From assembly GCA_038744685.1 (NCBI GenBank), contig JBCDMB010000024.1, positions 1 through 55,640 on the forward strand: DNA of 55,640 nucleotides, written 5' to 3'. A model generated the notes under the pieces. It had not been told where the DNA came from. It worked only from the letters and a program-made list of their open reading frames with translations, and did not search any database. The position numbers and the translations under genes were made by a program. The stretch is from Verrucomicrobiota bacterium (GTDB lineage Bacteria > Verrucomicrobiota > Verrucomicrobiia > Opitutales > Puniceicoccaceae). Position 1 is the stretch's first letter. Each line of letters starts with the position of its first letter. Positions 1 through 55,640 of the stretch are shown here, piece by piece.

Positions 1-210
1 AACAAACCCTCCCCATTCACCGTCCGGCTCATCACATGGTAGTAGCCCAACCCTCCCTCCACCAAACGCCTACGCCTTCGTTTCATGACGATGACTCAAC
101 GCCAAACTATCAAGCCTGTCAAATAAAATAAACCTGGTTAATTTATGTTCTCATCAAGAATATTTTGGGATGTTGCCAGTCAATCTTTTACACTCCACTC
201 TCGGTGATTC

Positions 211-2028
211 ATGACTTGGGAGATTGTTTTTGTTCTCTTACTTCTGGCTTGCGCAGTTGCGAGTTTTACTAAGGAGAAGGTTTCTGCGGACGTTACTGCG
301 ATCGTTGTATTCGTTGTTTTGGCGCTCGGAGCTGCTCTTTTCCCAGACTCTCGGTTACCGAGCATCAAGGAATTGATGGGCGTTTTTGCGAATCCGGCGC
401 CTCTCACGATTGCGGCAATGTTTATTATCAGCGCAGGACTCGAGCGCTGCGGAGTAATCTCTTCCCTGACCGTTTTGCTGCAAAAGACGACACGGTACGG
501 ATATCGGTCCTTCCTTTTGCTATTGATTTTGCCCGTCGCTGTAATCTCAGCCTTTGTAAACAACACTCCCGTCGTTGTAATTCTGATTCCAGTCGTGATC
601 AGTCTAAGCGCCAATCTCGGGGTTCCCGCTTCTAAGGTTCTTATTCCTCTCAGTTACGCATCGATTTTTGGGGGAACCTGCACTCTTATGGGGACCAGCA
701 CAAACATTCTTGGCTCCTCTCTGCTCTCTTCATCCGGCTACGAAGGATTCAGTATGTTTGAATTTTCCAAAGTAGCCTTCCCTCTCGCTATTCTTGGAAC
801 AATCTACCTGACGATTTTCGGAAAATTCATCCTGCCCAAGCGGGAAAGTCTCGGAGAATTAATTCCCGCAGAAGCACGCAAGGAGTACCTAGCTGAGGCG
901 TTTGTCCGCCCAGACTCTCCCCTCGCAGGCAAGATGGTCAAAGAGATTAAGATCCTCAAACAAGACGGTATTCGACTGGTCGAACTCGTTCGGTCCGGAA
1001 CGCCGATCTCTGGCGACCTCAAGGAAATTGAGCTTCGCGGTGGGGATCGTGTGGTGCTTGCCTGTAGACCATCTGGTCTTGCTGAGGCACGGGAATTCGA
1101 GGGCTTCATCTTGACCGCAGAAAAAGATGCCGATCTTGAGCCTATTTCAGCCAGACAAGCTTCGATCGTCGAGGCAATGGTTGCTCCAAACTCCCCTTTT
1201 GTAGGCAGAACTATCGCAGCCACAAATTTTCGTCAGCGGTTTCGCACGCTAATTCTAGCCGTTCACCGTGAAGGCAGAAACCTCAATGCTGACTTCCAGC
1301 GAACTATCCTTGCCCCAGGTGATACGCTTTTACTTCTCGGCCCGGACGAGGCACTAGATCTGATCCGGAATAGTGGTGATCTCGTTCTCCTTGACCAACC
1401 CGCAGTACCTGCAGACACCCGGAAAAAGATGGCGCCCACTGCCATCGGGGTTCTTGTAGGGGTCGTCTTACTCGCAACCTTCAATGTCGTTCCAATCGCA
1501 GTTTCGACTCTGGTTGGAGTCAGCGTCCTCTTTCTGACAGGCTGCCTGAAGCCGCAAGAAGGCTATGAAGCAGTCGAATGGAAGATCCTCGTTTTGATTT
1601 ACGGAATGCTAGGATTGGGCTTGGCACTCCAGACTACGGGTGCGTCGATGCTATTCGCTGAGTCTGCAAACGCCGCTGTGGAAGCGTGGATTCCACACGA
1701 GTGGCAGCCCTTTGTTCTTTTGGCAGTGATCTATTTGGCGAGCAGCGTTTTCACAGAGTTTCTTTCAAACAACGCTACCGTAGTTCTTATGGTTCCGTTA
1801 GCCATCACTCTTGCCCTGAGTATGGGAGCGGATCCAAGGCCTTTTGCGATTGCCTGCTGCATTGGATCGTCTGCCAGTTTCGCTACTCCTATTGGCTACC
1901 AAACCAATACGCTCGTATATGGAGTTGGTGCTTATCGATTTACCGATTTTGTTCGGATCGGCCTTCCTTTGAATCTCATGTATGCGGTAGGAACCATTTT
2001 TCTGGTTTCCTATTTCTGGGACGTCTAG
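211..2028 (+). CDS. SLC13/DASS-family anion transporter with two RCK_C (TrkA-C) domains
   Basis: Inner-membrane anion symporter, 605 aa. Hydrophobic helices at about residues 1-200 and 405-605 flank a soluble insert (about 215-385) that holds two TrkA-C/RCK_C-like regulatory domains. That layout is typical of SAC1-like SLC13 transporters for sulfate or dicarboxylates. Sequence support: the two inverted repeats carry family-like motifs, [15 protein letters not shown] in the first half and [16 protein letters not shown] in the second, each with an asparagine pair where SLC13 proteins bind Na+ and substrate. The ATG start gives a first membrane segment immediately. It stands alone, about 50 bases before the DUF4139 gene on the same strand. 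The substrate cannot be told from sequence; sulfate, as for the SulP transporter at 32696-34507, is only one option. Confidence 0.85.
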
Positions 2029-2075
2029 CCAATCCCCGATCCCCCACAGAAACAACCAACCCAAGCCTCAACTCC

Positions 2076-3506
2076 ATGTGCAATAGACCCTTCCGCATCC
2101 TAGCCCTTGCTCTGAGTCCACTCTTATCTTCGAGTGCTCAAACAGGGCTTACCATCTACAATGAGAACTTTGCCGTAGTGCGTGACTCCGTCCCACTTCA
2201 GCTGAGTGAAGGTTCTCAGGAGATTTCCTATAGTGGTGTGACAAGCCAACTAGAGCCTGAGTCTGTAGTGCTCCGCGACAAGTCGGGAACTGTCGACCTC
2301 CGGATACTCGAACAGAGCTACCGGGGAGACCCAGTCAATCAGGAACGGCTCCTTCAGTTCTTTGAAGGCGAGACGATCTCGTTTCAAAATGAAACGGAAT
2401 CAGGGGAACAGATCATCGAAGGAAAAATTATCCGTGCTCCAACCCGCTCATCATCAGGTTTTCTTGAGCCCATTCTCCTCGTGGATGGCTTGATCCGGCT
2501 TTCTCTTCCCGGACAGCCCTTATTTCCGGATCTCGGGGATGGTTCCATACTCAGACCTACCCTCTCGTGGAAGATCTACTCTCCCACTTCCGCCGACATT
2601 GACGCAGAACTGAGTTACCTAACCAACGGCCTTTCATGGAAGTCCGATTACAATTTGATTCTTCCTGAGAAGGGAGATGCAGTCTCCCTCACGGGCTGGG
2701 TCTCTCTGACCAATCGAAGCGGGAAAAGCTTTTCCAACAGCCAGATCAAACTCATTGCGGGTGATGTAAACAAGGTGATTGAGGTGCCGCAAGCGAGCGC
2801 AGACTTCTTTGTAGCCAAGACCCTTTCCGAGGCAGCGCCCCCATCCGTGGAAGAAAGAAAGTTTGACGAATTTCATTTGTATTCCCTCCCAGAACAAACG
2901 GACCTCCGCGATCAGGAGACCAAACAACTCGAGTTTGTTCGGGCGGACCCAATCGAGACGAAGAAGACCTACGTCTACGACGGCTCGCTGACCAGTAACT
3001 ACCGAGTAAGCAGCGCAATTGAAGACCCGAATTATGGTAGAAATAGCCAACCGGACGTCGCCATTTACCGTGAGTTCAAAAATTCAGAGAACAACAATCT
3101 CGGAGTGCCTCTCCCCGCGGGAACGGTTCGTTTTTATCGCACAGACATCGATGGACAGATCGAGTTTATTGGCGAAAACACCATCGATCACACTCCGAAA
3201 AATGAACTCGTCCGTCTCTATCTAGGGAACGCCTTCGACATTGTGGGAGAGCGAAGAGTGACTGACTTTTTTCGACACACTCGGCAAGACCTGATCCGCG
3301 AGTCATTTGAAATTGAGGTGCGAAACCGGAGCGAAGAAGAGGTTACCGTCAAAGTAGTCGAAAATCTCTATCGGTGGGTGAATTGGGAGATAGTTGAGTC
3401 GAGTGTGGACTTTGAAAAGGTCGACGCGAGGTCAATCGGATTTTCCCTTATCATCCCCGCCGAAGAAACGGGCAAGGTTACTTACACGGTCGAGTACACC
3501 TGGTGA
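2076..3506 (+). CDS. Secreted DUF4139-family protein
   Basis: Exported protein of unknown function, 476 aa. I place the start at the ATG at 2076 because it opens a signal peptide ([17 protein letters not shown]). The open frame continues far upstream, but that part overlaps the transporter and reads as a shadow. The mature N-terminus ([18 protein letters not shown], with [16 protein letters not shown] following) matches the DUF4139 family. The C-terminal half is beta-rich and ends in a VTYTVEYTW-like strand, also as in DUF4139. It starts 47 bases after the SLC13 gene, so cotranscription is possible. No catalytic residues are recognisable; family members are presumed periplasmic or surface proteins. 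Confidence 0.75.
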
Positions 3507-3525
3507 GTGCAAAACCTGAAAACCG

Positions 3526-4473
3526 CTAATACCCCTTCACCCGGAAAAGCGAGGTCACGCTGGAATTGCCGTGAATCCGCTTGATCGCCTCCGCCAAGAG
3601 TGAGGACACCGTAAGGATTTTGATCGGCAGGTCACCAACGTCGAGTTTCACCGTGTCAGTTGTAATCAGTCGATCGATGTATCCCTGAGCCAGACGCTCG
3701 AATCCAATTTCGTTGATCGTTCCATGACTAACTGCAGCCATCACGCTTTTCGCCCCATTCTCTTTCAGCAATTTTGCTGCAGCCGTGAGCGTTCCTGCAG
3801 TCTCTGTCATATCGTCAACGATTAGAATATCACATCCCTTGACCTCGCCAACGATGTTGAAGGCTTCGACAGTTTGTGCATTCATCCTACGCTTGGCACA
3901 GAAACCAAGTGGGCAACCCAGCAAATCTGCATAGGCAGCCGCCATCTTCATTCCTCCAACATCCGGCGAGAAAACGGTAAGACTTTCCGTTTTCAGAGTT
4001 CTCAAATAGTCATAGACCACAGGGGATGCGTAGAGGTGATCCACGGGTATGTCGAAGAACCCCTGGATCTGCTGGGCATGTAGATCCATAGTGAGAATCC
4101 TGTTAGCTCCTGCAGCAACGAGAAGGTTCGCCACCAGCTTGGAAGTGATCGGCACTCGTGGCTGATCTTTTCGGTCCTGCCGGGCATAACCGTAAAAAGG
4201 AATGACAGCTGTAATACGCCGTGCAGAAGCCCTTCTTGCCGCATCAATCATGATGAGGAGCTCCATAATATGATGGTTCGCAGGTACAGAAGTGCTTTGG
4301 ACGATGAATATATCATCACCCCTGATGTTTTCGGTGAACTTTACGAAAGTCTCTCCATCAGGAAAACTCGTCACCGTGACTTCGCCCGCAGCTATTCCAA
4401 TACAATCGCAGATCTTTTTGACCAACTCCGGATTTGAGCTACCGGAGAACACTTTCAATTGCGATTCTTTCAT
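3526..4473 (-). CDS. prs: Ribose-phosphate pyrophosphokinase (PRPP synthetase)
   Basis: Makes PRPP from ribose 5-phosphate and ATP, feeding nucleotide, NAD, histidine and tryptophan synthesis. At 315 aa it has the usual family length. Visible motifs: SFPDGE near the N-terminus, the ATP-loop motif FYGYARQDRK, DLHAQQIQGFF, and the PRPP-binding loop DILIVDDMTETAGT. I chose the ATG at 4473 over the longer frame to 4491: it gives the canonical N-terminus (KVFSGSSNPEL) and lies just past the lpxD stop, with GAGGAA upstream. It is the last gene of the bamA-skp-lpxD run. The convergent DUF4139 gene ends 19 bases away, with no obvious terminator between them. Confidence 0.95.
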   Translation of the reverse strand: MKESQLKVFSGSSNPELVKKICDCIGIAAGEVTVTSFPDGETFVKFTENIRGDDIFIVQSTSVPANHHIMELLIMIDAARRASARRITAVIPFYGYARQDRKDQPRVPITSKLVANLLVAAGANRILTMDLHAQQIQGFFDIPVDHLYASPVVYDYLRTLKTESLTVFSPDVGGMKMAAAYADLLGCPLGFCAKRRMNAQTVEAFNIVGEVKGCDILIVDDMTETAGTLTAAAKLLKENGAKSVMAAVSHGTINEIGFERLAQGYIDRLITTDTVKLDVGDLPIKILTVSSLLAEAIKRIHGNSSVTSLFRVKGY

Positions 4474-4477
4474 ACGC

Positions 4478-5515
4478 TTATTCCTCTTCAAATCGTTTCT
4501 CGAAATTCTTGAACCTCGTAAAAATCTCGGGAAGCCTTCGCTGGAGAGCGGTTATTCTGTGATAGAGGTTCAGATCGAAAGCGGGTGATCCACGCACTGC
4601 GCTACCGGGCGGCAGCGATTTCGAGACGCCGCTCTGCGCTCCAATTTGCGAACCTTTTCCTAGAAGCACGTGTCCCACTACCCCACTTTGTCCTCCGATC
4701 ACTACGTAGTCCTCCACCGTTGTGCTTCCGCTAATACCCACTTGAGCGACGATCAGGCAATATTTTCCAATCTGCACGTTGTGCCCGATCTGAACCAAAT
4801 TATCGATTTTTGTGCCCTCTCCCACCCTAGTCTCGCTGAAACGGGCACGGTCAATTGTCGTATTGGCTCCCACCTCGACATCCCTTTCCAAAATGACACG
4901 GCCTATCTGAGGGATCTTCTGGTGAACTCCATCAACCGTTTCGTAACCAAAACCATCCGCGCCGATCACTACACCGGGGTTTAAGATAACCCGTTCTCCT
5001 ATTTCGCAAAAATCGCCCACGGTCACGTGAGTGAGGATCCGACTCTCTGCTCCGATAACCACATTTGCCCCTAGACTTACGTGAGAGGCCAATAAAGCGT
5101 CGGGCCCAATTTTCGTTCCAGCCGAAACCAGACAGTAAGGACCGACCGAAGCGGACTCATGCACAACAGCGTCTCGATCAATTACAGCTGTCGGGTGAAT
5201 ACCCGCTGGCGACCGGGGCCAATAGCGACGCTCAAGAAGCGCACAGAGTCGACCCAGGGCGAAAGACGGGTTCTCCACCCTCACATAAACTTGGTCAGCT
5301 CCAGGATGCCCCTCGTAGTCCAAAGGCAATAGAAGAACCGAGGCTGTGCTTTGAGCTACCTCGTGAGTATACTTTGAGTTGCCTAGAAAAGATAAATCGC
5401 CCTTCCTAGCCCCACTCAGAGTGGAGATTCCAGTAATTTCTCCATCCCAACTTCCTTCAATGCTTCGGTCGCCGAGGGTCGATAGGAAATCGGTAAATGG
5501 AAGAGAGAACTTCAT
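4478..5515 (-). CDS. lpxD: UDP-3-O-acylglucosamine N-acyltransferase
   Basis: Third step of lipid A synthesis: transfers a 3-hydroxyacyl chain from acyl-ACP to the 2-amino group of UDP-3-O-acylglucosamine in the cytoplasm. 345 aa. The N-terminal uridine-binding domain (about 1-105) contains [17 protein letters not shown] left-handed beta-helix of hexapeptide repeats follows, starting near [13 protein letters not shown]. It includes the catalytic histidine motif [13 protein letters not shown] and the stretch [10 protein letters not shown], and ends in a short alpha-helical tail. It sits downstream of the Skp-like gene and 4 bases before prs, the classic order for outer-membrane biogenesis genes. 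Its presence shows that the organism is diderm and makes lipid A. Confidence 0.95.
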
Positions 5516-5618
5516 CCAACGTCGTTCAGCAACGACCGAAAGAGAAATAAATCTGGGCGAAAAACGTCCGAATCACCCATCAAAAGATACGTTCCTACAG
5601 TCAGCAAGACGCCAACCG

Positions 5619-6176
5619 TTACTCCTCAGATTCTTCCTTAAGTTCAGCGAGGACCTCATCAGAAATCTCCATCGCATCACTGAAATAAAGCACGATTTGG
5701 TTTTGGTTACTCAAGACGAGATCAAACCCTCCCGCTTCTGCGACCGTTGCCGCTGCACCACGCACATCGTCCAATACCATCGAAAGCATGTTCTGCTCGC
5801 GCTGGGCAATAGTCCTCCTCGCCTCCTGCTGGAGCCTCTGGAACTCGATTGCTTCCTGCTCAAGACTTACCTGTAACTCCCGAAGCTCGTTGCGCGCTTC
5901 CATCTGGGATTCCTCGCTACTGGTTGGGTTATTGATACGGTCGGTGACCGCTTGGATTTCCTCTCGGAGGGCGTTGATGGAGTCAACCATTGGGCGAAGC
6001 TCCGCGTCCGCTCTCTGTTGTTGGGCAGTTAGTTCGGCTCGGGCCTCGTTGAAGGTCTCGTATTGTTGAAGAACGAGGTCGAGATCGACGATAGCGACCT
6101 TTGGCGCCTCCTGCGCCCCTGTCGAAAGCAATCCGGCCAAGAGACCAGCGAAAATAAGAATGGTTTTATTGATCAT
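5619..6176 (-). CDS. OmpH/Skp-family periplasmic chaperone
   Basis: Periplasmic chaperone thought to carry unfolded outer-membrane proteins to the Bam complex. 185 aa. The ATG at 6176 is preferred because it opens a signal peptide (INKTILIFAGLLAGLLSTGAQ); the longer frame to 6212 begins with TTG and adds 12 residues unlike a signal. The mature protein starts with the family-typical strand KVAIVDLDLVLQQY. A long charged coiled coil rich in E, Q, A and R follows (about residues 40-135), and then a C-terminal strand region (GGFDLVLSNQNQIVLYF). It lies between bamA and lpxD, as in many Gram-negative genomes. Confidence 0.88.
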   Translation of the reverse strand: MINKTILIFAGLLAGLLSTGAQEAPKVAIVDLDLVLQQYETFNEARAELTAQQQRADAELRPMVDSINALREEIQAVTDRINNPTSSEESQMEARNELRELQVSLEQEAIEFQRLQQEARRTIAQREQNMLSMVLDDVRGAAATVAEAGGFDLVLSNQNQIVLYFSDAMEISDEVLAELKEESEE

Positions 6177-6236
6177 TGGATGTTGTGGGTTTGAGACTGG
6201 TGGTAAAGACAAGACGGTAGAGAATAGTTTGGCGAA

Positions 6237-8567
6237 TTAGAAGCGCGTTCCGAAGGAAAAGTTAAATTGCATGCCGTCATCGTTAGTATCATCTGACGTA
6301 ATCGGAAAGCCAAAATCCAGCCTCAGGGGAGCACCGAGAATGAAAACGCGAAACCCGAAGCCCCAGTCGTCGTTATAGGCTGAAGCTCCAAAGTCCCAAT
6401 CATCGGGATTGACGAATCCCCAGTCGTAGAAAAGTACGAACTCTAGCGGCTGGGCGAGCTGGAACATGTATTCCGCTGAGAAATACGCAAATGAGTTACC
6501 TCCGATCGGTTCATTGTTTTCATCTTTCGGTCCCACATCTCGAAAGCCAAAGCCCCTTAGAGTATTCGGACCACCGAGGAAGAATCGGTCGAAGAAGGGA
6601 ACGTCGCTATCGCTGTAAGGGACGATTGTTCCAATTCTGCCGAAGAATGCCATCCCCTGGTTCAAGTACTCAAATGTAGGGATGAATTGAGAGGCTCGAA
6701 TCTGGTTCTTCCAGTAGTCAACATCCCCTCCAAACGGTCCTCCAGCGACCTGTGTATTGAACTCGAGACGATTACCCGTGCGGGTGATCAAGAGTCGATC
6801 GCGGGTATCCCGAGTGAGGGTGCCTCCTACCTTGGATACGAGAGTATTACCCTCTTCCTCCTGAATCTGGCTTGAGGCATCTTCAGAGACGTCAAAAATA
6901 TTAACCTGCTCCAAACTATAGCTTAGTCTGCCCTCCACTAACTCAAAGAGCCTCTTTCGCAGATAAACCTCAAAGCCGGTGCGCAACTCATTAAACACCG
7001 CACTATTGAAGTCAGTTTCCCTCCGAAAGATTTCAAAGCCGAGTGCCAACCGCTGTTCAAATAACCAAGGCTCCTCAAATGAAAGGACGATCTCATTGCT
7101 CCGGGAACCGATTTGAAACCGAAGACGGAACTTTTGTCCGTCCCCTTGGAAGTAGGAACGCCAATTGAAGATATCAAAATTGCCTTGGCTTATTTCTGCA
7201 AAAAAGACCGCACGTTCCAGAGAACTGAATCCAGCACCGAAGGTAAGGTTCCCGGTACGACCCTCTTGAACCACTATGCTGAGATCTTTTCTCCCGGGGA
7301 TGTTGGTCGATTCGGGCCGCAACGAAACCGATTCGAAATATCGCGTATTCTCCAGGCGGAGCTGGCTGTTTCGCATGCGCTTGAGGTCAAACGTATCTCC
7401 AGGGGCCAACGCCAATTCGCGTATGATGACAATGCTCTTTGTTTTTGTATTCCCCTGGATGTTGATGGACTCGACGTCGAACTTTCCGCTTTCGGAGACC
7501 TGATAGTTCAAATCGATCGCTCCCGTCTCGAGGTTGGGCGATCGAAGTGCCCGAACAAAAGTCTCTAGGTAACCGTCCGCACCGTAAAACAGCCTAATCT
7601 CCTCGCGAGCTTCCGCCACTTTAGACGGCGAAAAGACATCACCCTGCTTCAACTCTGTTTGATCGAGAATCTCCTCATCGCTAAAAAGAGTATTCCCAGT
7701 CACCGATACTGTTCCAACCGAATACTGTTTTCCCAGATCAACACTGATAAAAATGTCTACCTTGTTCTCCTCCGGATAGGAAATACGAATTGCCGACTCC
7801 GGAATCTCCACGTCGAGGTATCCCTGATCGCGGATGTAGGCCAGAAGGCTTTGACGATCATCCACCAAAAGATCGGGGTCGAAGCGTCCCGTCCCGGTCA
7901 GCCAAGATGTGAAGAAATTCCATTCCTTGAGCTGCATCACCCGACGCAAGCTTGAAGCCGACAGATCGCCTATGCCCTCAAAATCAATATCGTTTACGCG
8001 GATCTTTTGACCTTCGATAATGCTAAAAATCACATCCAGACGGCCTGTGCTATCATCCCGAAGGATCTCATAATCCACATCCACATTGGAAAAGCCTTTC
8101 TTCAGGTAGAGAGCGAAAATAGCGTCTTCATCAGATTTCGCGGTAAACTCGTCGAAAAAGTCTCCGGACTCAGTAGCGATCTCATCCATCAACCGGGAGG
8201 TTTTGATCTTTTCGTTGCCGCGAAAAGTGATGCTTTCGATCCGATACTTCGGCTTTACCCGAAAGGTAACGACCACCTCGTCGTTCCCTACCTCATCAAC
8301 GTCGGCAGCAATAAATTCAAAAAAACCTGTCTGGTAGAGAGAGCGAATCGAACGATCAACAACCACCTGTTCAAAGAGAGTATTTCTCTGAACCTGAATA
8401 TTTCCTCGAATCAAAGCCTCACTCACAGAGGGAAACCCATCGTAACGAACCCTAACTTCGCGAACGGTCAGAGGGGATTCTGGCTCTTGTCCAAGAAGAC
8501 TGGACCCCAACCCTGAAACAGCAAACAGAACAAATAGTAAGAGAAGTGGCGAGAGACGCTGACGCAT
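6237..8567 (-). CDS. bamA: Outer-membrane protein assembly factor BamA (Omp85)
   Basis: Central pore of the beta-barrel assembly machine. From the ATG at 8567 it has 776 aa, with signal peptide RQRLSPLLLLFVLFAVSGLG and cleavage near LLGQ/EPES. Five POTRA-like repeats follow (first strands LTVREVRVRYDG, YRIESITFRGN, IRVNDIDFEG, YSVGTVSVTGN, FDVESINIQGN). The C-terminal Omp85 barrel contains FFLGGPNTLRGF, the conserved loop-6 type motif, and ends in phenylalanine (FSFGTRF). In-frame alternatives are ATG at 8591 and TTG at 8630; the TTG overlaps the upstream gene's stop by 4 bases. No strong ribosome site decides between them. Continued downstream by skp-like and lpxD. Confidence 0.95.
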   Translation of the reverse strand: MRQRLSPLLLLFVLFAVSGLGSSLLGQEPESPLTVREVRVRYDGFPSVSEALIRGNIQVQRNTLFEQVVVDRSIRSLYQTGFFEFIAADVDEVGNDEVVVTFRVKPKYRIESITFRGNEKIKTSRLMDEIATESGDFFDEFTAKSDEDAIFALYLKKGFSNVDVDYEILRDDSTGRLDVIFSIIEGQKIRVNDIDFEGIGDLSASSLRRVMQLKEWNFFTSWLTGTGRFDPDLLVDDRQSLLAYIRDQGYLDVEIPESAIRISYPEENKVDIFISVDLGKQYSVGTVSVTGNTLFSDEEILDQTELKQGDVFSPSKVAEAREEIRLFYGADGYLETFVRALRSPNLETGAIDLNYQVSESGKFDVESINIQGNTKTKSIVIIRELALAPGDTFDLKRMRNSQLRLENTRYFESVSLRPESTNIPGRKDLSIVVQEGRTGNLTFGAGFSSLERAVFFAEISQGNFDIFNWRSYFQGDGQKFRLRFQIGSRSNEIVLSFEEPWLFEQRLALGFEIFRRETDFNSAVFNELRTGFEVYLRKRLFELVEGRLSYSLEQVNIFDVSEDASSQIQEEEGNTLVSKVGGTLTRDTRDRLLITRTGNRLEFNTQVAGGPFGGDVDYWKNQIRASQFIPTFEYLNQGMAFFGRIGTIVPYSDSDVPFFDRFFLGGPNTLRGFGFRDVGPKDENNEPIGGNSFAYFSAEYMFQLAQPLEFVLFYDWGFVNPDDWDFGASAYNDDWGFGFRVFILGAPLRLDFGFPITSDDTNDDGMQFNFSFGTRF

Positions 8568-8626
8568 TGGTTTCGGAGGTTGACGGACCATTAGTCTCAA
8601 ATCAACCCATTCCCGAAGCCGATGTG

Positions 8627-9826
8627 TCAAAGATTACGGGCTGCAAAAGCAATTGCCTCACCAATTTTGTCCAAATCCTCGTCTGAGTGGCGCGCTGAAA
8701 CCGCGGTTCGAACCAAATCCTTCCCGGGTGGCACTCCAGGCGCGATCGACATCACCGTAAAAACACCTTGCGAGAGCAGATCCTTCCAAAACGCATAAAC
8801 ACGCTCTTTCGTCCCAAGAACGATCGGCATTGCCGGGGTTTCACTTCCCCAGGTATCCAAGCCAAGGTTATCCAGCATTGCCTTGTAGCGGTGTGTATTC
8901 CTCCAGAGTCGTTCCAAGTGCTCGGGCTCCTCTTTGAGAACTCTCAACGATGCAAGAGCGCAGGCGGCCTGTGCTGGCGATATTGCTGCACTAAAGATTG
9001 TCTGTTTCGAGTGTGTGCGCAGGTAGTCTATGTTTGCTTGCGACCCCGTCACAAATCCACCCGTGCTGGACAGTGCCTTCGAAAAACTGCCTGAGATGAT
9101 ATCGATTTCGTCCACCCGATCAAAGTGCGCTGCTGTTCCACGTCCACCAGGACCCATCACACCAAAGCCGTGAGCATCATCCATCACAGTGAACAGGTCG
9201 CGCTCTTGAGCAACTTCAACCAGCTCCGGGAGCCGGGCCACATGGCCCTCCATCGAGTAAACACCCTCAAAAAGCAAAAGTTTCGCCCGATCCGGATCTT
9301 CGTGGTCTAAAACATCCGTCAAATCAGACGGATTGTTGTGAATAAAGCGTTCGGCCGAAGCTCCGCTTAGATTGATGCCGGACCAAAGGGACGAATGGAC
9401 GTTTTTATCGACGACGATCAAATCGCCTCGCTCCGCAAACGTAGCCACCGCAGACATACAAGAGAGGTATCCAGCCGCATGGACGTGACAGGCCTCCTTA
9501 CCCACGAATTCAGCCAGCTCTTCCTCCAACTCAGTGTGGTATGACCGGCTGCCATTCGCTAGACGGGCTCCCGTCGTGCTGCTTCCCCAGGTTTCAAGTG
9601 CTTTCTTTCCAGCCTCAATCACTTTGGGGTGAGAGCCCAAACCAAGGTAATCGTTACTCGAGAGCATCAAGTAGGACTTGCCATCCTTCCAGACTTGCGT
9701 GCCCTCCTGTCTATCAAAAGTAAAGTAGTAGGGCGCGTATTTCAGCCGAAGCTTGGTAACTGAATCCTCCTCGCAGCGTTTGGCGATACGGCTTCGGGTG
9801 CTCTTCTTAGTTGGAAAAATAGCCAT
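8627..9826 (-). CDS. Alpha-oxoamine synthase family PLP enzyme (Kbl / BioF / SPT-like)
   Basis: 399-aa fold-type I PLP enzyme that would condense an acyl-CoA with a small amino acid with loss of CoA. Visible features: the family entry motif SSNDYLGLGSHPKV, TTGARLANGSRSYHTELEEE, MDDAHGFGVMGPGGRG (Asp-Ala-His that contacts PLP) and the Schiff-base lysine in SGSFSKALSSTGGF. Members include glycine C-acetyltransferase (Kbl), 8-amino-7-oxononanoate synthase (BioF), serine palmitoyltransferase and others. Sequence reading alone does not choose among them, and no biotin or threonine-degradation gene is adjacent. Its stop lies at or within about 60 bases of the bamA start, so it is probably cotranscribed with envelope genes, which makes a lipid role worth considering. 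Confidence 0.85.
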   Translation of the reverse strand: MAIFPTKKSTRSRIAKRCEEDSVTKLRLKYAPYYFTFDRQEGTQVWKDGKSYLMLSSNDYLGLGSHPKVIEAGKKALETWGSSTTGARLANGSRSYHTELEEELAEFVGKEACHVHAAGYLSCMSAVATFAERGDLIVVDKNVHSSLWSGINLSGASAERFIHNNPSDLTDVLDHEDPDRAKLLLFEGVYSMEGHVARLPELVEVAQERDLFTVMDDAHGFGVMGPGGRGTAAHFDRVDEIDIISGSFSKALSSTGGFVTGSQANIDYLRTHSKQTIFSAAISPAQAACALASLRVLKEEPEHLERLWRNTHRYKAMLDNLGLDTWGSETPAMPIVLGTKERVYAFWKDLLSQGVFTVMSIAPGVPPGKDLVRTAVSARHSDEDLDKIGEAIAFAARNL

Positions 9827-9851
9827 TCTTTGTATTCGGTCCGTTGGAGTA

Positions 9852-9884
9852 CCGATCGGTCACTGTCAAACTGACAGACCGATC
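9852..9884. other. Stem-loop between pheA and the alpha-oxoamine synthase gene
   Basis: Arms GATCGGTC-AC-TGTCA and TGACAGACCGATC can pair over 13 bp with a two-base bulge and a loop of about 3 bases. The structure covers the pheA stop codon. No T-run follows on the minus strand, so it does not look like an intrinsic terminator. It may slow RNA decay or polymerase between the two genes, or be a chance palindrome. Confidence 0.35.
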
Positions 9885-10968
9885 AGTCAAGTGCGTCTGC
9901 AAAAGGAAAGCTGCCAAGTATCTTCACAAACGGGCAAACGTCATTCAACTCCTCCAAGACGTCGGCAACAGGCGACGACCTTTCATGACCGGAAAACTCA
10001 ATAAAAAATAGGTACTCCCAAGGCTTCTTACGGCTGGGTCTCGATTCAATGTGGCTTAGATTGATTCCCTTCATAGCGAAAGGGCTAAGAGCTTTTTGCA
10101 GTGCTCCAGGTTCGTCCGGTAGCGACAAAACCAAAGCAGTTCTTACGAGCCCTTCTTCCGTTTCACGAACTGCCCCAGGCCTCCCCAAAACGAGGAACCG
10201 AGTACGATTGTTGGATGCATCCTGTATTCCCTTTTCGATGACCGGCAAACCGTATTCCGCTGCGGAAAGAGAACTGGCAATCGCGGCCGCACCCGCCTCC
10301 TTAGAAGCAATCTCGACAGCCTGAGCCGTGCTTGGCGCCTCAATCAGGTCCGCCTTGGACAGATGCCTTGATAGCCATAGCCGACATTGCCCCAAAGCCT
10401 GATCTTTCGAATAGACCTTGGTGATTGTCTCAAGTGGTTCTGCCGAGATCAGACAATGCTCAATCCGAAGACGCTTTTCACCGATAATCCGCAGGCCAGA
10501 ATCAACTAAACAATCCAGAGTCGCGAAGACCGATCCCTGAATCGAGTTTTCGACTGGAACCACTCCAAAATCAACCGATTCCTTTTCAACTGCCTCGAAG
10601 ATCTCAGGGATCGTGCGGAATGCGCGAAACTCGACACTCGAACCAAAACACTCCCGCGCTGCTTGGTGAGTGAACGTCGACTCAGGGCCGAGGTATCCTA
10701 CCGTCAATCTCTTCTGAATGGAGATAGACGCAGAAATAATCTCCCGAAACACCCGCCGAAGAGCAGAATGAGGAAACGATCCGCAACTCTCCGCAAGAGC
10801 TCGTTGGAGCACATTGTCTTCGCGTGCAGGATCAAACACCGGGAGACCGTCGGCAGCCTTGGCCTTCCCAATCTCCGAAGCCAAATCAGCCCGCTCGTCC
10901 AGCAGTTTGACCAACTTACAGTCAATCTCGTCGATCCGTGTCCGTGGTCCTTTGAGAGAGTCACTCAT
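9883..10968 (-). CDS. pheA: Bifunctional chorismate mutase / prephenate dehydratase (P-protein)
   Basis: Converts chorismate to prephenate and then phenylpyruvate for phenylalanine synthesis, in the cytoplasm. 361 aa. An AroQ-type chorismate mutase helix bundle fills residues 1-90 (RIDEIDCKLVKLLDERADLA, then KAKAADGLPVFDPARE). The prephenate dehydratase domain begins at TVGYLGPESTFTHQAA and contains DFGVVPVENSIQGSV and the TRFLVLGR motif. The C-terminal ACT domain contains GALQKALSPFAMKGINLSHI and the phenylalanine-binding ESRP motif, so feedback inhibition by phenylalanine is expected. The start overlaps the scpB stop by 4 bases (ATGA), indicating translational coupling. Confidence 0.94.
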   Translation of the reverse strand: MSDSLKGPRTRIDEIDCKLVKLLDERADLASEIGKAKAADGLPVFDPAREDNVLQRALAESCGSFPHSALRRVFREIISASISIQKRLTVGYLGPESTFTHQAARECFGSSVEFRAFRTIPEIFEAVEKESVDFGVVPVENSIQGSVFATLDCLVDSGLRIIGEKRLRIEHCLISAEPLETITKVYSKDQALGQCRLWLSRHLSKADLIEAPSTAQAVEIASKEAGAAAIASSLSAAEYGLPVIEKGIQDASNNRTRFLVLGRPGAVRETEEGLVRTALVLSLPDEPGALQKALSPFAMKGINLSHIESRPSRKKPWEYLFFIEFSGHERSSPVADVLEELNDVCPFVKILGSFPFADALD

Positions 10969-11714
10969 ACTTGGCTCCCTCCAGCGACTGAATCAGATGA
11001 CCCTCCTACACTGCCATTTCGTTCACTCGGTTCGTCTTCCACTCCCGGAAGGCCCATGTCACCCGTGTCTGGAATCCTCTTCTCCTCGTCATCCGTCAGC
11101 CAAGAAGCTAATCGAGCCGGCGAAAGAACATCCGAAGAAGGTAAACTATCGACGGAAGGTATCCCACAAAACTCTAGAAACTTTTCCGTCGTTCCAAATA
11201 CAGTGGGTCTTCCCGGTAAATCCGCCCTTCCCTTTCCCTCGACCAGGTCATGGTCAGTCAACCGAGACAGAGCACTATCTGCGGAGACTCCACGGATCCT
11301 CTCAATATCTGAGCGAGTGATCGGCTGACGATACGCAATGATGGACAATGTCTCCATGGCAGCCCTGCTGAGGCGGGCGGGCCTAGCCTCTTTCCTTAAG
11401 AGACGAACCGCATCTCCAAAAGCCGGACGAACGACCATGCGAAAACCGTCAGCAGTCTCCGCCAGATCGTATACTGTCTCCCTTAACCGCCAGTCCTCCC
11501 GTAGGTCTTGCAAAATTTTCCTTAGTTTTGCTGTTCCCGGAGGTGGAGGAAGTGTCGAATCCTCCTCAAACGAATCACTCTCAGAAGACCCTGATGCATC
11601 CGCCAGAGATTGCTCATGCGCTTCCGCGAGCACGCGATGGAGTTCCCCGATCGAAAGCGGTTCTGAAGTCGAAAACAATAGCGCCTCGACCGTCTTTTTG
11701 AGTTCAGTTGGCAT
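10965..11714 (-). CDS. scpB: Segregation and condensation protein B
   Basis: Partner of the SMC-ScpA condensin that compacts and segregates the chromosome. 249 aa, a little longer than the usual 180-220. Tandem winged-helix domains cover about residues 1-185 (KKTVEALLFSTSEPLSIGEL; AAMETLSIIAYRQPITRSDI; RGVSADSALSRLTDHDLVE; GRPTVFGTTEKFLEFCG). The remaining 55 residues are acidic, Ser/Gly-rich and probably disordered, as in many ScpB proteins. An acidic insert also lies in the first domain (ADASGSSESDSFEED). scpA is not adjacent, which is unusual since the two normally form one operon. Coupled by a 4-base overlap to pheA. Confidence 0.92.
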   Translation of the reverse strand: MPTELKKTVEALLFSTSEPLSIGELHRVLAEAHEQSLADASGSSESDSFEEDSTLPPPPGTAKLRKILQDLREDWRLRETVYDLAETADGFRMVVRPAFGDAVRLLRKEARPARLSRAAMETLSIIAYRQPITRSDIERIRGVSADSALSRLTDHDLVEGKGRADLPGRPTVFGTTEKFLEFCGIPSVDSLPSSDVLSPARLASWLTDDEEKRIPDTGDMGLPGVEDEPSERNGSVGGSSDSVAGGSQV

Positions 11715-11877
11715 GAAAGCGATTGGTGATAGCGACCAAAAGGTCTGCCGACAATAACTTTTCCCTACTGAGGGACAGCCCTGCGTAAATTGTCTAAGGT
11801 CTACGGAAACGGCTCGGCTCGCTGAGAAAGCGAACCAAACTTTTCATACAAATCAATTGCACCAGCTTCCGGATTTT

Positions 11878-12654
11878 CTAGTCCAATTCCTCAGGGTCTA
11901 GAATCTCAACTTTGTTGAGCTTCGCCCAGAAACTACCGACCGTTACTTCGCCCTGCACCTGAATGGGGTAGACTGGCTGGTCTGTGGAAAACCATAAATT
12001 GACTTCGGAATCGGCACTCTTTTCAAAGACGCCACCGATCTCTCCTGTCTCCGGCCGGATCTTGTAGGTATTGAAACGCCCTGCATCCACTTTGATTCTT
12101 TCCTCTTCGTTGATGGGGAGGGAAATCACAACCGCCTTCTTTCCATCCGTTACTCCAAAGGAATAGACCCCTCCCTCTTCCAGTGGAAGGCTCCTGAAGC
12201 GGTAAACTGCGCCAACCGGGTCGAGGACAGGGCCTTCTGGCAGGGCAATCGGCTCCCTTGCCTCCCCGTAGTTGGAATAGGTCGCCTCCCTATTCTCCCA
12301 ATCGAAAGTCACCTCAATCTCACGCCTTGTCTTTCCCTCTCTTTTGGACTCTTTATAAAAGAGGGTGCGACTGAGATCTTCCGACACCCAGGTATCAATT
12401 CGGGTTCTTACTTTAAAGAATCTGTCAGCAAAGCGATTGGTCCGAACGTGGAAGGAAAAGTGCCAAGCAGATTCACCCTCGTATTCAACAAGATCGTGCA
12501 CCTGAAGCGTCGCGTAACCCACATGAAAAAAGCTCCAGCGTAGGTCGAAACGGAGAGCCTCTCCCGGACTAAAATCCGGCGCTACTACCTCCTCATCGGC
12601 CCGAATATGGTTCACTAAGAGTAGTAGGGCAGTGAGGCCCACGGCGATTTTCAT
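11878..12654 (-). CDS. DUF3108 domain-containing exported protein
   Basis: 258 aa from the ATG at 12654, which opens a short signal peptide (KIAVGLTALLLLVNHIRA). The open frame extends 33 residues upstream, but that part has no signal-like character. The mature part matches the DUF3108 pattern: FSPGEALRFDLRWSFFHVGYATL at the start, a segment with TRIDTWVSEDLSR, then FNTYKIRPETGEIGG and the ending LWFSTDQPVYPIQVQGEV. It is predicted to be an all-beta periplasmic protein. Function unknown; family members are often found near envelope or lipid genes. It sits 163 bases upstream of scpB on the same strand, divergent from nuoA. Confidence 0.75.
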   Translation of the reverse strand: MKIAVGLTALLLLVNHIRADEEVVAPDFSPGEALRFDLRWSFFHVGYATLQVHDLVEYEGESAWHFSFHVRTNRFADRFFKVRTRIDTWVSEDLSRTLFYKESKREGKTRREIEVTFDWENREATYSNYGEAREPIALPEGPVLDPVGAVYRFRSLPLEEGGVYSFGVTDGKKAVVISLPINEEERIKVDAGRFNTYKIRPETGEIGGVFEKSADSEVNLWFSTDQPVYPIQVQGEVTVGSFWAKLNKVEILDPEELD

Positions 12655-12848
12655 AATCACTACTATTTCTGAATCACGAGATGAAGCAACATTTTGGAGT
12701 AGTCGGTTTTGAAGGACCGCCCGATCGGCAGTGGCAATCTGACTGAACCTCACAAACCAAAGATCATGAACTCCGCGAAGAGAATCCCTAGACTACCAAG
12801 AGACCGTTTACACTTGTTCCCAGGTAAAAAGCAGGTATTCACTTTACC

Positions 12849-13223
12849 ATGGCAATTTCCGACTTCCTTCCCGTGCTGATTCAGATCTGCCTGGCGATCC
12901 TCATCGGCGGGCTGATCATCGTTGCAAGCATGGTAATCGGCCAAAAAGGGCGGAAGAATAAGATCAAGGACACCCCATACGAGTGCGGTGTTCCTCCGGC
13001 CGGAAAGTCGCGGACGCGATTTGCAGTTAAATTCTACGTCACCGCTATGCTCTTCATTCTTTTCGATGTCGAGGTAGTCTTCCTCATCCCGTGGGTCCTT
13101 ACCTACCGGGAATTCTTAGCGGCTGGTATCCCAATTGTCGCTCCGATGGCAGTTTTCTTTGGTATTTTCATCATTGGTCTCATCTACGAATTCAAGAAAG
13201 GCGCGATTGAGTGGGAGAAGTAG
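12849..13223 (+). CDS. nuoA: NADH-quinone oxidoreductase subunit A
   Basis: Small membrane subunit of respiratory complex I, 124 aa. Three transmembrane helices (about 7-29, 63-83, 92-113). The conserved loop DTPYECGVPP has the cysteine typical of NuoA/ND3, followed by RFAVKFYVTAMLFILFDVEVVFLIPW with the conserved acidic residues of helix 2. Length is normal. No other nuo gene is in this window: the neighbours are a divergent DUF3108 gene and, 35 bases downstream, the diadenylate cyclase fusion. The gene therefore either acts with a nuo cluster elsewhere or belongs to a split one. The start ATG directly follows a TTTACC run; no strong ribosome site is evident. Confidence 0.93.
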   Translation: MAISDFLPVLIQICLAILIGGLIIVASMVIGQKGRKNKIKDTPYECGVPPAGKSRTRFAVKFYVTAMLFILFDVEVVFLIPWVLTYREFLAAGIPIVAPMAVFFGIFIIGLIYEFKKGAIEWEK

Positions 13224-13258
13224 TCTCCTGAGAGAAGCGGAAGCTGTAGAATCGAGTT

Positions 13259-14614
13259 ATGCAAATCGAGCGCTTCATCACTGCCTCCCGCATCATCGAG
13301 ATCGAGAGCTCTGATCTCTCAGGTGCACTGAGCGAACTACTTGACGTTTGCGAAATCGGAGAACTCGAAACTTATGGAAAGAGGAAGCTCCTGAAGGAAC
13401 TTCTGGATCGGGAGCATACGATCACTACAAACCTCGGGAATGGAGTAGCCCTTCCCCATGTCAGAGTCCCGATGAAGCGCCGTTATATCATGGCGATGGG
13501 ACGGTGCCCACAGGGCCTTACTCACGAAGGGTCTGACGACTATAAAGACGTGAAGCTCGTGCTGCTTCTCCTCGCCTCCGAGAACGCGCGTAACTACCTC
13601 AATGCGTTGGCAGCAATCGCAGGAATTTTCCAAGACAAGACCGTAGTTGAGCGCCTGATGGAGCAGGCAGCACTCCTTGACTTCAAGACCGAGGTCAAGC
13701 GCACGCTCAGCGGAGATCCCCAAAAGCCACGCAGCAAGCCTACTCGAATCAATCGCCTTGTTCTCAAGGAGTCCGAAAAGATTGCTACCAGTGCCCGATG
13801 CAAATCTGTGTTGATTTTCGGCGATACTTTTGCAGGAGGTGTCGAGCTCTCCCAGAGCTTCAAGAATCTAAGGACGGTTCTTGTCACTCAGGCAGGTTCA
13901 GAAACCGTAGAGGAAACCAACGCCGTTAGCGATTATCTTCCCATCCGATCGTTTTCAAATCATCGGATGTCTCAGCTGCGTTCAGCCATTCTCATTGGTC
14001 TGACCAGGGGAATCTTCCAACCTGATGAGCTCATTTGTTGCGTAGGCGGACTACCTCAAAGCAACCGTTTTGACACCATCCTTGTCGTCGATGTGGCTCG
14101 TGAGTTCAGAACCCTGTTTTCTGAACGGTCCCACACCTTACCTCCCTCACTTCGACCAGAAGTGATGGAGCGGGTTCTGGCTATCGCAATGGAGTTAGGT
14201 CTGGAGGGCCGAGAAGGAAAGAAAGTGGGCTGCCTTTTTGTTCTCGGCGACACCAACAAGGTCCTCGAGTTCTCGAAGCCCCTCGTTCTCAATCCATTCT
14301 ACGGATACCGCGAAGAGGATCGGAACGTTCTGAATCCGTTCATGGACGAAACTGTCAAAGAGTTTTCTTCGATCGATGGAGCCTTTATCATACGGGGGAA
14401 CGGTGTAATCGAGGCGGCAGGCACTCTCCTTCGCACTTCCGACTCGCCAGACCTCCCTGGAGGACTGGGTGCGCGCCATGCCGCCGCCGCTGCGGTCACA
14501 AAAAGCACTCGAAGCCTCGCGATTGCTGTTTCTGAGAGCACTGGCCAGGTGACGCTTTTCTCCAACGGAGATATGATCTCTCTCCTAGGGTATCCGGTTG
14601 GCGGTAATTTTTGA
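13259..14614 (+). CDS. PTS EIIA-like domain + PK_C-like domain + diadenylate cyclase (DacZ-type) fusion
   Basis: 451-aa cytosolic protein with three parts. Residues 1-150 resemble a fructose/Ntr-type EIIA domain, with the phospho-acceptor histidine in GVALPHVRV (H67). Residues about 165-285 look like the pyruvate-kinase C-terminal-like fold (KSVLIFGDTFAGGVELSQSF; TILVVDVAREF). Residues about 295-451 match a diadenylate cyclase (DAC) domain: GREGKKVGCLFVLGD, LNPFYGY, the DGA motif (D373-A375), and GARHAAAA where DisA/CdaA have GTRHR, then LAIAVSESTGQVTLF. The middle plus C-terminal parts resemble archaeal DacZ. The expected reaction is 2 ATP to c-di-AMP, a regulator of potassium and osmotic balance. 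The third residue of the RHR motif is alanine (A408). Followed 50 bases later by rpmG. Confidence 0.82.
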   Translation: MQIERFITASRIIEIESSDLSGALSELLDVCEIGELETYGKRKLLKELLDREHTITTNLGNGVALPHVRVPMKRRYIMAMGRCPQGLTHEGSDDYKDVKLVLLLLASENARNYLNALAAIAGIFQDKTVVERLMEQAALLDFKTEVKRTLSGDPQKPRSKPTRINRLVLKESEKIATSARCKSVLIFGDTFAGGVELSQSFKNLRTVLVTQAGSETVEETNAVSDYLPIRSFSNHRMSQLRSAILIGLTRGIFQPDELICCVGGLPQSNRFDTILVVDVAREFRTLFSERSHTLPPSLRPEVMERVLAIAMELGLEGREGKKVGCLFVLGDTNKVLEFSKPLVLNPFYGYREEDRNVLNPFMDETVKEFSSIDGAFIIRGNGVIEAAGTLLRTSDSPDLPGGLGARHAAAAAVTKSTRSLAIAVSESTGQVTLFSNGDMISLLGYPVGGNF

Positions 14615-14664
14615 TTGCAGCCCGAGGGTAAGAACCCTTTTCTCGAAGGTTTCTCACTTCCACC

Positions 14665-14841
14665 ATGCCACGCGATACCATCATTCTCGAATGCACTGAA
14701 GCCCGCGCAGAAAACCAGCGCCCTTCCCGCTACATGTCGACCCGCAACAAGAAGCTCCAGACTGAGCGGGTCGAGAAAAAGAAATACAACCGCTACCTCA
14801 AGCGGCATACGCTACATCGCGAGCTTAAGAGTGCTAAATAG
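14665..14841 (+). CDS. rpmG: 50S ribosomal protein L33
   Basis: A 58-aa reading frame reads MPRDTIILECTEARAENQRP and continues with SRYMSTRNKKLQTERVEKKK, then YNRYLKRHTLHRELKSAK. The pattern [E-C-T-E], [Y-x-S-T-R-N-K] and [K-K-Y-x-R-x-L-K-R-H-T] is that of bacterial L33, which binds 23S rRNA near the E site. It has a cysteine at position 10 but no CxxC pairs, so it is a zinc-free (C-minus) type. A purine-rich stretch (TCGAAGG) lies 14-20 bases upstream of the ATG. It stands between the diadenylate cyclase fusion and rph, an uncommon location. Confidence 0.93.
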   Translation: MPRDTIILECTEARAENQRPSRYMSTRNKKLQTERVEKKKYNRYLKRHTLHRELKSAK

Positions 14842-14942
14842 GGTCAGTCGGTATCGCCGAGAGCTAGACGGAATCCGGTGGGCAACAGGCTCGTCTCATT
14901 CTGGCTTACCACTAGCGGTTCCGTATTTACCTACGCGCAGGG

Positions 14943-15674
14943 ATGACTGATCTCCCTAGGCCGGACGGCCGGCAGAACAACGAGCTCCGCACCGTCACTT
15001 TTGAACCGGGGATTGCGCCCAATGCCACCGGTTCGGTTCTGACTGCTTTTGGAAATACCCGAGTGATTTGTTCGGCAACCTTTGAGAAAAAGGTTCCCAG
15101 ATGGATGCAGACTCAGAAAGTAGAAGGCGGCTGGGCCTCCGCGGAGTATTCGATGCTTCCCTACTCCACCCATGAGAGAAAGCAACGAGATATCTCCCGT
15201 GGGAAGCAGGACGGTAGAGGAATCGAGATCCAGCGCCTTATCGGTAGATCTTTGCGGGCAGTTCTGGATCTGAAAAAGATTCCCGGTCATACCTTATGGG
15301 TCGATTGCGACGTTCTTCAAGCCGACGGCGGCACCCGGACCGCCTCTATTTCCGGTGCCTATGTAGCGGCTCAAATGGCCGTTCAACGCTTGATCAGGGA
15401 TGGTGTCCTGGCGGAAAACCCCTTCCGGGACTCGATTGCAGCTGTGAGCGTTGGCGTGTTTTACGATACTTCAGTGCTGGATCTTAACTACGCAGAAGAC
15501 GTAGCGGCTTCGGTTGACTTCAATGTTGTCATGACGGGAGGCGGTGAATTTGTCGAACTTCAGGGAACTGGCGAAGAAGCCACATTTAGTGAGACCCAGC
15601 TTGCAGAGTTGATTGGTCTCGCAAAGAAGGGAATCGGAGAGTTGACCGAACTCCAGAAAGCAGCCCTTCTCTAA
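14943..15674 (+). CDS. rph: Ribonuclease PH
   Basis: Phosphate-dependent 3'-5' exoribonuclease that trims tRNA precursors and rRNA. 243 aa, full length. Motifs: RPDGRQNNELRTV at the N-terminus, GNTRVICSATFEKKVPRWM, RGKQDGRGIEIQRLIGRSLR (phosphate and RNA binding arginines), DCDVLQADGGTRTASISGAY (active-site Asp region) and DLNYAEDVAASVDFNVVMTG near the end. The ATG at 14943 gives the normal N-terminus MTDLPRPDGR and is preceded by GCAGGG. Plus-strand neighbours are rpmG upstream and, 16 bases downstream, sucC. Confidence 0.96.
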   Translation: MTDLPRPDGRQNNELRTVTFEPGIAPNATGSVLTAFGNTRVICSATFEKKVPRWMQTQKVEGGWASAEYSMLPYSTHERKQRDISRGKQDGRGIEIQRLIGRSLRAVLDLKKIPGHTLWVDCDVLQADGGTRTASISGAYVAAQMAVQRLIRDGVLAENPFRDSIAAVSVGVFYDTSVLDLNYAEDVAASVDFNVVMTGGGEFVELQGTGEEATFSETQLAELIGLAKKGIGELTELQKAALL

Positions 15675-15690
15675 CTTTCTACAGGCACCA

Positions 15691-16905
15691 ATGAACATTC
15701 ACGAGTATCAAGCAAAACGTCTCTTTTCAGAATACCGAATCCCCGTTCCCAGAGGATACGCCGCACAAAACACCCGTGAATGCGACGCAGCTATAGCCCA
15801 CTTCTCGAACGGCGAAAAAATCGTCGTAAAAGCTCAGATTCATGCGGGAGGCAGAGGAAAAGGTCACTTTACCGACGGCTTCCAGGGAGGAGTCAAAATT
15901 GCAAAAAGTCACGACGAGGCCAGGGAATTTGCAGGGCACATGCTGGGCAACACTTTGATTACAAAACAGACCGGCCCATCAGGGAGGAAAGTTCAGACTG
16001 TCTATTTTTCCGAAGCCTCAGAAATCGAGAAAGAGTACTACCTCGCGATTCTTCTCGATAGAAAGACCGCACAGACTGTAATCATCGCGTCCACAGAGGG
16101 TGGCATGGATATCGAAGAGGTGGCCGAGAAATCACCCGAAAAGATTATCCGAGTTTTTGTCCCGCCGACTCTTGGATTGCGACATCACCAAGCCCGGAGA
16201 ATCGCTTTTTCCCTCGGCTTCGAAGGAGCACTTGTGAAGGAAATGGCACGTTTACTCGCGCAGCTCTACTCCCTTTATTGGGAGAAGAACGCGATGATGG
16301 TCGAGATCAACCCCCTCGTTGTGACGAAAGGAGGGAGTCTGGAAGCTTTGGATGCAAAGGTATCTTTTGATGAAAACGCGATCTTCCAGCACCCGGACAT
16401 ACAGCAGTTGCGGGATCTCAATGAAGAGGATCCTAAAGAAATTGAAGCATCCCAGTTCAACCTGAGCTACATCGCGCTGGACGGTAACATTGCCTGCATG
16501 GTCAACGGAGCAGGTTTGGCCATGGCAACGATGGACATCATCAAATATTTTGGTGGAGATCCTGCCAACTTCCTCGACGTGGGCGGAGGAGCATCCGAAG
16601 AACAGGTGACCAACGCTTTCCGCATAATTAACAGCGATCCAAATGTGGAAGGAATACTTGTAAATATTTTTGGAGGCATCATGCAGTGCGACGTAATTGC
16701 CCGCGGAATAATAGCCGCAGCCAAAAACATCGAGTTGAAGGTCCCTCTCGTTGTAAGGCTTGAGGGAACGAATGTTGAACAGGGCAAAAAGTTGCTCTCT
16801 GAGAGCGGAATGGCACTCCATGCAGCGGACTCGCTCTCTGCCGCAGCTGAGAAGATTGTCCAACTTGTCGCAAATGGCGACGAGAGTTTTTCCCCGGAAA
16901 TTTAA
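15691..16905 (+). CDS. sucC: Succinyl-CoA synthetase beta subunit (ADP-forming type)
   Basis: Beta subunit of the TCA-cycle enzyme that converts succinyl-CoA and phosphate to succinate with formation of ATP or GTP. 404 aa. Residues 1-220 form the ATP-grasp domain ([41 protein letters not shown]). The C-terminal part forms the ligase domain with the glycine-rich loop [13 protein letters not shown] and [16 protein letters not shown] that face the alpha subunit. Followed 20 bases later by sucD. The TCA genes commonly next to sucCD in other groups are missing here; ribosome and RNase genes precede it instead. Confidence 0.97.
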
Positions 16906-16925
16906 GTCCCGAAGATCGAATCGTC

Positions 16926-17810
16926 ATGAGTATTCTCGTAAACAAAGACACCCGCGTAGTCGTCCAGGGAATTACAGGAAAGGCAGGCGCCTTTCATGCC
17001 GGACAATGCCTTGAGTATGGCACTAACATCGTAGCCGGGGTCACGCCTGGAAAAGGTGGGTTGAAATTCGAAGAAAAAGTCCCCGTTTTTAACACGCTTT
17101 CAGAAGCCGTTGAAGAAACCAGAGCAAACTGTTCGGTGATCTTTGTTCCACCTTCTTTTGCCGCAGATTCGATCCTTGAGGCGATCGACGCAGAGATCGA
17201 ATTAGTCATCTGCATAACCGAAGGCATACCCGTTCGGGACATGGCCGAAGTGCGCCGACGACTTTATTTCCATAACACCAAGACCCGCCTGATCGGACCC
17301 AACTGCCCGGGAATCATTACACCAGGAGAATGCAAAATTGGAATCATGCCTGGATACATTCACAAGCCAGGCCGGGTAGGAGTCGTTTCGCGATCAGGAA
17401 CCCTCACTTACGAGGCCGTATGGCAGCTCACCCAGCGGGGAGTCGGACAATCGACCTGCATTGGAATTGGTGGAGATCCGATTAATGGTACCAGTCACAC
17501 CGATGCTCTCCGCCTCTTCAACGAAGATCCTGAGACGGACGCCGTGATCATGATTGGAGAAATCGGTGGAACAGCCGAAGAAGAAGCGGCCACGTTCGTA
17601 AAGCAGCATATGAACAAGCCCGTGGCCGCATTTATAGCAGGTGCGACCGCCCCTCCTGGAAGAAGAATGGGGCACGCAGGAGCGATCGTGTCTGGAGGTG
17701 AAGGAACCGCTGAAAGTAAAATTCATGCGCTGAAAGACGCGGGAATAGAAGTCGCGCCTACCCCTTCCGATATGGCCGATGCTCTCCTAAACGTCTACGC
17801 CCCTTCGTAA
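16926..17810 (+). CDS. sucD: Succinyl-CoA synthetase alpha subunit
   Basis: Alpha subunit, binds CoA and carries the phosphohistidine. 294 aa, normal size. A CoA-binding Rossmann domain fills residues 1-125 ([32 protein letters not shown]). The ligase domain includes [28 protein letters not shown] and the active-site histidine motif [20 protein letters not shown]. Ends 36 bases before the lycopene-cyclase-domain gene and pairs with sucC. Confidence 0.97.
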
Positions 17811-17846
17811 GAGCCGAAAAGGCGGATCCTCAGAGAACAGAGTATT

Positions 17847-18239
17847 TTGGATGGCGACCTTTACAGCAATTGGCTACCCAACCACTTGTATTACCTCGTT
17901 CATTTAGTTGGATGGATGGGACCCGTTCTCCTCCTCCAATGGTTGGTTGGTTGGAAAATCCTGAAAGCGAACAAACGATCGATACTTTGGCCCGTTTTCA
18001 TCATTGGCACCTACCTCATTGCTACCGACGTCGTTGCCGTTAGCCTCGGGATCTGGTTTTTCGATCCGGAATTGATTCTCTCCGGCGCAGTAGATCAAGA
18101 AAGCTCGCCGTTTCTGTTTTTCTTGTTCCAACCTTTCGGAGTTCCTCTGGAGGAGTGGCTGTTTTTCTACCTTACAGCCGCGCTTTGTGCGCAGAGCTTT
18201 ATCCTATTTCTACCAGAGAGATTTCGCCAAGGAATCTAG
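17847..18239 (+). CDS. Single lycopene cyclase domain protein (CrtYc/d- or CarR-like)
   Basis: 130-aa membrane protein with three predicted helices (about 13-36, 45-73, 105-123). The pattern LYYLVHLVGWMGPVLL, then WPVFIIGTYLIATDVVAVSLGIWFF, then GVPLEEWLFFYLTAAL is that of lycopene cyclase domains; the PLEE motif holds the putative catalytic acids. Active enzymes of this class carry two such domains, fused (CrtY-B, CarR) or as a pair (CrtYc plus CrtYd). Only one is present here, so a partner elsewhere or a homodimer is needed. The start is TTG at 17847; the nearest ATG (17851) is out of frame, and the first in-frame ATG would cut into helix 1. It is the last gene of the sucCD run. Confidence 0.72.
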   Translation: MDGDLYSNWLPNHLYYLVHLVGWMGPVLLLQWLVGWKILKANKRSILWPVFIIGTYLIATDVVAVSLGIWFFDPELILSGAVDQESSPFLFFLFQPFGVPLEEWLFFYLTAALCAQSFILFLPERFRQGI

Positions 18240-18318
18240 AGGACTAGAGTAGAGAAAACTGCGGAAATAATCCTGTCGTTGTTTCAACGACTAGAAACAA
18301 AAAGTCGAGAACGAGCGT

Positions 18319-18441
18319 TCAATCATCGCCAAAAGTGCGGTTCCACAAAAACTCTCCTAATAAAAGAGTCGCACCCGTGCCGATCGCGCCAAGTGCCATC
18401 AAAGGACCGAGCCAGCCGTTCACCACCATTGTCCATTCCAT
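18319..18441 (-). CDS. Possible small single-span membrane protein
   Basis: A 40-residue frame (MEWTMVVNGWLGPLMALGAI and then GTGATLLLGEFLWNRTFGDD) would give one glycine-rich transmembrane helix with an acidic tail. The frame stays open upstream to an ATG at 18573, which would make 84 aa but overlap the HPt gene in antisense. No clear ribosome site precedes either start. It fills the 254-base gap between the lycopene-cyclase-domain gene and the HPt gene. No family recognised; it may be a chance frame. Confidence 0.3.
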   Translation of the reverse strand: MEWTMVVNGWLGPLMALGAIGTGATLLLGEFLWNRTFGDD

Positions 18442-18493
18442 AGGCCGAAAATCCAGCTTGTCGGAGAGTTCCGCAAGACTTAATTTCCCCTCG

Positions 18494-18886
18494 ATGCCTA
18501 TCTCTGCCGAGCTATTTTCCCCCAGGATACTTCGAACTTTCGCCGAGGAGATCTGTGCGGACGATGCCGACATTTTTGTCGAGCTTTTGAGTGACTGTCA
18601 AAATGACCTTCGCGCTCAGTGTGAAGTTCTCCTCGAGGCCCGGGAAGCCGAAAATTGGCGCGACTTCAATCGCGCTGCCCACTCAATAAAATCAGCTGCT
18701 AGAACCTTCGGTAGCCCGTTATTGAAGGAATTGGCCTTCACTCTTGAAGCCCACTCTGAAGGAGAGATGAGCGAGAACGATCTACAGGTATTGGACCGCC
18801 ACACCGAAAGGCTTCAACGTGCTTCTCAAGAATTTAAAGATGCTTTGGAACGGATCGCAGCTGATGCAGATACGTTTTTGGCCTAG
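18494..18886 (+). CDS. Histidine phosphotransfer (HPt) domain protein
   Basis: 130-aa protein made of one HPt domain. The helical core has FNRAAHSIKSAARTFGSPLL, the typical phospho-acceptor motif (His at residue 67 of this start, in AAHSIKSAA), with upstream helix ADIFVELLSDCQNDLRAQCE. Such proteins relay phosphoryl groups between receiver domains in multistep phosphorelays. The ATG at 18494 is preferred; the frame is open from 18335, but that extension is of low complexity and faces a possible antisense frame. It converges on the degenerate histidine kinase, stop to stop about 20 bases apart. No receiver-domain gene is in the window. Confidence 0.78.
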   Translation: MPISAELFSPRILRTFAEEICADDADIFVELLSDCQNDLRAQCEVLLEAREAENWRDFNRAAHSIKSAARTFGSPLLKELAFTLEAHSEGEMSENDLQVLDRHTERLQRASQEFKDALERIAADADTFLA

Positions 18887-18906
18887 AGAGTTTTTCGGGA
18901 GACTCC

Positions 18907-20385
18907 TCACAGAGAGGTATTGTCGAAGCGCAGCTTGATCAAAAACTCGCTTTCGCCTTCCGCACCGGACTGGAAAGCCAACTCACCATCTAGCTTTCCG
19001 ACCAGCTCTCTGGCTAAGGTCAGGCCAAACAGGTCCGAGTCTCTTCCCTTTCGGACGAAGTCCAAGCGCCGGCTTAACGATGGATCAACGATCTGCGATC
19101 CGAGAGTCTCAACAACAGCGGGGAGATCAGATCCAGTCGTCTCCTGATCCGGACGTTTGAAACCGATCTTCACAGTCAAAAGCGTAGCGAGACTCTGAGT
19201 CTCTCCCTCTCCTGCAAACAGGTACCAATCATCAGACTGAGCCGGGCTTTCCAAGGCTTCAAAACGATAGTCCACTTTAACGCCTTCGCCATCTGCCGCT
19301 CGGAAAGCGGAGGTGAGTAACTGAGTGAGGATCTTCTCAAAGATACGTCGGTCACCGGACAAAAGTGGTTCGATCGGAGGCGGCTCCTCCGGGAATAGAC
19401 GCAGCCGCACCCCATTGTCACCGGATAGACGGTTCGCTGCCACGGCCAACGAAGCAATCACTTCATACCCACGAAACTGATCCTGTTTCAGGTGCAGATG
19501 CCCATCAGTGACCTGAAGCATCCAATCGATCTCTTCAATATGCCGAATCGTTTTGCGCAACTTATTTCGCGCACTTTGCAAAGATGCATCCTTTTCTTCG
19601 ATGCCGTTGTCTTCGCTGACCGAATTCACCTTCTGTAGCAATTCATCGACCTCCCGCAACGGTCCCAACATCTGGTCCGCGGACAATTCTACAGATGCCG
19701 GATCCACTTCCCGAAAGTCGAGATGGCCACCTCGGGTAAGAGAGGTCGACTCCCTTGGGCTTGAACCACGACTAAGCCATGATGAACGTTGCTCCTCCAA
19801 ACCCGTGATCCTAAGCGCGTTTATTCGCGGAACCCGGTTCATAACCGCAAAATTGATCTGGGCAGTTCCCGTAGCCCCATTCGGTAACCGGCACTCGACC
19901 GTCATCACCTGGCCTGATTCTGTTTTGGAGACTTGTTTTTCTAAGGATCGATATTCTACGCCAAGAATAGAGTTCAGCGGTTCTGACTGACCTTCTCCGA
20001 AAGAACCAAAGAGTCTTCGAGCGGCACGGTTTCGGTAAAACACCACCATGTTTTCATCCATAACAAGCACGGGCTGCTTCTCACTCGAAAAGAGTTTTTC
20101 AGCTTCATCCAAAAACTGCTTTCGGGGAGGTTCAGCAGCGACTCCCTCCTTAGAGGGTCTGACAGGATTCCGAGGTTCAAACTCTTCCAACACCTCGGCT
20201 GCGCCACTATCTAGCCCCGTCGAACTCGACTCCACCGCACGACCCGTTCGCGGAGCTGTAGAGTCGCTCGTAGAAGGCTCACTTCTGCGCTCACCTTGAT
20301 TCAAATACGCGGCCAAAAGAAAATAAAACACCACTGCGTACAAAGCTGCGAAGATGAAGAACGGAGGGCTATTGATCCAATCCAT
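18907..20385 (-). CDS. Membrane-anchored PAS / degenerate histidine-kinase-like protein
   Basis: 492 aa. One N-terminal transmembrane helix (about 9-28) is followed by a low-complexity linker (about 32-85) and a PAS-like domain (about 95-200; PVLVMDENMVVFYRNRAARR). A helical region resembles a dimerisation domain (SARNKLRKTIRHIEEIDWML). The C-terminal part is like HATPase_c (ILTQLLTSAFRAADGEGVKV; SDLFGLTLARELVGKLDGEL). The kinase signature is eroded: the N-box asparagine is absent (LLTSAFRAA), no DxGxG box is evident, and the G2 box reads DLFGLTLA. I infer a pseudokinase or scaffold rather than an active kinase. A convergent HPt gene lies just beyond its stop. Confidence 0.65.
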   Translation of the reverse strand: MDWINSPPFFIFAALYAVVFYFLLAAYLNQGERRSEPSTSDSTAPRTGRAVESSSTGLDSGAAEVLEEFEPRNPVRPSKEGVAAEPPRKQFLDEAEKLFSSEKQPVLVMDENMVVFYRNRAARRLFGSFGEGQSEPLNSILGVEYRSLEKQVSKTESGQVMTVECRLPNGATGTAQINFAVMNRVPRINALRITGLEEQRSSWLSRGSSPRESTSLTRGGHLDFREVDPASVELSADQMLGPLREVDELLQKVNSVSEDNGIEEKDASLQSARNKLRKTIRHIEEIDWMLQVTDGHLHLKQDQFRGYEVIASLAVAANRLSGDNGVRLRLFPEEPPPIEPLLSGDRRIFEKILTQLLTSAFRAADGEGVKVDYRFEALESPAQSDDWYLFAGEGETQSLATLLTVKIGFKRPDQETTGSDLPAVVETLGSQIVDPSLSRRLDFVRKGRDSDLFGLTLARELVGKLDGELAFQSGAEGESEFLIKLRFDNTSL

Positions 20386-20398
20386 TAGAATGATGTAA

Positions 20399-20567
20399 GG
20401 GAGGTGGGAGCACGCTGACGAGACGAATCGACAAACCCGTAGTTACTGGCCGAGGTTTGAACCACCAGGAAAAGAACGGTGTGAAAAGCAGGCCGTAGGA
20501 GACGAGGGTTTTATGGAGCTCAAGACTCGAAACTTAGGAAACTTGAAAACTGGGAGTGCTCCCTCCC
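20399..20567. repeat. Intergenic stretch with long-range inverted repeat
   Basis: Between the kinase-like gene and the SRP RNA, GGGAGGTGGGAGCAC (20399-20413) can pair with GTGCTCCCTCCC (20556-20567), with three extra bases in the left arm. The intervening 140 bases hold no credible gene. Possible promoter elements for the SRP RNA (TATAAA near 20602) lie downstream of it, but I cannot fix a start site. Confidence 0.4.
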
Positions 20568-20648
20568 TAATTTTATCGGACTCAACGTAAGAGTACACCT
20601 TTATAAATCTGGTTGCACCCGGCGGTCTTGCCTGTCTTGCTTTGAGTT

Positions 20649-20750
<102 letters not shown>

Positions 20751-20834
20751 ATTTGCTATCGCGGAGATTTTTGACCTACCGTTTGAATTTCCGGAAATTG
20801 GAAGGCGACACCCCACCCTCTTCCTGCTCTGGCT

Positions 20835-22184
20835 ATGGAAAGTATTTGGATTCAAGTGGGGTTGGCTTTGATGGCCGCAGCAGTGGCTGCCGTCATAGTA
20901 GTCTTCGCACTCAAGCACTTTGTGTTCCGGGCGAATGGTACTCCGAAGAGTCCCTTTAACGGAGCCTCGGAAGAAGTTCGTCGACGAATAGAGCGTGTCC
21001 GCTCCATCCAACAGGAAGCGGAAACCTACCGGACAAATCTCGAGCAGCGTCTTCTCGAAGTTTCAGAAATGACACCCGAGCGCGCAAAAGAGGCCTATCT
21101 GGAGCAAATGAAAGAGGAGTCCTCCGACTACCTGGAAGAACTTCGACATGAATTGCTCGACGTACCGGAAGCACAACTGGAATCCCGAGCGAGAGCTGCG
21201 ATGCTCGCCGTCATGCAGCGAATTAGCTCGCGCCCGATGACGGAAGAAACCTCCACGCTTGTCTCGTTGCCGAACGACGAAATGAAAGGCCGTCTCATCG
21301 GCCGGGAGGGAAGAAATATACGGAGCTTTGAATCGGTAACCGGTGTATCACTCCTCATCGACGAAACCCCCGATACCGTTCTACTTTCCGGTTTTGATCC
21401 GGTTCGAAGAGAAATCGCCAAGGTGACCTTGGAAGCACTGATCAAAGACGGCCGCATCCACCCTGCGAGTATTGAAGAGAAACACGCAGAGGCTATGCAG
21501 GAGATGGACATGGCCGTGATCACGCTTGGCGAGGAAGCTCTACGGAAACTGAGGCTATCCTCCATTCACCCGGAAGTCGTTTCGCTTCTCGGGAAGCTTC
21601 ATTTTCGCCATTCTTACAGTCAGAACACGCTCGATCACAGTATAGAGGTCTCGTTCCTCTGTTCCCTACTCGCTTCAGAAATTGGTTTCGATCCGGTTTT
21701 GGCAAAGAGGGCTGGCCTTTTTCACGATCTTGGAAAAGCGATCAGTCATGAATTTGAAGGGAGCCATGCTTCTGCGGCGGCAAAGATTCTCCGCCACCAT
21801 GGGGAACCTCCAGAAGTGGTCAATGCGGTTGCTGCCAGCCATGAAGAAGTGCCTGCCGAGAGCCCCTACGCCGGCTTGGTCATGTTGGCAGACAGTATAT
21901 CGGCGAGCCGCCCCGGGGCCCGTGCTGACTCTACCGACGGATACATCCAAAGAGTGCGCTCTCTTGAGAACCTGGCCAGTGGCTTCGAGGGCGTAAAGGA
22001 TTGCTACGCCTTGCAGGCGGGAAGAGAAATTCGGGTAATCGTAGATCCAACCGAAGTCGTGGATGACGAAGCGAAACGGCTTTCCCTAAAAATACGAAAC
22101 CGGATCGAAAGTGAACTGCAGTATCCTAGCACCATCAAAGTCACTGTAATCAGGGAGTCTCGGTTTTCCGAGACGGCGAGATAG
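20835..22184 (+). CDS. rny: Ribonuclease Y
   Basis: Membrane-anchored endoribonuclease that starts mRNA decay. 449 aa, shorter than the roughly 515-520 of Bacillus Rny. Order: N-terminal transmembrane helix (about 6-30); a reduced coiled coil (about 43-105, EEVRRRIERVRSIQQEAETY); a KH domain with the GxxG loop KGRLIGREGRNIRSFE; the HD domain with RHSYSQNTLDHSIEV, AGLFHDLGKAI and VAASHEEVP; and the C-terminal Rny region (GVKDCYALQAGREIRVIVDP). The missing length comes mostly from the coiled coil. The HD metal ligands are intact, so activity is expected. Confidence 0.95.
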   Translation: MESIWIQVGLALMAAAVAAVIVVFALKHFVFRANGTPKSPFNGASEEVRRRIERVRSIQQEAETYRTNLEQRLLEVSEMTPERAKEAYLEQMKEESSDYLEELRHELLDVPEAQLESRARAAMLAVMQRISSRPMTEETSTLVSLPNDEMKGRLIGREGRNIRSFESVTGVSLLIDETPDTVLLSGFDPVRREIAKVTLEALIKDGRIHPASIEEKHAEAMQEMDMAVITLGEEALRKLRLSSIHPEVVSLLGKLHFRHSYSQNTLDHSIEVSFLCSLLASEIGFDPVLAKRAGLFHDLGKAISHEFEGSHASAAAKILRHHGEPPEVVNAVAASHEEVPAESPYAGLVMLADSISASRPGARADSTDGYIQRVRSLENLASGFEGVKDCYALQAGREIRVIVDPTEVVDDEAKRLSLKIRNRIESELQYPSTIKVTVIRESRFSETAR

Positions 22185-22241
22185 ACGAGCTAAGGGACAA
22201 ATCTCCGTTTTCCTATCAGGGTTCCCCCTCTTGGGATAAGG

Positions 22242-22652
<411 letters not shown>

Positions 22653-22662
22653 TCAAGAAAGA

Positions 22663-23274
22663 TTATCCCGGCATCGCACCACCTTGCTCTTCGCTCCACC
22701 CTCCCCGCGTCAACCGTTCCACAAGCTCTTCCACCGGAAGGCCGATTACGTTCGATCTGGATCCTTCAATCGACTCGACAATCCGTTCCCCCCGGTCCTG
22801 AAGTGCGTAGGAGCCCGCCTTGTCCAGAACCGGGACGACTTTCAAATACGCGCGAATCTCAGAATCCGAAAGCTGACGAAATCGCACCTTGGTCGTCCCA
22901 ACGAAAGTCTCCCCGGTCCCTGTTCCACTTACTAACTTTACCCCGGTAAGCACACGATGCTCCTTTCCAGCGAGTGCCGTTAACATCTGGAAAGCCTCCG
23001 TGATGTCTTTCGGTTTTCCCAACACTTCGTCACCTAGAGCCACAACAGTATCAGCACCCACAACGACCCGCCCGGGAAAACGGTTCGAGACCTCCGTTGC
23101 TTTTAAATTGGCGTTCTCCCGCACAATTGATTCTGGATCGCCAAATCGATCCTCCACCTCCGCAACCCGCGCTGGCTCGACCTCAAATGGAATTCCGGCC
23201 TCGAGCAATAGATCACTTCTCCGAGGTGAAGCTGAGGCAAGTATTAGACGGAAGTCCAGTGGCCAACTAGTCAC
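22663..23274 (-). CDS. maf: Maf family nucleotide pyrophosphatase
   Basis: 203-aa house-cleaning enzyme that hydrolyses non-canonical or modified NTPs (dTTP, UTP or m7GTP, depending on subgroup). Motifs: LILASASPRRSDLL near the N-terminus, VVVGADTVVALGDEVLGKP in the middle and YALQDRGERIVESIEGSRSN near the C-terminus. The DTVV/GKP segment and YxxQ-G-x-G-like motif (here YALQDRG) mark Maf proteins; I cannot assign the subgroup firmly. Divergent from nadE, with about 110 bases between the starts. Confidence 0.93.
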   Translation of the reverse strand: MTSWPLDFRLILASASPRRSDLLLEAGIPFEVEPARVAEVEDRFGDPESIVRENANLKATEVSNRFPGRVVVGADTVVALGDEVLGKPKDITEAFQMLTALAGKEHRVLTGVKLVSGTGTGETFVGTTKVRFRQLSDSEIRAYLKVVPVLDKAGSYALQDRGERIVESIEGSRSNVIGLPVEELVERLTRGGWSEEQGGAMPG

Positions 23275-23386
23275 AAACGAAATGGATAGTTCCCCCCTCG
23301 GCTCAAAGCAACTCTCAGTCGAGGCTTGTCGCTAAGGCCTTTAGTTGAGACTTTCCGAAAGCTGACTATGAGTTTCGGCCGCCTTG

Positions 23387-25012
23387 ATGAAAATCGGAAT
23401 TGCACAAATAAATACTACCGTTGGATCGCTCGCAGCAAACCGAACAAAGATTCTCGACGCCTACCAGAAGCTGGTAGCAAAAGGTGCTGAGCTGGTAGTG
23501 ACACCCGAACTAGCAGTTTCAGGTTATCCTCCTCGCGATCTCTTACTTCGAAAACGTTTCCTTGAAGACTGCGCCAACATCGTCGATTCCTTAGCGAAGG
23601 AAGCAGGCCCAACCCCATTGGTAGTGGGTTTCCCCCAGATCAATCATGGTTGCGGGCGGCCCTCCTTCAACTCCGCGGCCTGGTGCGCCAATGGCGAGAT
23701 AGAAAGGATTTTCCGAAAGAGTCTTCTTCCGACGTACGATGTTTTCGACGAAGACCGCTACTTTGAACCGGCAGAACCTTCGGTGCCTATCCTTTTTCAG
23801 GATCGACGAATAATCGTATCAATCTGCGAAGACCTTTGGTTTGGACACGACGGTCAGCGCTACTCGAGGCGAACGGATCCCGTCGAGTTCTTTGCAAAGG
23901 AGAAACCAAATGTCATCCTTAACCTCTCGGCCAGTCCCTGGCACTTTGGAAAACGCGAGCTACGTTCGAACATCCTCCAAGACGCCGCGATCCGATGCGA
24001 GGCACCCATAGTCTACTGCAACAGCATCGGAGGGAACGATGAACTCATTTTTGATGGTCATAGTCTGTTAGCGACCAAAGAAGGGAAAGTGAACTCGATC
24101 GCACCCTCCTTTGTTGAAGAAAATGTAGTGGTCGATACGGACACTGCGACAGAGGCCTTCGCGCCCTTGCCGGAGATGGAAGAGGTCCGTCAAGCCCTGG
24201 TCCTAGGGCTTCGCGATTATACGGAGAAAACTGGTTTTCGTAAGGCTGTCATCGGTTTAAGTGGAGGGATCGACTCCGCAGTCACCGCAGCCCTCGCTGT
24301 CGACGCCCTGGGCGCTGAGAATGTCAGAGGTATTGCTCTGCCGTCCGTCATCTCCAGTCCGCATAGTGTCACAGACGCTGAGAGTCTTGCGAAAAACCTT
24401 GGTATCAGGTTCGAAATCATTTCGATCGGTGGGCTTGTCGAAAAGGCGGAAAACGCGTTGCATCCTCTCTTTTCCGGGTCTCAGGAGAACGTTGCAGAGG
24501 AGAATATCCAGGCCCGTTCCCGAGGGCTATTGCTCATGGCTGTGAGCAATAAGTTTAACGAAATACTCCTTACCACGGGGAATAAAAGTGAAATGGCGGT
24601 TGGCTACTGCACCCTTTACGGCGACATGGCTGGTGGGCTCGCCGTTCTCTCGGATGTGCCCAAGACTGTCGTCTACCGCCTCGCCGAGCACCTGAACAGG
24701 GATCGAGAGCGGATTCCGGAGAACACGATCACGAAGGCCCCTTCTGCTGAGCTTCGCCCGGACCAAAAGGATGAGGACAGTCTTCCTCCGTATCCTGTTC
24801 TTGACCGCATTCTTGAACTCTACGTGGAGCAAGGCCACTCCAGAGCCGAGATTGTTGCGTCCGGGTTCGAAGAACAGCTGGTTGCAGAAGTTCTGGGGAA
24901 GGTAGACCGGAACGAGTACAAAAGAAAGCAAGCCGCTCCAGGGCTCAAAATCACTCCTTTGGCCTTCGGCGTTGGACGCCGCATTCCGATTGTGCAAAAA
25001 TACGTATCATGA
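23387..25012 (+). CDS. nadE: Glutamine-dependent NAD+ synthetase
   Basis: Makes NAD+ from deamido-NAD, ATP and glutamine. 541 aa. The N-terminal nitrilase-type glutaminase domain (1-260) starts [15 protein letters not shown] and carries the catalytic Glu in [16 protein letters not shown], Lys in [16 protein letters not shown] and Cys in SICEDLWFG. The C-terminal synthetase domain has the ATP-pyrophosphatase loop [14 protein letters not shown] and the NAD-binding [23 protein letters not shown] at 23387 is chosen; the preceding codon, TTG at 23384, is also possible. Its stop overlaps the sufE start by 4 bases (ATGA). Confidence 0.97.
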
Positions 25013-25455
25013 AATCCATTGAGGAAAAAAAATCCGAACTTCTGGAAACTCTGGATCTAATCGGGGACGAACACGAAAGACTAAGCTTCATCGTAGATCT
25101 CGGAAAAGGCGCAGAAAGTTTGGCTTCAGAGTATCGACAGGAGACCTTTCGCGTCGAAGGATGCACGTCAAACCTCTGGCTTTTCCCCTCCTTTGAAGCG
25201 GGGAAATGTCACTACTCTGTCGACTCAGACTCCTCCATTACCAAAGGAATCGCGACTATGCTCGCAAACCTGTATGATGGTCACTCCCCGCAGGAGATAC
25301 TGAAGAATCCGCCGGACTTTCTCGTCGATGCGGGTATTCCCCAGTTGCTTTCACCGAATCGGAGAAACGGTTTGTCTAACCTTTCAGGCAAGATCGTAGA
25401 CTACGCTACTCTTTACCGCGAAAAGTATCCCGAGGAGAGCTCAAGAGCACTGTAG
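25009..25455 (+). CDS. sufE: SufE-family sulfur acceptor protein
   Basis: 148 aa. SufE takes persulfide sulfur from a cysteine desulfurase (SufS/CsdA) for iron-sulfur cluster assembly. Motifs match: [16 protein letters not shown], the active cysteine in [12 protein letters not shown] (C52), [14 protein letters not shown] and the C-terminal [12 protein letters not shown]. Coupled to nadE by a 4-base overlap. No suf operon is nearby. NAD synthesis uses a 4Fe-4S enzyme (NadA), which may explain the pairing; that is inference. Confidence 0.9.
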
Positions 25456-25471
25456 CAGTCCTAGGATTGTT

Positions 25472-25505
25472 TCGATAGCGATACCGATTTCGATTTCGAT
25501 TTTTG
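25472..25505. repeat. Short GATTTC-type tandem tract
   Basis: Within the 161-base gap between sufE and recD2 (convergent), the sequence runs TCGATAGCGATACCG and then CGATTTCGATTTCGATTTTT: a TTTCGA-like unit repeated about three times. No strong hairpin terminator is visible in the gap. It may be a slippage-prone microsatellite. Confidence 0.5.
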
Positions 25506-25616
25506 CGATCATGCTTTGTGTGTGGAGCGGTTTAATTTGGCGCAATGGGAAAAGAGGCTGAGCAAGGCTCTGCAAGGCTAATCGAAACAGGAATCCCGGG
25601 GGCTTCGATAAGATTC

Positions 25617-27782
25617 CTACCCTGCCTCCCGGACCTTTCTGACCAAATCCGTCAATCGTGTTTGATCCGAAAGTTGTCGAACCGCCATAGAATAGGCTGC
25701 TGGATCCCCTACAAAGTAAACCGCCTTTTTGCCTCTGGTAAGTGCCGTGTAGACTAAATTTCTCCTCAACAAGAGATAGTGCTGCTTCATCAGTGGCAGG
25801 ATTACGATTGGATACTCACTGCCCTGACTCTTATGAACTGTGATCGCATAGGCTAATGACAGGTCGTTCACCTGCCCTCGCCCTATCCGAGTCCGCAAAC
25901 CAGAAAAATTCACCTCTATCTCTCCATCGGGTAGGTCTGTCCGGGTAACCAAACCGAGGTCACCGTTGTAGATTCCCAAATCGTAGTTATTGCGGGTTTG
26001 GATGACCTTATCCCCTAAAGCAAAGGGAGTATTCCCCCCACGAACGTTTCTGGAAAGCAAACGCTCTTTTAAACGCTCGTTCAGATTTCCAACTCCGACA
26101 ACCCCTTTGTGGAGAGGCACAATGACCTGAATGTCACTAACAGGATCAGTTCCCGGGATCGCTTTTGGCAAGTAATCCACCAAGCGCAAAGTCTTATCCA
26201 CGCAATCATCGGGGTCTTCCGCGAGAATCCACTGGACATCACCAGGAGGCCGGGGCTTGGAAGGAGCCTCTTCACTTTTGTAAGGAAAACGAGGATTCCC
26301 CCCGAGGACCTGGTAAGCAAGATCAACAATTCTGCTCGCTCCTTCCTGCCGAAACACCTGACTAAGGCGAACAACTGAAAATCTCTCCGACTCGATCAAA
26401 TTCCGCAAGACGTCTCCGGGACCTACGGATGGCAATTGATCAGCATCTCCCACTAAGAGCAAAGTCGCCCCCGGAGCGACCGCACTAATCAGCGATGCCG
26501 CCAATCGCACATCGAGCATACTCGCCTCGTCCACAATTACATACTCATAAGGAAGGCGTTTCTTCTCATGATGCACAAAGCCACCCGTTGCCGGATCGTA
26601 TTCGAGCATCCGATGTACCGTCTTCGCGGACAATCCAGTCGCCTCACTCATTCGCTGCGCAGCCCGGCCTGTTGGAGAAGCAAGACCCACCCGAATATTC
26701 TTCGCCGAGAGAATCGCCACGAGAGAGCGCAGGATCGTCGTTTTACCTGTACCGGGTCCTCCGGTTAGAATCGCCACCCGATTCGCCAGACTCGCTTTCA
26801 ATGCCTCCACTTGCTCGGGAGCAAACGCAAATCCAGAGCGGGCAGCAGCCCAATCGACCGCCTTCTCTATTTGAATAGCAGGAAGCGAAGATTTCGCCCA
26901 AAGAAGCTCAAAAAGAGCTGTCGCAAGTCGCTTTTCAGCAATCGCCAGATCATTCCGTTGAATCAACGTGTCGGACTCGATTGATGAGAGCTGCTCCTCC
27001 GCGATCAAACGGACGAGTATGGGCTCTACTGACTCACCCGGCAATCCGAGCACTGTTGAAGCCCGCGCGATCAAGTCACCCCGAGCCAAAACAGTATGCC
27101 CCTCATCTGCTGCCTCCTGAAGTGAATAGGAGAGCGCCGCCGAAATCCGATCCGGACCATCACTGGGAAGACCTAGGTTTACTGCAATCTGGTCTGCCGT
27201 GCGAAACCCGATCCCCTCAATTTCATCTGCGAGACGGTAAGGATTGGCTCGTAGGATCTTCTCCGTGCTCTCGCCGTAACGTTTAACAAGACGTAAGCAT
27301 TTTGCAGCAGACACGCCGTAAGTCTGCAGAAAGATCATCACTGATCGAAACGCACGGTGCTCCTCCCAACCCTCTTTGATTTTCCGCGCCCGCTCTTTTC
27401 CAATCCCGGGAACCTCTCGAAGCCGAGCCGATTTCACCGATATTACCCGAAGCGTATCCTCTCCAAAGTAATCAACGATTTTGGAAGCGTAGGTCTTTCC
27501 AATTCCAGGGATCAGGCCGCTTCCAAGATACTTGCGAATACCGTGGATTGTCGCAGGAAGATGGGACTCAAAGTGAGAGATCCTAAACTGCTTACCATGC
27601 CGGGGATGGCTCACCCACTCTCCTGTAACCTTTAGGGACTCTCCGCACTGCACTCCCGGCATGACTCCGGTGATCGTGACTTTACCTTTTTCTCCATCCG
27701 GGGAGAACTCCGCCACGAGATACTGCTTCTCTTCGTTGGAGAAAACAATTCTCTCGAGAGTTCCCTTTAGCTGATCAGGCAT
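25617..27782 (-). CDS. recD2: RecD2-type SF1B DNA helicase
   Basis: 721 aa from ATG 27782; the longer frame to 27836 begins with TTG and adds an implausible leader. Order: an N-terminal OB-like domain (about 1-85; FRISHFESHLP at its end), helix-hairpin-helix repeats (GSGLIPGIGKTYASKI; LREVPGIGKERARKI; about 85-200), then the helicase core. In the core are Walker A (ILTGGPGTGKTTILRSL), Walker B (YVIVDEASMLDVRLA), the Q-rich motif III (LVGDADQLPSVGPGDVLRNL), and the C-terminal UvrD-type segment ending ITVHKSQGSEYP and LVYTALTRGKKAV. Such helicases unwind 5'-3' in repair without RecBC. Stands alone. Confidence 0.95.
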   Translation of the reverse strand: MPDQLKGTLERIVFSNEEKQYLVAEFSPDGEKGKVTITGVMPGVQCGESLKVTGEWVSHPRHGKQFRISHFESHLPATIHGIRKYLGSGLIPGIGKTYASKIVDYFGEDTLRVISVKSARLREVPGIGKERARKIKEGWEEHRAFRSVMIFLQTYGVSAAKCLRLVKRYGESTEKILRANPYRLADEIEGIGFRTADQIAVNLGLPSDGPDRISAALSYSLQEAADEGHTVLARGDLIARASTVLGLPGESVEPILVRLIAEEQLSSIESDTLIQRNDLAIAEKRLATALFELLWAKSSLPAIQIEKAVDWAAARSGFAFAPEQVEALKASLANRVAILTGGPGTGKTTILRSLVAILSAKNIRVGLASPTGRAAQRMSEATGLSAKTVHRMLEYDPATGGFVHHEKKRLPYEYVIVDEASMLDVRLAASLISAVAPGATLLLVGDADQLPSVGPGDVLRNLIESERFSVVRLSQVFRQEGASRIVDLAYQVLGGNPRFPYKSEEAPSKPRPPGDVQWILAEDPDDCVDKTLRLVDYLPKAIPGTDPVSDIQVIVPLHKGVVGVGNLNERLKERLLSRNVRGGNTPFALGDKVIQTRNNYDLGIYNGDLGLVTRTDLPDGEIEVNFSGLRTRIGRGQVNDLSLAYAITVHKSQGSEYPIVILPLMKQHYLLLRRNLVYTALTRGKKAVYFVGDPAAYSMAVRQLSDQTRLTDLVRKVREAG

Positions 27783-27915
27783 ATCGAAAAACCAGGAAAC
27801 GCCGAATTCTGGACCCAAAAAATCCGAAACAGACAATCATTCAGAATTATGGGTCGGGGTTCACCTACGCTCAACTCTCGGAACTCTACACTACTCCTTC
27901 AGGATTCGCCAACCT

Positions 27916-28581
27916 TCAGGAAAGACCGAACAACGTCTCCCCTAGTTTCGCCATATCACCGAAAACCCAATCTGCCTCGGTTTCCTCCAATTCTTTTTCC
28001 GAGTGACTTCCCGTAGCTACAGCGGCAACGCGCAAGCTTCGAACTTTTCCCGCCTTTACGTCAAACGGGGAATCGCCAATCATCAACGCTTCGGATGGTT
28101 TCGCCTCGACCTTTGCCAGAACCCAATTGGTAAACTCAACTTGTGGCTTTCGGTAGGGTGTATCTCCCGCACCTGCGATTAGATCAAAGAATTTAGAGAG
28201 CTTGAGATGGGTGAGTACTTTCCTCGCATGATCTCCTCTTTTGTTCGTAAACACAGCAAGATGAAATCCACGATCTGACAATCCCTCCAGAAATTCGGGA
28301 ACGCCGTCCAAAACCGTTACATGATCGAGCATGATCTCCTCAAACCTCGCGTAGAATATTTCAGTGGCTTTCCCGACAAATTCGTTGCTCGCGTCGGGGC
28401 CAATCAGCCGCCGCATTGTAACGGGAACAGATCCACCAACGGTAGCTTTGACCTTCTCAAAAGTGGCAGCCGGTAGCCCCATTTTCTCCTGAGCGAAACT
28501 GTACGCCTGGTGGATCGCCTCGAAGTGATCAATCAGGGTTCCGTCGAGGTCAAAAAAAACGTAGCGGACGTCTACGATCAT
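27916..28581 (-). CDS. HAD-superfamily phosphatase (phosphoglycolate-phosphatase-like)
   Basis: 221 aa. HAD motifs are complete: motif I YVFFDLDGTLIDHF (nucleophile Asp near residue 11), motif II LAVFTNKRGDH, motif III lysine in GDTPYRKPQVEF, motif IV ALMIGDSPFDVKAGK. The cap is helical, inserted after motif I (C1 type), as in phosphoglycolate phosphatase (Gph) and PpaX pyrophosphatase. The substrate cannot be assigned. It lies 9 bases downstream of the proB stop on the same strand, so the two are probably cotranscribed. Confidence 0.85.
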   Translation of the reverse strand: MIVDVRYVFFDLDGTLIDHFEAIHQAYSFAQEKMGLPAATFEKVKATVGGSVPVTMRRLIGPDASNEFVGKATEIFYARFEEIMLDHVTVLDGVPEFLEGLSDRGFHLAVFTNKRGDHARKVLTHLKLSKFFDLIAGAGDTPYRKPQVEFTNWVLAKVEAKPSEALMIGDSPFDVKAGKVRSLRVAAVATGSHSEKELEETEADWVFGDMAKLGETLFGLS

Positions 28582-28590
28582 CTCCCTTCC

Positions 28591-29715
28591 TTAGATGGAC
28601 AACTCTTCCAGTAAAACCATTTCACTACGATGAATGACCTCCAACTGACGCCTCTCTGGATCCATAGCGAGAACCTCGTCTGACTTCTTTCCTGCTACCT
28701 CCTTTAATTCCGCGCTACCGTAGGCAATTACCCCGCGGGCAAAAGCTTTCCCTTCAAGGTCGCGCACATCCACCAAATCGCCAGACTGGAAGCTGCCACC
28801 GCACTCTACCACACCGGTTGCAAGGAGACTCCTCCCCTTTTCCCGAACCGCGTCAGCCGCCCCTTCATCCAGAACAATCCATCCACTGGGCTGATCGAAG
28901 AATGCCAGCCAGCGCTTCCGCGAACTCATCGTCTCTCCTGTTGGAAGAAAAAGCGTTCCTGCTACAGACCCATTCTCAATCCGACTCAACAAACGAGGAT
29001 CCGTGCCACTTCCAATGATCACCCCACACCCTGATCGTGTAGCGATTCTGGCTGCATGAATCTTAGTCACCATCCCTCCTACCGCAGTCGGACTCTCCGT
29101 GCCACCTGCCATGGCCTCAATATCCGCTGTGATGGTTTTAACCTCTTTGACCAAATCTCCTGTTTCCCGATTCAGAAGACCGGGCGCGGTCGACAGAATA
29201 AAGAGCAAATCGGCTTTGATGAGTGAAGCGACTAGTGCACTGAGGACATCGTTATCTCCAAACCGAATCTCCTGCGAACTTACACAATCATTCTCGTTTA
29301 CCACAGGAACTACGTTCATTGCCAGAAGCCGCTCCATTGTTTCCATAGCAGTTACATGACGCCGACGCCCGCGGAGGTCTTCCCGGGTCAACAGGATCTG
29401 CGCGACCGTGTGCCCGAATGGGTCCATAGACTCCTGCCAAGTCTGGGTGAGAATACTCTGCCCCACAGCTGCACATGACTGCAGGGTAGAAAGGTCAGTC
29501 GGCCTTTTCGCAAAACCCAACTTCTTCATTCCAAGCCCGACCGCCCCTGAACTGACAATGCAGACATCGACACCGCTTTTTCGGGTCGCATCCACCTCAC
29601 GGCAGATCGCAGAAATTCGGTCCCGATTTATGCCACCCTCTTCATCGGTGAGGATACCAGTCCCTAGTTTGACTACAATCCGCCGAAAACTGCGGGAAAA
29701 AAAGTCTTCGGACAT
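28591..29715 (-). CDS. proB: Glutamate 5-kinase
   Basis: First committed step of proline synthesis: phosphorylates glutamate at the gamma-carboxyl. 374 aa. The amino acid kinase domain (1-255) starts RRIVVKLGTGILTDE and contains VCIVSSGAVGLGMKKLG, VPVVNENDCVSSQEIRFGDN, and the glycine-rich GGMVTKIHAARIATRSGCG. A C-terminal PUA domain (about 275-365, GAADAVREKGRSLLATGVVE and FARGVIAYGS) is present as in full-length bacterial ProB. proA is not in the window. Followed 9 bases later by the HAD phosphatase gene, preceded by frr 22 bases upstream. Confidence 0.96.
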   Translation of the reverse strand: MSEDFFSRSFRRIVVKLGTGILTDEEGGINRDRISAICREVDATRKSGVDVCIVSSGAVGLGMKKLGFAKRPTDLSTLQSCAAVGQSILTQTWQESMDPFGHTVAQILLTREDLRGRRRHVTAMETMERLLAMNVVPVVNENDCVSSQEIRFGDNDVLSALVASLIKADLLFILSTAPGLLNRETGDLVKEVKTITADIEAMAGGTESPTAVGGMVTKIHAARIATRSGCGVIIGSGTDPRLLSRIENGSVAGTLFLPTGETMSSRKRWLAFFDQPSGWIVLDEGAADAVREKGRSLLATGVVECGGSFQSGDLVDVRDLEGKAFARGVIAYGSAELKEVAGKKSDEVLAMDPERRQLEVIHRSEMVLLEELSI

Positions 29716-29737
29716 GTCTCGCTGCCGTAGCGAACTC

Positions 29738-30304
29738 CTAGATTTTCAGGAGTTCTTCCTCCTTGTGGCCCAGTGCCACATTGATCTTCTCTACATACTC
29801 GTCGGTAGTCTTCTGAATTTCTTTTTCCACTCTTTTCACATCGTCTTCTGGAAGAGAGTCATCCTTTTCCGTGGTCTTCAAAGACTCCATTGCGTTGCGT
29901 CTGGCCTGCCGAACGCTGATCCGACCATCTTCAGCATGCTTGTGAGCGACTTTGACCAGATCCTGACGCCGCTCCTTGCTAAGCTCCGGGATATTCAACC
30001 GAATCAGCGCACCGTCTACCACAGGATTAATTCCAAGATTAGCCTTCTGCAGAGACTTTTCCACATCTTTAATCACCGTCTTATCCCACGGCTGAATTTG
30101 AATTGTGCGTGCATCCGGAGTAGTGATCGCTGCGATATCCCGGAGAGGCATTGAAGAACCGTAGGAAGCGATCTCAATCACAGTGCTTTCTACCATAGCC
30201 GGAGAGGCTTTTCCCGTATGAAGCGAGTTGAACTCCGCCAAGGTGTGGTCAAGAGCCCTCTGCGCTTCCTCCTCCTGCTTTAACTGAATCGAATCGGTGT
30301 CCAT
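29738..30304 (-). CDS. frr: Ribosome recycling factor
   Basis: Splits post-termination ribosomes together with EF-G. 188 aa, normal length. Sequence landmarks: RALDHTLAEFNSLHTGKASP at the N-terminus, PLRDIAAITTPDARTIQIQPWD, GINPVVDGALIRLNIPELSK, ERRQDLVKVAHKHAEDGRIS and VRQARRNAMESLK. pyrH, its usual upstream neighbour, is absent. Divergent from the S4-domain gene, with an 84-base shared promoter region. Confidence 0.96.
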   Translation of the reverse strand: MDTDSIQLKQEEEAQRALDHTLAEFNSLHTGKASPAMVESTVIEIASYGSSMPLRDIAAITTPDARTIQIQPWDKTVIKDVEKSLQKANLGINPVVDGALIRLNIPELSKERRQDLVKVAHKHAEDGRISVRQARRNAMESLKTTEKDDSLPEDDVKRVEKEIQKTTDEYVEKINVALGHKEEELLKI

Positions 30305-30388
30305 CGTTCTGTTTTAGACAGCGGGACAGCCCACTGACGAGAGGAAACTTGGATTTTCAACGAGCTTCGACTACTCTCCCGACCGAGA

Positions 30389-30769
30389 ATGGACCACGTG
30401 AGAGTAGACAAATGGCTTTGGGCGGTACGCCTTTACAAGACCCGCGCCGAGGCGACCGCTGCCTGCCGTAAATCAGCGGTCCAGATCAACGGAGCTACTG
30501 CAAAACCCGCATCCAGTGTTCGGGTAGACGACTGCGTCACCGCTCGCCTCAGAGAAATGACCAAGACCTACCGGGTCCTTGCCCTTATTGATCGGCGTGT
30601 AGGTGCCTCCCGACTTCCAGACCTTATCAAAGACGAAACCCCGGAGGAGGAAATCCAGAGAGCCAAAGAACGCCGCGAAAACGCGAGATTATCGCCGTAT
30701 CAAGGGGCGGGAAGACCCACCAAGAAAAACCGCCGCGACCTAGAAACGTATTTCGGAAGAGGTGGGTAA
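30389..30769 (+). CDS. hslR: S4-domain RNA-binding protein (Hsp15-like)
   Basis: 126 aa. The S4 domain is at the N-terminus (VRVDKWLWAVRLYKTRAEAT, then ACRKSAVQINGATAKPA and VRVDDCVTARLREMTKTYRV). The basic C-terminus (GAGRPTKKNRRDLETYFGRG) is typical of Hsp15/RlbA-like proteins, which in E. coli rescue 50S subunits that still carry nascent-chain tRNA. The function here is inferred by family. It is the last gene before the tRNA-Leu region. Confidence 0.85.
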   Translation: MDHVRVDKWLWAVRLYKTRAEATAACRKSAVQINGATAKPASSVRVDDCVTARLREMTKTYRVLALIDRRVGASRLPDLIKDETPEEEIQRAKERRENARLSPYQGAGRPTKKNRRDLETYFGRGG

Positions 30770-30789
30770 ACACGCTCCGGCTGAGCAAT

Positions 30790-30809
30790 GTAGGAGAGGG
30801 TTTACCCCT
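30790..30809. repeat. Short dispersed motif shared with the right end of the window
   Basis: GTAGGAGAGGGTTTACCC here and GTAGGAAGAGGGTTTACCC near 55483-55501 differ by one inserted base. Both lie in intergenic DNA just downstream of a gene end. The motif may belong to a genome-wide dispersed repeat; I see only these two copies. Confidence 0.4.
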
Positions 30810-30889
30810 CGACCAGCATAGGAAACCGAAACCCCACCTTTTCTCATCGACTCTCCAAATTTTCCAATGCTACCGTTTCCACATAGCTC

Positions 30890-30976
30890 GCCCGGATGGC
30901 GGAATCGGTAGACGCTGCGGACTTAAAATCCGTTTTCCGTAAGGAAGTGAGGGTTCAAGTCCCTCTCCGGGCACCA
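30890..30976 (+). tRNA. tRNA-Leu (anticodon TAA)
   Basis: An 87-base cloverleaf with encoded CCA. The acceptor arm GCCCGG.. pairs with ..CCGGGC before A-CCA (30973-30976). The anticodon stem GCGGA/TCCGT encloses loop CTTAAAA, giving anticodon TAA (30924-30926), read as leucine. The long variable arm and the GGTTCAAGTCC T-arm fit class II tRNA-Leu. It decodes UUA and UUG. Confidence 0.97.
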
Positions 30977-31010
30977 GCCTTCGCTCAAGCGACAGCGCGA
31001 GTCGAAGACT

Positions 31011-31087
31011 GCCACGCCGTAGCCCGGAGGGCAGAGGCGGGCTTTCCGCTTCGTGATTTACCGAGTCGCCTGAGCTACGGCTTGGCA
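31011..31087. repeat. Imperfect inverted repeat downstream of tRNA-Leu
   Basis: GCCACGCCGTAGC (31011-31023) pairs with GCTACGGCTTGGC (31074-31086) with one mismatch, about 50 bases apart, so a long hairpin can form just after the tRNA. The rest of the 274-base gap between the tRNA and the next gene holds no credible frame. This may be an intergenic repeat of the REP/MITE kind. Confidence 0.45.
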
Positions 31088-31250
31088 AGCCAGCTCTTCT
31101 TTCTCGAATCGACAGCGCGGAGAAGTCTGTCATGCCCATCCTCAGATCCTTGACTTCTTAGCCTTTTGGGGGGATCGCGTCCTCGTTATCCGAATGCATA
31201 GCTATATATTGTTCTCAAGCTGATAACGTAAAAGTGAGGCGACGGCGGCG

Positions 31251-31649
31251 CTAGCCGACGTTGCCTCGACTGCCTTGTTTTGCCTCCATCGTTCGGCAAT
31301 CGATGCCGGTGGAGTTATCAGCACCCATCTTCTGGAATGCCTTAGCTATCCTGTCCCATGTTTTCATCGTGCTGCTAGGCTTCGCCGCAATCTCCGAAGC
31401 AAAGCTTTTCCCTTCCTCAGTTAAGGCTACCTTCTTACCTTCTCTTTCGATCAAAGCCTTCGACTCAAGCCACCTAATAGAACTGGATATTTCTTTCTGA
31501 GTCGGGACTGCGTGATTTATAGCGTCTGCAACTGACTCAATCTCGCGAATCTTTACGGCTTCTTTCTGAGCAGCGGCCGATGCAGCATAAAAGATCCACG
31601 AGTATGTTTGAGCTTCAGTCATTTCTTTTGCAGAACGCTGAAGTGTCAT
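31251..31649 (-). CDS. Small winged-helix-like hypothetical protein
   Basis: 132 aa; I do not recognise a named family. The centre reads like a winged helix: a helix IREIESVADAINHAVPTQKE, a putative recognition helix ISSSIRWLESKALIEREG, and wing strands KKVALTEEGKSFASEI. The C-terminal 35 residues are polar and may be disordered. It follows the DUF2199 gene on the minus strand by 42 bases. The two form a small accessory pair between the tRNA-Leu gene and the SulP gene. A role as a DNA-binding regulator is only a fold-level guess. Confidence 0.6.
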   Translation of the reverse strand: MTLQRSAKEMTEAQTYSWIFYAASAAAQKEAVKIREIESVADAINHAVPTQKEISSSIRWLESKALIEREGKKVALTEEGKSFASEIAAKPSSTMKTWDRIAKAFQKMGADNSTGIDCRTMEAKQGSRGNVG

Positions 31650-31691
31650 GATGTAGGACGAGAAGCGTCCGGATTTGTGACGACTGACTGG

Positions 31692-32171
31692 TTATCCGTC
31701 ATCTGTGTAGTGGTGAACGATCTTCCAAGCCTCCTCGAAAGTAATGCCAGAGCGCTGATCCTTTCGGATTTTGTGATCGCATTCGTTAATAAATATCCTT
31801 GGTCGTGTTCCGCCTCCAACGAACTTCACGGTGGTCTGTAAGTTGATCGTAGATACCGAGAAATAATCAATTTCAGTCGCAAACCAACCGAAAAACGGAC
31901 CGATCTTACTGGAATCGTAGTTGTCTCGATAGATCTCAAAGTTTTCCTTTTTTAGTGACACCCAAACACCCCAACCGAAGTAGTCGTCGGTTCCTTGAAT
32001 CGGTATCTCAACAACACCGCGGACAAAGAACTCTTCTCCTTCGATTATGCATAGATCCTCTGTTAGTGAGGATGAGTCAGAGGCTTCAGCTTCTTTGCAC
32101 CAATAGTACGGCGCATCCGATCCTATGTCGGGCAACTCATCGTGCGTCTCGCTGCAAATCTCACCTTTCAT
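31692..32171 (-). CDS. DUF2199 domain-containing protein
   Basis: 159 aa from ATG 32171; the longer frame to 32207 adds 12 residues from a GC-rich hairpin region. Family-typical pattern: a start like ICSETHDELPDIGSDAPYYW, then FFVRGVVEIPIQGTDDYFGW with GVWVSLKKENFEIYRDNYD, and a WKIVHHYT-like end. Many DUF2199 proteins begin with a CxxC pair; here only one cysteine remains (EICSETH). Function unknown. It sits upstream of the winged-helix-like gene. The family is often carried sporadically, in keeping with an accessory position. Confidence 0.75.
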   Translation of the reverse strand: MKGEICSETHDELPDIGSDAPYYWCKEAEASDSSSLTEDLCIIEGEEFFVRGVVEIPIQGTDDYFGWGVWVSLKKENFEIYRDNYDSSKIGPFFGWFATEIDYFSVSTINLQTTVKFVGGGTRPRIFINECDHKIRKDQRSGITFEEAWKIVHHYTDDG

Positions 32172-32252
32172 AATTCTGGATAGTGCTGCGCTGAGGCGCG
32201 CAGGCATTGAACCCTAGCGAGCTTGCTCGCGGAAGGGCAATCCCGGAGTCGC

Positions 32253-32348
32253 CTCATGCTCCTGGTTGCGGCTTGCGGAGTGGGCCGGAAGCTGGAGCAT
32301 GAGCTTGCTCAGCGTCGCATTGCGTCCATCGCCAAGCGATGGGCGCAA
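32253..32348. repeat. Hairpin-rich non-coding segment
   Basis: The 524-base stretch between the DUF2199 start and the SulP gene has no credible coding frame. It contains CTCATGCTCC (32253-32262) able to pair with GGAGCATGAG (32294-32303). It then holds a near-perfect hairpin, TTGCGTCCATCGC (32320-32332) with GCGATGGGCGCAA (32336-32348), 13 bp with one G-T pair and a three-base loop. A smaller palindrome CGAGCTTGCTCG lies near 32218. From about 32350 to 32695 I see nothing further. Confidence 0.5.
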
Positions 32349-32695
32349 CGTAAAGGACAGGCAACCCGCCAATAGGTTTCCCAGTAAGTGTGATTTTTAG
32401 GATTTTTCGGGATGGTTGTAGGGTTGACCTGATCCGTCTTGTTTAGGGTGCGTGGCTTGAGTGTCGATGGATTCGGGAGTAGATAGGGTGCAGAGGGGTA
32501 AATCCAAAATTCTTTTTCACCACAGAGTTCACTGAGAGCAAAGAACTCCAAGATTGCACAGTGGTGGTTTCTCTCTTCTTTCCTTTCTCAGGGTCGTCTG
32601 CATGCGGCACGGTGAGATGGATTTTGATTTTTTGCTGAACGACAAAAGAGCGGACCTAAGACAACTCAGCCCTGATGAGGAGATAATTCCTTCCC

Positions 32696-34507
32696 CTACT
32701 CGTCCTTTGTCGCCTTTGATGGATCCACATAGATGGTCACGTTAGCGTTGTCGTTTCCAAGAATCTCCTGCGCACGCTTAATCGCATTTGCAGTAGAAAG
32801 AGTAGGATTCGCAATCGATTCACGGAAGATGTTTTCTCTCCCAATTCGTTCGATTAATCCTGAGTCGCGAAAGACCCGGTATATTTCCTTTTTCACGCCA
32901 CTTACAACGACCGTTCGTCCTTTCTCATTCATGTAGGTGATCAACTCGTCTAATGCCATGACGCTCGAAGCATCCAGTAGCCGTGCATTCTTCATCCGTA
33001 GAATCACGATGCGAAGGTTAGGATCATCACAGGTTCGTCTCATCTGGTCACGAAAAAGGTCTGATGCACCGAAAAATAGATCCCCTTCCACATGAACAAT
33101 CGAGACCTCCGGCATCGAGCGTTCCGACTCCTCTTTCTTCTCTGCAAGCTGTCCTTCCTCGTTAAACTGGTACTCCACAAGTTCTGGATGGGCGGCCTGT
33201 CGCAGAAAGAGCATAATCGACAGTCCCGTTCCGACGTAGATGGCTGAATCCAATCCCAATAGTAAACCTGTCAATAGTGTCGCAATGAACACGGCAGCGT
33301 CTGAACGGGTCGCTTGAAGGACAAGGCGGATGTTTCTCGTGTTGATCAGCGAAATACCGATGCAAATAATTAGAACCGCTAGGCTCGCCTGAGGAATATA
33401 TCGAACGAGGAACCCAATCGTTACCGCAGCCACCGCTACAATGATTCCACTGTATATCGAGGCGAGGGACGTCCGGGCACCGCTATTGATGTTCAGGACA
33501 CTCCGGGTGAGCGATCCAGAAGCCGGCATCCCGGAAAATAGGCCACAACCTATGTTGGAAACACCCATGCTGAACATTTCCTGATTCGTATCGAGACGAG
33601 ATCCCGAACGAGCAGCTAAACTCTTTCCAATCGACGTTCCTTCCAGGACGCTTAGCAAAGCGATCGCAAGGGCCCCGCTCAAGAGGGTAGATGCAAGACC
33701 GAGATCAAGAGACGGCGGGGTGAACTTCCACTCTGCAGCACTCACCGCATTCAAGAATGCCAGATCCGTTAATCCTACAGGGGCAAACAAAGTCGCGACA
33801 AAAGACATCACCAGTAAAGTGATTGCTACATTCGGCAGCTTGGGTAGTTTCCGGCTGATTCCGAAATATACCCCAAAAGTAATGATACTCAGCAGCAGCG
33901 ATGGAAGGTGGGTGTCTTTTAAATGTAGGCCCGTGTAATACAAACTCATGACAAACGATTTCGCCTTTTCGTCTTCATCAAATTTAAAGCCGAGTGCGTT
34001 CTTCACTTGATTCAAGGTGATCAGAAGCGCCGCAGCGGTAATATACCCCGTCACCACGGTGCGGGAAATGAACTGAATGAACGAGGCAAGTCTTAGATAA
34101 GCCCCAATGATTAGAAATACCCCGGCCAGTATTACAAGTAGCGGAACTACCGTCAGCCTATCCTCTACTGCCGCCAGCCCGACAAATGTGCTCATTAAAA
34201 GCACTGACGTAGCATTCGTGGGCCCAAGAACTATGAAGTGCCCCCGTGAGAATATCGGCCCGAGGATCGCCGCTATTGCAGAACCAAAAATACCGTAATA
34301 GATCGGTAAACCTGCGATCAAAGCGTAAGCTATACCTTGCGGGAAAGCGAGAAGAGCCACATTTATGCCAGCCCTCAGATCCCCCGAAAACTTACTACTA
34401 TTGTAGCCCTTTACCTGATGCCGGATCGGGAAAAAATCCAACTGCGAAAACCCGGAAACACCCGAGATAGGCGCTTTTGCTATCCGCCAGAAGTTGCTCC
34501 GCGACAT
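32696..34507 (-). CDS. SulP-family anion transporter with STAS domain
   Basis: 603 aa from ATG 34507 (the frame to 34522 starts with TTG). The N-terminal transmembrane domain (about 30-440) carries the SulP signature FPQGIAYALIAGLPIYYGIF, then GPTNATSVLLMST and NIGCGLFSGMPASGSLTRS. The C-terminal STAS domain spans about 460-570 (VSIVHVEGDLFFGASDLFRD; ILRMKNARLLDASSVMALDE). Likely exchanges or imports sulfate, bicarbonate or another oxyanion; the substrate is not clear from sequence. It is a lone gene 137 bases downstream of the Fur-family gene on the same strand. Confidence 0.92.
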   Translation of the reverse strand: MSRSNFWRIAKAPISGVSGFSQLDFFPIRHQVKGYNSSKFSGDLRAGINVALLAFPQGIAYALIAGLPIYYGIFGSAIAAILGPIFSRGHFIVLGPTNATSVLLMSTFVGLAAVEDRLTVVPLLVILAGVFLIIGAYLRLASFIQFISRTVVTGYITAAALLITLNQVKNALGFKFDEDEKAKSFVMSLYYTGLHLKDTHLPSLLLSIITFGVYFGISRKLPKLPNVAITLLVMSFVATLFAPVGLTDLAFLNAVSAAEWKFTPPSLDLGLASTLLSGALAIALLSVLEGTSIGKSLAARSGSRLDTNQEMFSMGVSNIGCGLFSGMPASGSLTRSVLNINSGARTSLASIYSGIIVAVAAVTIGFLVRYIPQASLAVLIICIGISLINTRNIRLVLQATRSDAAVFIATLLTGLLLGLDSAIYVGTGLSIMLFLRQAAHPELVEYQFNEEGQLAEKKEESERSMPEVSIVHVEGDLFFGASDLFRDQMRRTCDDPNLRIVILRMKNARLLDASSVMALDELITYMNEKGRTVVVSGVKKEIYRVFRDSGLIERIGRENIFRESIANPTLSTANAIKRAQEILGNDNANVTIYVDPSKATKDE

Positions 34508-34644
34508 TTTAGTAGCTAACAAGTCAATACAACGGGCGACAACCTAATTCTCCGAGAACCTCAAAAAACCATCCAGCAAAAGATCAAACTGAGAGCCGTA
34601 GATCTTCACTTTACCATAATCAATCAGACATAGTATAGGAAGCG

Positions 34645-35082
34645 CTATCCTGCCATCGCGCAATCACTACAGAGACCATAGACCTCCATCACGTGGGCGA
34701 TTTTAGAGTAGCCCTTGGTCCGTGCTTTGCGAAGGACTTCTTGACTCACACAGACGTCTAGGCGCTCTGCTCTATGGCATTCTCTGCAGATAAGATGGTG
34801 GAAGTGTTCGTCCGGGCCTGTCAGCTCAAAAAGATGGGTCCCATTTTCAAGCGGAACTCTCTGGAGCACCCGTAGATTTTCAAATGCTTCAAGACATCGG
34901 TACACAGTCACCAAGTCAGAAGCAACTAACCTCGCTCTCTCCCGGATCTCCTCGGCACTAACCGGCCGGTCCGTCGATAGAAGAACTGTAAGCACCTGCT
35001 CACGTTTCTTGGTCATTCGCCCGCCGCTCGCCTTCAGACGTTTGACTACGGTATCGAGCAATGGACGGCAAGTTTCAGACAT
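34645..35082 (-). CDS. Fur-family metalloregulator (Zur-like)
   Basis: 145 aa from ATG 35082; the longer frame to 35130 adds a non-family leader. N-terminal winged helix (about 8-85): RMTKKREQVLTVLLSTDRPV, SAEEIRERA, SDLVTVYRCLEAFE. C-terminal dimer and metal domain: HFHHLICRECHRAERLDVC provides His and Cys ligands, and a second pair closes the protein (GLCSDCAMAG), so a structural zinc site of the CxxC...CxxC type is present. The family includes Fur, Zur, Mur and PerR. A Zur-like operator in the divergent promoter region and histidine-rich surface proteins opposite favour zinc, as inference. Confidence 0.85.
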   Translation of the reverse strand: MSETCRPLLDTVVKRLKASGGRMTKKREQVLTVLLSTDRPVSAEEIRERARLVASDLVTVYRCLEAFENLRVLQRVPLENGTHLFELTGPDEHFHHLICRECHRAERLDVCVSQEVLRKARTKGYSKIAHVMEVYGLCSDCAMAG

Positions 35083-35156
35083 CTTACGTATAACACATAA
35101 ATACCAATAACAGAGGCGGGACGAAAACAACTATTGAGTTGCCTCACCTTTCTTGA

Positions 35157-35171
35157 TGCAAATGACTTGCA
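35157..35171. promoter_or_regulatory. Candidate Zur-like operator
   Basis: The 15-base sequence TGCAAATGACTTGCA has TGCAA/TTGCA arms around a central ATGAC. Compared with the actinobacterial Zur box as I recall it (TGAAAATGATTTTCA), 12 of 15 positions agree. It lies in the 97-base region between the divergent Fur-family gene (start 35082) and the pseudopilin gene (start 35180), where it could control both. The agreement is by eye. Confidence 0.45.
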
Positions 35172-35179
35172 ATAAGGGC

Positions 35180-35875
35180 ATGCAAAGGCAACAAAAACTC
35201 TCAGGCTTTTCTCTCGTAGAGCTCTTGGTAACGATTACCGTTGTGGGTCTTTTGGCGGCGATTACGGTGCCAGCGGTCCAGGGAATAAGACTATCGGCAC
35301 AGCAAGCTGAGTGCGCGTCCAATATGCGTCAAATCGGGTCTGCCCTCCTACTTTACGCGGCTTCCAATGACCACAAGCTGCCGGAGACGTCACACACTGC
35401 TGCAGCAGGCCGAACTTGGATATATACTATCGCTGACTACTTAGGGAACAGCGACGAGGTTAGGATATGTCCGGTTGATCCAAAGGGAGAGGAGCGGTTG
35501 GCTGCTGGAGGAACGAGCTACATCTTAAATAGCTTTCTTTTTGTCCCCCAATATGACCCTTTCGGGAGGCCGATTGGGGGAGCATCCAACAACATCTCCC
35601 TCATCGAAAATCCCGCGAGGACCATGATGGCTTTCGTCATTTCCGACTCTCAGGGTGTCGGCGATGCCAACGATCACACTCACTCGCAAGGTTGGACGTC
35701 TTGGTCAGCGGTCACCCGGGATATATCCCCGAATCGCTTCGCCTTGGGTAGATCCTCCAACTCAACCTCTGGAAGTTCAAATTACCTGTACGCCGATGGC
35801 CACGTCGAAAAGCACGAAGCCACAAGCCTGAAGGAACGTATTGAAAGAGGCGAGAATTTCGCTGCACCAAATTAG
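35180..35875 (+). CDS. Pseudopilin-like protein with N-methylation signal
   Basis: 231 aa from ATG 35180. The type IV pilin-like leader QRQQKLSG/FSLVELLVTITVVG ends in the prepilin peptidase site (glycine then phenylalanine, Glu at +5), followed by one hydrophobic helix. The globular part ends in NYLYADGHVEKHEA, the YADGH-type motif typical of large pseudopilins of Planctomycetota and Verrucomicrobiota. In-frame starts at 35156 and 35162 exist; they would put the putative operator inside the gene, and none has a well-spaced ribosome site. Followed after 6 bases by the first choice-of-anchor M gene, so it is probably the first gene of a three-gene operon. Confidence 0.8.
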   Translation: MQRQQKLSGFSLVELLVTITVVGLLAAITVPAVQGIRLSAQQAECASNMRQIGSALLLYAASNDHKLPETSHTAAAGRTWIYTIADYLGNSDEVRICPVDPKGEERLAAGGTSYILNSFLFVPQYDPFGRPIGGASNNISLIENPARTMMAFVISDSQGVGDANDHTHSQGWTSWSAVTRDISPNRFALGRSSNSTSGSSNYLYADGHVEKHEATSLKERIERGENFAAPN

Positions 35876-35881
35876 TGGATC

Positions 35882-37063
35882 ATGCGTATTTCTCATCAAC
35901 GGTTCTTTCATTGCAAAGTCGGTTTGGCCGCTTTGGCAACAAGTGTTGACTCACAGGTGTTGCCCGAAGGTCACACGGACATCGCCTTTTCGTTTTCGAA
36001 CAACGAATGGTCGGCTGAGTTACAATTCGGTGACTTTGACAACCCCGACAGCTCCTCGGCCTTGAATGAGGCGAGTCTGACTGCTCGGGACCTTCCAGCG
36101 GGAGGGACCGGCGATTATGGGCTACCCCAATTTGGCGACCGTTTTATCAAGCCTTCCGGTATTCTCGATTTCACCGGAGTTGGGGACCGAGAACCGATAT
36201 GGATCTTACCGCAATCCGATGTGGGATACACCTGGCCGGGTCTTCGCAATGACCAGACGCCCGGAACCTTTCGTTCTTTTGATCCGGTAGATTCTCGGCT
36301 CGATACGTCTGAACCGGACCAGCCGTGGATCACGATCCGACTCATAGACATGAATTATGCTGGCTCGGCTACCAATCCACAATTCTCACTTTGGCAGTTT
36401 CAGGGTGATTTTATTCCTTGGATGACAACTGCTGACGGAATCGACGGAACGGATCTCTTTTATTTGGAAGAGAACACCCATAAACACATGAACTGGGGAT
36501 TCTCTGATTTAGGACTCTACCGCATCGCACTAAAGCCGTCTGCGATACTGGACGGATCGGGGGTTACCGTAGAAGGTGACGTCCAGAATGTATCTTTCGC
36601 CATTGGCACAAAGGCAACCTGGTTGGCTACTCACTACTCCGGAGACGATCTCTTTACTGACTCAGTTTCCGGAGACGATTCTGACTCTGATCAAGACGGT
36701 ATCCGTCTATTGCTGGAATATGCTTTTAACTTAGATCCAGTCGTGGCTGAGGTTGGTTTTCTTGAGCCCTCTGTTGGAACCTCTGGTTTACCTGCAGTCC
36801 AACTTATCACCGCCGGAAGCTCTTCAAAGCTCGAAGTCGAATACCTTCGTAGGAAGGCCAGCACTAACCCGCAGATCAGCTACTTCGCAGAGTTCAGCGA
36901 TGACCTCAGCACGGATGGTTGGATTGAGCAGACCATCGAGTCGGTAACCTCTATCGACGACGACTGGGAACGGGTCACTGTGAGCGACACCCTGGACACT
37001 TCCTCCGCCAAGAAACGTTTTGCCCGTGTTCGAGTCGAACTTCAGGACACTATCTCCTACTAG
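35882..37063 (+). CDS. Choice-of-anchor M domain surface protein
   Basis: 393 aa. A weak signal sequence is followed by the domain landmarks GHTDIAFSFSNNEW (H31), a DREPIWILPQ segment, WITIRLIDMNYAG, and THKHMNWGFSDLGLYRI (H200, H202) near residue 200. HxH-NWGFS followed by a glycine and aromatic strand is the signature of the choice-of-anchor M / actinobacterial surface repeat family, whose members often lie beside zinc or manganese ABC transporters. The C-terminal 140 residues (DSDSDQDGIRLLLEYAFNLD, and then a beta-rich tail) resemble a domain common in Verrucomicrobiota exoproteins. No PEP-CTERM tail. Starts 6 bases after the pseudopilin stop. Confidence 0.75.
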   Translation: MRISHQRFFHCKVGLAALATSVDSQVLPEGHTDIAFSFSNNEWSAELQFGDFDNPDSSSALNEASLTARDLPAGGTGDYGLPQFGDRFIKPSGILDFTGVGDREPIWILPQSDVGYTWPGLRNDQTPGTFRSFDPVDSRLDTSEPDQPWITIRLIDMNYAGSATNPQFSLWQFQGDFIPWMTTADGIDGTDLFYLEENTHKHMNWGFSDLGLYRIALKPSAILDGSGVTVEGDVQNVSFAIGTKATWLATHYSGDDLFTDSVSGDDSDSDQDGIRLLLEYAFNLDPVVAEVGFLEPSVGTSGLPAVQLITAGSSSKLEVEYLRRKASTNPQISYFAEFSDDLSTDGWIEQTIESVTSIDDDWERVTVSDTLDTSSAKKRFARVRVELQDTISY

Positions 37064-37117
37064 GCCAGCCAATGGCTCACACCACACCAAACAGAAACAA
37101 GTAAACCACCAAGAAAC

Positions 37118-37864
37118 ATGAAACGAAAACTAACAATCGCCGCAATCGCCGCTTCGGCAGTTGCGACATCGTCGGTTTTGCAAGCCCAGCAAATCTGGAC
37201 GGCAGGCCACGGTGATATTGGACTCGAGTACGACCCGATCGAAGGTGAACTCGAACCACACTGGCACCTTGGCGAAGACAATGAAACCGTTGTTATCGAC
37301 GGCATTTCCCAAAATTTCGGGAGTGAAGGCACCGAATTTGAGGCGGACGAACTGATCGCAGAGGGTGATCGGTCCGAGACACGTAACCCGACTTCGGACT
37401 GGGACTTTCTCGGAGTAAACTCAGGAGAGACTTTCTGGGTGTTTCCACAGACCGAGGACCCATCCGTCCCCTATATTGGGATCGGAACCGAGGAATTGGA
37501 TCCCAGTGACTGGGACGGCAACCTAACTCTGACATTGATCGGCTTTTCTGGACCTGGGGCCTTCTCCCTCTACAGCGTGGACGGAATTGGCGTGCCAACC
37601 GCGTTGATGGCTACCAGTGATGGAATCGATAGCGGAGACGTTCTCTCTATCGCAGCTGATTCCCACGAGCACTTCAACTGGGGTTTCTCTGCCCTTGGCG
37701 ACTACGAGCTGACGTTTCAAGCAGAAGGCACCCTCAGCGGTGGCGGAACGGTGACTGGATCTGAAACATTCGGATTCACCGTTGTCCCGGAACCATCCAG
37801 CTTTGGCTTCATTCTAGCAGCCGCGGGACTTCTCTGCGCGTTTTCTCGTCGGCGCAGAGGTTAG
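37118..37864 (+). CDS. Choice-of-anchor M domain protein with PEP-CTERM sorting signal
   Basis: 248 aa. The signal peptide KRKLTIAAIAASAVATSSVL ends near LQAQQ. The domain repeats the landmarks of its neighbour: TAGHGDIGLEYD (H31), LEPHWHLGED (H48, H50), FWVFPQTEDP, and DSHEHFNWGFSALGDYEL (H183, H185). It ends in VPEPSSFGFILAAAGLL followed by RRRR, a PEP-CTERM signal: membrane helix plus basic tail, used for exosortase-mediated sorting to the envelope. The histidine clusters would suit divalent metal binding; this is inference. Fifty-five bases separate it from the preceding gene, and a strong terminator follows at 37904. Confidence 0.82.
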   Translation: MKRKLTIAAIAASAVATSSVLQAQQIWTAGHGDIGLEYDPIEGELEPHWHLGEDNETVVIDGISQNFGSEGTEFEADELIAEGDRSETRNPTSDWDFLGVNSGETFWVFPQTEDPSVPYIGIGTEELDPSDWDGNLTLTLIGFSGPGAFSLYSVDGIGVPTALMATSDGIDSGDVLSIAADSHEHFNWGFSALGDYELTFQAEGTLSGGGTVTGSETFGFTVVPEPSSFGFILAAAGLLCAFSRRRRG

Positions 37865-37903
37865 ATTTACGGGATCTGGTTCATCGCCAGAAAGCCCTAT
37901 CTC

Positions 37904-37946
37904 AAGACCCTTGCTTGGATTGATTTCAGGCAAGGGTCTTTTCTTT
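37904..37946 (+). terminator. Rho-independent terminator
   Basis: AAGACCCTTGC (37904-37914) pairs perfectly with GCAAGGGTCTT (37930-37940) across a 15-base loop, followed by TTCTTT. The 11-bp GC-containing stem and T-rich tail close the pseudopilin/choice-of-anchor M operon 40 bases after the last stop and insulate the efflux genes. Confidence 0.9.
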
Positions 37947-38040
37947 AGTTAGATCGCTAGCCTACCATGCTCGAATACCGAGTAACTCGTCGAATCCGCT
38001 TTGACATTCAAAGCGAAACAAGGCCCCATAAGGCGTGGTC

Positions 38041-39102
38041 ATGAAGCCCTTTTATTTTCTCCTCGCAGGTGCCAGTGCGCTCCTCGTAGGTTGCTCCGAC
38101 GGCGACGAGCAAGCAGGTTTTGCGGGAGGCCCACCTCCTATGCCGGTTCTGGTGGACGAGGCACGACTGGAAACGATTGTGGAGACGGTGGATCTCGTTG
38201 GCTCTATCGCCGCCAACGAGCGAGTCGACCTGAGCCCGGAAATCTCTGGCCGAATTCGCTCCATAGAGTTCGAAGAGGGAGACCAAGTCGAGAAAGGGGA
38301 TCTTCTCATCACAATCGACGACTCCCGCCTCCGCTCACGCCTCAGCGAAGCCCAGGCAACTTTCGATCTGGCTCAGACGAGTTTGGATCGCAGCAAGCAG
38401 CTTCTCGAGCGGGACCTCATCCCTCCTCAGGAGCACGACGAGAAAATCGGTGAGTACGACGTTGCGAAAGCCCTTTTGGAGGGAGCACAGGAAGATCTGA
38501 ACTTCACTCGAATTCATGCCCCTTTCGGCGGAATTTTAGCGGCTCGAGAAATCAGTCCCGGAAGTTACGTTGAGCCCGGAGATATTTTGACCACGCTAGT
38601 AGAAATCAATCCTGTTAAAATCGATTTTGATGTTCCGGAACGGTTTTTGAGGCGACTCGCAGCGGGCCAAGTCATTCGTATCGTAGTTCCAGCCTATCCA
38701 GACCAATCCTTTGAAGGAGAGGTCTTTTTCGTTTCTCCAGTAATTAACCGCACGTCACGGACAGTGGAGGTCAAGGCAATCCTACCTAATGCGGATGGTC
38801 TTTTAAAGCCAGGTATGTTCGGAAACCTATCCCTCTCAGTTGAGACCCGCGAAGACAGTGTAGTAATCTCCGAATCCGCAGTTTTTCAAAGAGGAGACTT
38901 ACCCTTCGTCTATGTGGTCAACGAGCAGAACCTCACCGAATTACGTCCCGTCCAAATCGGCGTCCGTCGCTCCGGAGAAGTAGAGATCTTGTCAGGCGTG
39001 GAAGCCGGAGAGCAGGTCGTTGCAGAGGGAGTGCAAAAAGTCTTTTTTCCGGGAGCACCGGTAAGCCCGTCGCCACTGACAACGAAAGATAGCGAACTTT
39101 GA
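38041..39102 (+). CDS. RND efflux periplasmic adaptor lipoprotein (MFP)
   Basis: 353 aa from ATG 38041; a GTG two codons earlier is less likely. The lipoprotein signal KPFYFLLAGASALLVGC puts the lipid-bearing cysteine at residue 18. The family order is visible: beta-barrel/lipoyl halves (DLVGSIAANERVDLSPEISG; IRSIEFEEGDQVEKGDLLIT), alpha-helical hairpin (about 88-145; LSEAQATFDLAQTSLDRSKQ), and a second lipoyl half (IHAPFGGILAAREISPGSYV). Barrel and membrane-proximal domains follow. It bridges the RND pump and an outer-membrane channel. The RND permease starts 125 bases downstream; no TolC gene is adjacent. Confidence 0.93.
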   Translation: MKPFYFLLAGASALLVGCSDGDEQAGFAGGPPPMPVLVDEARLETIVETVDLVGSIAANERVDLSPEISGRIRSIEFEEGDQVEKGDLLITIDDSRLRSRLSEAQATFDLAQTSLDRSKQLLERDLIPPQEHDEKIGEYDVAKALLEGAQEDLNFTRIHAPFGGILAAREISPGSYVEPGDILTTLVEINPVKIDFDVPERFLRRLAAGQVIRIVVPAYPDQSFEGEVFFVSPVINRTSRTVEVKAILPNADGLLKPGMFGNLSLSVETREDSVVISESAVFQRGDLPFVYVVNEQNLTELRPVQIGVRRSGEVEILSGVEAGEQVVAEGVQKVFFPGAPVSPSPLTTKDSEL

Positions 39103-39170
39103 ACGCTGAACTTCCAACATTGAACATCGATGTCCCGAAGTTCGACGTTTACTGTTGGACGTTCAACGTT
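39102..39170. repeat. Long imperfect inverted repeat between adaptor and pump genes
   Basis: Arms of 28 bases, from AACGCTGAACTTCCAACA at 39102 and ending TGTTGGACGTTCAACGTT at 39170, pair at 23 of 28 positions around a loop of about 13 bases. The left arm begins inside the adaptor stop codon. No T-run follows, so it is a stem-loop inside the operon and possibly a dispersed repeat. It could lower pump expression relative to the adaptor. Confidence 0.6.
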
Positions 39171-39227
39171 CCCCATTCCATCGATCAAGATGCGGGCCAA
39201 CCGACCCATAGCTAAACGGCCTCCACG

Positions 39228-42200
39228 ATGACCCTGTCCGAAATTTGTATCAAAAGGCCGGTCCTTGCCACCATGATGAGCTTGGCAATCATCCTGTTTG
39301 GGGTTGCGGGGATTCTCCAGCTTCCGGTGCGCGAGCTGCCGGACATCGATCCGCCGATTGTTACGATCACCACTATTTATCCGGGCGCCAATGCGAGGAT
39401 CATAGAAACGGAAGTTACCGAGCGCATCGAAGATGCTGTAAGCGGAGTTGAAGGTATCGAGAAACTGACCTCCCAGAGCCGAGAGCAGTTAAGCCTTGTT
39501 ACCGTGCAGTTTTCTTTGAGCCGCAATATCGATGTTGCTGCTCAGGAAATCCGTGACCGTGTTTTGCGAATTCGGTCGAACCTTCCCGACGATATCGATG
39601 AGCCCGTTATTGCCAAGGCCGACTCAGATGCTCGGCCGATCATGTGGGTCGCTCTTTTTAGCGAACAACGGTCAACCCTTGAGCTGACCGATCTCGCCGA
39701 GAATCAGCTTCAAGAGCAACTCCAAATCGTGCCAGGAGTGAGCTCGGTGATCCTCGGAGGTTCAAAGCGATTTGCGATTCGCATAAGACTTGATTCGGCG
39801 GCGATGGCTGCCCGGGAAATCACCATAATCGACGTCGAAGATGCTCTCGAAAATCAGAACGTCGACTTACCGAGCGGCCAACTGGAAAACCGTGAACGGG
39901 AATTCTCAATTTACACCCGAGGTGACCTGCAAACACCCGAGGAATTTGGTCGGATAGTTGTTTCTGATGCTGGTTCCCCTCTCGTAAGGTTGGAAGATGT
40001 TGCGACCGTCGAGATCGGCGTTGAGAACGAAAAGACAGTTGCCCGTTACAACGGCGACCCAGCGGTTGGTCTGGGGGTAATTCGCCAGTCGCAGGCCAAC
40101 ACGATTGAGGTGGCAAAGGGGATTACTGCCACAATGGAGAGGCTTTCGGCCAATTTACCCGACGACGTCTCCTGGTTTGTCGCCTATGATGAAAGCATAT
40201 TCGTTGAGAAAGCGATTACCGAGGTGTGGCGGACCCTCGGGATCACATTCGGACTCGTTGTCCTTACCATCTTTATCTTTCTCCGAAACATCCGATCGAC
40301 TCTCGTCCCAGCGATTACCATCCCTGTGTCGGTTATCGGAACTTTCTTCGTTCTCTACCTCTTTGGGTATTCGATCAACATTCTGACCATGCTCGCCCTT
40401 GTTCTGGTGATCGGAATCGTGGTCGATGACTCGATTGTAGTTCTGGAGAACATTTACCGGCATATCGAGGAGGGGATGAAGCCTATCGAAGCTGCTATCC
40501 TGGGCATGAAGGAGATCACCTTCGCGGTGATCGTAACGACTGTGACTCTGGTAGCCGTTTTTCTACCCATCACTTTTCAAACCTCCGATACAGGACGTCT
40601 CTTCATCGAGTTTGGGGTTACTCTCGCGAGTGCGGTCGTTGTCTCCTCTTTCGTTGCTCTCACCCTTACCCCGATGCTTTCAGCGCGGACCCAGCGGGCA
40701 AGGAAGCGGAGCCTGGAAGAGGAGTTTTGGTTCTTCCGATTCTTTGAAAAAGGTTTTGATCGTCTCGCTCGAGCCTATGAAAAAACGCTCGGATTCTCTC
40801 TCAATCATCCCTCGGTCATCCTTCTGATTATCGCGGGTGCGGTCGGGGTCGGGGCCTTCTTTTATCTAAAGCTGGATCAGGAGTTTTTGGTCGAGGAAGA
40901 TAAGGGAAGACTATTCGCACTAGCCATCGCTCCAGAGGGTTCCACCTCTGATTACACTGACCGAATGGTCGAAAAGATGGAACAAATTGTGAAGCAAGTC
41001 CCAGAGGTGGCAGGATTCTTTACCGCTGTTGCCCTTCCCCTTGACGGCGTCGGAAACCCCGCGCAGGGCCTCATGTTTGCCCGCTTTGTCGACGCAAGTG
41101 AGAGAAAGCGTTCCGTTCCTGACATCGTCAACGCTCCGGGTGGACTCAAGGACCAGTTCTTTGGGGGCGTCGAGGGCGCGTTTTCAATCGCAATTCTCCC
41201 AAAATCGATTGGTTCCGGGTTTGGCCTGCCCTATCAACTCGTTCTGCAAAGCCCGGATCTCGACCTTCTGTCTGGCCTCGGCGAACGGATCGCTGGGCGT
41301 CTCTCGGCCGAAGGTTTTCTCACCAACACCCGGTCGACTTTCAATCTCGACAAGCCGGAGTTGAGGGTAGTCCCAAACCGCGATCGTTTAAACGAGCTCA
41401 ATGTCTCATTGGCTGACTTGTCGCGCACCCTCCAAGTTCTTTTTGGCGGCGAGGACATTTCCAACGTAAAGCGTGACGGCAAGGAGTATGATGTAATCGC
41501 CCAGCTCGATCGTGAGTCCCGTCTCACACCGGAAGACATCAGCCGCGTCTATGTCCGCACCGGAGCGGGAGAACTCGTACCAGTCTCCAATCTAGTCGAC
41601 TTTGAAGAGGGAGGTGGTCCAAACGCAATCGAACGTTACAATCGGATCCGGTCGACTACGATCGAGGCCACCCCAACCGGGGTCACCATGGGAGAAGCGA
41701 TTCGCCGAACGGAAGCAATTCTCGAGGAGGAACTACCTCCCAACGTGACCTACACCTGGAGTGGCGAAGCCGAGGATCTGATCGATACCGGGAATGAAAT
41801 TCTTTTCGTCCTGGGATTCGCCCTACTTCTGGTTTACATGGTTCTCGCCGCACAATTCGAGAGCCTCACCAATCCTCTCACGGTTTTATTGACGGTTCCC
41901 CTCGCTGCTTGCGGAGCCTTTGGCGCCCTTTGGGCATTGAGTTTCTTTGAGCGAATTCCCGGAATGAATCTGAACCTGTTTAGCCAGATAGGACTAATCC
42001 TCCTTGTGGGACTTGTGACGAAGAATGCAATCCTTCTGGTGGAATTCGCCAATCAACAGTTGGCTCGTGGCGTGAGCGCGAAACAAGCCATGCTGGAGGC
42101 AGGAAAAATCCGCTTCCGACCAATCATGATGACCAGCGTTTCAACGATTGCCGGACTTATGCCAATCGTAATTGGTTTCGGGGCAGGCGCAGAGAGCAGG

Positions 42201-42350
42201 CGACCTCTTGGTGTCGCGGCAGCTGGAGGGCTGATCAGCAGTCTCGCGCTAACCCTAATCGCCGTTCCGGTCGTCTACCTGCTCTTTTCGAAACTCACCC
42301 GTAAGCCGCGAGCTACGGAACCGGGGACGAACGACGAAAAGACTGCCTAA
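39228..42350 (+). CDS. RND-family efflux pump permease (HAE1 type)
   Basis: 1040-aa inner-membrane proton/drug antiporter. Twelve helices and two large periplasmic loops in the usual order: MTLSEICIKRPVLATMMSLA at the N-terminus, a porter domain with PDIDPPIVTITTIYPGAN, and helix 4 with GIVVDDSIVVLENIYRHIEE (proton-relay D400-D401). The second half begins near SLNHPSVILLIIAGAV, with helix 10-11 motifs GLILLVGLVTKNAILLVEFA and FRPIMMTSVSTIAGLMPIVI. Hydrophobic multidrug class rather than metal (CusA) class, as I judge from the acidic pair without the CusA methionines. Partner adaptor upstream. Its last 96 bases overlap the convergent DUF2784 gene. Confidence 0.95.
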   Translation: MTLSEICIKRPVLATMMSLAIILFGVAGILQLPVRELPDIDPPIVTITTIYPGANARIIETEVTERIEDAVSGVEGIEKLTSQSREQLSLVTVQFSLSRNIDVAAQEIRDRVLRIRSNLPDDIDEPVIAKADSDARPIMWVALFSEQRSTLELTDLAENQLQEQLQIVPGVSSVILGGSKRFAIRIRLDSAAMAAREITIIDVEDALENQNVDLPSGQLENREREFSIYTRGDLQTPEEFGRIVVSDAGSPLVRLEDVATVEIGVENEKTVARYNGDPAVGLGVIRQSQANTIEVAKGITATMERLSANLPDDVSWFVAYDESIFVEKAITEVWRTLGITFGLVVLTIFIFLRNIRSTLVPAITIPVSVIGTFFVLYLFGYSINILTMLALVLVIGIVVDDSIVVLENIYRHIEEGMKPIEAAILGMKEITFAVIVTTVTLVAVFLPITFQTSDTGRLFIEFGVTLASAVVVSSFVALTLTPMLSARTQRARKRSLEEEFWFFRFFEKGFDRLARAYEKTLGFSLNHPSVILLIIAGAVGVGAFFYLKLDQEFLVEEDKGRLFALAIAPEGSTSDYTDRMVEKMEQIVKQVPEVAGFFTAVALPLDGVGNPAQGLMFARFVDASERKRSVPDIVNAPGGLKDQFFGGVEGAFSIAILPKSIGSGFGLPYQLVLQSPDLDLLSGLGERIAGRLSAEGFLTNTRSTFNLDKPELRVVPNRDRLNELNVSLADLSRTLQVLFGGEDISNVKRDGKEYDVIAQLDRESRLTPEDISRVYVRTGAGELVPVSNLVDFEEGGGPNAIERYNRIRSTTIEATPTGVTMGEAIRRTEAILEEELPPNVTYTWSGEAEDLIDTGNEILFVLGFALLLVYMVLAAQFESLTNPLTVLLTVPLAACGAFGALWALSFFERIPGMNLNLFSQIGLILLVGLVTKNAILLVEFANQQLARGVSAKQAMLEAGKIRFRPIMMTSVSTIAGLMPIVIGFGAGAESRRPLGVAAAGGLISSLALTLIAVPVVYLLFSKLTRKPRATEPGTNDEKTA

Positions 42351-42695
42351 GACCAAAAGGCCAAAGATCGTGTAGGCGGCAAGAAACGCCTCCCATGGTG
42401 CCTCGATGTAAAGGATACGATCCAGCCAATGGGAAATAAACGAACCCTCGTAAGTCTCTTCTCCCGCCCGTTCGCGCAACTGCATCTCCCAATCGGTGAG
42501 GGGACAGATAATCCCGAGCCAAGACTGCACAACGACGAAGCCAATTGCCAGAAGGTGACCTACACGAAACCAAGGATTGCGAACCCATTCCCAACGCAGC
42601 GCAGCTCCTACCCAAACCACTATCAGACCACCCACCACGAAAACAACAAATCCAAAGTGGACGAAGAGGAGAACGTCTGCCGCGAAACCAGCCAT
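42255..42695 (-). CDS. DUF2784 domain-containing membrane protein
   Basis: 146 aa from ATG 42695; the frame is open to 42728. Three transmembrane helices are visible: FAADVLLFVHFGFVVFVVGG, LLAIGFVVVQSWLGIICPLT and FLAAYTIFGLLVLGSLFVV. Family-typical words are WVRNPWFRVGHLLAIG, CPLTDWEMQLRERAGEE and SHWLDRILYIEAPWE. Function unknown for this inner-membrane family. Its 3' end overlaps the RND permease gene by 96 bases on the opposite strand. Confidence 0.82.
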   Translation of the reverse strand: MAGFAADVLLFVHFGFVVFVVGGLIVVWVGAALRWEWVRNPWFRVGHLLAIGFVVVQSWLGIICPLTDWEMQLRERAGEETYEGSFISHWLDRILYIEAPWEAFLAAYTIFGLLVLGSLFVVRPRFRSSRLTGEFRKEQVDDRNGD

Positions 42696-42822
42696 AGGAG
42701 TCAGTTCACAAAGGAGTACGCCATTCAAAAAGGGTCAATGGAGAAAGGTGACGGGGTGGCCGGGCCTAGGAACTCTCCACCGGGGGACTGTCTTACGACC
42801 CTCGCTCCCGGAATAGAAAATC

Positions 42823-43626
42823 CTAACTCTCCTTCGCCGCTTCCCGCGCCTTTGGATCCTCGATCATTTCCTCCAGAGTCAGTCCCGTCAGCTCTTTCAA
42901 ACCACGAAAACAAAGCCAGATTGCGAAGCCAGTCACGATCAAGGCGGGACCCATAATTACAGGAAAAGTGAGCACGTTCATTTTTGCCAATTCTTCGTTG
43001 AACTCCGTAGTTCCAGCCGGGCTAACGACGATCCACCTTGCCAAAAAATAACTCAAAATAGAACTGAGGAAAAATGATGCAGAGAGGAGGTAGGTCGTTT
43101 TTCTCATCAAAGTTTCAAAACCAGCTTTATTATTTCTCTCTTCAAGCCGACTCTGTATTCGGTGAACCTGGAAAATTTCGGGACGATAGATAAATAGGCG
43201 CACCAAAGGATAACGGGTAAAAGTCGAGATCAAGGTGGCAAGACCTAGGGCTCCAGGGATTCCAGCCTCTTTAACTGCGACCCAAACCGGAGGAAGCTCA
43301 AGTAAGCCGATACCTCCCGTTAAAAGAACCCCAACAATTCCTAAGATAGAGAAAAAGTTCCATGCTCGTCTTCGAACGAAATCATAGATCCCATAGCCAA
43401 GGGGAAATGCTAGGGCTATTACAAAGATCGATTTAGCGGTTTCAAACGGGAGACCCTCTAGTATTCCTCCGAACCAGTCGTCGCCCTTGATCAGAAGAAG
43501 CGACGGGACGACAATATTGAAGCCGAGATTGAACCACGGGTTTTCCTGTTTCTTTACGGTGTCCGACACGAACGTGAAAAAACCGTGACACGTCGTTCCC
43601 GTAAAGGTAATTTCCGAGTTTTTCAT
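42823..43626 (-). CDS. VC0807-like inner-membrane protein
   Basis: 267 aa from ATG 43626; the open frame reaches 43656 from a TTG, and a GTG at 43569 is also possible. About six transmembrane helices, including [56 protein letters not shown], and a C-terminal pair near FSDI-free segments [20 protein letters not shown] and [21 protein letters not shown] assign it to the VC0807 family on pattern (NP-xx-NLGFN-xx-PS, then DxxRRRxWNFFSI). No known function. The coaB start lies 40 bases away, divergent. Confidence 0.65.
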
Positions 43627-43665
43627 CCGGAAACTCGGTCCTTTAAGACTGCACAAGACACTACA

Positions 43666-44343
43666 GTGAAGTTTTCATCCCCATTACGGTGCGTAATCAC
43701 GGCTGGTCCCACGAGGGAGCCAATAGACCCGGTGCGTTACATCAGCAATGCCTCCACAGGAAAGATGGGGTTTGCGATTGCGAAAGCCGCGGTAGAGGCT
43801 GGTTGGACGGTCGACCTCATTAGCGGTCCTACCCAACTCGTAGAACCTCCCGAGTGCATCCTTTATCCCGTAGTCACCGGCGAGGAGATGTTTCATCAGG
43901 TAGACGCGCTGTTCGACGCCTGCGATATTCTCATCATGACTGCAGCCGTTGTGGACTTCCGCCCCAAACAAGTCCTTGACCGAAAGGAGAAGAAAGGAGA
44001 CGCCCGGCTCGATCTGGAAATGGAGCCCGTCGTGGACATTCTAAAGACCGTTTCGCAGAGAAAGAGGAATCAGTTTCTCGTTGGATTTGCCGCGGAAACC
44101 CACGACTTGGAGAACTACGCTCTCTGGAAATTGGAGGAGAAAAATCTCGATTTGATTGCCGCGAACCGGATTGACGAAGCGGGGGCAGGCTTTGCGGGAG
44201 ACACCAACATCCTCACTGTTTTGGGCCCTGAAGGATTCCGGGAGGAGTGGCCACTAAGCGACAAAGAGGTCCTCGGAGAGCGGTTGGTTTCCCTCATTTC
44301 ACGAATTCTCGAGCCGGACGACGTTCTCAAAACGGCTCGCTAG
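43666..44343 (+). CDS. coaB: Stand-alone phosphopantothenate-cysteine ligase (CoaB)
   Basis: Joins 4'-phosphopantothenate and cysteine in CoA synthesis. 225 aa from GTG 43666. Family landmarks: [20 protein letters not shown] with the glycine and proline turn, then [49 protein letters not shown], and the lysine-rich [11 protein letters not shown]. The usual bacterial enzyme is the CoaBC fusion with an N-terminal decarboxylase; here that half is missing, so CoaC should be encoded elsewhere, or this is a group-specific split. A longer frame to 43585 overlaps the divergent gene and is unlikely. The kinase gene starts 14 bases after its stop. Confidence 0.88.
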
Positions 44344-44357
44344 GCCCACGCGCACCC

Positions 44358-45539
44358 ATGCCCCGAAACCGCAATAAGGGCCTCGAGCGCATTCTCGGTC
44401 GTCTTGAGGACCTCGACGAACAGAACCTCACGATTCTCGTTAACCGTCTGGTCCGGGACAGGCATTTGCTCGAAAGCGTCTTCGACATCATTCATGACGG
44501 AATTCTCGTTCTCGACGGAGAAGGGATCATTCAGTACTCCAACGAGGCTGCCTTTCGGCTCCTTGGTCTCCAGAGAAGAGAGATCGGGAAGTCGGTGGTT
44601 TGGCGCCGGATCCCAGAACTTTCCCAAGCGCTCCAAATTGATCCCGAGGACAGCAAGCCGGACAAGCGTGCAGCCTCCTGCGAGATTGAAGTCCACTACC
44701 CTGAAACTAAAGCCCTGCGCGTCTATCTGGTTCCCATGGAGGAGGCTACAGAGCTTGATCTTCGCGACGGAACCGTGGTCGTTTTCTCGGATGTCACCGA
44801 GATCAAGCATTCTACTGAAGAACTGATCGAAAATGAACGAGTGGCCTCCATCATGATGCTGGCAGCTGGAGTCGCCCACGAGCTGGGAAATCCTCTCAAC
44901 TCCCTCACCATCCACTTGCAGCTAATCCGAAGACAACTCGAGAGTCTGAAAGACTCGAAAGAAACGAGAAAGACGAAGAAGTCGGTCGACATCTGCTCTC
45001 GCGAAGTCGAACGGCTTGACGGAATCATTACCAATTTCCTTGCCGCGATCCGTCCTCAGGAACCGAACCTCAGGCAGGTGAACTTAATGGATGTCCTGAA
45101 TGAGGTCCTCGAGGTAGAGAGCGATCTTTTTGCTGAGCGGAAAGTCGACGTGGTCGTCGATCTCGACACCCTTCCCCCTCCAGTTCTGGGGGATCCTGAC
45201 CAGCTCAAGCAAGTGTTCTTCAACGTGCTCAAAAACGCTGTCGAAGCGATGCCAGGCGGCGGCTCGATCCGCATCCGTTGGCGAAAAGATCCCAAACACA
45301 CCGTTCTTCTCTTCGCAGACACGGGCGAGGGCATTGAGCCCGAGGATATTCCCAAAGTGTTCCAGCCTTACTTTACGACAAAGACCACTGGAAATGGTTT
45401 AGGCATGATGATCGTCCACCGAATTATGCGGGACCACCAAGGGACAATCGCAATCGACAGTCGTCCGGGCGAAGGAACGGTAGTCACGCTTCAGTTCCCA
45501 GCACTCGATCCAGAACGACCGCTTTTGGAAGATACGTGA
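44358..45539 (+). CDS. PAS-domain sensor histidine kinase (NtrB-like)
   Basis: 393 aa from ATG 44358. Soluble, no membrane helix. A helical N-terminus precedes a PAS domain (about 45-150; ESVFDIIHDGILVLDGEGII, then GLQRREIGKS). The HisKA dimerisation helix has the acceptor histidine in AAGVAHELGNPLNSLTIHL. HATPase_c is complete: N-box VFFNVLKNAVEAMPGGGSI, G1 FADTGEGIEPED, F-box FQPYFTTKTTGNGLGMMIV, G2 GEGTVVTLQFP. An NtrB/GlnL- or AtoS-type kinase is likely. No response regulator lies nearby, so it is an orphan in this window. Cotranscribed with coaB by position. Confidence 0.9.
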   Translation: MPRNRNKGLERILGRLEDLDEQNLTILVNRLVRDRHLLESVFDIIHDGILVLDGEGIIQYSNEAAFRLLGLQRREIGKSVVWRRIPELSQALQIDPEDSKPDKRAASCEIEVHYPETKALRVYLVPMEEATELDLRDGTVVVFSDVTEIKHSTEELIENERVASIMMLAAGVAHELGNPLNSLTIHLQLIRRQLESLKDSKETRKTKKSVDICSREVERLDGIITNFLAAIRPQEPNLRQVNLMDVLNEVLEVESDLFAERKVDVVVDLDTLPPPVLGDPDQLKQVFFNVLKNAVEAMPGGGSIRIRWRKDPKHTVLLFADTGEGIEPEDIPKVFQPYFTTKTTGNGLGMMIVHRIMRDHQGTIAIDSRPGEGTVVTLQFPALDPERPLLEDT

Positions 45540-45545
45540 ATCCGT

Positions 45546-45594
45546 GGGAGGGTCCGGTAAGTCATGAGCCTGTCGAATGGCTCCGCCCGGACCG
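45546..45594. repeat. 49-base structured repeat, copy 1
   Basis: It begins GGGAGGGTCCGGTAAGTCAT and ends GGCTCCGCCCGGACCG. Outer arms GGTCCGG and CCGGACC pair, and inner arms GAGCC and GGCTC pair around TGTCGAAT. A second copy at 47455-47503 matches 46 of 49 bases. The two copies bracket the alkaline-phosphatase-like gene in direct orientation. Confidence 0.75.
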
Positions 45595-45654
45595 TCTGCT
45601 CGTCAATCGCTATACCGGTCTTAATTCGAAGAGCGTTCCCTTTTCAAACGGCGC

Positions 45655-45679
45655 GGACGGAGCAGAGTCCGTCCCTCCC
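45655..45679. repeat. Hairpin repeat, GGAC...GTCCCTCC family, copy A
   Basis: GGACGGA (45655-45661), loop GCAGAG, TCCGTCC (45668-45674), then CTCCC. It belongs to a set of short hairpins whose stem sequences differ by paired changes while the flanking CTCC tail stays constant. The whole 45540-45974 gap is filled with such repeats and with weak frames built from them. Confidence 0.7.
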
Positions 45680-45770
45680 GGCCTGAGCCTGTTGAACGGC
45701 GATGTCCGGGATTCCTGCTGGACAAATCAAAGACGCCGATCTGTGGCGCGCTTAGCCGAGTCAGGCCGGC

Positions 45771-45815
45771 GTCCCTCCAATGCCCCTTTTGTGGAGGGAC
45801 ATCGGCCTCGATGTC
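45771..45815. repeat. Hairpin repeats, converging copies
   Basis: GTCCCTCCA (45771-45779) and TGGAGGGAC (45792-45800) are perfect complements 12 bases apart. The right one continues into GACATCG (45798-45804), GCCT, CGATGTC (45809-45815): on the minus strand this is stem GACATCG, loop AGGC, stem CGATGTC, tail CCTCCA. The loop and tail match the copy at 49076 while the stem differs. Confidence 0.65.
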
Positions 45816-45930
45816 TGCCTTTCAGTCCTGACAAAAGAAAGACGCCAGCCGCTAACGAACTCAGCCGAGTCAGCGAAGCATCCAAAGCAATGCTCTGTAG
45901 GCGGCACTGACTCCAAGAGTATCCACTCTT

Positions 45931-45946
45931 TGACACGAAAGTGTCA
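45931..45946. other. GAAA-tetraloop hairpin before the phosphatase gene
   Basis: TGACAC, GAAA, GTGTCA form a six-base-pair stem closed by a GNRA-type tetraloop, 28 bases upstream of the ATG at 45975. It could sit in the 5' leader of that gene. It does not match a Pho box. Confidence 0.4.
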
Positions 45947-45974
45947 CGATGGAAGAGTTGCCCGATTACTCGAT

Positions 45975-47288
45975 ATGACATTTCCTTCGGAAGTGCTTCT
46001 CTTCCGAAATTCCTTCATCGCCCTCTTGCTGTCCATAACTCCGAGCTTCTCGGGCAGCGTCATCTTCCTCCATCCGGACGGCACAGGTCTAGGGCATTGG
46101 AACGCCATGCGGCTACTTACTGTCGGGCCCGATGGCATCACCCACTGGGACAGTCTTGAACGTCTTGCCGCTTACCGTCCACACCAGAAGAACTGGCTCT
46201 CCACAACCTCCCATGCCGGAGCGACGGTCCACGCCTACGGAAAGAAGGTGCACCACAACTCTTTCGGCATGGATAGGGATCAGCCGATCCTCTCTGCATC
46301 GGGCAGCCCGCTCACGATTCTTCAAGAAGCTCAAAGCCGTGGGGTCCGCACGGGAATTGTAAACTCCGGGCACATTGCCGAGCCGGGAACCGCAGTCTTC
46401 GTCGCCAGTTCGGAATCGAGGAAGAACACTCTGGAAATTGCGGCCTCCGTGATGGAGAGCGGAACCGATGTGATTTTTGCTGGTGGGGAGCTTCAATTGA
46501 TTCCAGAAAGCGAGGTCGGTCACTTTGGACTCAACGGGTTGCGGACCGACGGAAGAAACCTCCTGAAGGAAGCAGAGGAACGAGGTTACAAAGTCATTTT
46601 TACCCGGGAGGAGTTACTGGCTCTCGGACCGGAAACCAAAAAGGTCATCGGCATCTTTGCGCCCGGAGATACCTACAACTTTGGAAAAGAAGAAGTGATC
46701 CAAAAGATGGGTGTGCCGTTATACCGGCCGGACGCCCCGACAATCGCCGAAATGACCGCCGCCGCGCTCCGGGTTCTCGGCGAAGATCCTTCAAAAGAGT
46801 TTTTCCTCATCTCAGAAGAGGAGGGAACCGACAACTTCAGCAACTGTAACAATGCTGCAGGAATGTTGGAAGCAGCTGCCCGTGCCGACGAAGCGATCGG
46901 AGTCGCTCTGACCTACCTCTCAAACCATCCGGATCGCGACACTCTCCTTCTAGTCGCGTCCGACAGCGATGCCGGCCATCCGACCGTCTTTGCAATGAGG
47001 GACGTCGACCTCGATACTCCCCTCCCGGAACGGGATGACAATGGGGCTCCAATCCATGGTCCCGACGGTCTTGGGGGTGCTCCCTTCGTTTCACTTCCCG
47101 ATTCTTTCGGCAATCGCCATTCATTCGGAATTGCATGGGCAACGTACTATGATTTTCCCGGTAGCGTCGTCGCGAAGGCCAGTGGATACAAAAGCGAAGA
47201 CCTTGGTAGCGATATCGACAATACGGGCATCTATCAGCTGATCCGAGAAGCACTCTTTGGATCGGATCCACTCAATTCTGGAGAGTAA
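45975..47288 (+). CDS. Alkaline-phosphatase-superfamily protein with altered metal ligands
   Basis: 437 aa from ATG 45975, with a signal peptide (RNSFIALLLSITPSFSG); the frame is open from 45780, but that part is repeat-derived. Alkaline phosphatase landmarks are recognisable: FLHPDGTGLGHWNAMRLL (D35), the nucleophile segment TTSHAGATVHAYG (S79), EEEGTDNFSNCNNAAG (D286), RDTLLLVASDSDAGHP (D330), RHSFGIAWA (H382). Compared with E. coli PhoA, Asp331-type His is asparagine here (N290), and the Asp-His pair of zinc site 2 reads Asp-Ser (D330-S331). The Asp before the serine is also threonine. It may use other metals, or be inactive. Likely periplasmic or secreted. Confidence 0.78.
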   Translation: MTFPSEVLLFRNSFIALLLSITPSFSGSVIFLHPDGTGLGHWNAMRLLTVGPDGITHWDSLERLAAYRPHQKNWLSTTSHAGATVHAYGKKVHHNSFGMDRDQPILSASGSPLTILQEAQSRGVRTGIVNSGHIAEPGTAVFVASSESRKNTLEIAASVMESGTDVIFAGGELQLIPESEVGHFGLNGLRTDGRNLLKEAEERGYKVIFTREELLALGPETKKVIGIFAPGDTYNFGKEEVIQKMGVPLYRPDAPTIAEMTAAALRVLGEDPSKEFFLISEEEGTDNFSNCNNAAGMLEAAARADEAIGVALTYLSNHPDRDTLLLVASDSDAGHPTVFAMRDVDLDTPLPERDDNGAPIHGPDGLGGAPFVSLPDSFGNRHSFGIAWATYYDFPGSVVAKASGYKSEDLGSDIDNTGIYQLIREALFGSDPLNSGE

Positions 47289-47741
47289 AAGGCACTTCGA
47301 TTAACCTCCTTTGGCACGTGATCGCGGCACCGCCGGAATCCGGTTAAAGGTGCGTAGAGGTTTGCAGGCCAGCGGCCCTCGGGCCCCAAGGGCAACCCGT
47401 CTCCGAGCATAACCGGTTTGTCATTGGTTTGTAAGACCGAGGGTATCTTTCGAGGGGAGGGTCCGGTAGGTCATGAGCCTGTCGAATGGCTCCGTCCGTA
47501 CCGGGCAGCAAGGTATTTTCATTTAGCCTTGTCAGGCTTCATGAAAACACATTTCAGATCGAAAATTTGAAATTTGAAATTGTCTGGTGGCTATGAACCA
47601 CTTCGAAATCTAAATAAAGATACCGTGGACCGGGCAGACGGTTCAAAGACCTTGCTCGTAATCTGACTAAGAGACGGTTTAGCTTTCGATCCACGCAGAC
47701 CACGAACACGTAGTCCCTCCACACCTATCTTTGCCGGTAAG
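47289..47741. other. Non-coding, repeat-bearing gap
   Basis: No credible gene in 453 bases. Besides repeat copy 2 at 47455, it contains an AAATTTGAAATTTGAAATT tract near 47566-47580 and a GC-rich segment near 47370-47400 (GGCCAGCGGCCCTCGGGCCC). No terminator with a clear T-run is visible after the phosphatase gene. Confidence 0.5.
47455..47503. repeat. 49-base structured repeat, copy 2
   Basis: GGGAGGGTCCGGTAGGTCAT to GGCTCCGTCCGTACCG. It differs from copy 1 (45546) at three positions. One of these (G to T) breaks a base pair in the outer stem, while the inner GAGCC/GGCTC stem is kept. Confidence 0.75.
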
Positions 47742-48632
47742 TTGACCCATAAATCACACTTCTTTCGGAAGCGTCCGAAGACTGGTTTTCTTCCCATTGG
47801 GGATGTTCCCGATGCCCGCCGATCTCACCTCTTCCATCCAGAGCTTGTCCCTGTAACCACGGAGCCACAGTTTCCTTGGAGGGGTTTCGACTGCGAAGAC
47901 GCTGCCTGTGCGTGGCACCTCGCCAGTCTCAGCCACAATGTCTATCACAACGAAGACCGTGCGGAGGCTTCAGCAGCGGCTATTGGCTGGAAGCTGGAGA
48001 CGCGAGTCGAGCATGATGGTGTCCGGGCCGACCTATTGCAACGCGATGACGACATTCTTCTCTGTTGCTGCGGCACCCGTCCGGATGAGATTCGCAATCT
48101 TCGTCACGACGTCGATGCAGGTCTCGTCAATCACCCTAAGGGAGGGAAAATGCACCGTGGCTTTGCCGCGGCTTGGCAGACTCTTCGCAATGAGCTTCTC
48201 CGGCTGCCGCCCCCTACCCTGTCCACCGGTCACAGTCTCGGGGGAGCACTCGCAATTCTCGCCGCTTCCGAGTTTCCAATCAACGGCACGATTGTCTTAG
48301 GATGTCCGAGAGTCGGCGACTCTCGATTTGCTCAGTCTATCGACGAGGGCACCGTGATGCGCTACCAAGTAACTGCCGACGTCGTCTGCCATTTACCACC
48401 GAAACGCCTCGGATTCGAAGATGTTGGCCGCTTGGCATTTATTGCCGAGGGCCAGCGAAAATTCGAAGTCCCTTACCAGGAGAGAGCCCGATTCAGAAAG
48501 CAGGCACAGCTCCAGTTTGCAAAACGTTTGCCGTGGCTAAACCCTTCGGCCCTTTGGTTCCGGGAGCTCGCCGACCATGCGATTCATGGGTATTGCTACC
48601 ATCTCGCAACCATCATCGAACAAGAAACATAG
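47742..48632 (+). CDS. Class 3 lipase-family alpha/beta hydrolase
   Basis: 296 aa, probably cytosolic, since no signal peptide is seen. Lipase_3 landmarks: LLCCCGTRPDEIRN before an oxyanion region, GKMHRGFAAAWQTLRNELL, the nucleophile elbow STGHSLGGALAILAAS (serine of GHSLG), GTIVLGCPRVGDSRFAQSI, then YQVTADVVCHLPP and a C-terminal histidine in ELADHAIHGYCYHLA. The Ser-Asp-His triad therefore appears present. The only start codon ahead of the domain is TTG at 47742; no in-frame ATG or GTG lies before residue 130. A CPXCG protein gene follows after 3 bases. Substrate unknown. Confidence 0.82.
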   Translation: MTHKSHFFRKRPKTGFLPIGDVPDARRSHLFHPELVPVTTEPQFPWRGFDCEDAACAWHLASLSHNVYHNEDRAEASAAAIGWKLETRVEHDGVRADLLQRDDDILLCCCGTRPDEIRNLRHDVDAGLVNHPKGGKMHRGFAAAWQTLRNELLRLPPPTLSTGHSLGGALAILAASEFPINGTIVLGCPRVGDSRFAQSIDEGTVMRYQVTADVVCHLPPKRLGFEDVGRLAFIAEGQRKFEVPYQERARFRKQAQLQFAKRLPWLNPSALWFRELADHAIHGYCYHLATIIEQET

Positions 48633-48635
48633 CTC

Positions 48636-48833
48636 GTGAATATTGAATACGAATGTGAGGTGACCTGCCCGAGTTGCTTCGAGAGCTTTTCCGTCACCAG
48701 TCCAGCTCCCAATGAACTACCGGCTGTGTGGGATTACGACTGCGAGGTGTGCTGCCGCCCGATGGAGATCCACTTCTCTCTCGAAGACTCGGAGATCATC
48801 GCAAGAGCCGAGTCGATTGATGGGATGGAGTGA
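48636..48833 (+). CDS. CPXCG-motif cysteine-rich protein
   Basis: 65 aa, starting with GTG 3 bases after the lipase stop. Two knuckles, VTCPSCFESF and YDCEVCCRPMEIHF, form a zinc ribbon of the CPXCG family, followed by an acidic C-terminal tail. Family members are small and conserved in proteobacteria and other groups; their role is unknown. Probably cotranscribed with the lipase. Confidence 0.8.
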   Translation: MNIEYECEVTCPSCFESFSVTSPAPNELPAVWDYDCEVCCRPMEIHFSLEDSEIIARAESIDGME

Positions 48834-48925
48834 AGCGAAGACGACCTACAAGAAATACAGAGGCTTCTTCGGACCGAATCCAATTTAATCCTCGGGGTAA
48901 GTGCATCAACTCTCCGGGAGGGACC

Positions 48926-48972
48926 ACCTTCCTCCTTCGCTCTTCGAGCTTCGGCGGACACGCCGCGTGGTC
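48926..48972. repeat. Long-loop hairpin repeat
   Basis: GGGAGGGACCACC begins at 48919. Its GGACCAC (from about 48924) can pair with GTGGTCC near 48967-48973, across a loop with CTTCGGCGGACACGCCG, itself self-complementary. Same GGAC/GTCC theme as the neighbouring hairpins. Confidence 0.5.
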
Positions 48973-49006
48973 CGCGCGTCGGAGTGGTTGTTCGGCCAAA
49001 ACTACC

Positions 49007-49026
49007 GGACGGGACAGAGCCCGTCC
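49007..49026. repeat. Hairpin repeat, GGAC...GTCCCTCC family, copy B
   Basis: GGACGGG (49007-49013), loop ACAGAG, CCCGTCC (49020-49026), tail CTCCCC. Relative to copy A at 45655 the inner pair changes from A-T to G-C, a compensatory change. Confidence 0.7.
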
Positions 49027-49075
49027 CTCCCCTCACAAAGGCTTTTCAACCCCGAGTTCAAAATTACACCCCTTC

Positions 49076-49095
49076 GGACCACGAGGCCGTGGTCC
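49076..49095. repeat. Hairpin repeat, GGAC...GTCCCTCC family, copy C
   Basis: GGACCACG (49076-49083), loop AGGC, CGTGGTCC (49088-49095), tail CTCCA. Same loop and tail as the minus-strand copy at 45798-45815, with a different stem. It ends just before the methyltransferase remnant. Confidence 0.7.
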
Positions 49096-49104
49096 CTCCA
49101 ATGA

Positions 49105-49310
49105 CTATGACGCCTTCACTCCTCCGAACGCCGCGAAGCAGGAGTTCTTGTGGAGGATTTCTGTTTTCTCGAAACCCACTTTCTTCATCAGATCCAGTTG
49201 ATAGGTAACGGGTCTCGGTGAGTCTTCCTTTTCAATGTAGGCGGAGACTTCTTCCTCCGATTCCCGCAGTAGTTTCATGGCGTGGTTTCCGGCGCCGCAA
49301 CCGATGACTA
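49105..49310 (-). pseudogene. Remnant of a class I SAM methyltransferase
   Basis: Read on the minus strand, a frame begins at the rsmE stop with VIGCGAGNHAMKLLRE, which resembles methyltransferase motif I. It passes directly into SEEEVSAYIEKEDSPRPVTY and QLDLMKKVGFEKTEILHKNS with CFAAFGGVKAS at the end, which resembles the C-terminus of small SAM-dependent methyltransferases (PRP...LD...GF...HKN.CFAAFGG). The region between motif I and the C-terminus, normally more than 100 residues, is absent, and nothing precedes motif I. I read it as a decayed gene with an internal deletion and its 5' part lost next to rsmE. Confidence 0.55.
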
Positions 49311-50054
49311 ACGGGAAACACGAATCACACTCCTCTCTGCGGAACCCGAAAAACCGGTCGTCCGATGGACGAGCGCGATCGCCGCTGTAACCGCAGTCTC
49401 CGTTCGCAGGATCGCTGGACCCAGATGACGGGGAATCCAACCCGAACGAACAACCATTTCTTGTTCGCGTTTCGAAAGACCACGCTCGCTACCGATAAAT
49501 AGGACCCTTTCCGAACCACGGTCATCTTCACTTTCTCCGAGAAGCGCTGTTCCTAGGTATGGATCCAGCACGAACTTTGAAACCAGAGGATTCAGGGTCT
49601 CTTCTGCCCTCTCGAGCGATTCGAAGAACGAAAACCGAGGCAGAATCGTGTGAAACCCCTGCTCAAGTCCTGCAATCATATGCTCTTGAACCGATTCTTT
49701 TGAAAGAACGTCACTCTGCGCATATCCCGGAGGAGTCTGGTCGAGTTGAACGACGACGATCTCGCGGACCACCAGAGAGGAAGCGCTAACCAGAATCCGA
49801 CGCAGATCCGCTGGTCGCGGAAGACCCACCCACAGACTAATTCCTGAGGCCAACGGTGGCTCTTTCTCCCAAGAAATATCTCGGATGAGCACACCGGATC
49901 CATCCACCCGGTCTACACAGCCAATCCCGCGGGGCCCGTTGACAACCCCGATACAGATCTCGGAACTGTTGATACGAAGAATCTTCTCCGTTCGCGGATC
50001 GCTACCACCAAACTCGTAGTGATCGCGGTATTCGTCTACCAGGAGGAGGTTCAT
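49308..50054 (-). CDS. rsmE: 16S rRNA (uracil(1498)-N(3))-methyltransferase
   Basis: Methylates U1498 of 16S rRNA in the assembled 30S subunit. 248 aa from ATG 50054 (MNLLLVDEYR). An N-terminal PUA-like domain includes the HYEFGGSDPRTEKILR segment (position of the usual HLxxVLR). The C-terminal SPOUT domain has WVGLPRPADLRRILVSASSL, RVLFIGSERGLSKREQEMVV (GPEGG-like loop here GSERG) and the knot motif LGPAILRTETAVTAAIALVH. GSERG in place of GPEGG is a moderate departure, but the LRTETA motif is intact. A methyltransferase remnant begins at its stop. Confidence 0.9.
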   Translation of the reverse strand: MNLLLVDEYRDHYEFGGSDPRTEKILRINSSEICIGVVNGPRGIGCVDRVDGSGVLIRDISWEKEPPLASGISLWVGLPRPADLRRILVSASSLVVREIVVVQLDQTPPGYAQSDVLSKESVQEHMIAGLEQGFHTILPRFSFFESLERAEETLNPLVSKFVLDPYLGTALLGESEDDRGSERVLFIGSERGLSKREQEMVVRSGWIPRHLGPAILRTETAVTAAIALVHRTTGFSGSAERSVIRVSR

Positions 50055-50303
50055 TAGCTCTGACTCAATCAAGTGTGATCTCAATCGACATCAGTTCTTC
50101 CGGGCGCCGTCCGTGAAAGCGGGACAAGCCGGGCTGATTTAAAATAGAATCTCGATTGATTTTAATCCACGCGCGGCTTGTCCCGCTTTCGCGGGACTGC
50201 GCCCTGCCATTGAGAATTCTCGTTGTCATCCTGATCGAGCGGATTCCGAACACCGATCAACTTTCTCCATTCCTCCACAGGAGAATCGAAAACCGGGGAA
50301 CTC

Positions 50304-50936
50304 TCACAGCTGATCCTTTATCCATTCCTTGAACTGAACGACTCCGTCCATTCCGACGGTGGCTAGAAGATAAATAATGTAGGCGTAGAAAGCAGCGGCC
50401 AAGATTCCGAGCACAAAAGCACCGATTGCCATCAAACCATCGTCCTCGGAAAGAGAGATTCCAACGACAAAGATTACGAAAGCCGGAAGCGTGTTTGTGA
50501 GGGGAATGGGAAGGATCATGAGCGATGCCATCCCAATCACTACAGCTCCAAAAAAAACACGACCACCGCGGCTATTGATCCATCGCATTCGAGGGCGGAC
50601 CAGAACCTCCATCTTATGAAGAATCTTTCCCGCCGACCGAAACACTTTCTCCGCCCTCTCCTTTGAAAACTCTTTTTTCCGCGCCTTCTCCGGCAGCCAG
50701 GGTTGAACCCGCCCGATCACCATCTGAATCCCGAGAACCACCAGAAGAATTCCAAACGGCGTGCTGTAGCCGGGTGCCGGAACGGGCAAAGCACTCGGTA
50801 AGGACAGTAAAATCAATAAGATACCAAAGCCCTTATCCGCCACTCGGTCGGCGACCATTCCTACAGAAATTCTCTCAGCGACACCGTCTAAAACGCTGAA
50901 AAGGTTGTTGGATAAGCTGTTTTGACTTCTCTCCAT
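50304..50936 (-). CDS. ExoD-family membrane protein
   Basis: 210 aa from ATG 50936; the open frame to 50990 adds 18 residues. Pattern of the exopolysaccharide synthesis ExoD family: an amphipathic N-terminus ([20 protein letters not shown]), [52 protein letters not shown], and later helices [20 protein letters not shown] and [20 protein letters not shown]. In rhizobia exoD affects exopolysaccharide and alkali tolerance; the molecular role is unknown. Divergent from rplU by 104 bases. Confidence 0.85.
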
Positions 50937-51039
50937 TGGTAAGCTCACGCCTACACCGAAACTCAGCCCGGGAACAGCGAAAAGAACCAAAAAAGGACTT
51001 GCCAGTTTCTATCCAAAACCCTTTTCTCGCCTGTTTGCC

Positions 51040-51360
51040 ATGAAAGCCACGATTCAATCCCAAGGTCGCCAATTTACCGTTTCTGAAAACGACGTTCTCT
51101 TCCTAAACCGCATTGATGGCGCGGAAGAAGGGGCGAACGTGGAGATCAGCGAGGTTCTCATGGTCGGTTCAGGCGGGGATGCTCAAGTGGGTGCCCCCTA
51201 CGTTGAAGGTGCCTCTGTTACCCTCAAGGTCCTCGAGAACAAACGGGCGCCAAAAGTAACTATTTTTAAGAAACGTCGCCGCCAAGGCTACAAGCGCCGG
51301 AAAGGTCATCGCCAGCACCTTTCTGTTGTCCGCGTTGAATCCATTCAAGCTGGCAGCTAA
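51040..51360 (+). CDS. rplU: 50S ribosomal protein L21
   Basis: 106 aa. Starts [20 protein letters not shown] and carries the L21 pattern: [40 protein letters not shown], ending TVVRVESI-like ([12 protein letters not shown]). Binds 23S rRNA domains together with L20. Paired with rpmA 12 bases downstream, the conserved rplU-rpmA order; obgE, often third, is missing here. Confidence 0.97.
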
Positions 51361-51372
51361 GGACTAAAAACC

Positions 51373-51621
51373 ATGGCTCACAAAAAAGGACAGGGAACTT
51401 CACGCAACGGTCGCGACAGCAACGCCAAGCGCCTCGGCGTGAAAAAATTTGGCGGCCAGTCTGTCGTAGCCGGAAACATCATCGTCCGTCAGCGGGGCAC
51501 CAAATTCCACCCCGGTGAAGATGTCGGGATGGGACGTGACTTTACCCTCTTTGCTCTCAAGGACGGCAAAGTGAAATTCGACCGGGCCCGGCGTAAGGTC
51601 TCCGTCGAACCGGTCGCGTAA
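51373..51621 (+). CDS. rpmA: 50S ribosomal protein L27
   Basis: 82 aa. [40 protein letters not shown], then [20 protein letters not shown]: a standard L27 whose N-terminus reaches the peptidyl-transferase centre. It begins directly with MAHKKG, so no Firmicutes-type cleavable leader is present. Ends 16 bases before the terminal inverted repeat element. Confidence 0.98.
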
Positions 51622-51636
51622 GCGACAAGCGTAATT

Positions 51637-51770
51637 GGAGCGGCGACTTCAGTCGCCGAAACCCACAGCGCGGAGGAATCGCGACAGTGATTTCTTAAAA
51701 ACTCTGCTTGGGTCGCACTAAATCTGAGACTCTTTCTGGATTCCGTTTCGGCGACTGAAGTCGCCGCTCC
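51637..51770. mobile_element. MITE-like element with perfect 26-base terminal inverted repeats
   Basis: The left end GGAGCGGCGACTTCAGTCGC..CGAAAC (51637-51662) and right end GTTTCGGCGACTGAAGTCGC..CGCTCC (51745-51770) are exact reverse complements over 26 bases. Each end is itself a hairpin (GGCGACT and AGTCGCC around TC or GA). The 82-base interior has no credible frame. No clear target-site duplication is seen in the flanks. It lies just after rpmA and may also help end transcription. The rest of the 272-base gap to the next gene shows nothing else. Confidence 0.7.
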
Positions 51771-51893
51771 TACCGAAAGCTCAATACCGCCGCGCACTTC
51801 CTCCCTGATTTCCCTCAAAAGCGGTCCTAATTGTTACAAAAGCGGGACCTTTTACTGATTGCTTTCCTCGCCAAGGTTATTGGCATAGGGCCT

Positions 51894-54800
51894 ATGTTTG
51901 AGGAACTAAGTGCCGAGGAACTGGATCGCAGATTTGGAATCGGGAAGGCCCGCTTCTCAAAAGAAGACCTTGCCGACTACGTCAACCTGAAGCTGGAGGC
52001 GATTGGGAAACAGGGATTCCAAAAAGTTGGTGGCTCTCCGATCATGGATCTCGCTGAGCCATTTCTCCAGAGTGTAAAAGCCCGTACACATTTGGCCGAA
52101 TCGCCCATCCCACCCTGCGACCGGCGCATACAAGACTTCCTCGATGCTTTCGCGAAGGAAGTGGGAGAAGAATCGCCCCAGCTCCCTCGGGATACGTTTG
52201 TCCTCGATCGGCACGGACTCGCCAAAACTCTTTCCCTGCCGGGTAACGCTGATCACTTCAAAAGCTCTATCAACGATAGTTACCGTGTTGCTCAGGGGGT
52301 TCTCCACAACCCAAAGAGTGATCGTCGCACAACTGCTGGTGTCTTCCATGTAACGGATTGGGGACTTCCGGTAGCAGCTGACAAAAAGGCGGTCCCGCCG
52401 CTGACCGCCCTCCGCCTGTTCCGGGCTGCCGTTCAAGCACAGGAAGAGTTCCTTCTCGTTCCACTCACTGCCTACCAAGAAGAGAAGGCGCATTGCTGGG
52501 TTTCTCTTCTGTTACGGCCTACCGTGCGCCCGGAGGTGCCCGGCTATTCGCATAAAAAATCGATGGAAGTGCGGTTTTTCGTCCCCGGAGTTCTTTCGAG
52601 TAACCTCGATTTTGTGGAATCGATCTTTGGTAACGCGGGAGACCCCTTCCTTCCGGAGAACGATGCGGGTCTTGACGTCAGAGGATGGTCGGGGCAAACG
52701 GGCTGCGTCATTCTGGCGCCTCATCTCGGGCAGCTGAAGAAAAAGGAGTTGGGTCTACCCCATATCTCCGAAGCCACCGATCGCCAGAAACGAGACAGGA
52801 TGTGCTGGGAAAAAGAGGACGAACTCTACAACGATGGATCTGCCTTTAAAATTACCCTGCGATCTACCGACGGTGTCATTGTAACGGCGATCTCGGACAG
52901 CTACTTCGGCTACTGCAAGAAAGAGGTGAAAACTCAAATCAGCTTCTCGGCAAATTTATGCGGGCAGGCTGAGGAGGAGCACGCCGGTGGTGCACTCGTC
53001 TTTCCCAGCTACGATCTGGGAGAAGAGTTCGTTCCCGGAAGTCATATTCCCGGACACGGTCAAGACTTTGCAATGATGCAGAAGAGTCTGGAATCTGTAG
53101 CGGATTTCCATCCCAACGGCTATGGAGTTGATCGGCGCTATCCGGAGATCATCTACGTTCCAGAGGAAACCCGAATCAGTCTTGAGGAGCAAAAGGTGAT
53201 GTGGAACTGGGATGGAGCCGAGCAGTCTCTCCGACTCAAACCCGACAACATTTACGTCTATCCTACCGGATATCAGGTGCGGATGATCAAACCCGCTGAA
53301 GGTCGCCGGTGGCGGCTCCGGGGAACCAACCCCGAAGCCACTTTCTGCCACAAGCCGTGCACCGTGTCAGGAGGCGGCAAGTCAGAAATTTCGAAGTCTT
53401 TGGAAGACGCGATCATAAGTGGGCCGGTCTACGTATCGGATTTCCATAAAGACTTCCAAAAGGTCCACGAAGTTCTGGAGCACGACTACAGCAAACGCTT
53501 CAAAGACGACAAAAGAAATAAAGACAAAGGCCGGGGAATTCTCAGTGTAGAGCGTTCCCTCGGCTCTGTCATCAAGCTGCTCACCCCTTCCACTATCGAC
53601 TACACGGACGAGCACAATGAATGGTTGAGCCGCATCCCTCAACACGTCAAAGACCTCGTCTTGATCATCAAACGATTCCACAAGGAGGACTGGGGAGACG
53701 ATTGGATGGATCGCTTCTCGGTAGACGTGGTCGATGGTCAGCACGGTTTTGAGCTCCGCTACCGGAACAAGAAATTGGTGACCCAGTTTTTGCGGGTTGG
53801 ATATGCCGAAGACGGATCGTGGAGAACTTTCGGACTCCGCAAGGACTTTCTTCCCGCTTTTAAAATCTCCCGGGAGGACGATATCAGTGCCAGCACGATC
53901 GTTCCCTGCGATCAGATCGAGGGACTATCCAGTGACATCTCAAACGAGTCGATCAAGTTTACGACAAATTGTGAGTACCGTTTCTTCCAGCGGCCGGACG
54001 ATGCCATCATTCGCGGATACGACAAAACCGCGGAGAGCGATATCGCCAGAGACGGCGTGTTTCTCTCCAATTACCACCCCTTGACCCGCGAAGAAGTCAA
54101 AGAACAGATCGAGGACACGATCCGCTTCGAACAATACACGGAGCCAATGCTCACGCGTCTGACCGAGTTCGACGCTTCCCCCAGTCCCGACTATTGCGCT
54201 TCGACAGCCAACCCTCGAATTGTTGATGGAAAGGTGACGAAAAACCCGCGCTACCTCCAGGTGCGGCCCGATATTGAGAACGAGAAAGGAAACTATGTAT
54301 CACAGGTGGCTGCACGCCTTTCACGGGATCTATCAAGTCATGAGCCCGCCTATTTCCCAGTCAACTCTGTCCTCCCTGGTCACCGCAACAACCCTCCCGA
54401 TCCCGAAGCTGGCATCCGGGCTCTCTGCGCGTTCAATCCAATTCACTATTTCGAGCTTCCCGAACTCTTCATGGAGTTCACAGCCAGCTTAACCGGTAAG
54501 TCCCCCTCCACGACCGGTGCCGGTTCTGAAGGTGCACTTACGAAAGGTCCTTTCAACGCTCTGTTACCGGTTCACGACCTCAACAACGCTCTCGTGAGCT
54601 TTATTCTCGCGGGCTACCCTGCTTTCATGACCTCAGCCGGTTATGTGGGTGCCAAGATGAGGGTCGATCACGACATCAGCCTCCTAGTACCGGAGATTTG
54701 GTCCCGTCTATCCGCAGAGGAAAGGCAACCGGAAAACATGATTCAAAACGGATTCCTCGAGAAGGTTGAAGATTTCGATCATGACGGTGAAACGATTCTC

Positions 54801-55358
54801 GGAAGCAGACTCGGCTACCGCATCACGGCCCGTTTCGTTCGGATCATCCTCGGCCGGCTGTTCAACAATCCAACTTCAGTCATTCCGAAGGAAATGCTCG
54901 AGCCTGAACTGCAGGATCGGGAGGCCTACGTAGACAGCATTCGAAATATCGTAGAGGCCCAGCAGCGGGTCGCCCGTAACTACTTCGAAGACGGCTCGAT
55001 CGACCTGGCCTGCCCTCCCCTCAAGGCACTGCTTTTTATCATGGCCGAAGGAGAGTTCAAAGGAATGACTATCGACAATCCCGGTTTTCGTGAGCAATTC
55101 ACCCGTGAGAACCTTCTTGCCTCGGAGTGGTACGCCCAGCGACTCGATAACCAGGTAGCGTTCGACATCAAGCACTTCGAACGCTCCGCCGCCTACTTGC
55201 AAAAAATTAGAAGCGACAGCCGGTTTCTCGTGGGAATCGGCGAGCCCTTCCTCGCCGAACGCGAGGAGATCGTGGCCAATGAGCTCCAGAAAGTTCGCAA
55301 TCCGTCCTATCGCAAAGGTCTCGTCGGCTCTCTGGGATGTGATTTCGGCGCGAAGTAA
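51894..55358 (+). CDS. Very large conserved protein, probable PPi-type phosphoenolpyruvate carboxykinase
   Basis: 1154 aa from ATG 51894 (AGGG lies a few bases upstream); a TTG at 51831 would add 21 residues. Soluble, no signal or membrane helix. I recognise it by overall size and pattern as the pyrophosphate-dependent PEPCK family (described in Propionibacterium and Entamoeba), which interconverts oxaloacetate plus PPi and PEP plus Pi plus CO2. A glycine loop VSGGGKSEISKSL at 491-503 could bind phosphate like the PEPCK kinase loop. A second conserved stretch, TGKSPSTTGAGSEGALTKGP, is at 867-886, followed by FNALLPVHDLNNAL. This is memory-based, not an alignment. If right, it is a reversible anaplerotic step. 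No neighbour gives added support. Confidence 0.5.
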   Translation: MFEELSAEELDRRFGIGKARFSKEDLADYVNLKLEAIGKQGFQKVGGSPIMDLAEPFLQSVKARTHLAESPIPPCDRRIQDFLDAFAKEVGEESPQLPRDTFVLDRHGLAKTLSLPGNADHFKSSINDSYRVAQGVLHNPKSDRRTTAGVFHVTDWGLPVAADKKAVPPLTALRLFRAAVQAQEEFLLVPLTAYQEEKAHCWVSLLLRPTVRPEVPGYSHKKSMEVRFFVPGVLSSNLDFVESIFGNAGDPFLPENDAGLDVRGWSGQTGCVILAPHLGQLKKKELGLPHISEATDRQKRDRMCWEKEDELYNDGSAFKITLRSTDGVIVTAISDSYFGYCKKEVKTQISFSANLCGQAEEEHAGGALVFPSYDLGEEFVPGSHIPGHGQDFAMMQKSLESVADFHPNGYGVDRRYPEIIYVPEETRISLEEQKVMWNWDGAEQSLRLKPDNIYVYPTGYQVRMIKPAEGRRWRLRGTNPEATFCHKPCTVSGGGKSEISKSLEDAIISGPVYVSDFHKDFQKVHEVLEHDYSKRFKDDKRNKDKGRGILSVERSLGSVIKLLTPSTIDYTDEHNEWLSRIPQHVKDLVLIIKRFHKEDWGDDWMDRFSVDVVDGQHGFELRYRNKKLVTQFLRVGYAEDGSWRTFGLRKDFLPAFKISREDDISASTIVPCDQIEGLSSDISNESIKFTTNCEYRFFQRPDDAIIRGYDKTAESDIARDGVFLSNYHPLTREEVKEQIEDTIRFEQYTEPMLTRLTEFDASPSPDYCASTANPRIVDGKVTKNPRYLQVRPDIENEKGNYVSQVAARLSRDLSSHEPAYFPVNSVLPGHRNNPPDPEAGIRALCAFNPIHYFELPELFMEFTASLTGKSPSTTGAGSEGALTKGPFNALLPVHDLNNALVSFILAGYPAFMTSAGYVGAKMRVDHDISLLVPEIWSRLSAEERQPENMIQNGFLEKVEDFDHDGETILGSRLGYRITARFVRIILGRLFNNPTSVIPKEMLEPELQDREAYVDSIRNIVEAQQRVARNYFEDGSIDLACPPLKALLFIMAEGEFKGMTIDNPGFREQFTRENLLASEWYAQRLDNQVAFDIKHFERSAAYLQKIRSDSRFLVGIGEPFLAEREEIVANELQKVRNPSYRKGLVGSLGCDFGAK

Positions 55359-55640
55359 GGGTTCACATCCCGAAGAAGGGAAGCTCAACCATTTTGGACG
55401 AGAGAGTTCCGGTCAGAAGTTCCGTTGCTCGGATTCGATCCAAATGCCAGTCATTCATCACTCTTTGAAAAGGCCACTCCCGTAGGAAGAGGGTTTACCC
55501 TAATGCCATTGCATAAATCACCCTTACTGGGTGATGGTGATGTTTGGTGGTTGTTTTGACTCAGTTCGTTGTCGAAGTTTTGGCCAGTGTGTCTGGGTTT
55601 TTCTGACCTTTCTTGGGCACGAACGTGTTCTTCTTTTGGG
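55359..55640. other. Non-coding right end
   Basis: No credible gene in the last 282 bases. Features seen: the GTAGGAAGAGGGTTTACCC motif near 55483, shared with 30790, and a hairpin ATCACCC (55517-55523), TTACT, GGGTGAT (55529-55535) with no immediate T-run. The hairpin could be part of a downstream regulatory or terminator region cut by the window end. Confidence 0.5.

Follow-up and report, generated by a model that had tools for sequence, protein, structure and literature searches.

EIIA-DacZ_P-DAC proteins of Opitutales: predicted c-di-AMP synthases with a putative phosphotransfer input domain

Introduction

Potassium transport in Firmicutes is under c-di-AMP control, and to our knowledge the signals that control the c-di-AMP synthases themselves are largely an open question. 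The archaeal synthase DacZ, also named CdaZ (DacY), consists of a PK_C-like N-terminal domain followed by a diadenylate cyclase (DAC) domain (PMC6741144). Braun et al. 2019 place proteins of Opitutae in a class named 'DacD'; the scheme sorts the cyclases by the domains attached to them and is cited there to Corrigan & Grundling 2013, and the members listed come from Lacunisphaera, Coraliomargarita, Puniceicoccaceae and other Opitutae (PMC6741144). The literature was searched for a cyclase linked to EIIA and none was found; likewise no function, activity, PTS link or genome inventory was found for DacD in the literature searched. In Proteobacteria the EIIA-Ntr protein (PtsN) of the PTS-Ntr (EI-Ntr, NPr, EIIA-Ntr) binds KdpD in its unphosphorylated form and controls K+ uptake (PMC9239096).

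The gene considered here lies in a 55,640-nucleotide stretch of DNA from a Verrucomicrobiota bacterium of the order Opitutales (contig JBCDMB010000024.1 of assembly GCA_038744685.1), referred to below as the window. Its product, P0001, shares with archaeal DacZ the PK_C-like and DAC domains, as well as the non-Arg third residue of the RHx motif that is present in the haloarchaeal proteins checked. However, DacZ is devoid of EIIA, and P0001 stays far below the equivalog cut-off of the haloarchaeal DacZ model NF041371 (NCBIfam; 129 bits at residues 196–440 with a cut-off of 430). The DAC fold and the DGA/RH residues are common to P0001, CdaA and DisA, but P0001 has neither a transmembrane nor a DNA-binding domain, contains RHA for RHR and carries PK_C-like and EIIA domains instead. 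The N-terminal part of P0001 resembles PtsN in the EIIA fold and the active-site His, the PTS of the window's genome resembles PTS-Ntr in being regulatory, with no membrane transporter detected, and by analogy a link to K+ control of the kind seen in Proteobacteria may be suggested (PMC9239096). In contrast to the components of PTS-Ntr, the EIIA of P0001 is fused to a cyclase, and the EI of the same genome lacks the GAF domain. In addition, the second His of E. coli PtsN, which adjoins the active site, is replaced by Tyr113 in P0001, and the cut-off of the PtsN equivalog TIGR01419 is not reached (NCBIfam; 48.5 bits with a cut-off of 138.7).

Domain organization of P0001

Three domains of P0001 are recognized by Pfam above their respective gathering cut-offs: PTS_EIIA_2 (PF00359) at residues 38–136 (67.8 bits, cut-off 27), DacZ_P (PF21755, described as a probable sensor domain) at residues 165–285 (47.8 bits, cut-off 27.4) and DAC (PF02457) at residues 314–438 (82.2 bits, cut-off 27). 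The fructose/PtsN-type EIIA models of NCBIfam cover residues from about 36 to 136, all under their equivalog cut-offs. Sequence matches in the PDB are PtsN/mannitol EIIA at residues 42–138 and CdaA enzymes at residues 372–440.

The AlphaFold model of P0001 was obtained with 52 input sequences (mean pLDDT 80.9, pTM 0.70), and the entire 451-residue model was used for structural comparison. Residues 1–153 match E. coli EIIA-Ntr (1a6j; Z 18.4, rmsd 2.3, 145 aligned), residues 153–283 match pyruvate kinase (5ws9; Z 14.4, rmsd 2.4, 119 aligned) and residues 296–444 match AMP-bound CdaA (8c4n; Z 15.8, 131 aligned). The three sets of solved structures matched are unrelated to one another. Foldseek agrees with these matches for the EIIA and DAC parts. 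The coordinates are collected in Table 1.

Table 1. Cyclase gene of the window, its domains and motifs, and the gene upstream of it.
Feature	Position in the window	Strand	Evidence
nuoA (NADH-quinone oxidoreductase chain 3, complex I)	12849..13223	+	PF00507, 110 bits
EIIA-DacZ_P-DAC diadenylate cyclase gene (P0001)	13259..14614	+	ATG start, one ORF, 451 aa
EIIA domain, PtsN / EIIA-Ntr type, residues 1-153	13259..13717	+	PF00359 match; fold match 1a6j; aligns with PtsN structures
His67 codon, candidate phospho-acceptor	13457..13459	+	aligned with PtsN active-site His
DacZ_P / pyruvate-kinase-C-like domain, residues about 153-285	13715..14113	+	PF21755; fold match 5ws9
DAC catalytic domain, residues 295-446	14141..14596	+	PF02457; fold match 8c4n
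DGA motif, residues 373-375	14375..14383	+	D373, G374 invariant in alignments A1, A2
RHA motif (RHR in CdaA/DisA), residues 406-408	14474..14482	+	R406, H407 invariant; third position varies

The preliminary description of this locus had proposed an N-terminal EIIA-like domain with H67, a PK_C-like domain in the middle and a DAC domain in the C-terminal third of the protein. The domain search and the structure prediction that it suggested both recover all three domains, with evident similarity to DAC as well as to EIIA proteins; H67 aligns with the active-site His of PtsN, and the motifs are found where they had been placed (LNPF at residues 344–347, GARH at 404–407, DGA and H67 as in Table 1). 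The existence of conserved full-length relatives together with the structural matches rules out that the reading frame at 13259–14614 is a product of chance or an annotation artefact.

Distribution of the domain layout

A match to P0001, nearly always full length, is present in 47 of the 52 genomes of the same order, and full-length relatives with 36–85% identity occur in at least 40 genomes of the order. At least 80 loci were found in contigs of named genomes (records of Opitutia, Opitutales, Puniceicoccaceae and Opitutaceae), all of them full length, and the isolate Cephaloticoccus capnophilus CV41 is among those with the full-length layout. A survey of 388 genomes of the phylum revealed full-length matches in almost all members of the order that were sampled and, outside the class, in six genomes (G357, G054, G286, G419, G083 and G199); in the remainder of the class the matches, among those listed, are of EIIA length only. 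At the four such outside loci scanned (L136, L137, L138 and L140) EIIA and DAC are confirmed by Pfam, and the middle domain exceeds the DacZ_P cut-off at two of the four.

The survey of Verrucomicrobiota, which had been proposed at the outset, shows that EIIA-DacZ_P-DAC is the standard and near-universal layout of the predicted c-di-AMP synthases of Opitutales and that it recurs sparsely elsewhere in the phylum. The preliminary description, which named no characterised enzyme of this layout, needs correction here: the layout is not unique, and it probably corresponds to the listed 'DacD' class, the two being equated through the list of Opitutae members. The members listed are Opitutales, whose DAC proteins in our data almost all have the EIIA-DacZ_P-DAC layout. 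Since the Opitutae proteins are listed as 'DacD' and Pfam already contains DacZ_P, it is very probable that this architecture is on record already. A DacZ-type cyclase and a regulatory PTS are each known; what the present analysis adds is the inventory given below, in which the sole EIIA is located on the sole DAC.

Some members of the family deviate from this layout. In reduced genomes of about 0.8–0.9 Mb the cyclase is present in an EIIA-less version (L045, L047 and L048), and at L046 (1.0 Mb genome) the EIIA domain is degenerate and has no His. A second, divergent DacZ_P-DAC cyclase of about 300 aa, without EIIA and with an RHL motif, was observed at L049 (genome G049) and L145 (genome G211); in G211 it coexists with the EIIA-fused enzyme. 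The near-complete genomes of family f20 (G022, G334 and G417) have no match to the cyclase, and the first of them is also devoid of the PgpH phosphodiesterase, suggesting that c-di-AMP signalling has been lost.

PTS and c-di-AMP genes

The genome of the window is a draft (97.8% complete, 56 contigs). Absences reported here for this and other genomes are results of single-family searches, and in drafts (the relatives are mostly MAGs) they can correspond to assembly gaps. P0001 is the only diadenylate cyclase detected in the genome. The search for HPr and EI genes, also suggested in advance, returned a single EI, in which the three PEP-utiliser domains are all present, one HPr containing IHARPA and, in addition, one HPr kinase. 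The sole EIIA_2 match is the EIIA of the cyclase; PTS_EIIC (PF02378), EIIA-man and EIIA-Glc were searched for in this genome and gave no match. The presence of EI and HPr with no PF02378 EIIC detected fits a regulatory, PTS-Ntr-like PTS.

This arrangement is shared by many relatives. The only EIIA_2 match sits on the DAC protein in 27 of the 52 genomes, 20 of which possess EI and HPr (one of these 20, G032, has Tyr67), and PTS_EIIC (PF02378) was not found in 46 of the 52. As a separate observation, a 1004-residue open frame at G003:C13:26197-27411 matches EIIA-man, HPr and EI-N, as in a DhaM-like multiphosphoryl protein. A PgpH-type phosphodiesterase (7TMR-HDED/7TM/HD) is encoded in the genome of the window as well as in 44 of the 47 genomes with DAC, compared with one of the five without it (Fisher p 0.0006, a value that ignores shared ancestry). 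This co-occurrence supports a real turnover of c-di-AMP.

Proposed mechanism

From the domain anatomy, the conservation and the gene inventory described above we infer a scheme of catalysis, phosphotransfer and allosteric control. A PEP-EI-HPr relay probably ends on His67 of the DacZ-type c-di-AMP synthase and sets the activity of the enzyme via its own EIIA. The phosphate would be transferred from PEP to EI, further to HPr and finally to His67, and the DAC domain would, judging by homology, convert two ATP molecules to c-di-AMP, which would then be degraded by the PgpH-type 7TM-HD phosphodiesterase of the same genome. Without any transport of sugar, such a cyclase would read the PEP/pyruvate state and possibly also that of nitrogen or of HPr kinase. 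The PK_C-like domain in the middle would probably provide a second input by binding a metabolite, or else couple EIIA to the DAC dimer. As for the direction of control, we lean slightly to the variant in which unphosphorylated EIIA restrains the cyclase and phosphorylation releases it, because several reduced genomes without PTS keep DAC and have dropped or degraded EIIA.

Support for the three domains, together with the presence of EI, HPr and HPr kinase in the genome, makes a PTS-sensing cyclase plausible. By analogy, potassium is a likely output of the cyclase, because EIIA-Ntr steers K+ uptake in Proteobacteria and c-di-AMP steers K+ transport in Firmicutes. We see an even chance that the complete picture holds for Opitutales, namely that a transporter-free PEP-EI-HPr chain has a c-di-AMP synthase as its sole EIIA end-point, so that phosphorylation of one histidine would set the level of c-di-AMP and the two potassium regulators, EIIA-Ntr and c-di-AMP, would be united in one polypeptide. 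A candidate input (the PTS phosphorelay with the PEP/pyruvate and possibly the nitrogen state) is covalently attached here to a predicted c-di-AMP synthase, and few alternatives were detected in the genome of the window, where DAC, EI, HPr and EIIA_2 were each found once. The fusion suggests direct wiring of the EIIA-Ntr-type and c-di-AMP types of K+ control in Verrucomicrobiota. If this is true, the energy or carbon status may feed directly into c-di-AMP and hence into potassium control.

Conservation of His67 and the role of the EIIA domain

If His67 is the target of EI and HPr, it is expected to decay once these proteins are lost. Residue 67 is His in 47 and Tyr in five of the 52 sequences of alignment A2 (about 45–85% identity). 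Four genomes (G027, G044, G045 and G036) have no EI or HPr, and the EIIA or its His is also missing there. However, a strict correlation between His67 and the PTS genes was sought among the relatives and only a partial one was found. G009 and G031 retain His67, with EI and HPr not detected, and in G040 the His is lost although EI and HPr are present. Family f4 (G006, G032 and G047; loci L023, L017 and L016), the sister of the window's family in the tree, has Tyr67 and nevertheless retains EI, HPr and HPr kinase, being a natural variant with His67 lost. The association of intact His67 with the PTS genes gives a Fisher p of 0.009 for the loss of both EI and HPr and 0.08 for EI alone, both uncorrected for phylogeny. 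This pattern of co-loss gives partial support to the phosphorelay. That the relay is obligatory is disfavoured by Tyr67 in a family with EI and HPr and by reduced genomes that retain His67 when both are missing; His67 is evidently not essential everywhere, f4 and G040 having lost it with EI and HPr present. Tyr113 in the place of the second PtsN His likewise speaks against the relay.

The same exceptions are what one would expect if the enzyme were an active c-di-AMP synthase whose EIIA is a phosphorylation-independent scaffold or docking module (e.g. for a K+ transporter or sensor) and not a phospho-sensor of the cyclase: the PTS is intact in the sister family with Tyr67 and in G040, and G009 and G031 retain EIIA without EI or HPr. 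EIIA-Ntr of Proteobacteria does act through protein-protein contacts, e.g. PtsN-KdpD (PMC9239096). However, a mere scaffold does not readily account for the preservation of His67 in nine tenths of the aligned sequences, nor for the fact that many genomes retaining EI and HPr have no EIIA_2 match besides the EIIA of DAC. We consider a docking role of this kind possible but rather unlikely, and we prefer the phosphorelay to His67.

The signal might also run in the reverse direction, the cyclase or its occupancy by ATP or c-di-AMP controlling the phospho-state of EIIA and hence the EI/HPr/HPr-kinase branch, with cyclase activity not being the main output. HPr kinase does co-occur with EI and HPr, so HPr may have other outputs, but among the EIIA families and PTS_EIIC searched for, the genome of the window gives no further match that could take such a signal, and this direction seems very improbable to us.

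Catalytic motif

Residues D373, G374, R406 and H407 are invariant across the relatives (alignments A1 and A2). In the 52-sequence set, position 408, the third of the RHR motif, is occupied by Ala or Ser; the wider set of relatives has A, S, T, L, V, G, M, N or I there, and once R. Two haloarchaeal DacZ proteins encoded by Haladaptatus plasmids have the sequence GTRHHAA, i.e. His in the third position of RHx; one of the two was scanned with the NCBI DacZ equivalog and passes it (441.8 with a cut-off of 430). DacZ of H. volcanii is a demonstrated active enzyme (PMC6741144). In M. tuberculosis DacA the activity is abolished by the RHR to AAA replacement, in which all three residues are changed together (PMC3328451).

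The preliminary description had asked for the activity of P0001 to be tested on account of Ala in the third position of RHR. Since the third Arg is missing nearly clade-wide and in the two haloarchaeal DacZ proteins, RHA gives no ground for doubting the activity, catalysis being predicted by homology; an inactive cyclase deduced from RHA was dropped. That the DAC domain is degenerate and retained as a sensor of c-di-AMP or ATP, as the missing third Arg and the M. tuberculosis DacA mutant might suggest, is very improbable, given that this mutant was altered in three residues and not in the third alone, that the four residues named above are invariant, that an active enzyme is known among the haloarchaeal DacZ proteins, of which those checked are RHH, and that P0001 is the only DAC found in a genome where PgpH co-occurs.

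Gene neighbourhood

The nuoA gene ends 35 nt upstream of the cyclase gene on the same strand and is probably co-transcribed with it. The same gene stands immediately upstream of the cyclase at 99 of the 123 loci with enough upstream sequence, the two locus sets overlapping in some genomes. RNase PH and a succinyl-CoA ligase pair are encoded downstream. An Rfam scan of the window gave SRP RNA and one tRNA only; close to the cyclase gene neither a c-di-AMP riboswitch nor any further RNA family was detected, and a promoter scan was at background level. The window also encodes a protein with an Hpt (histidine phosphotransfer) domain (18335-18886, + strand), roughly 4 kb downstream from the cyclase gene.
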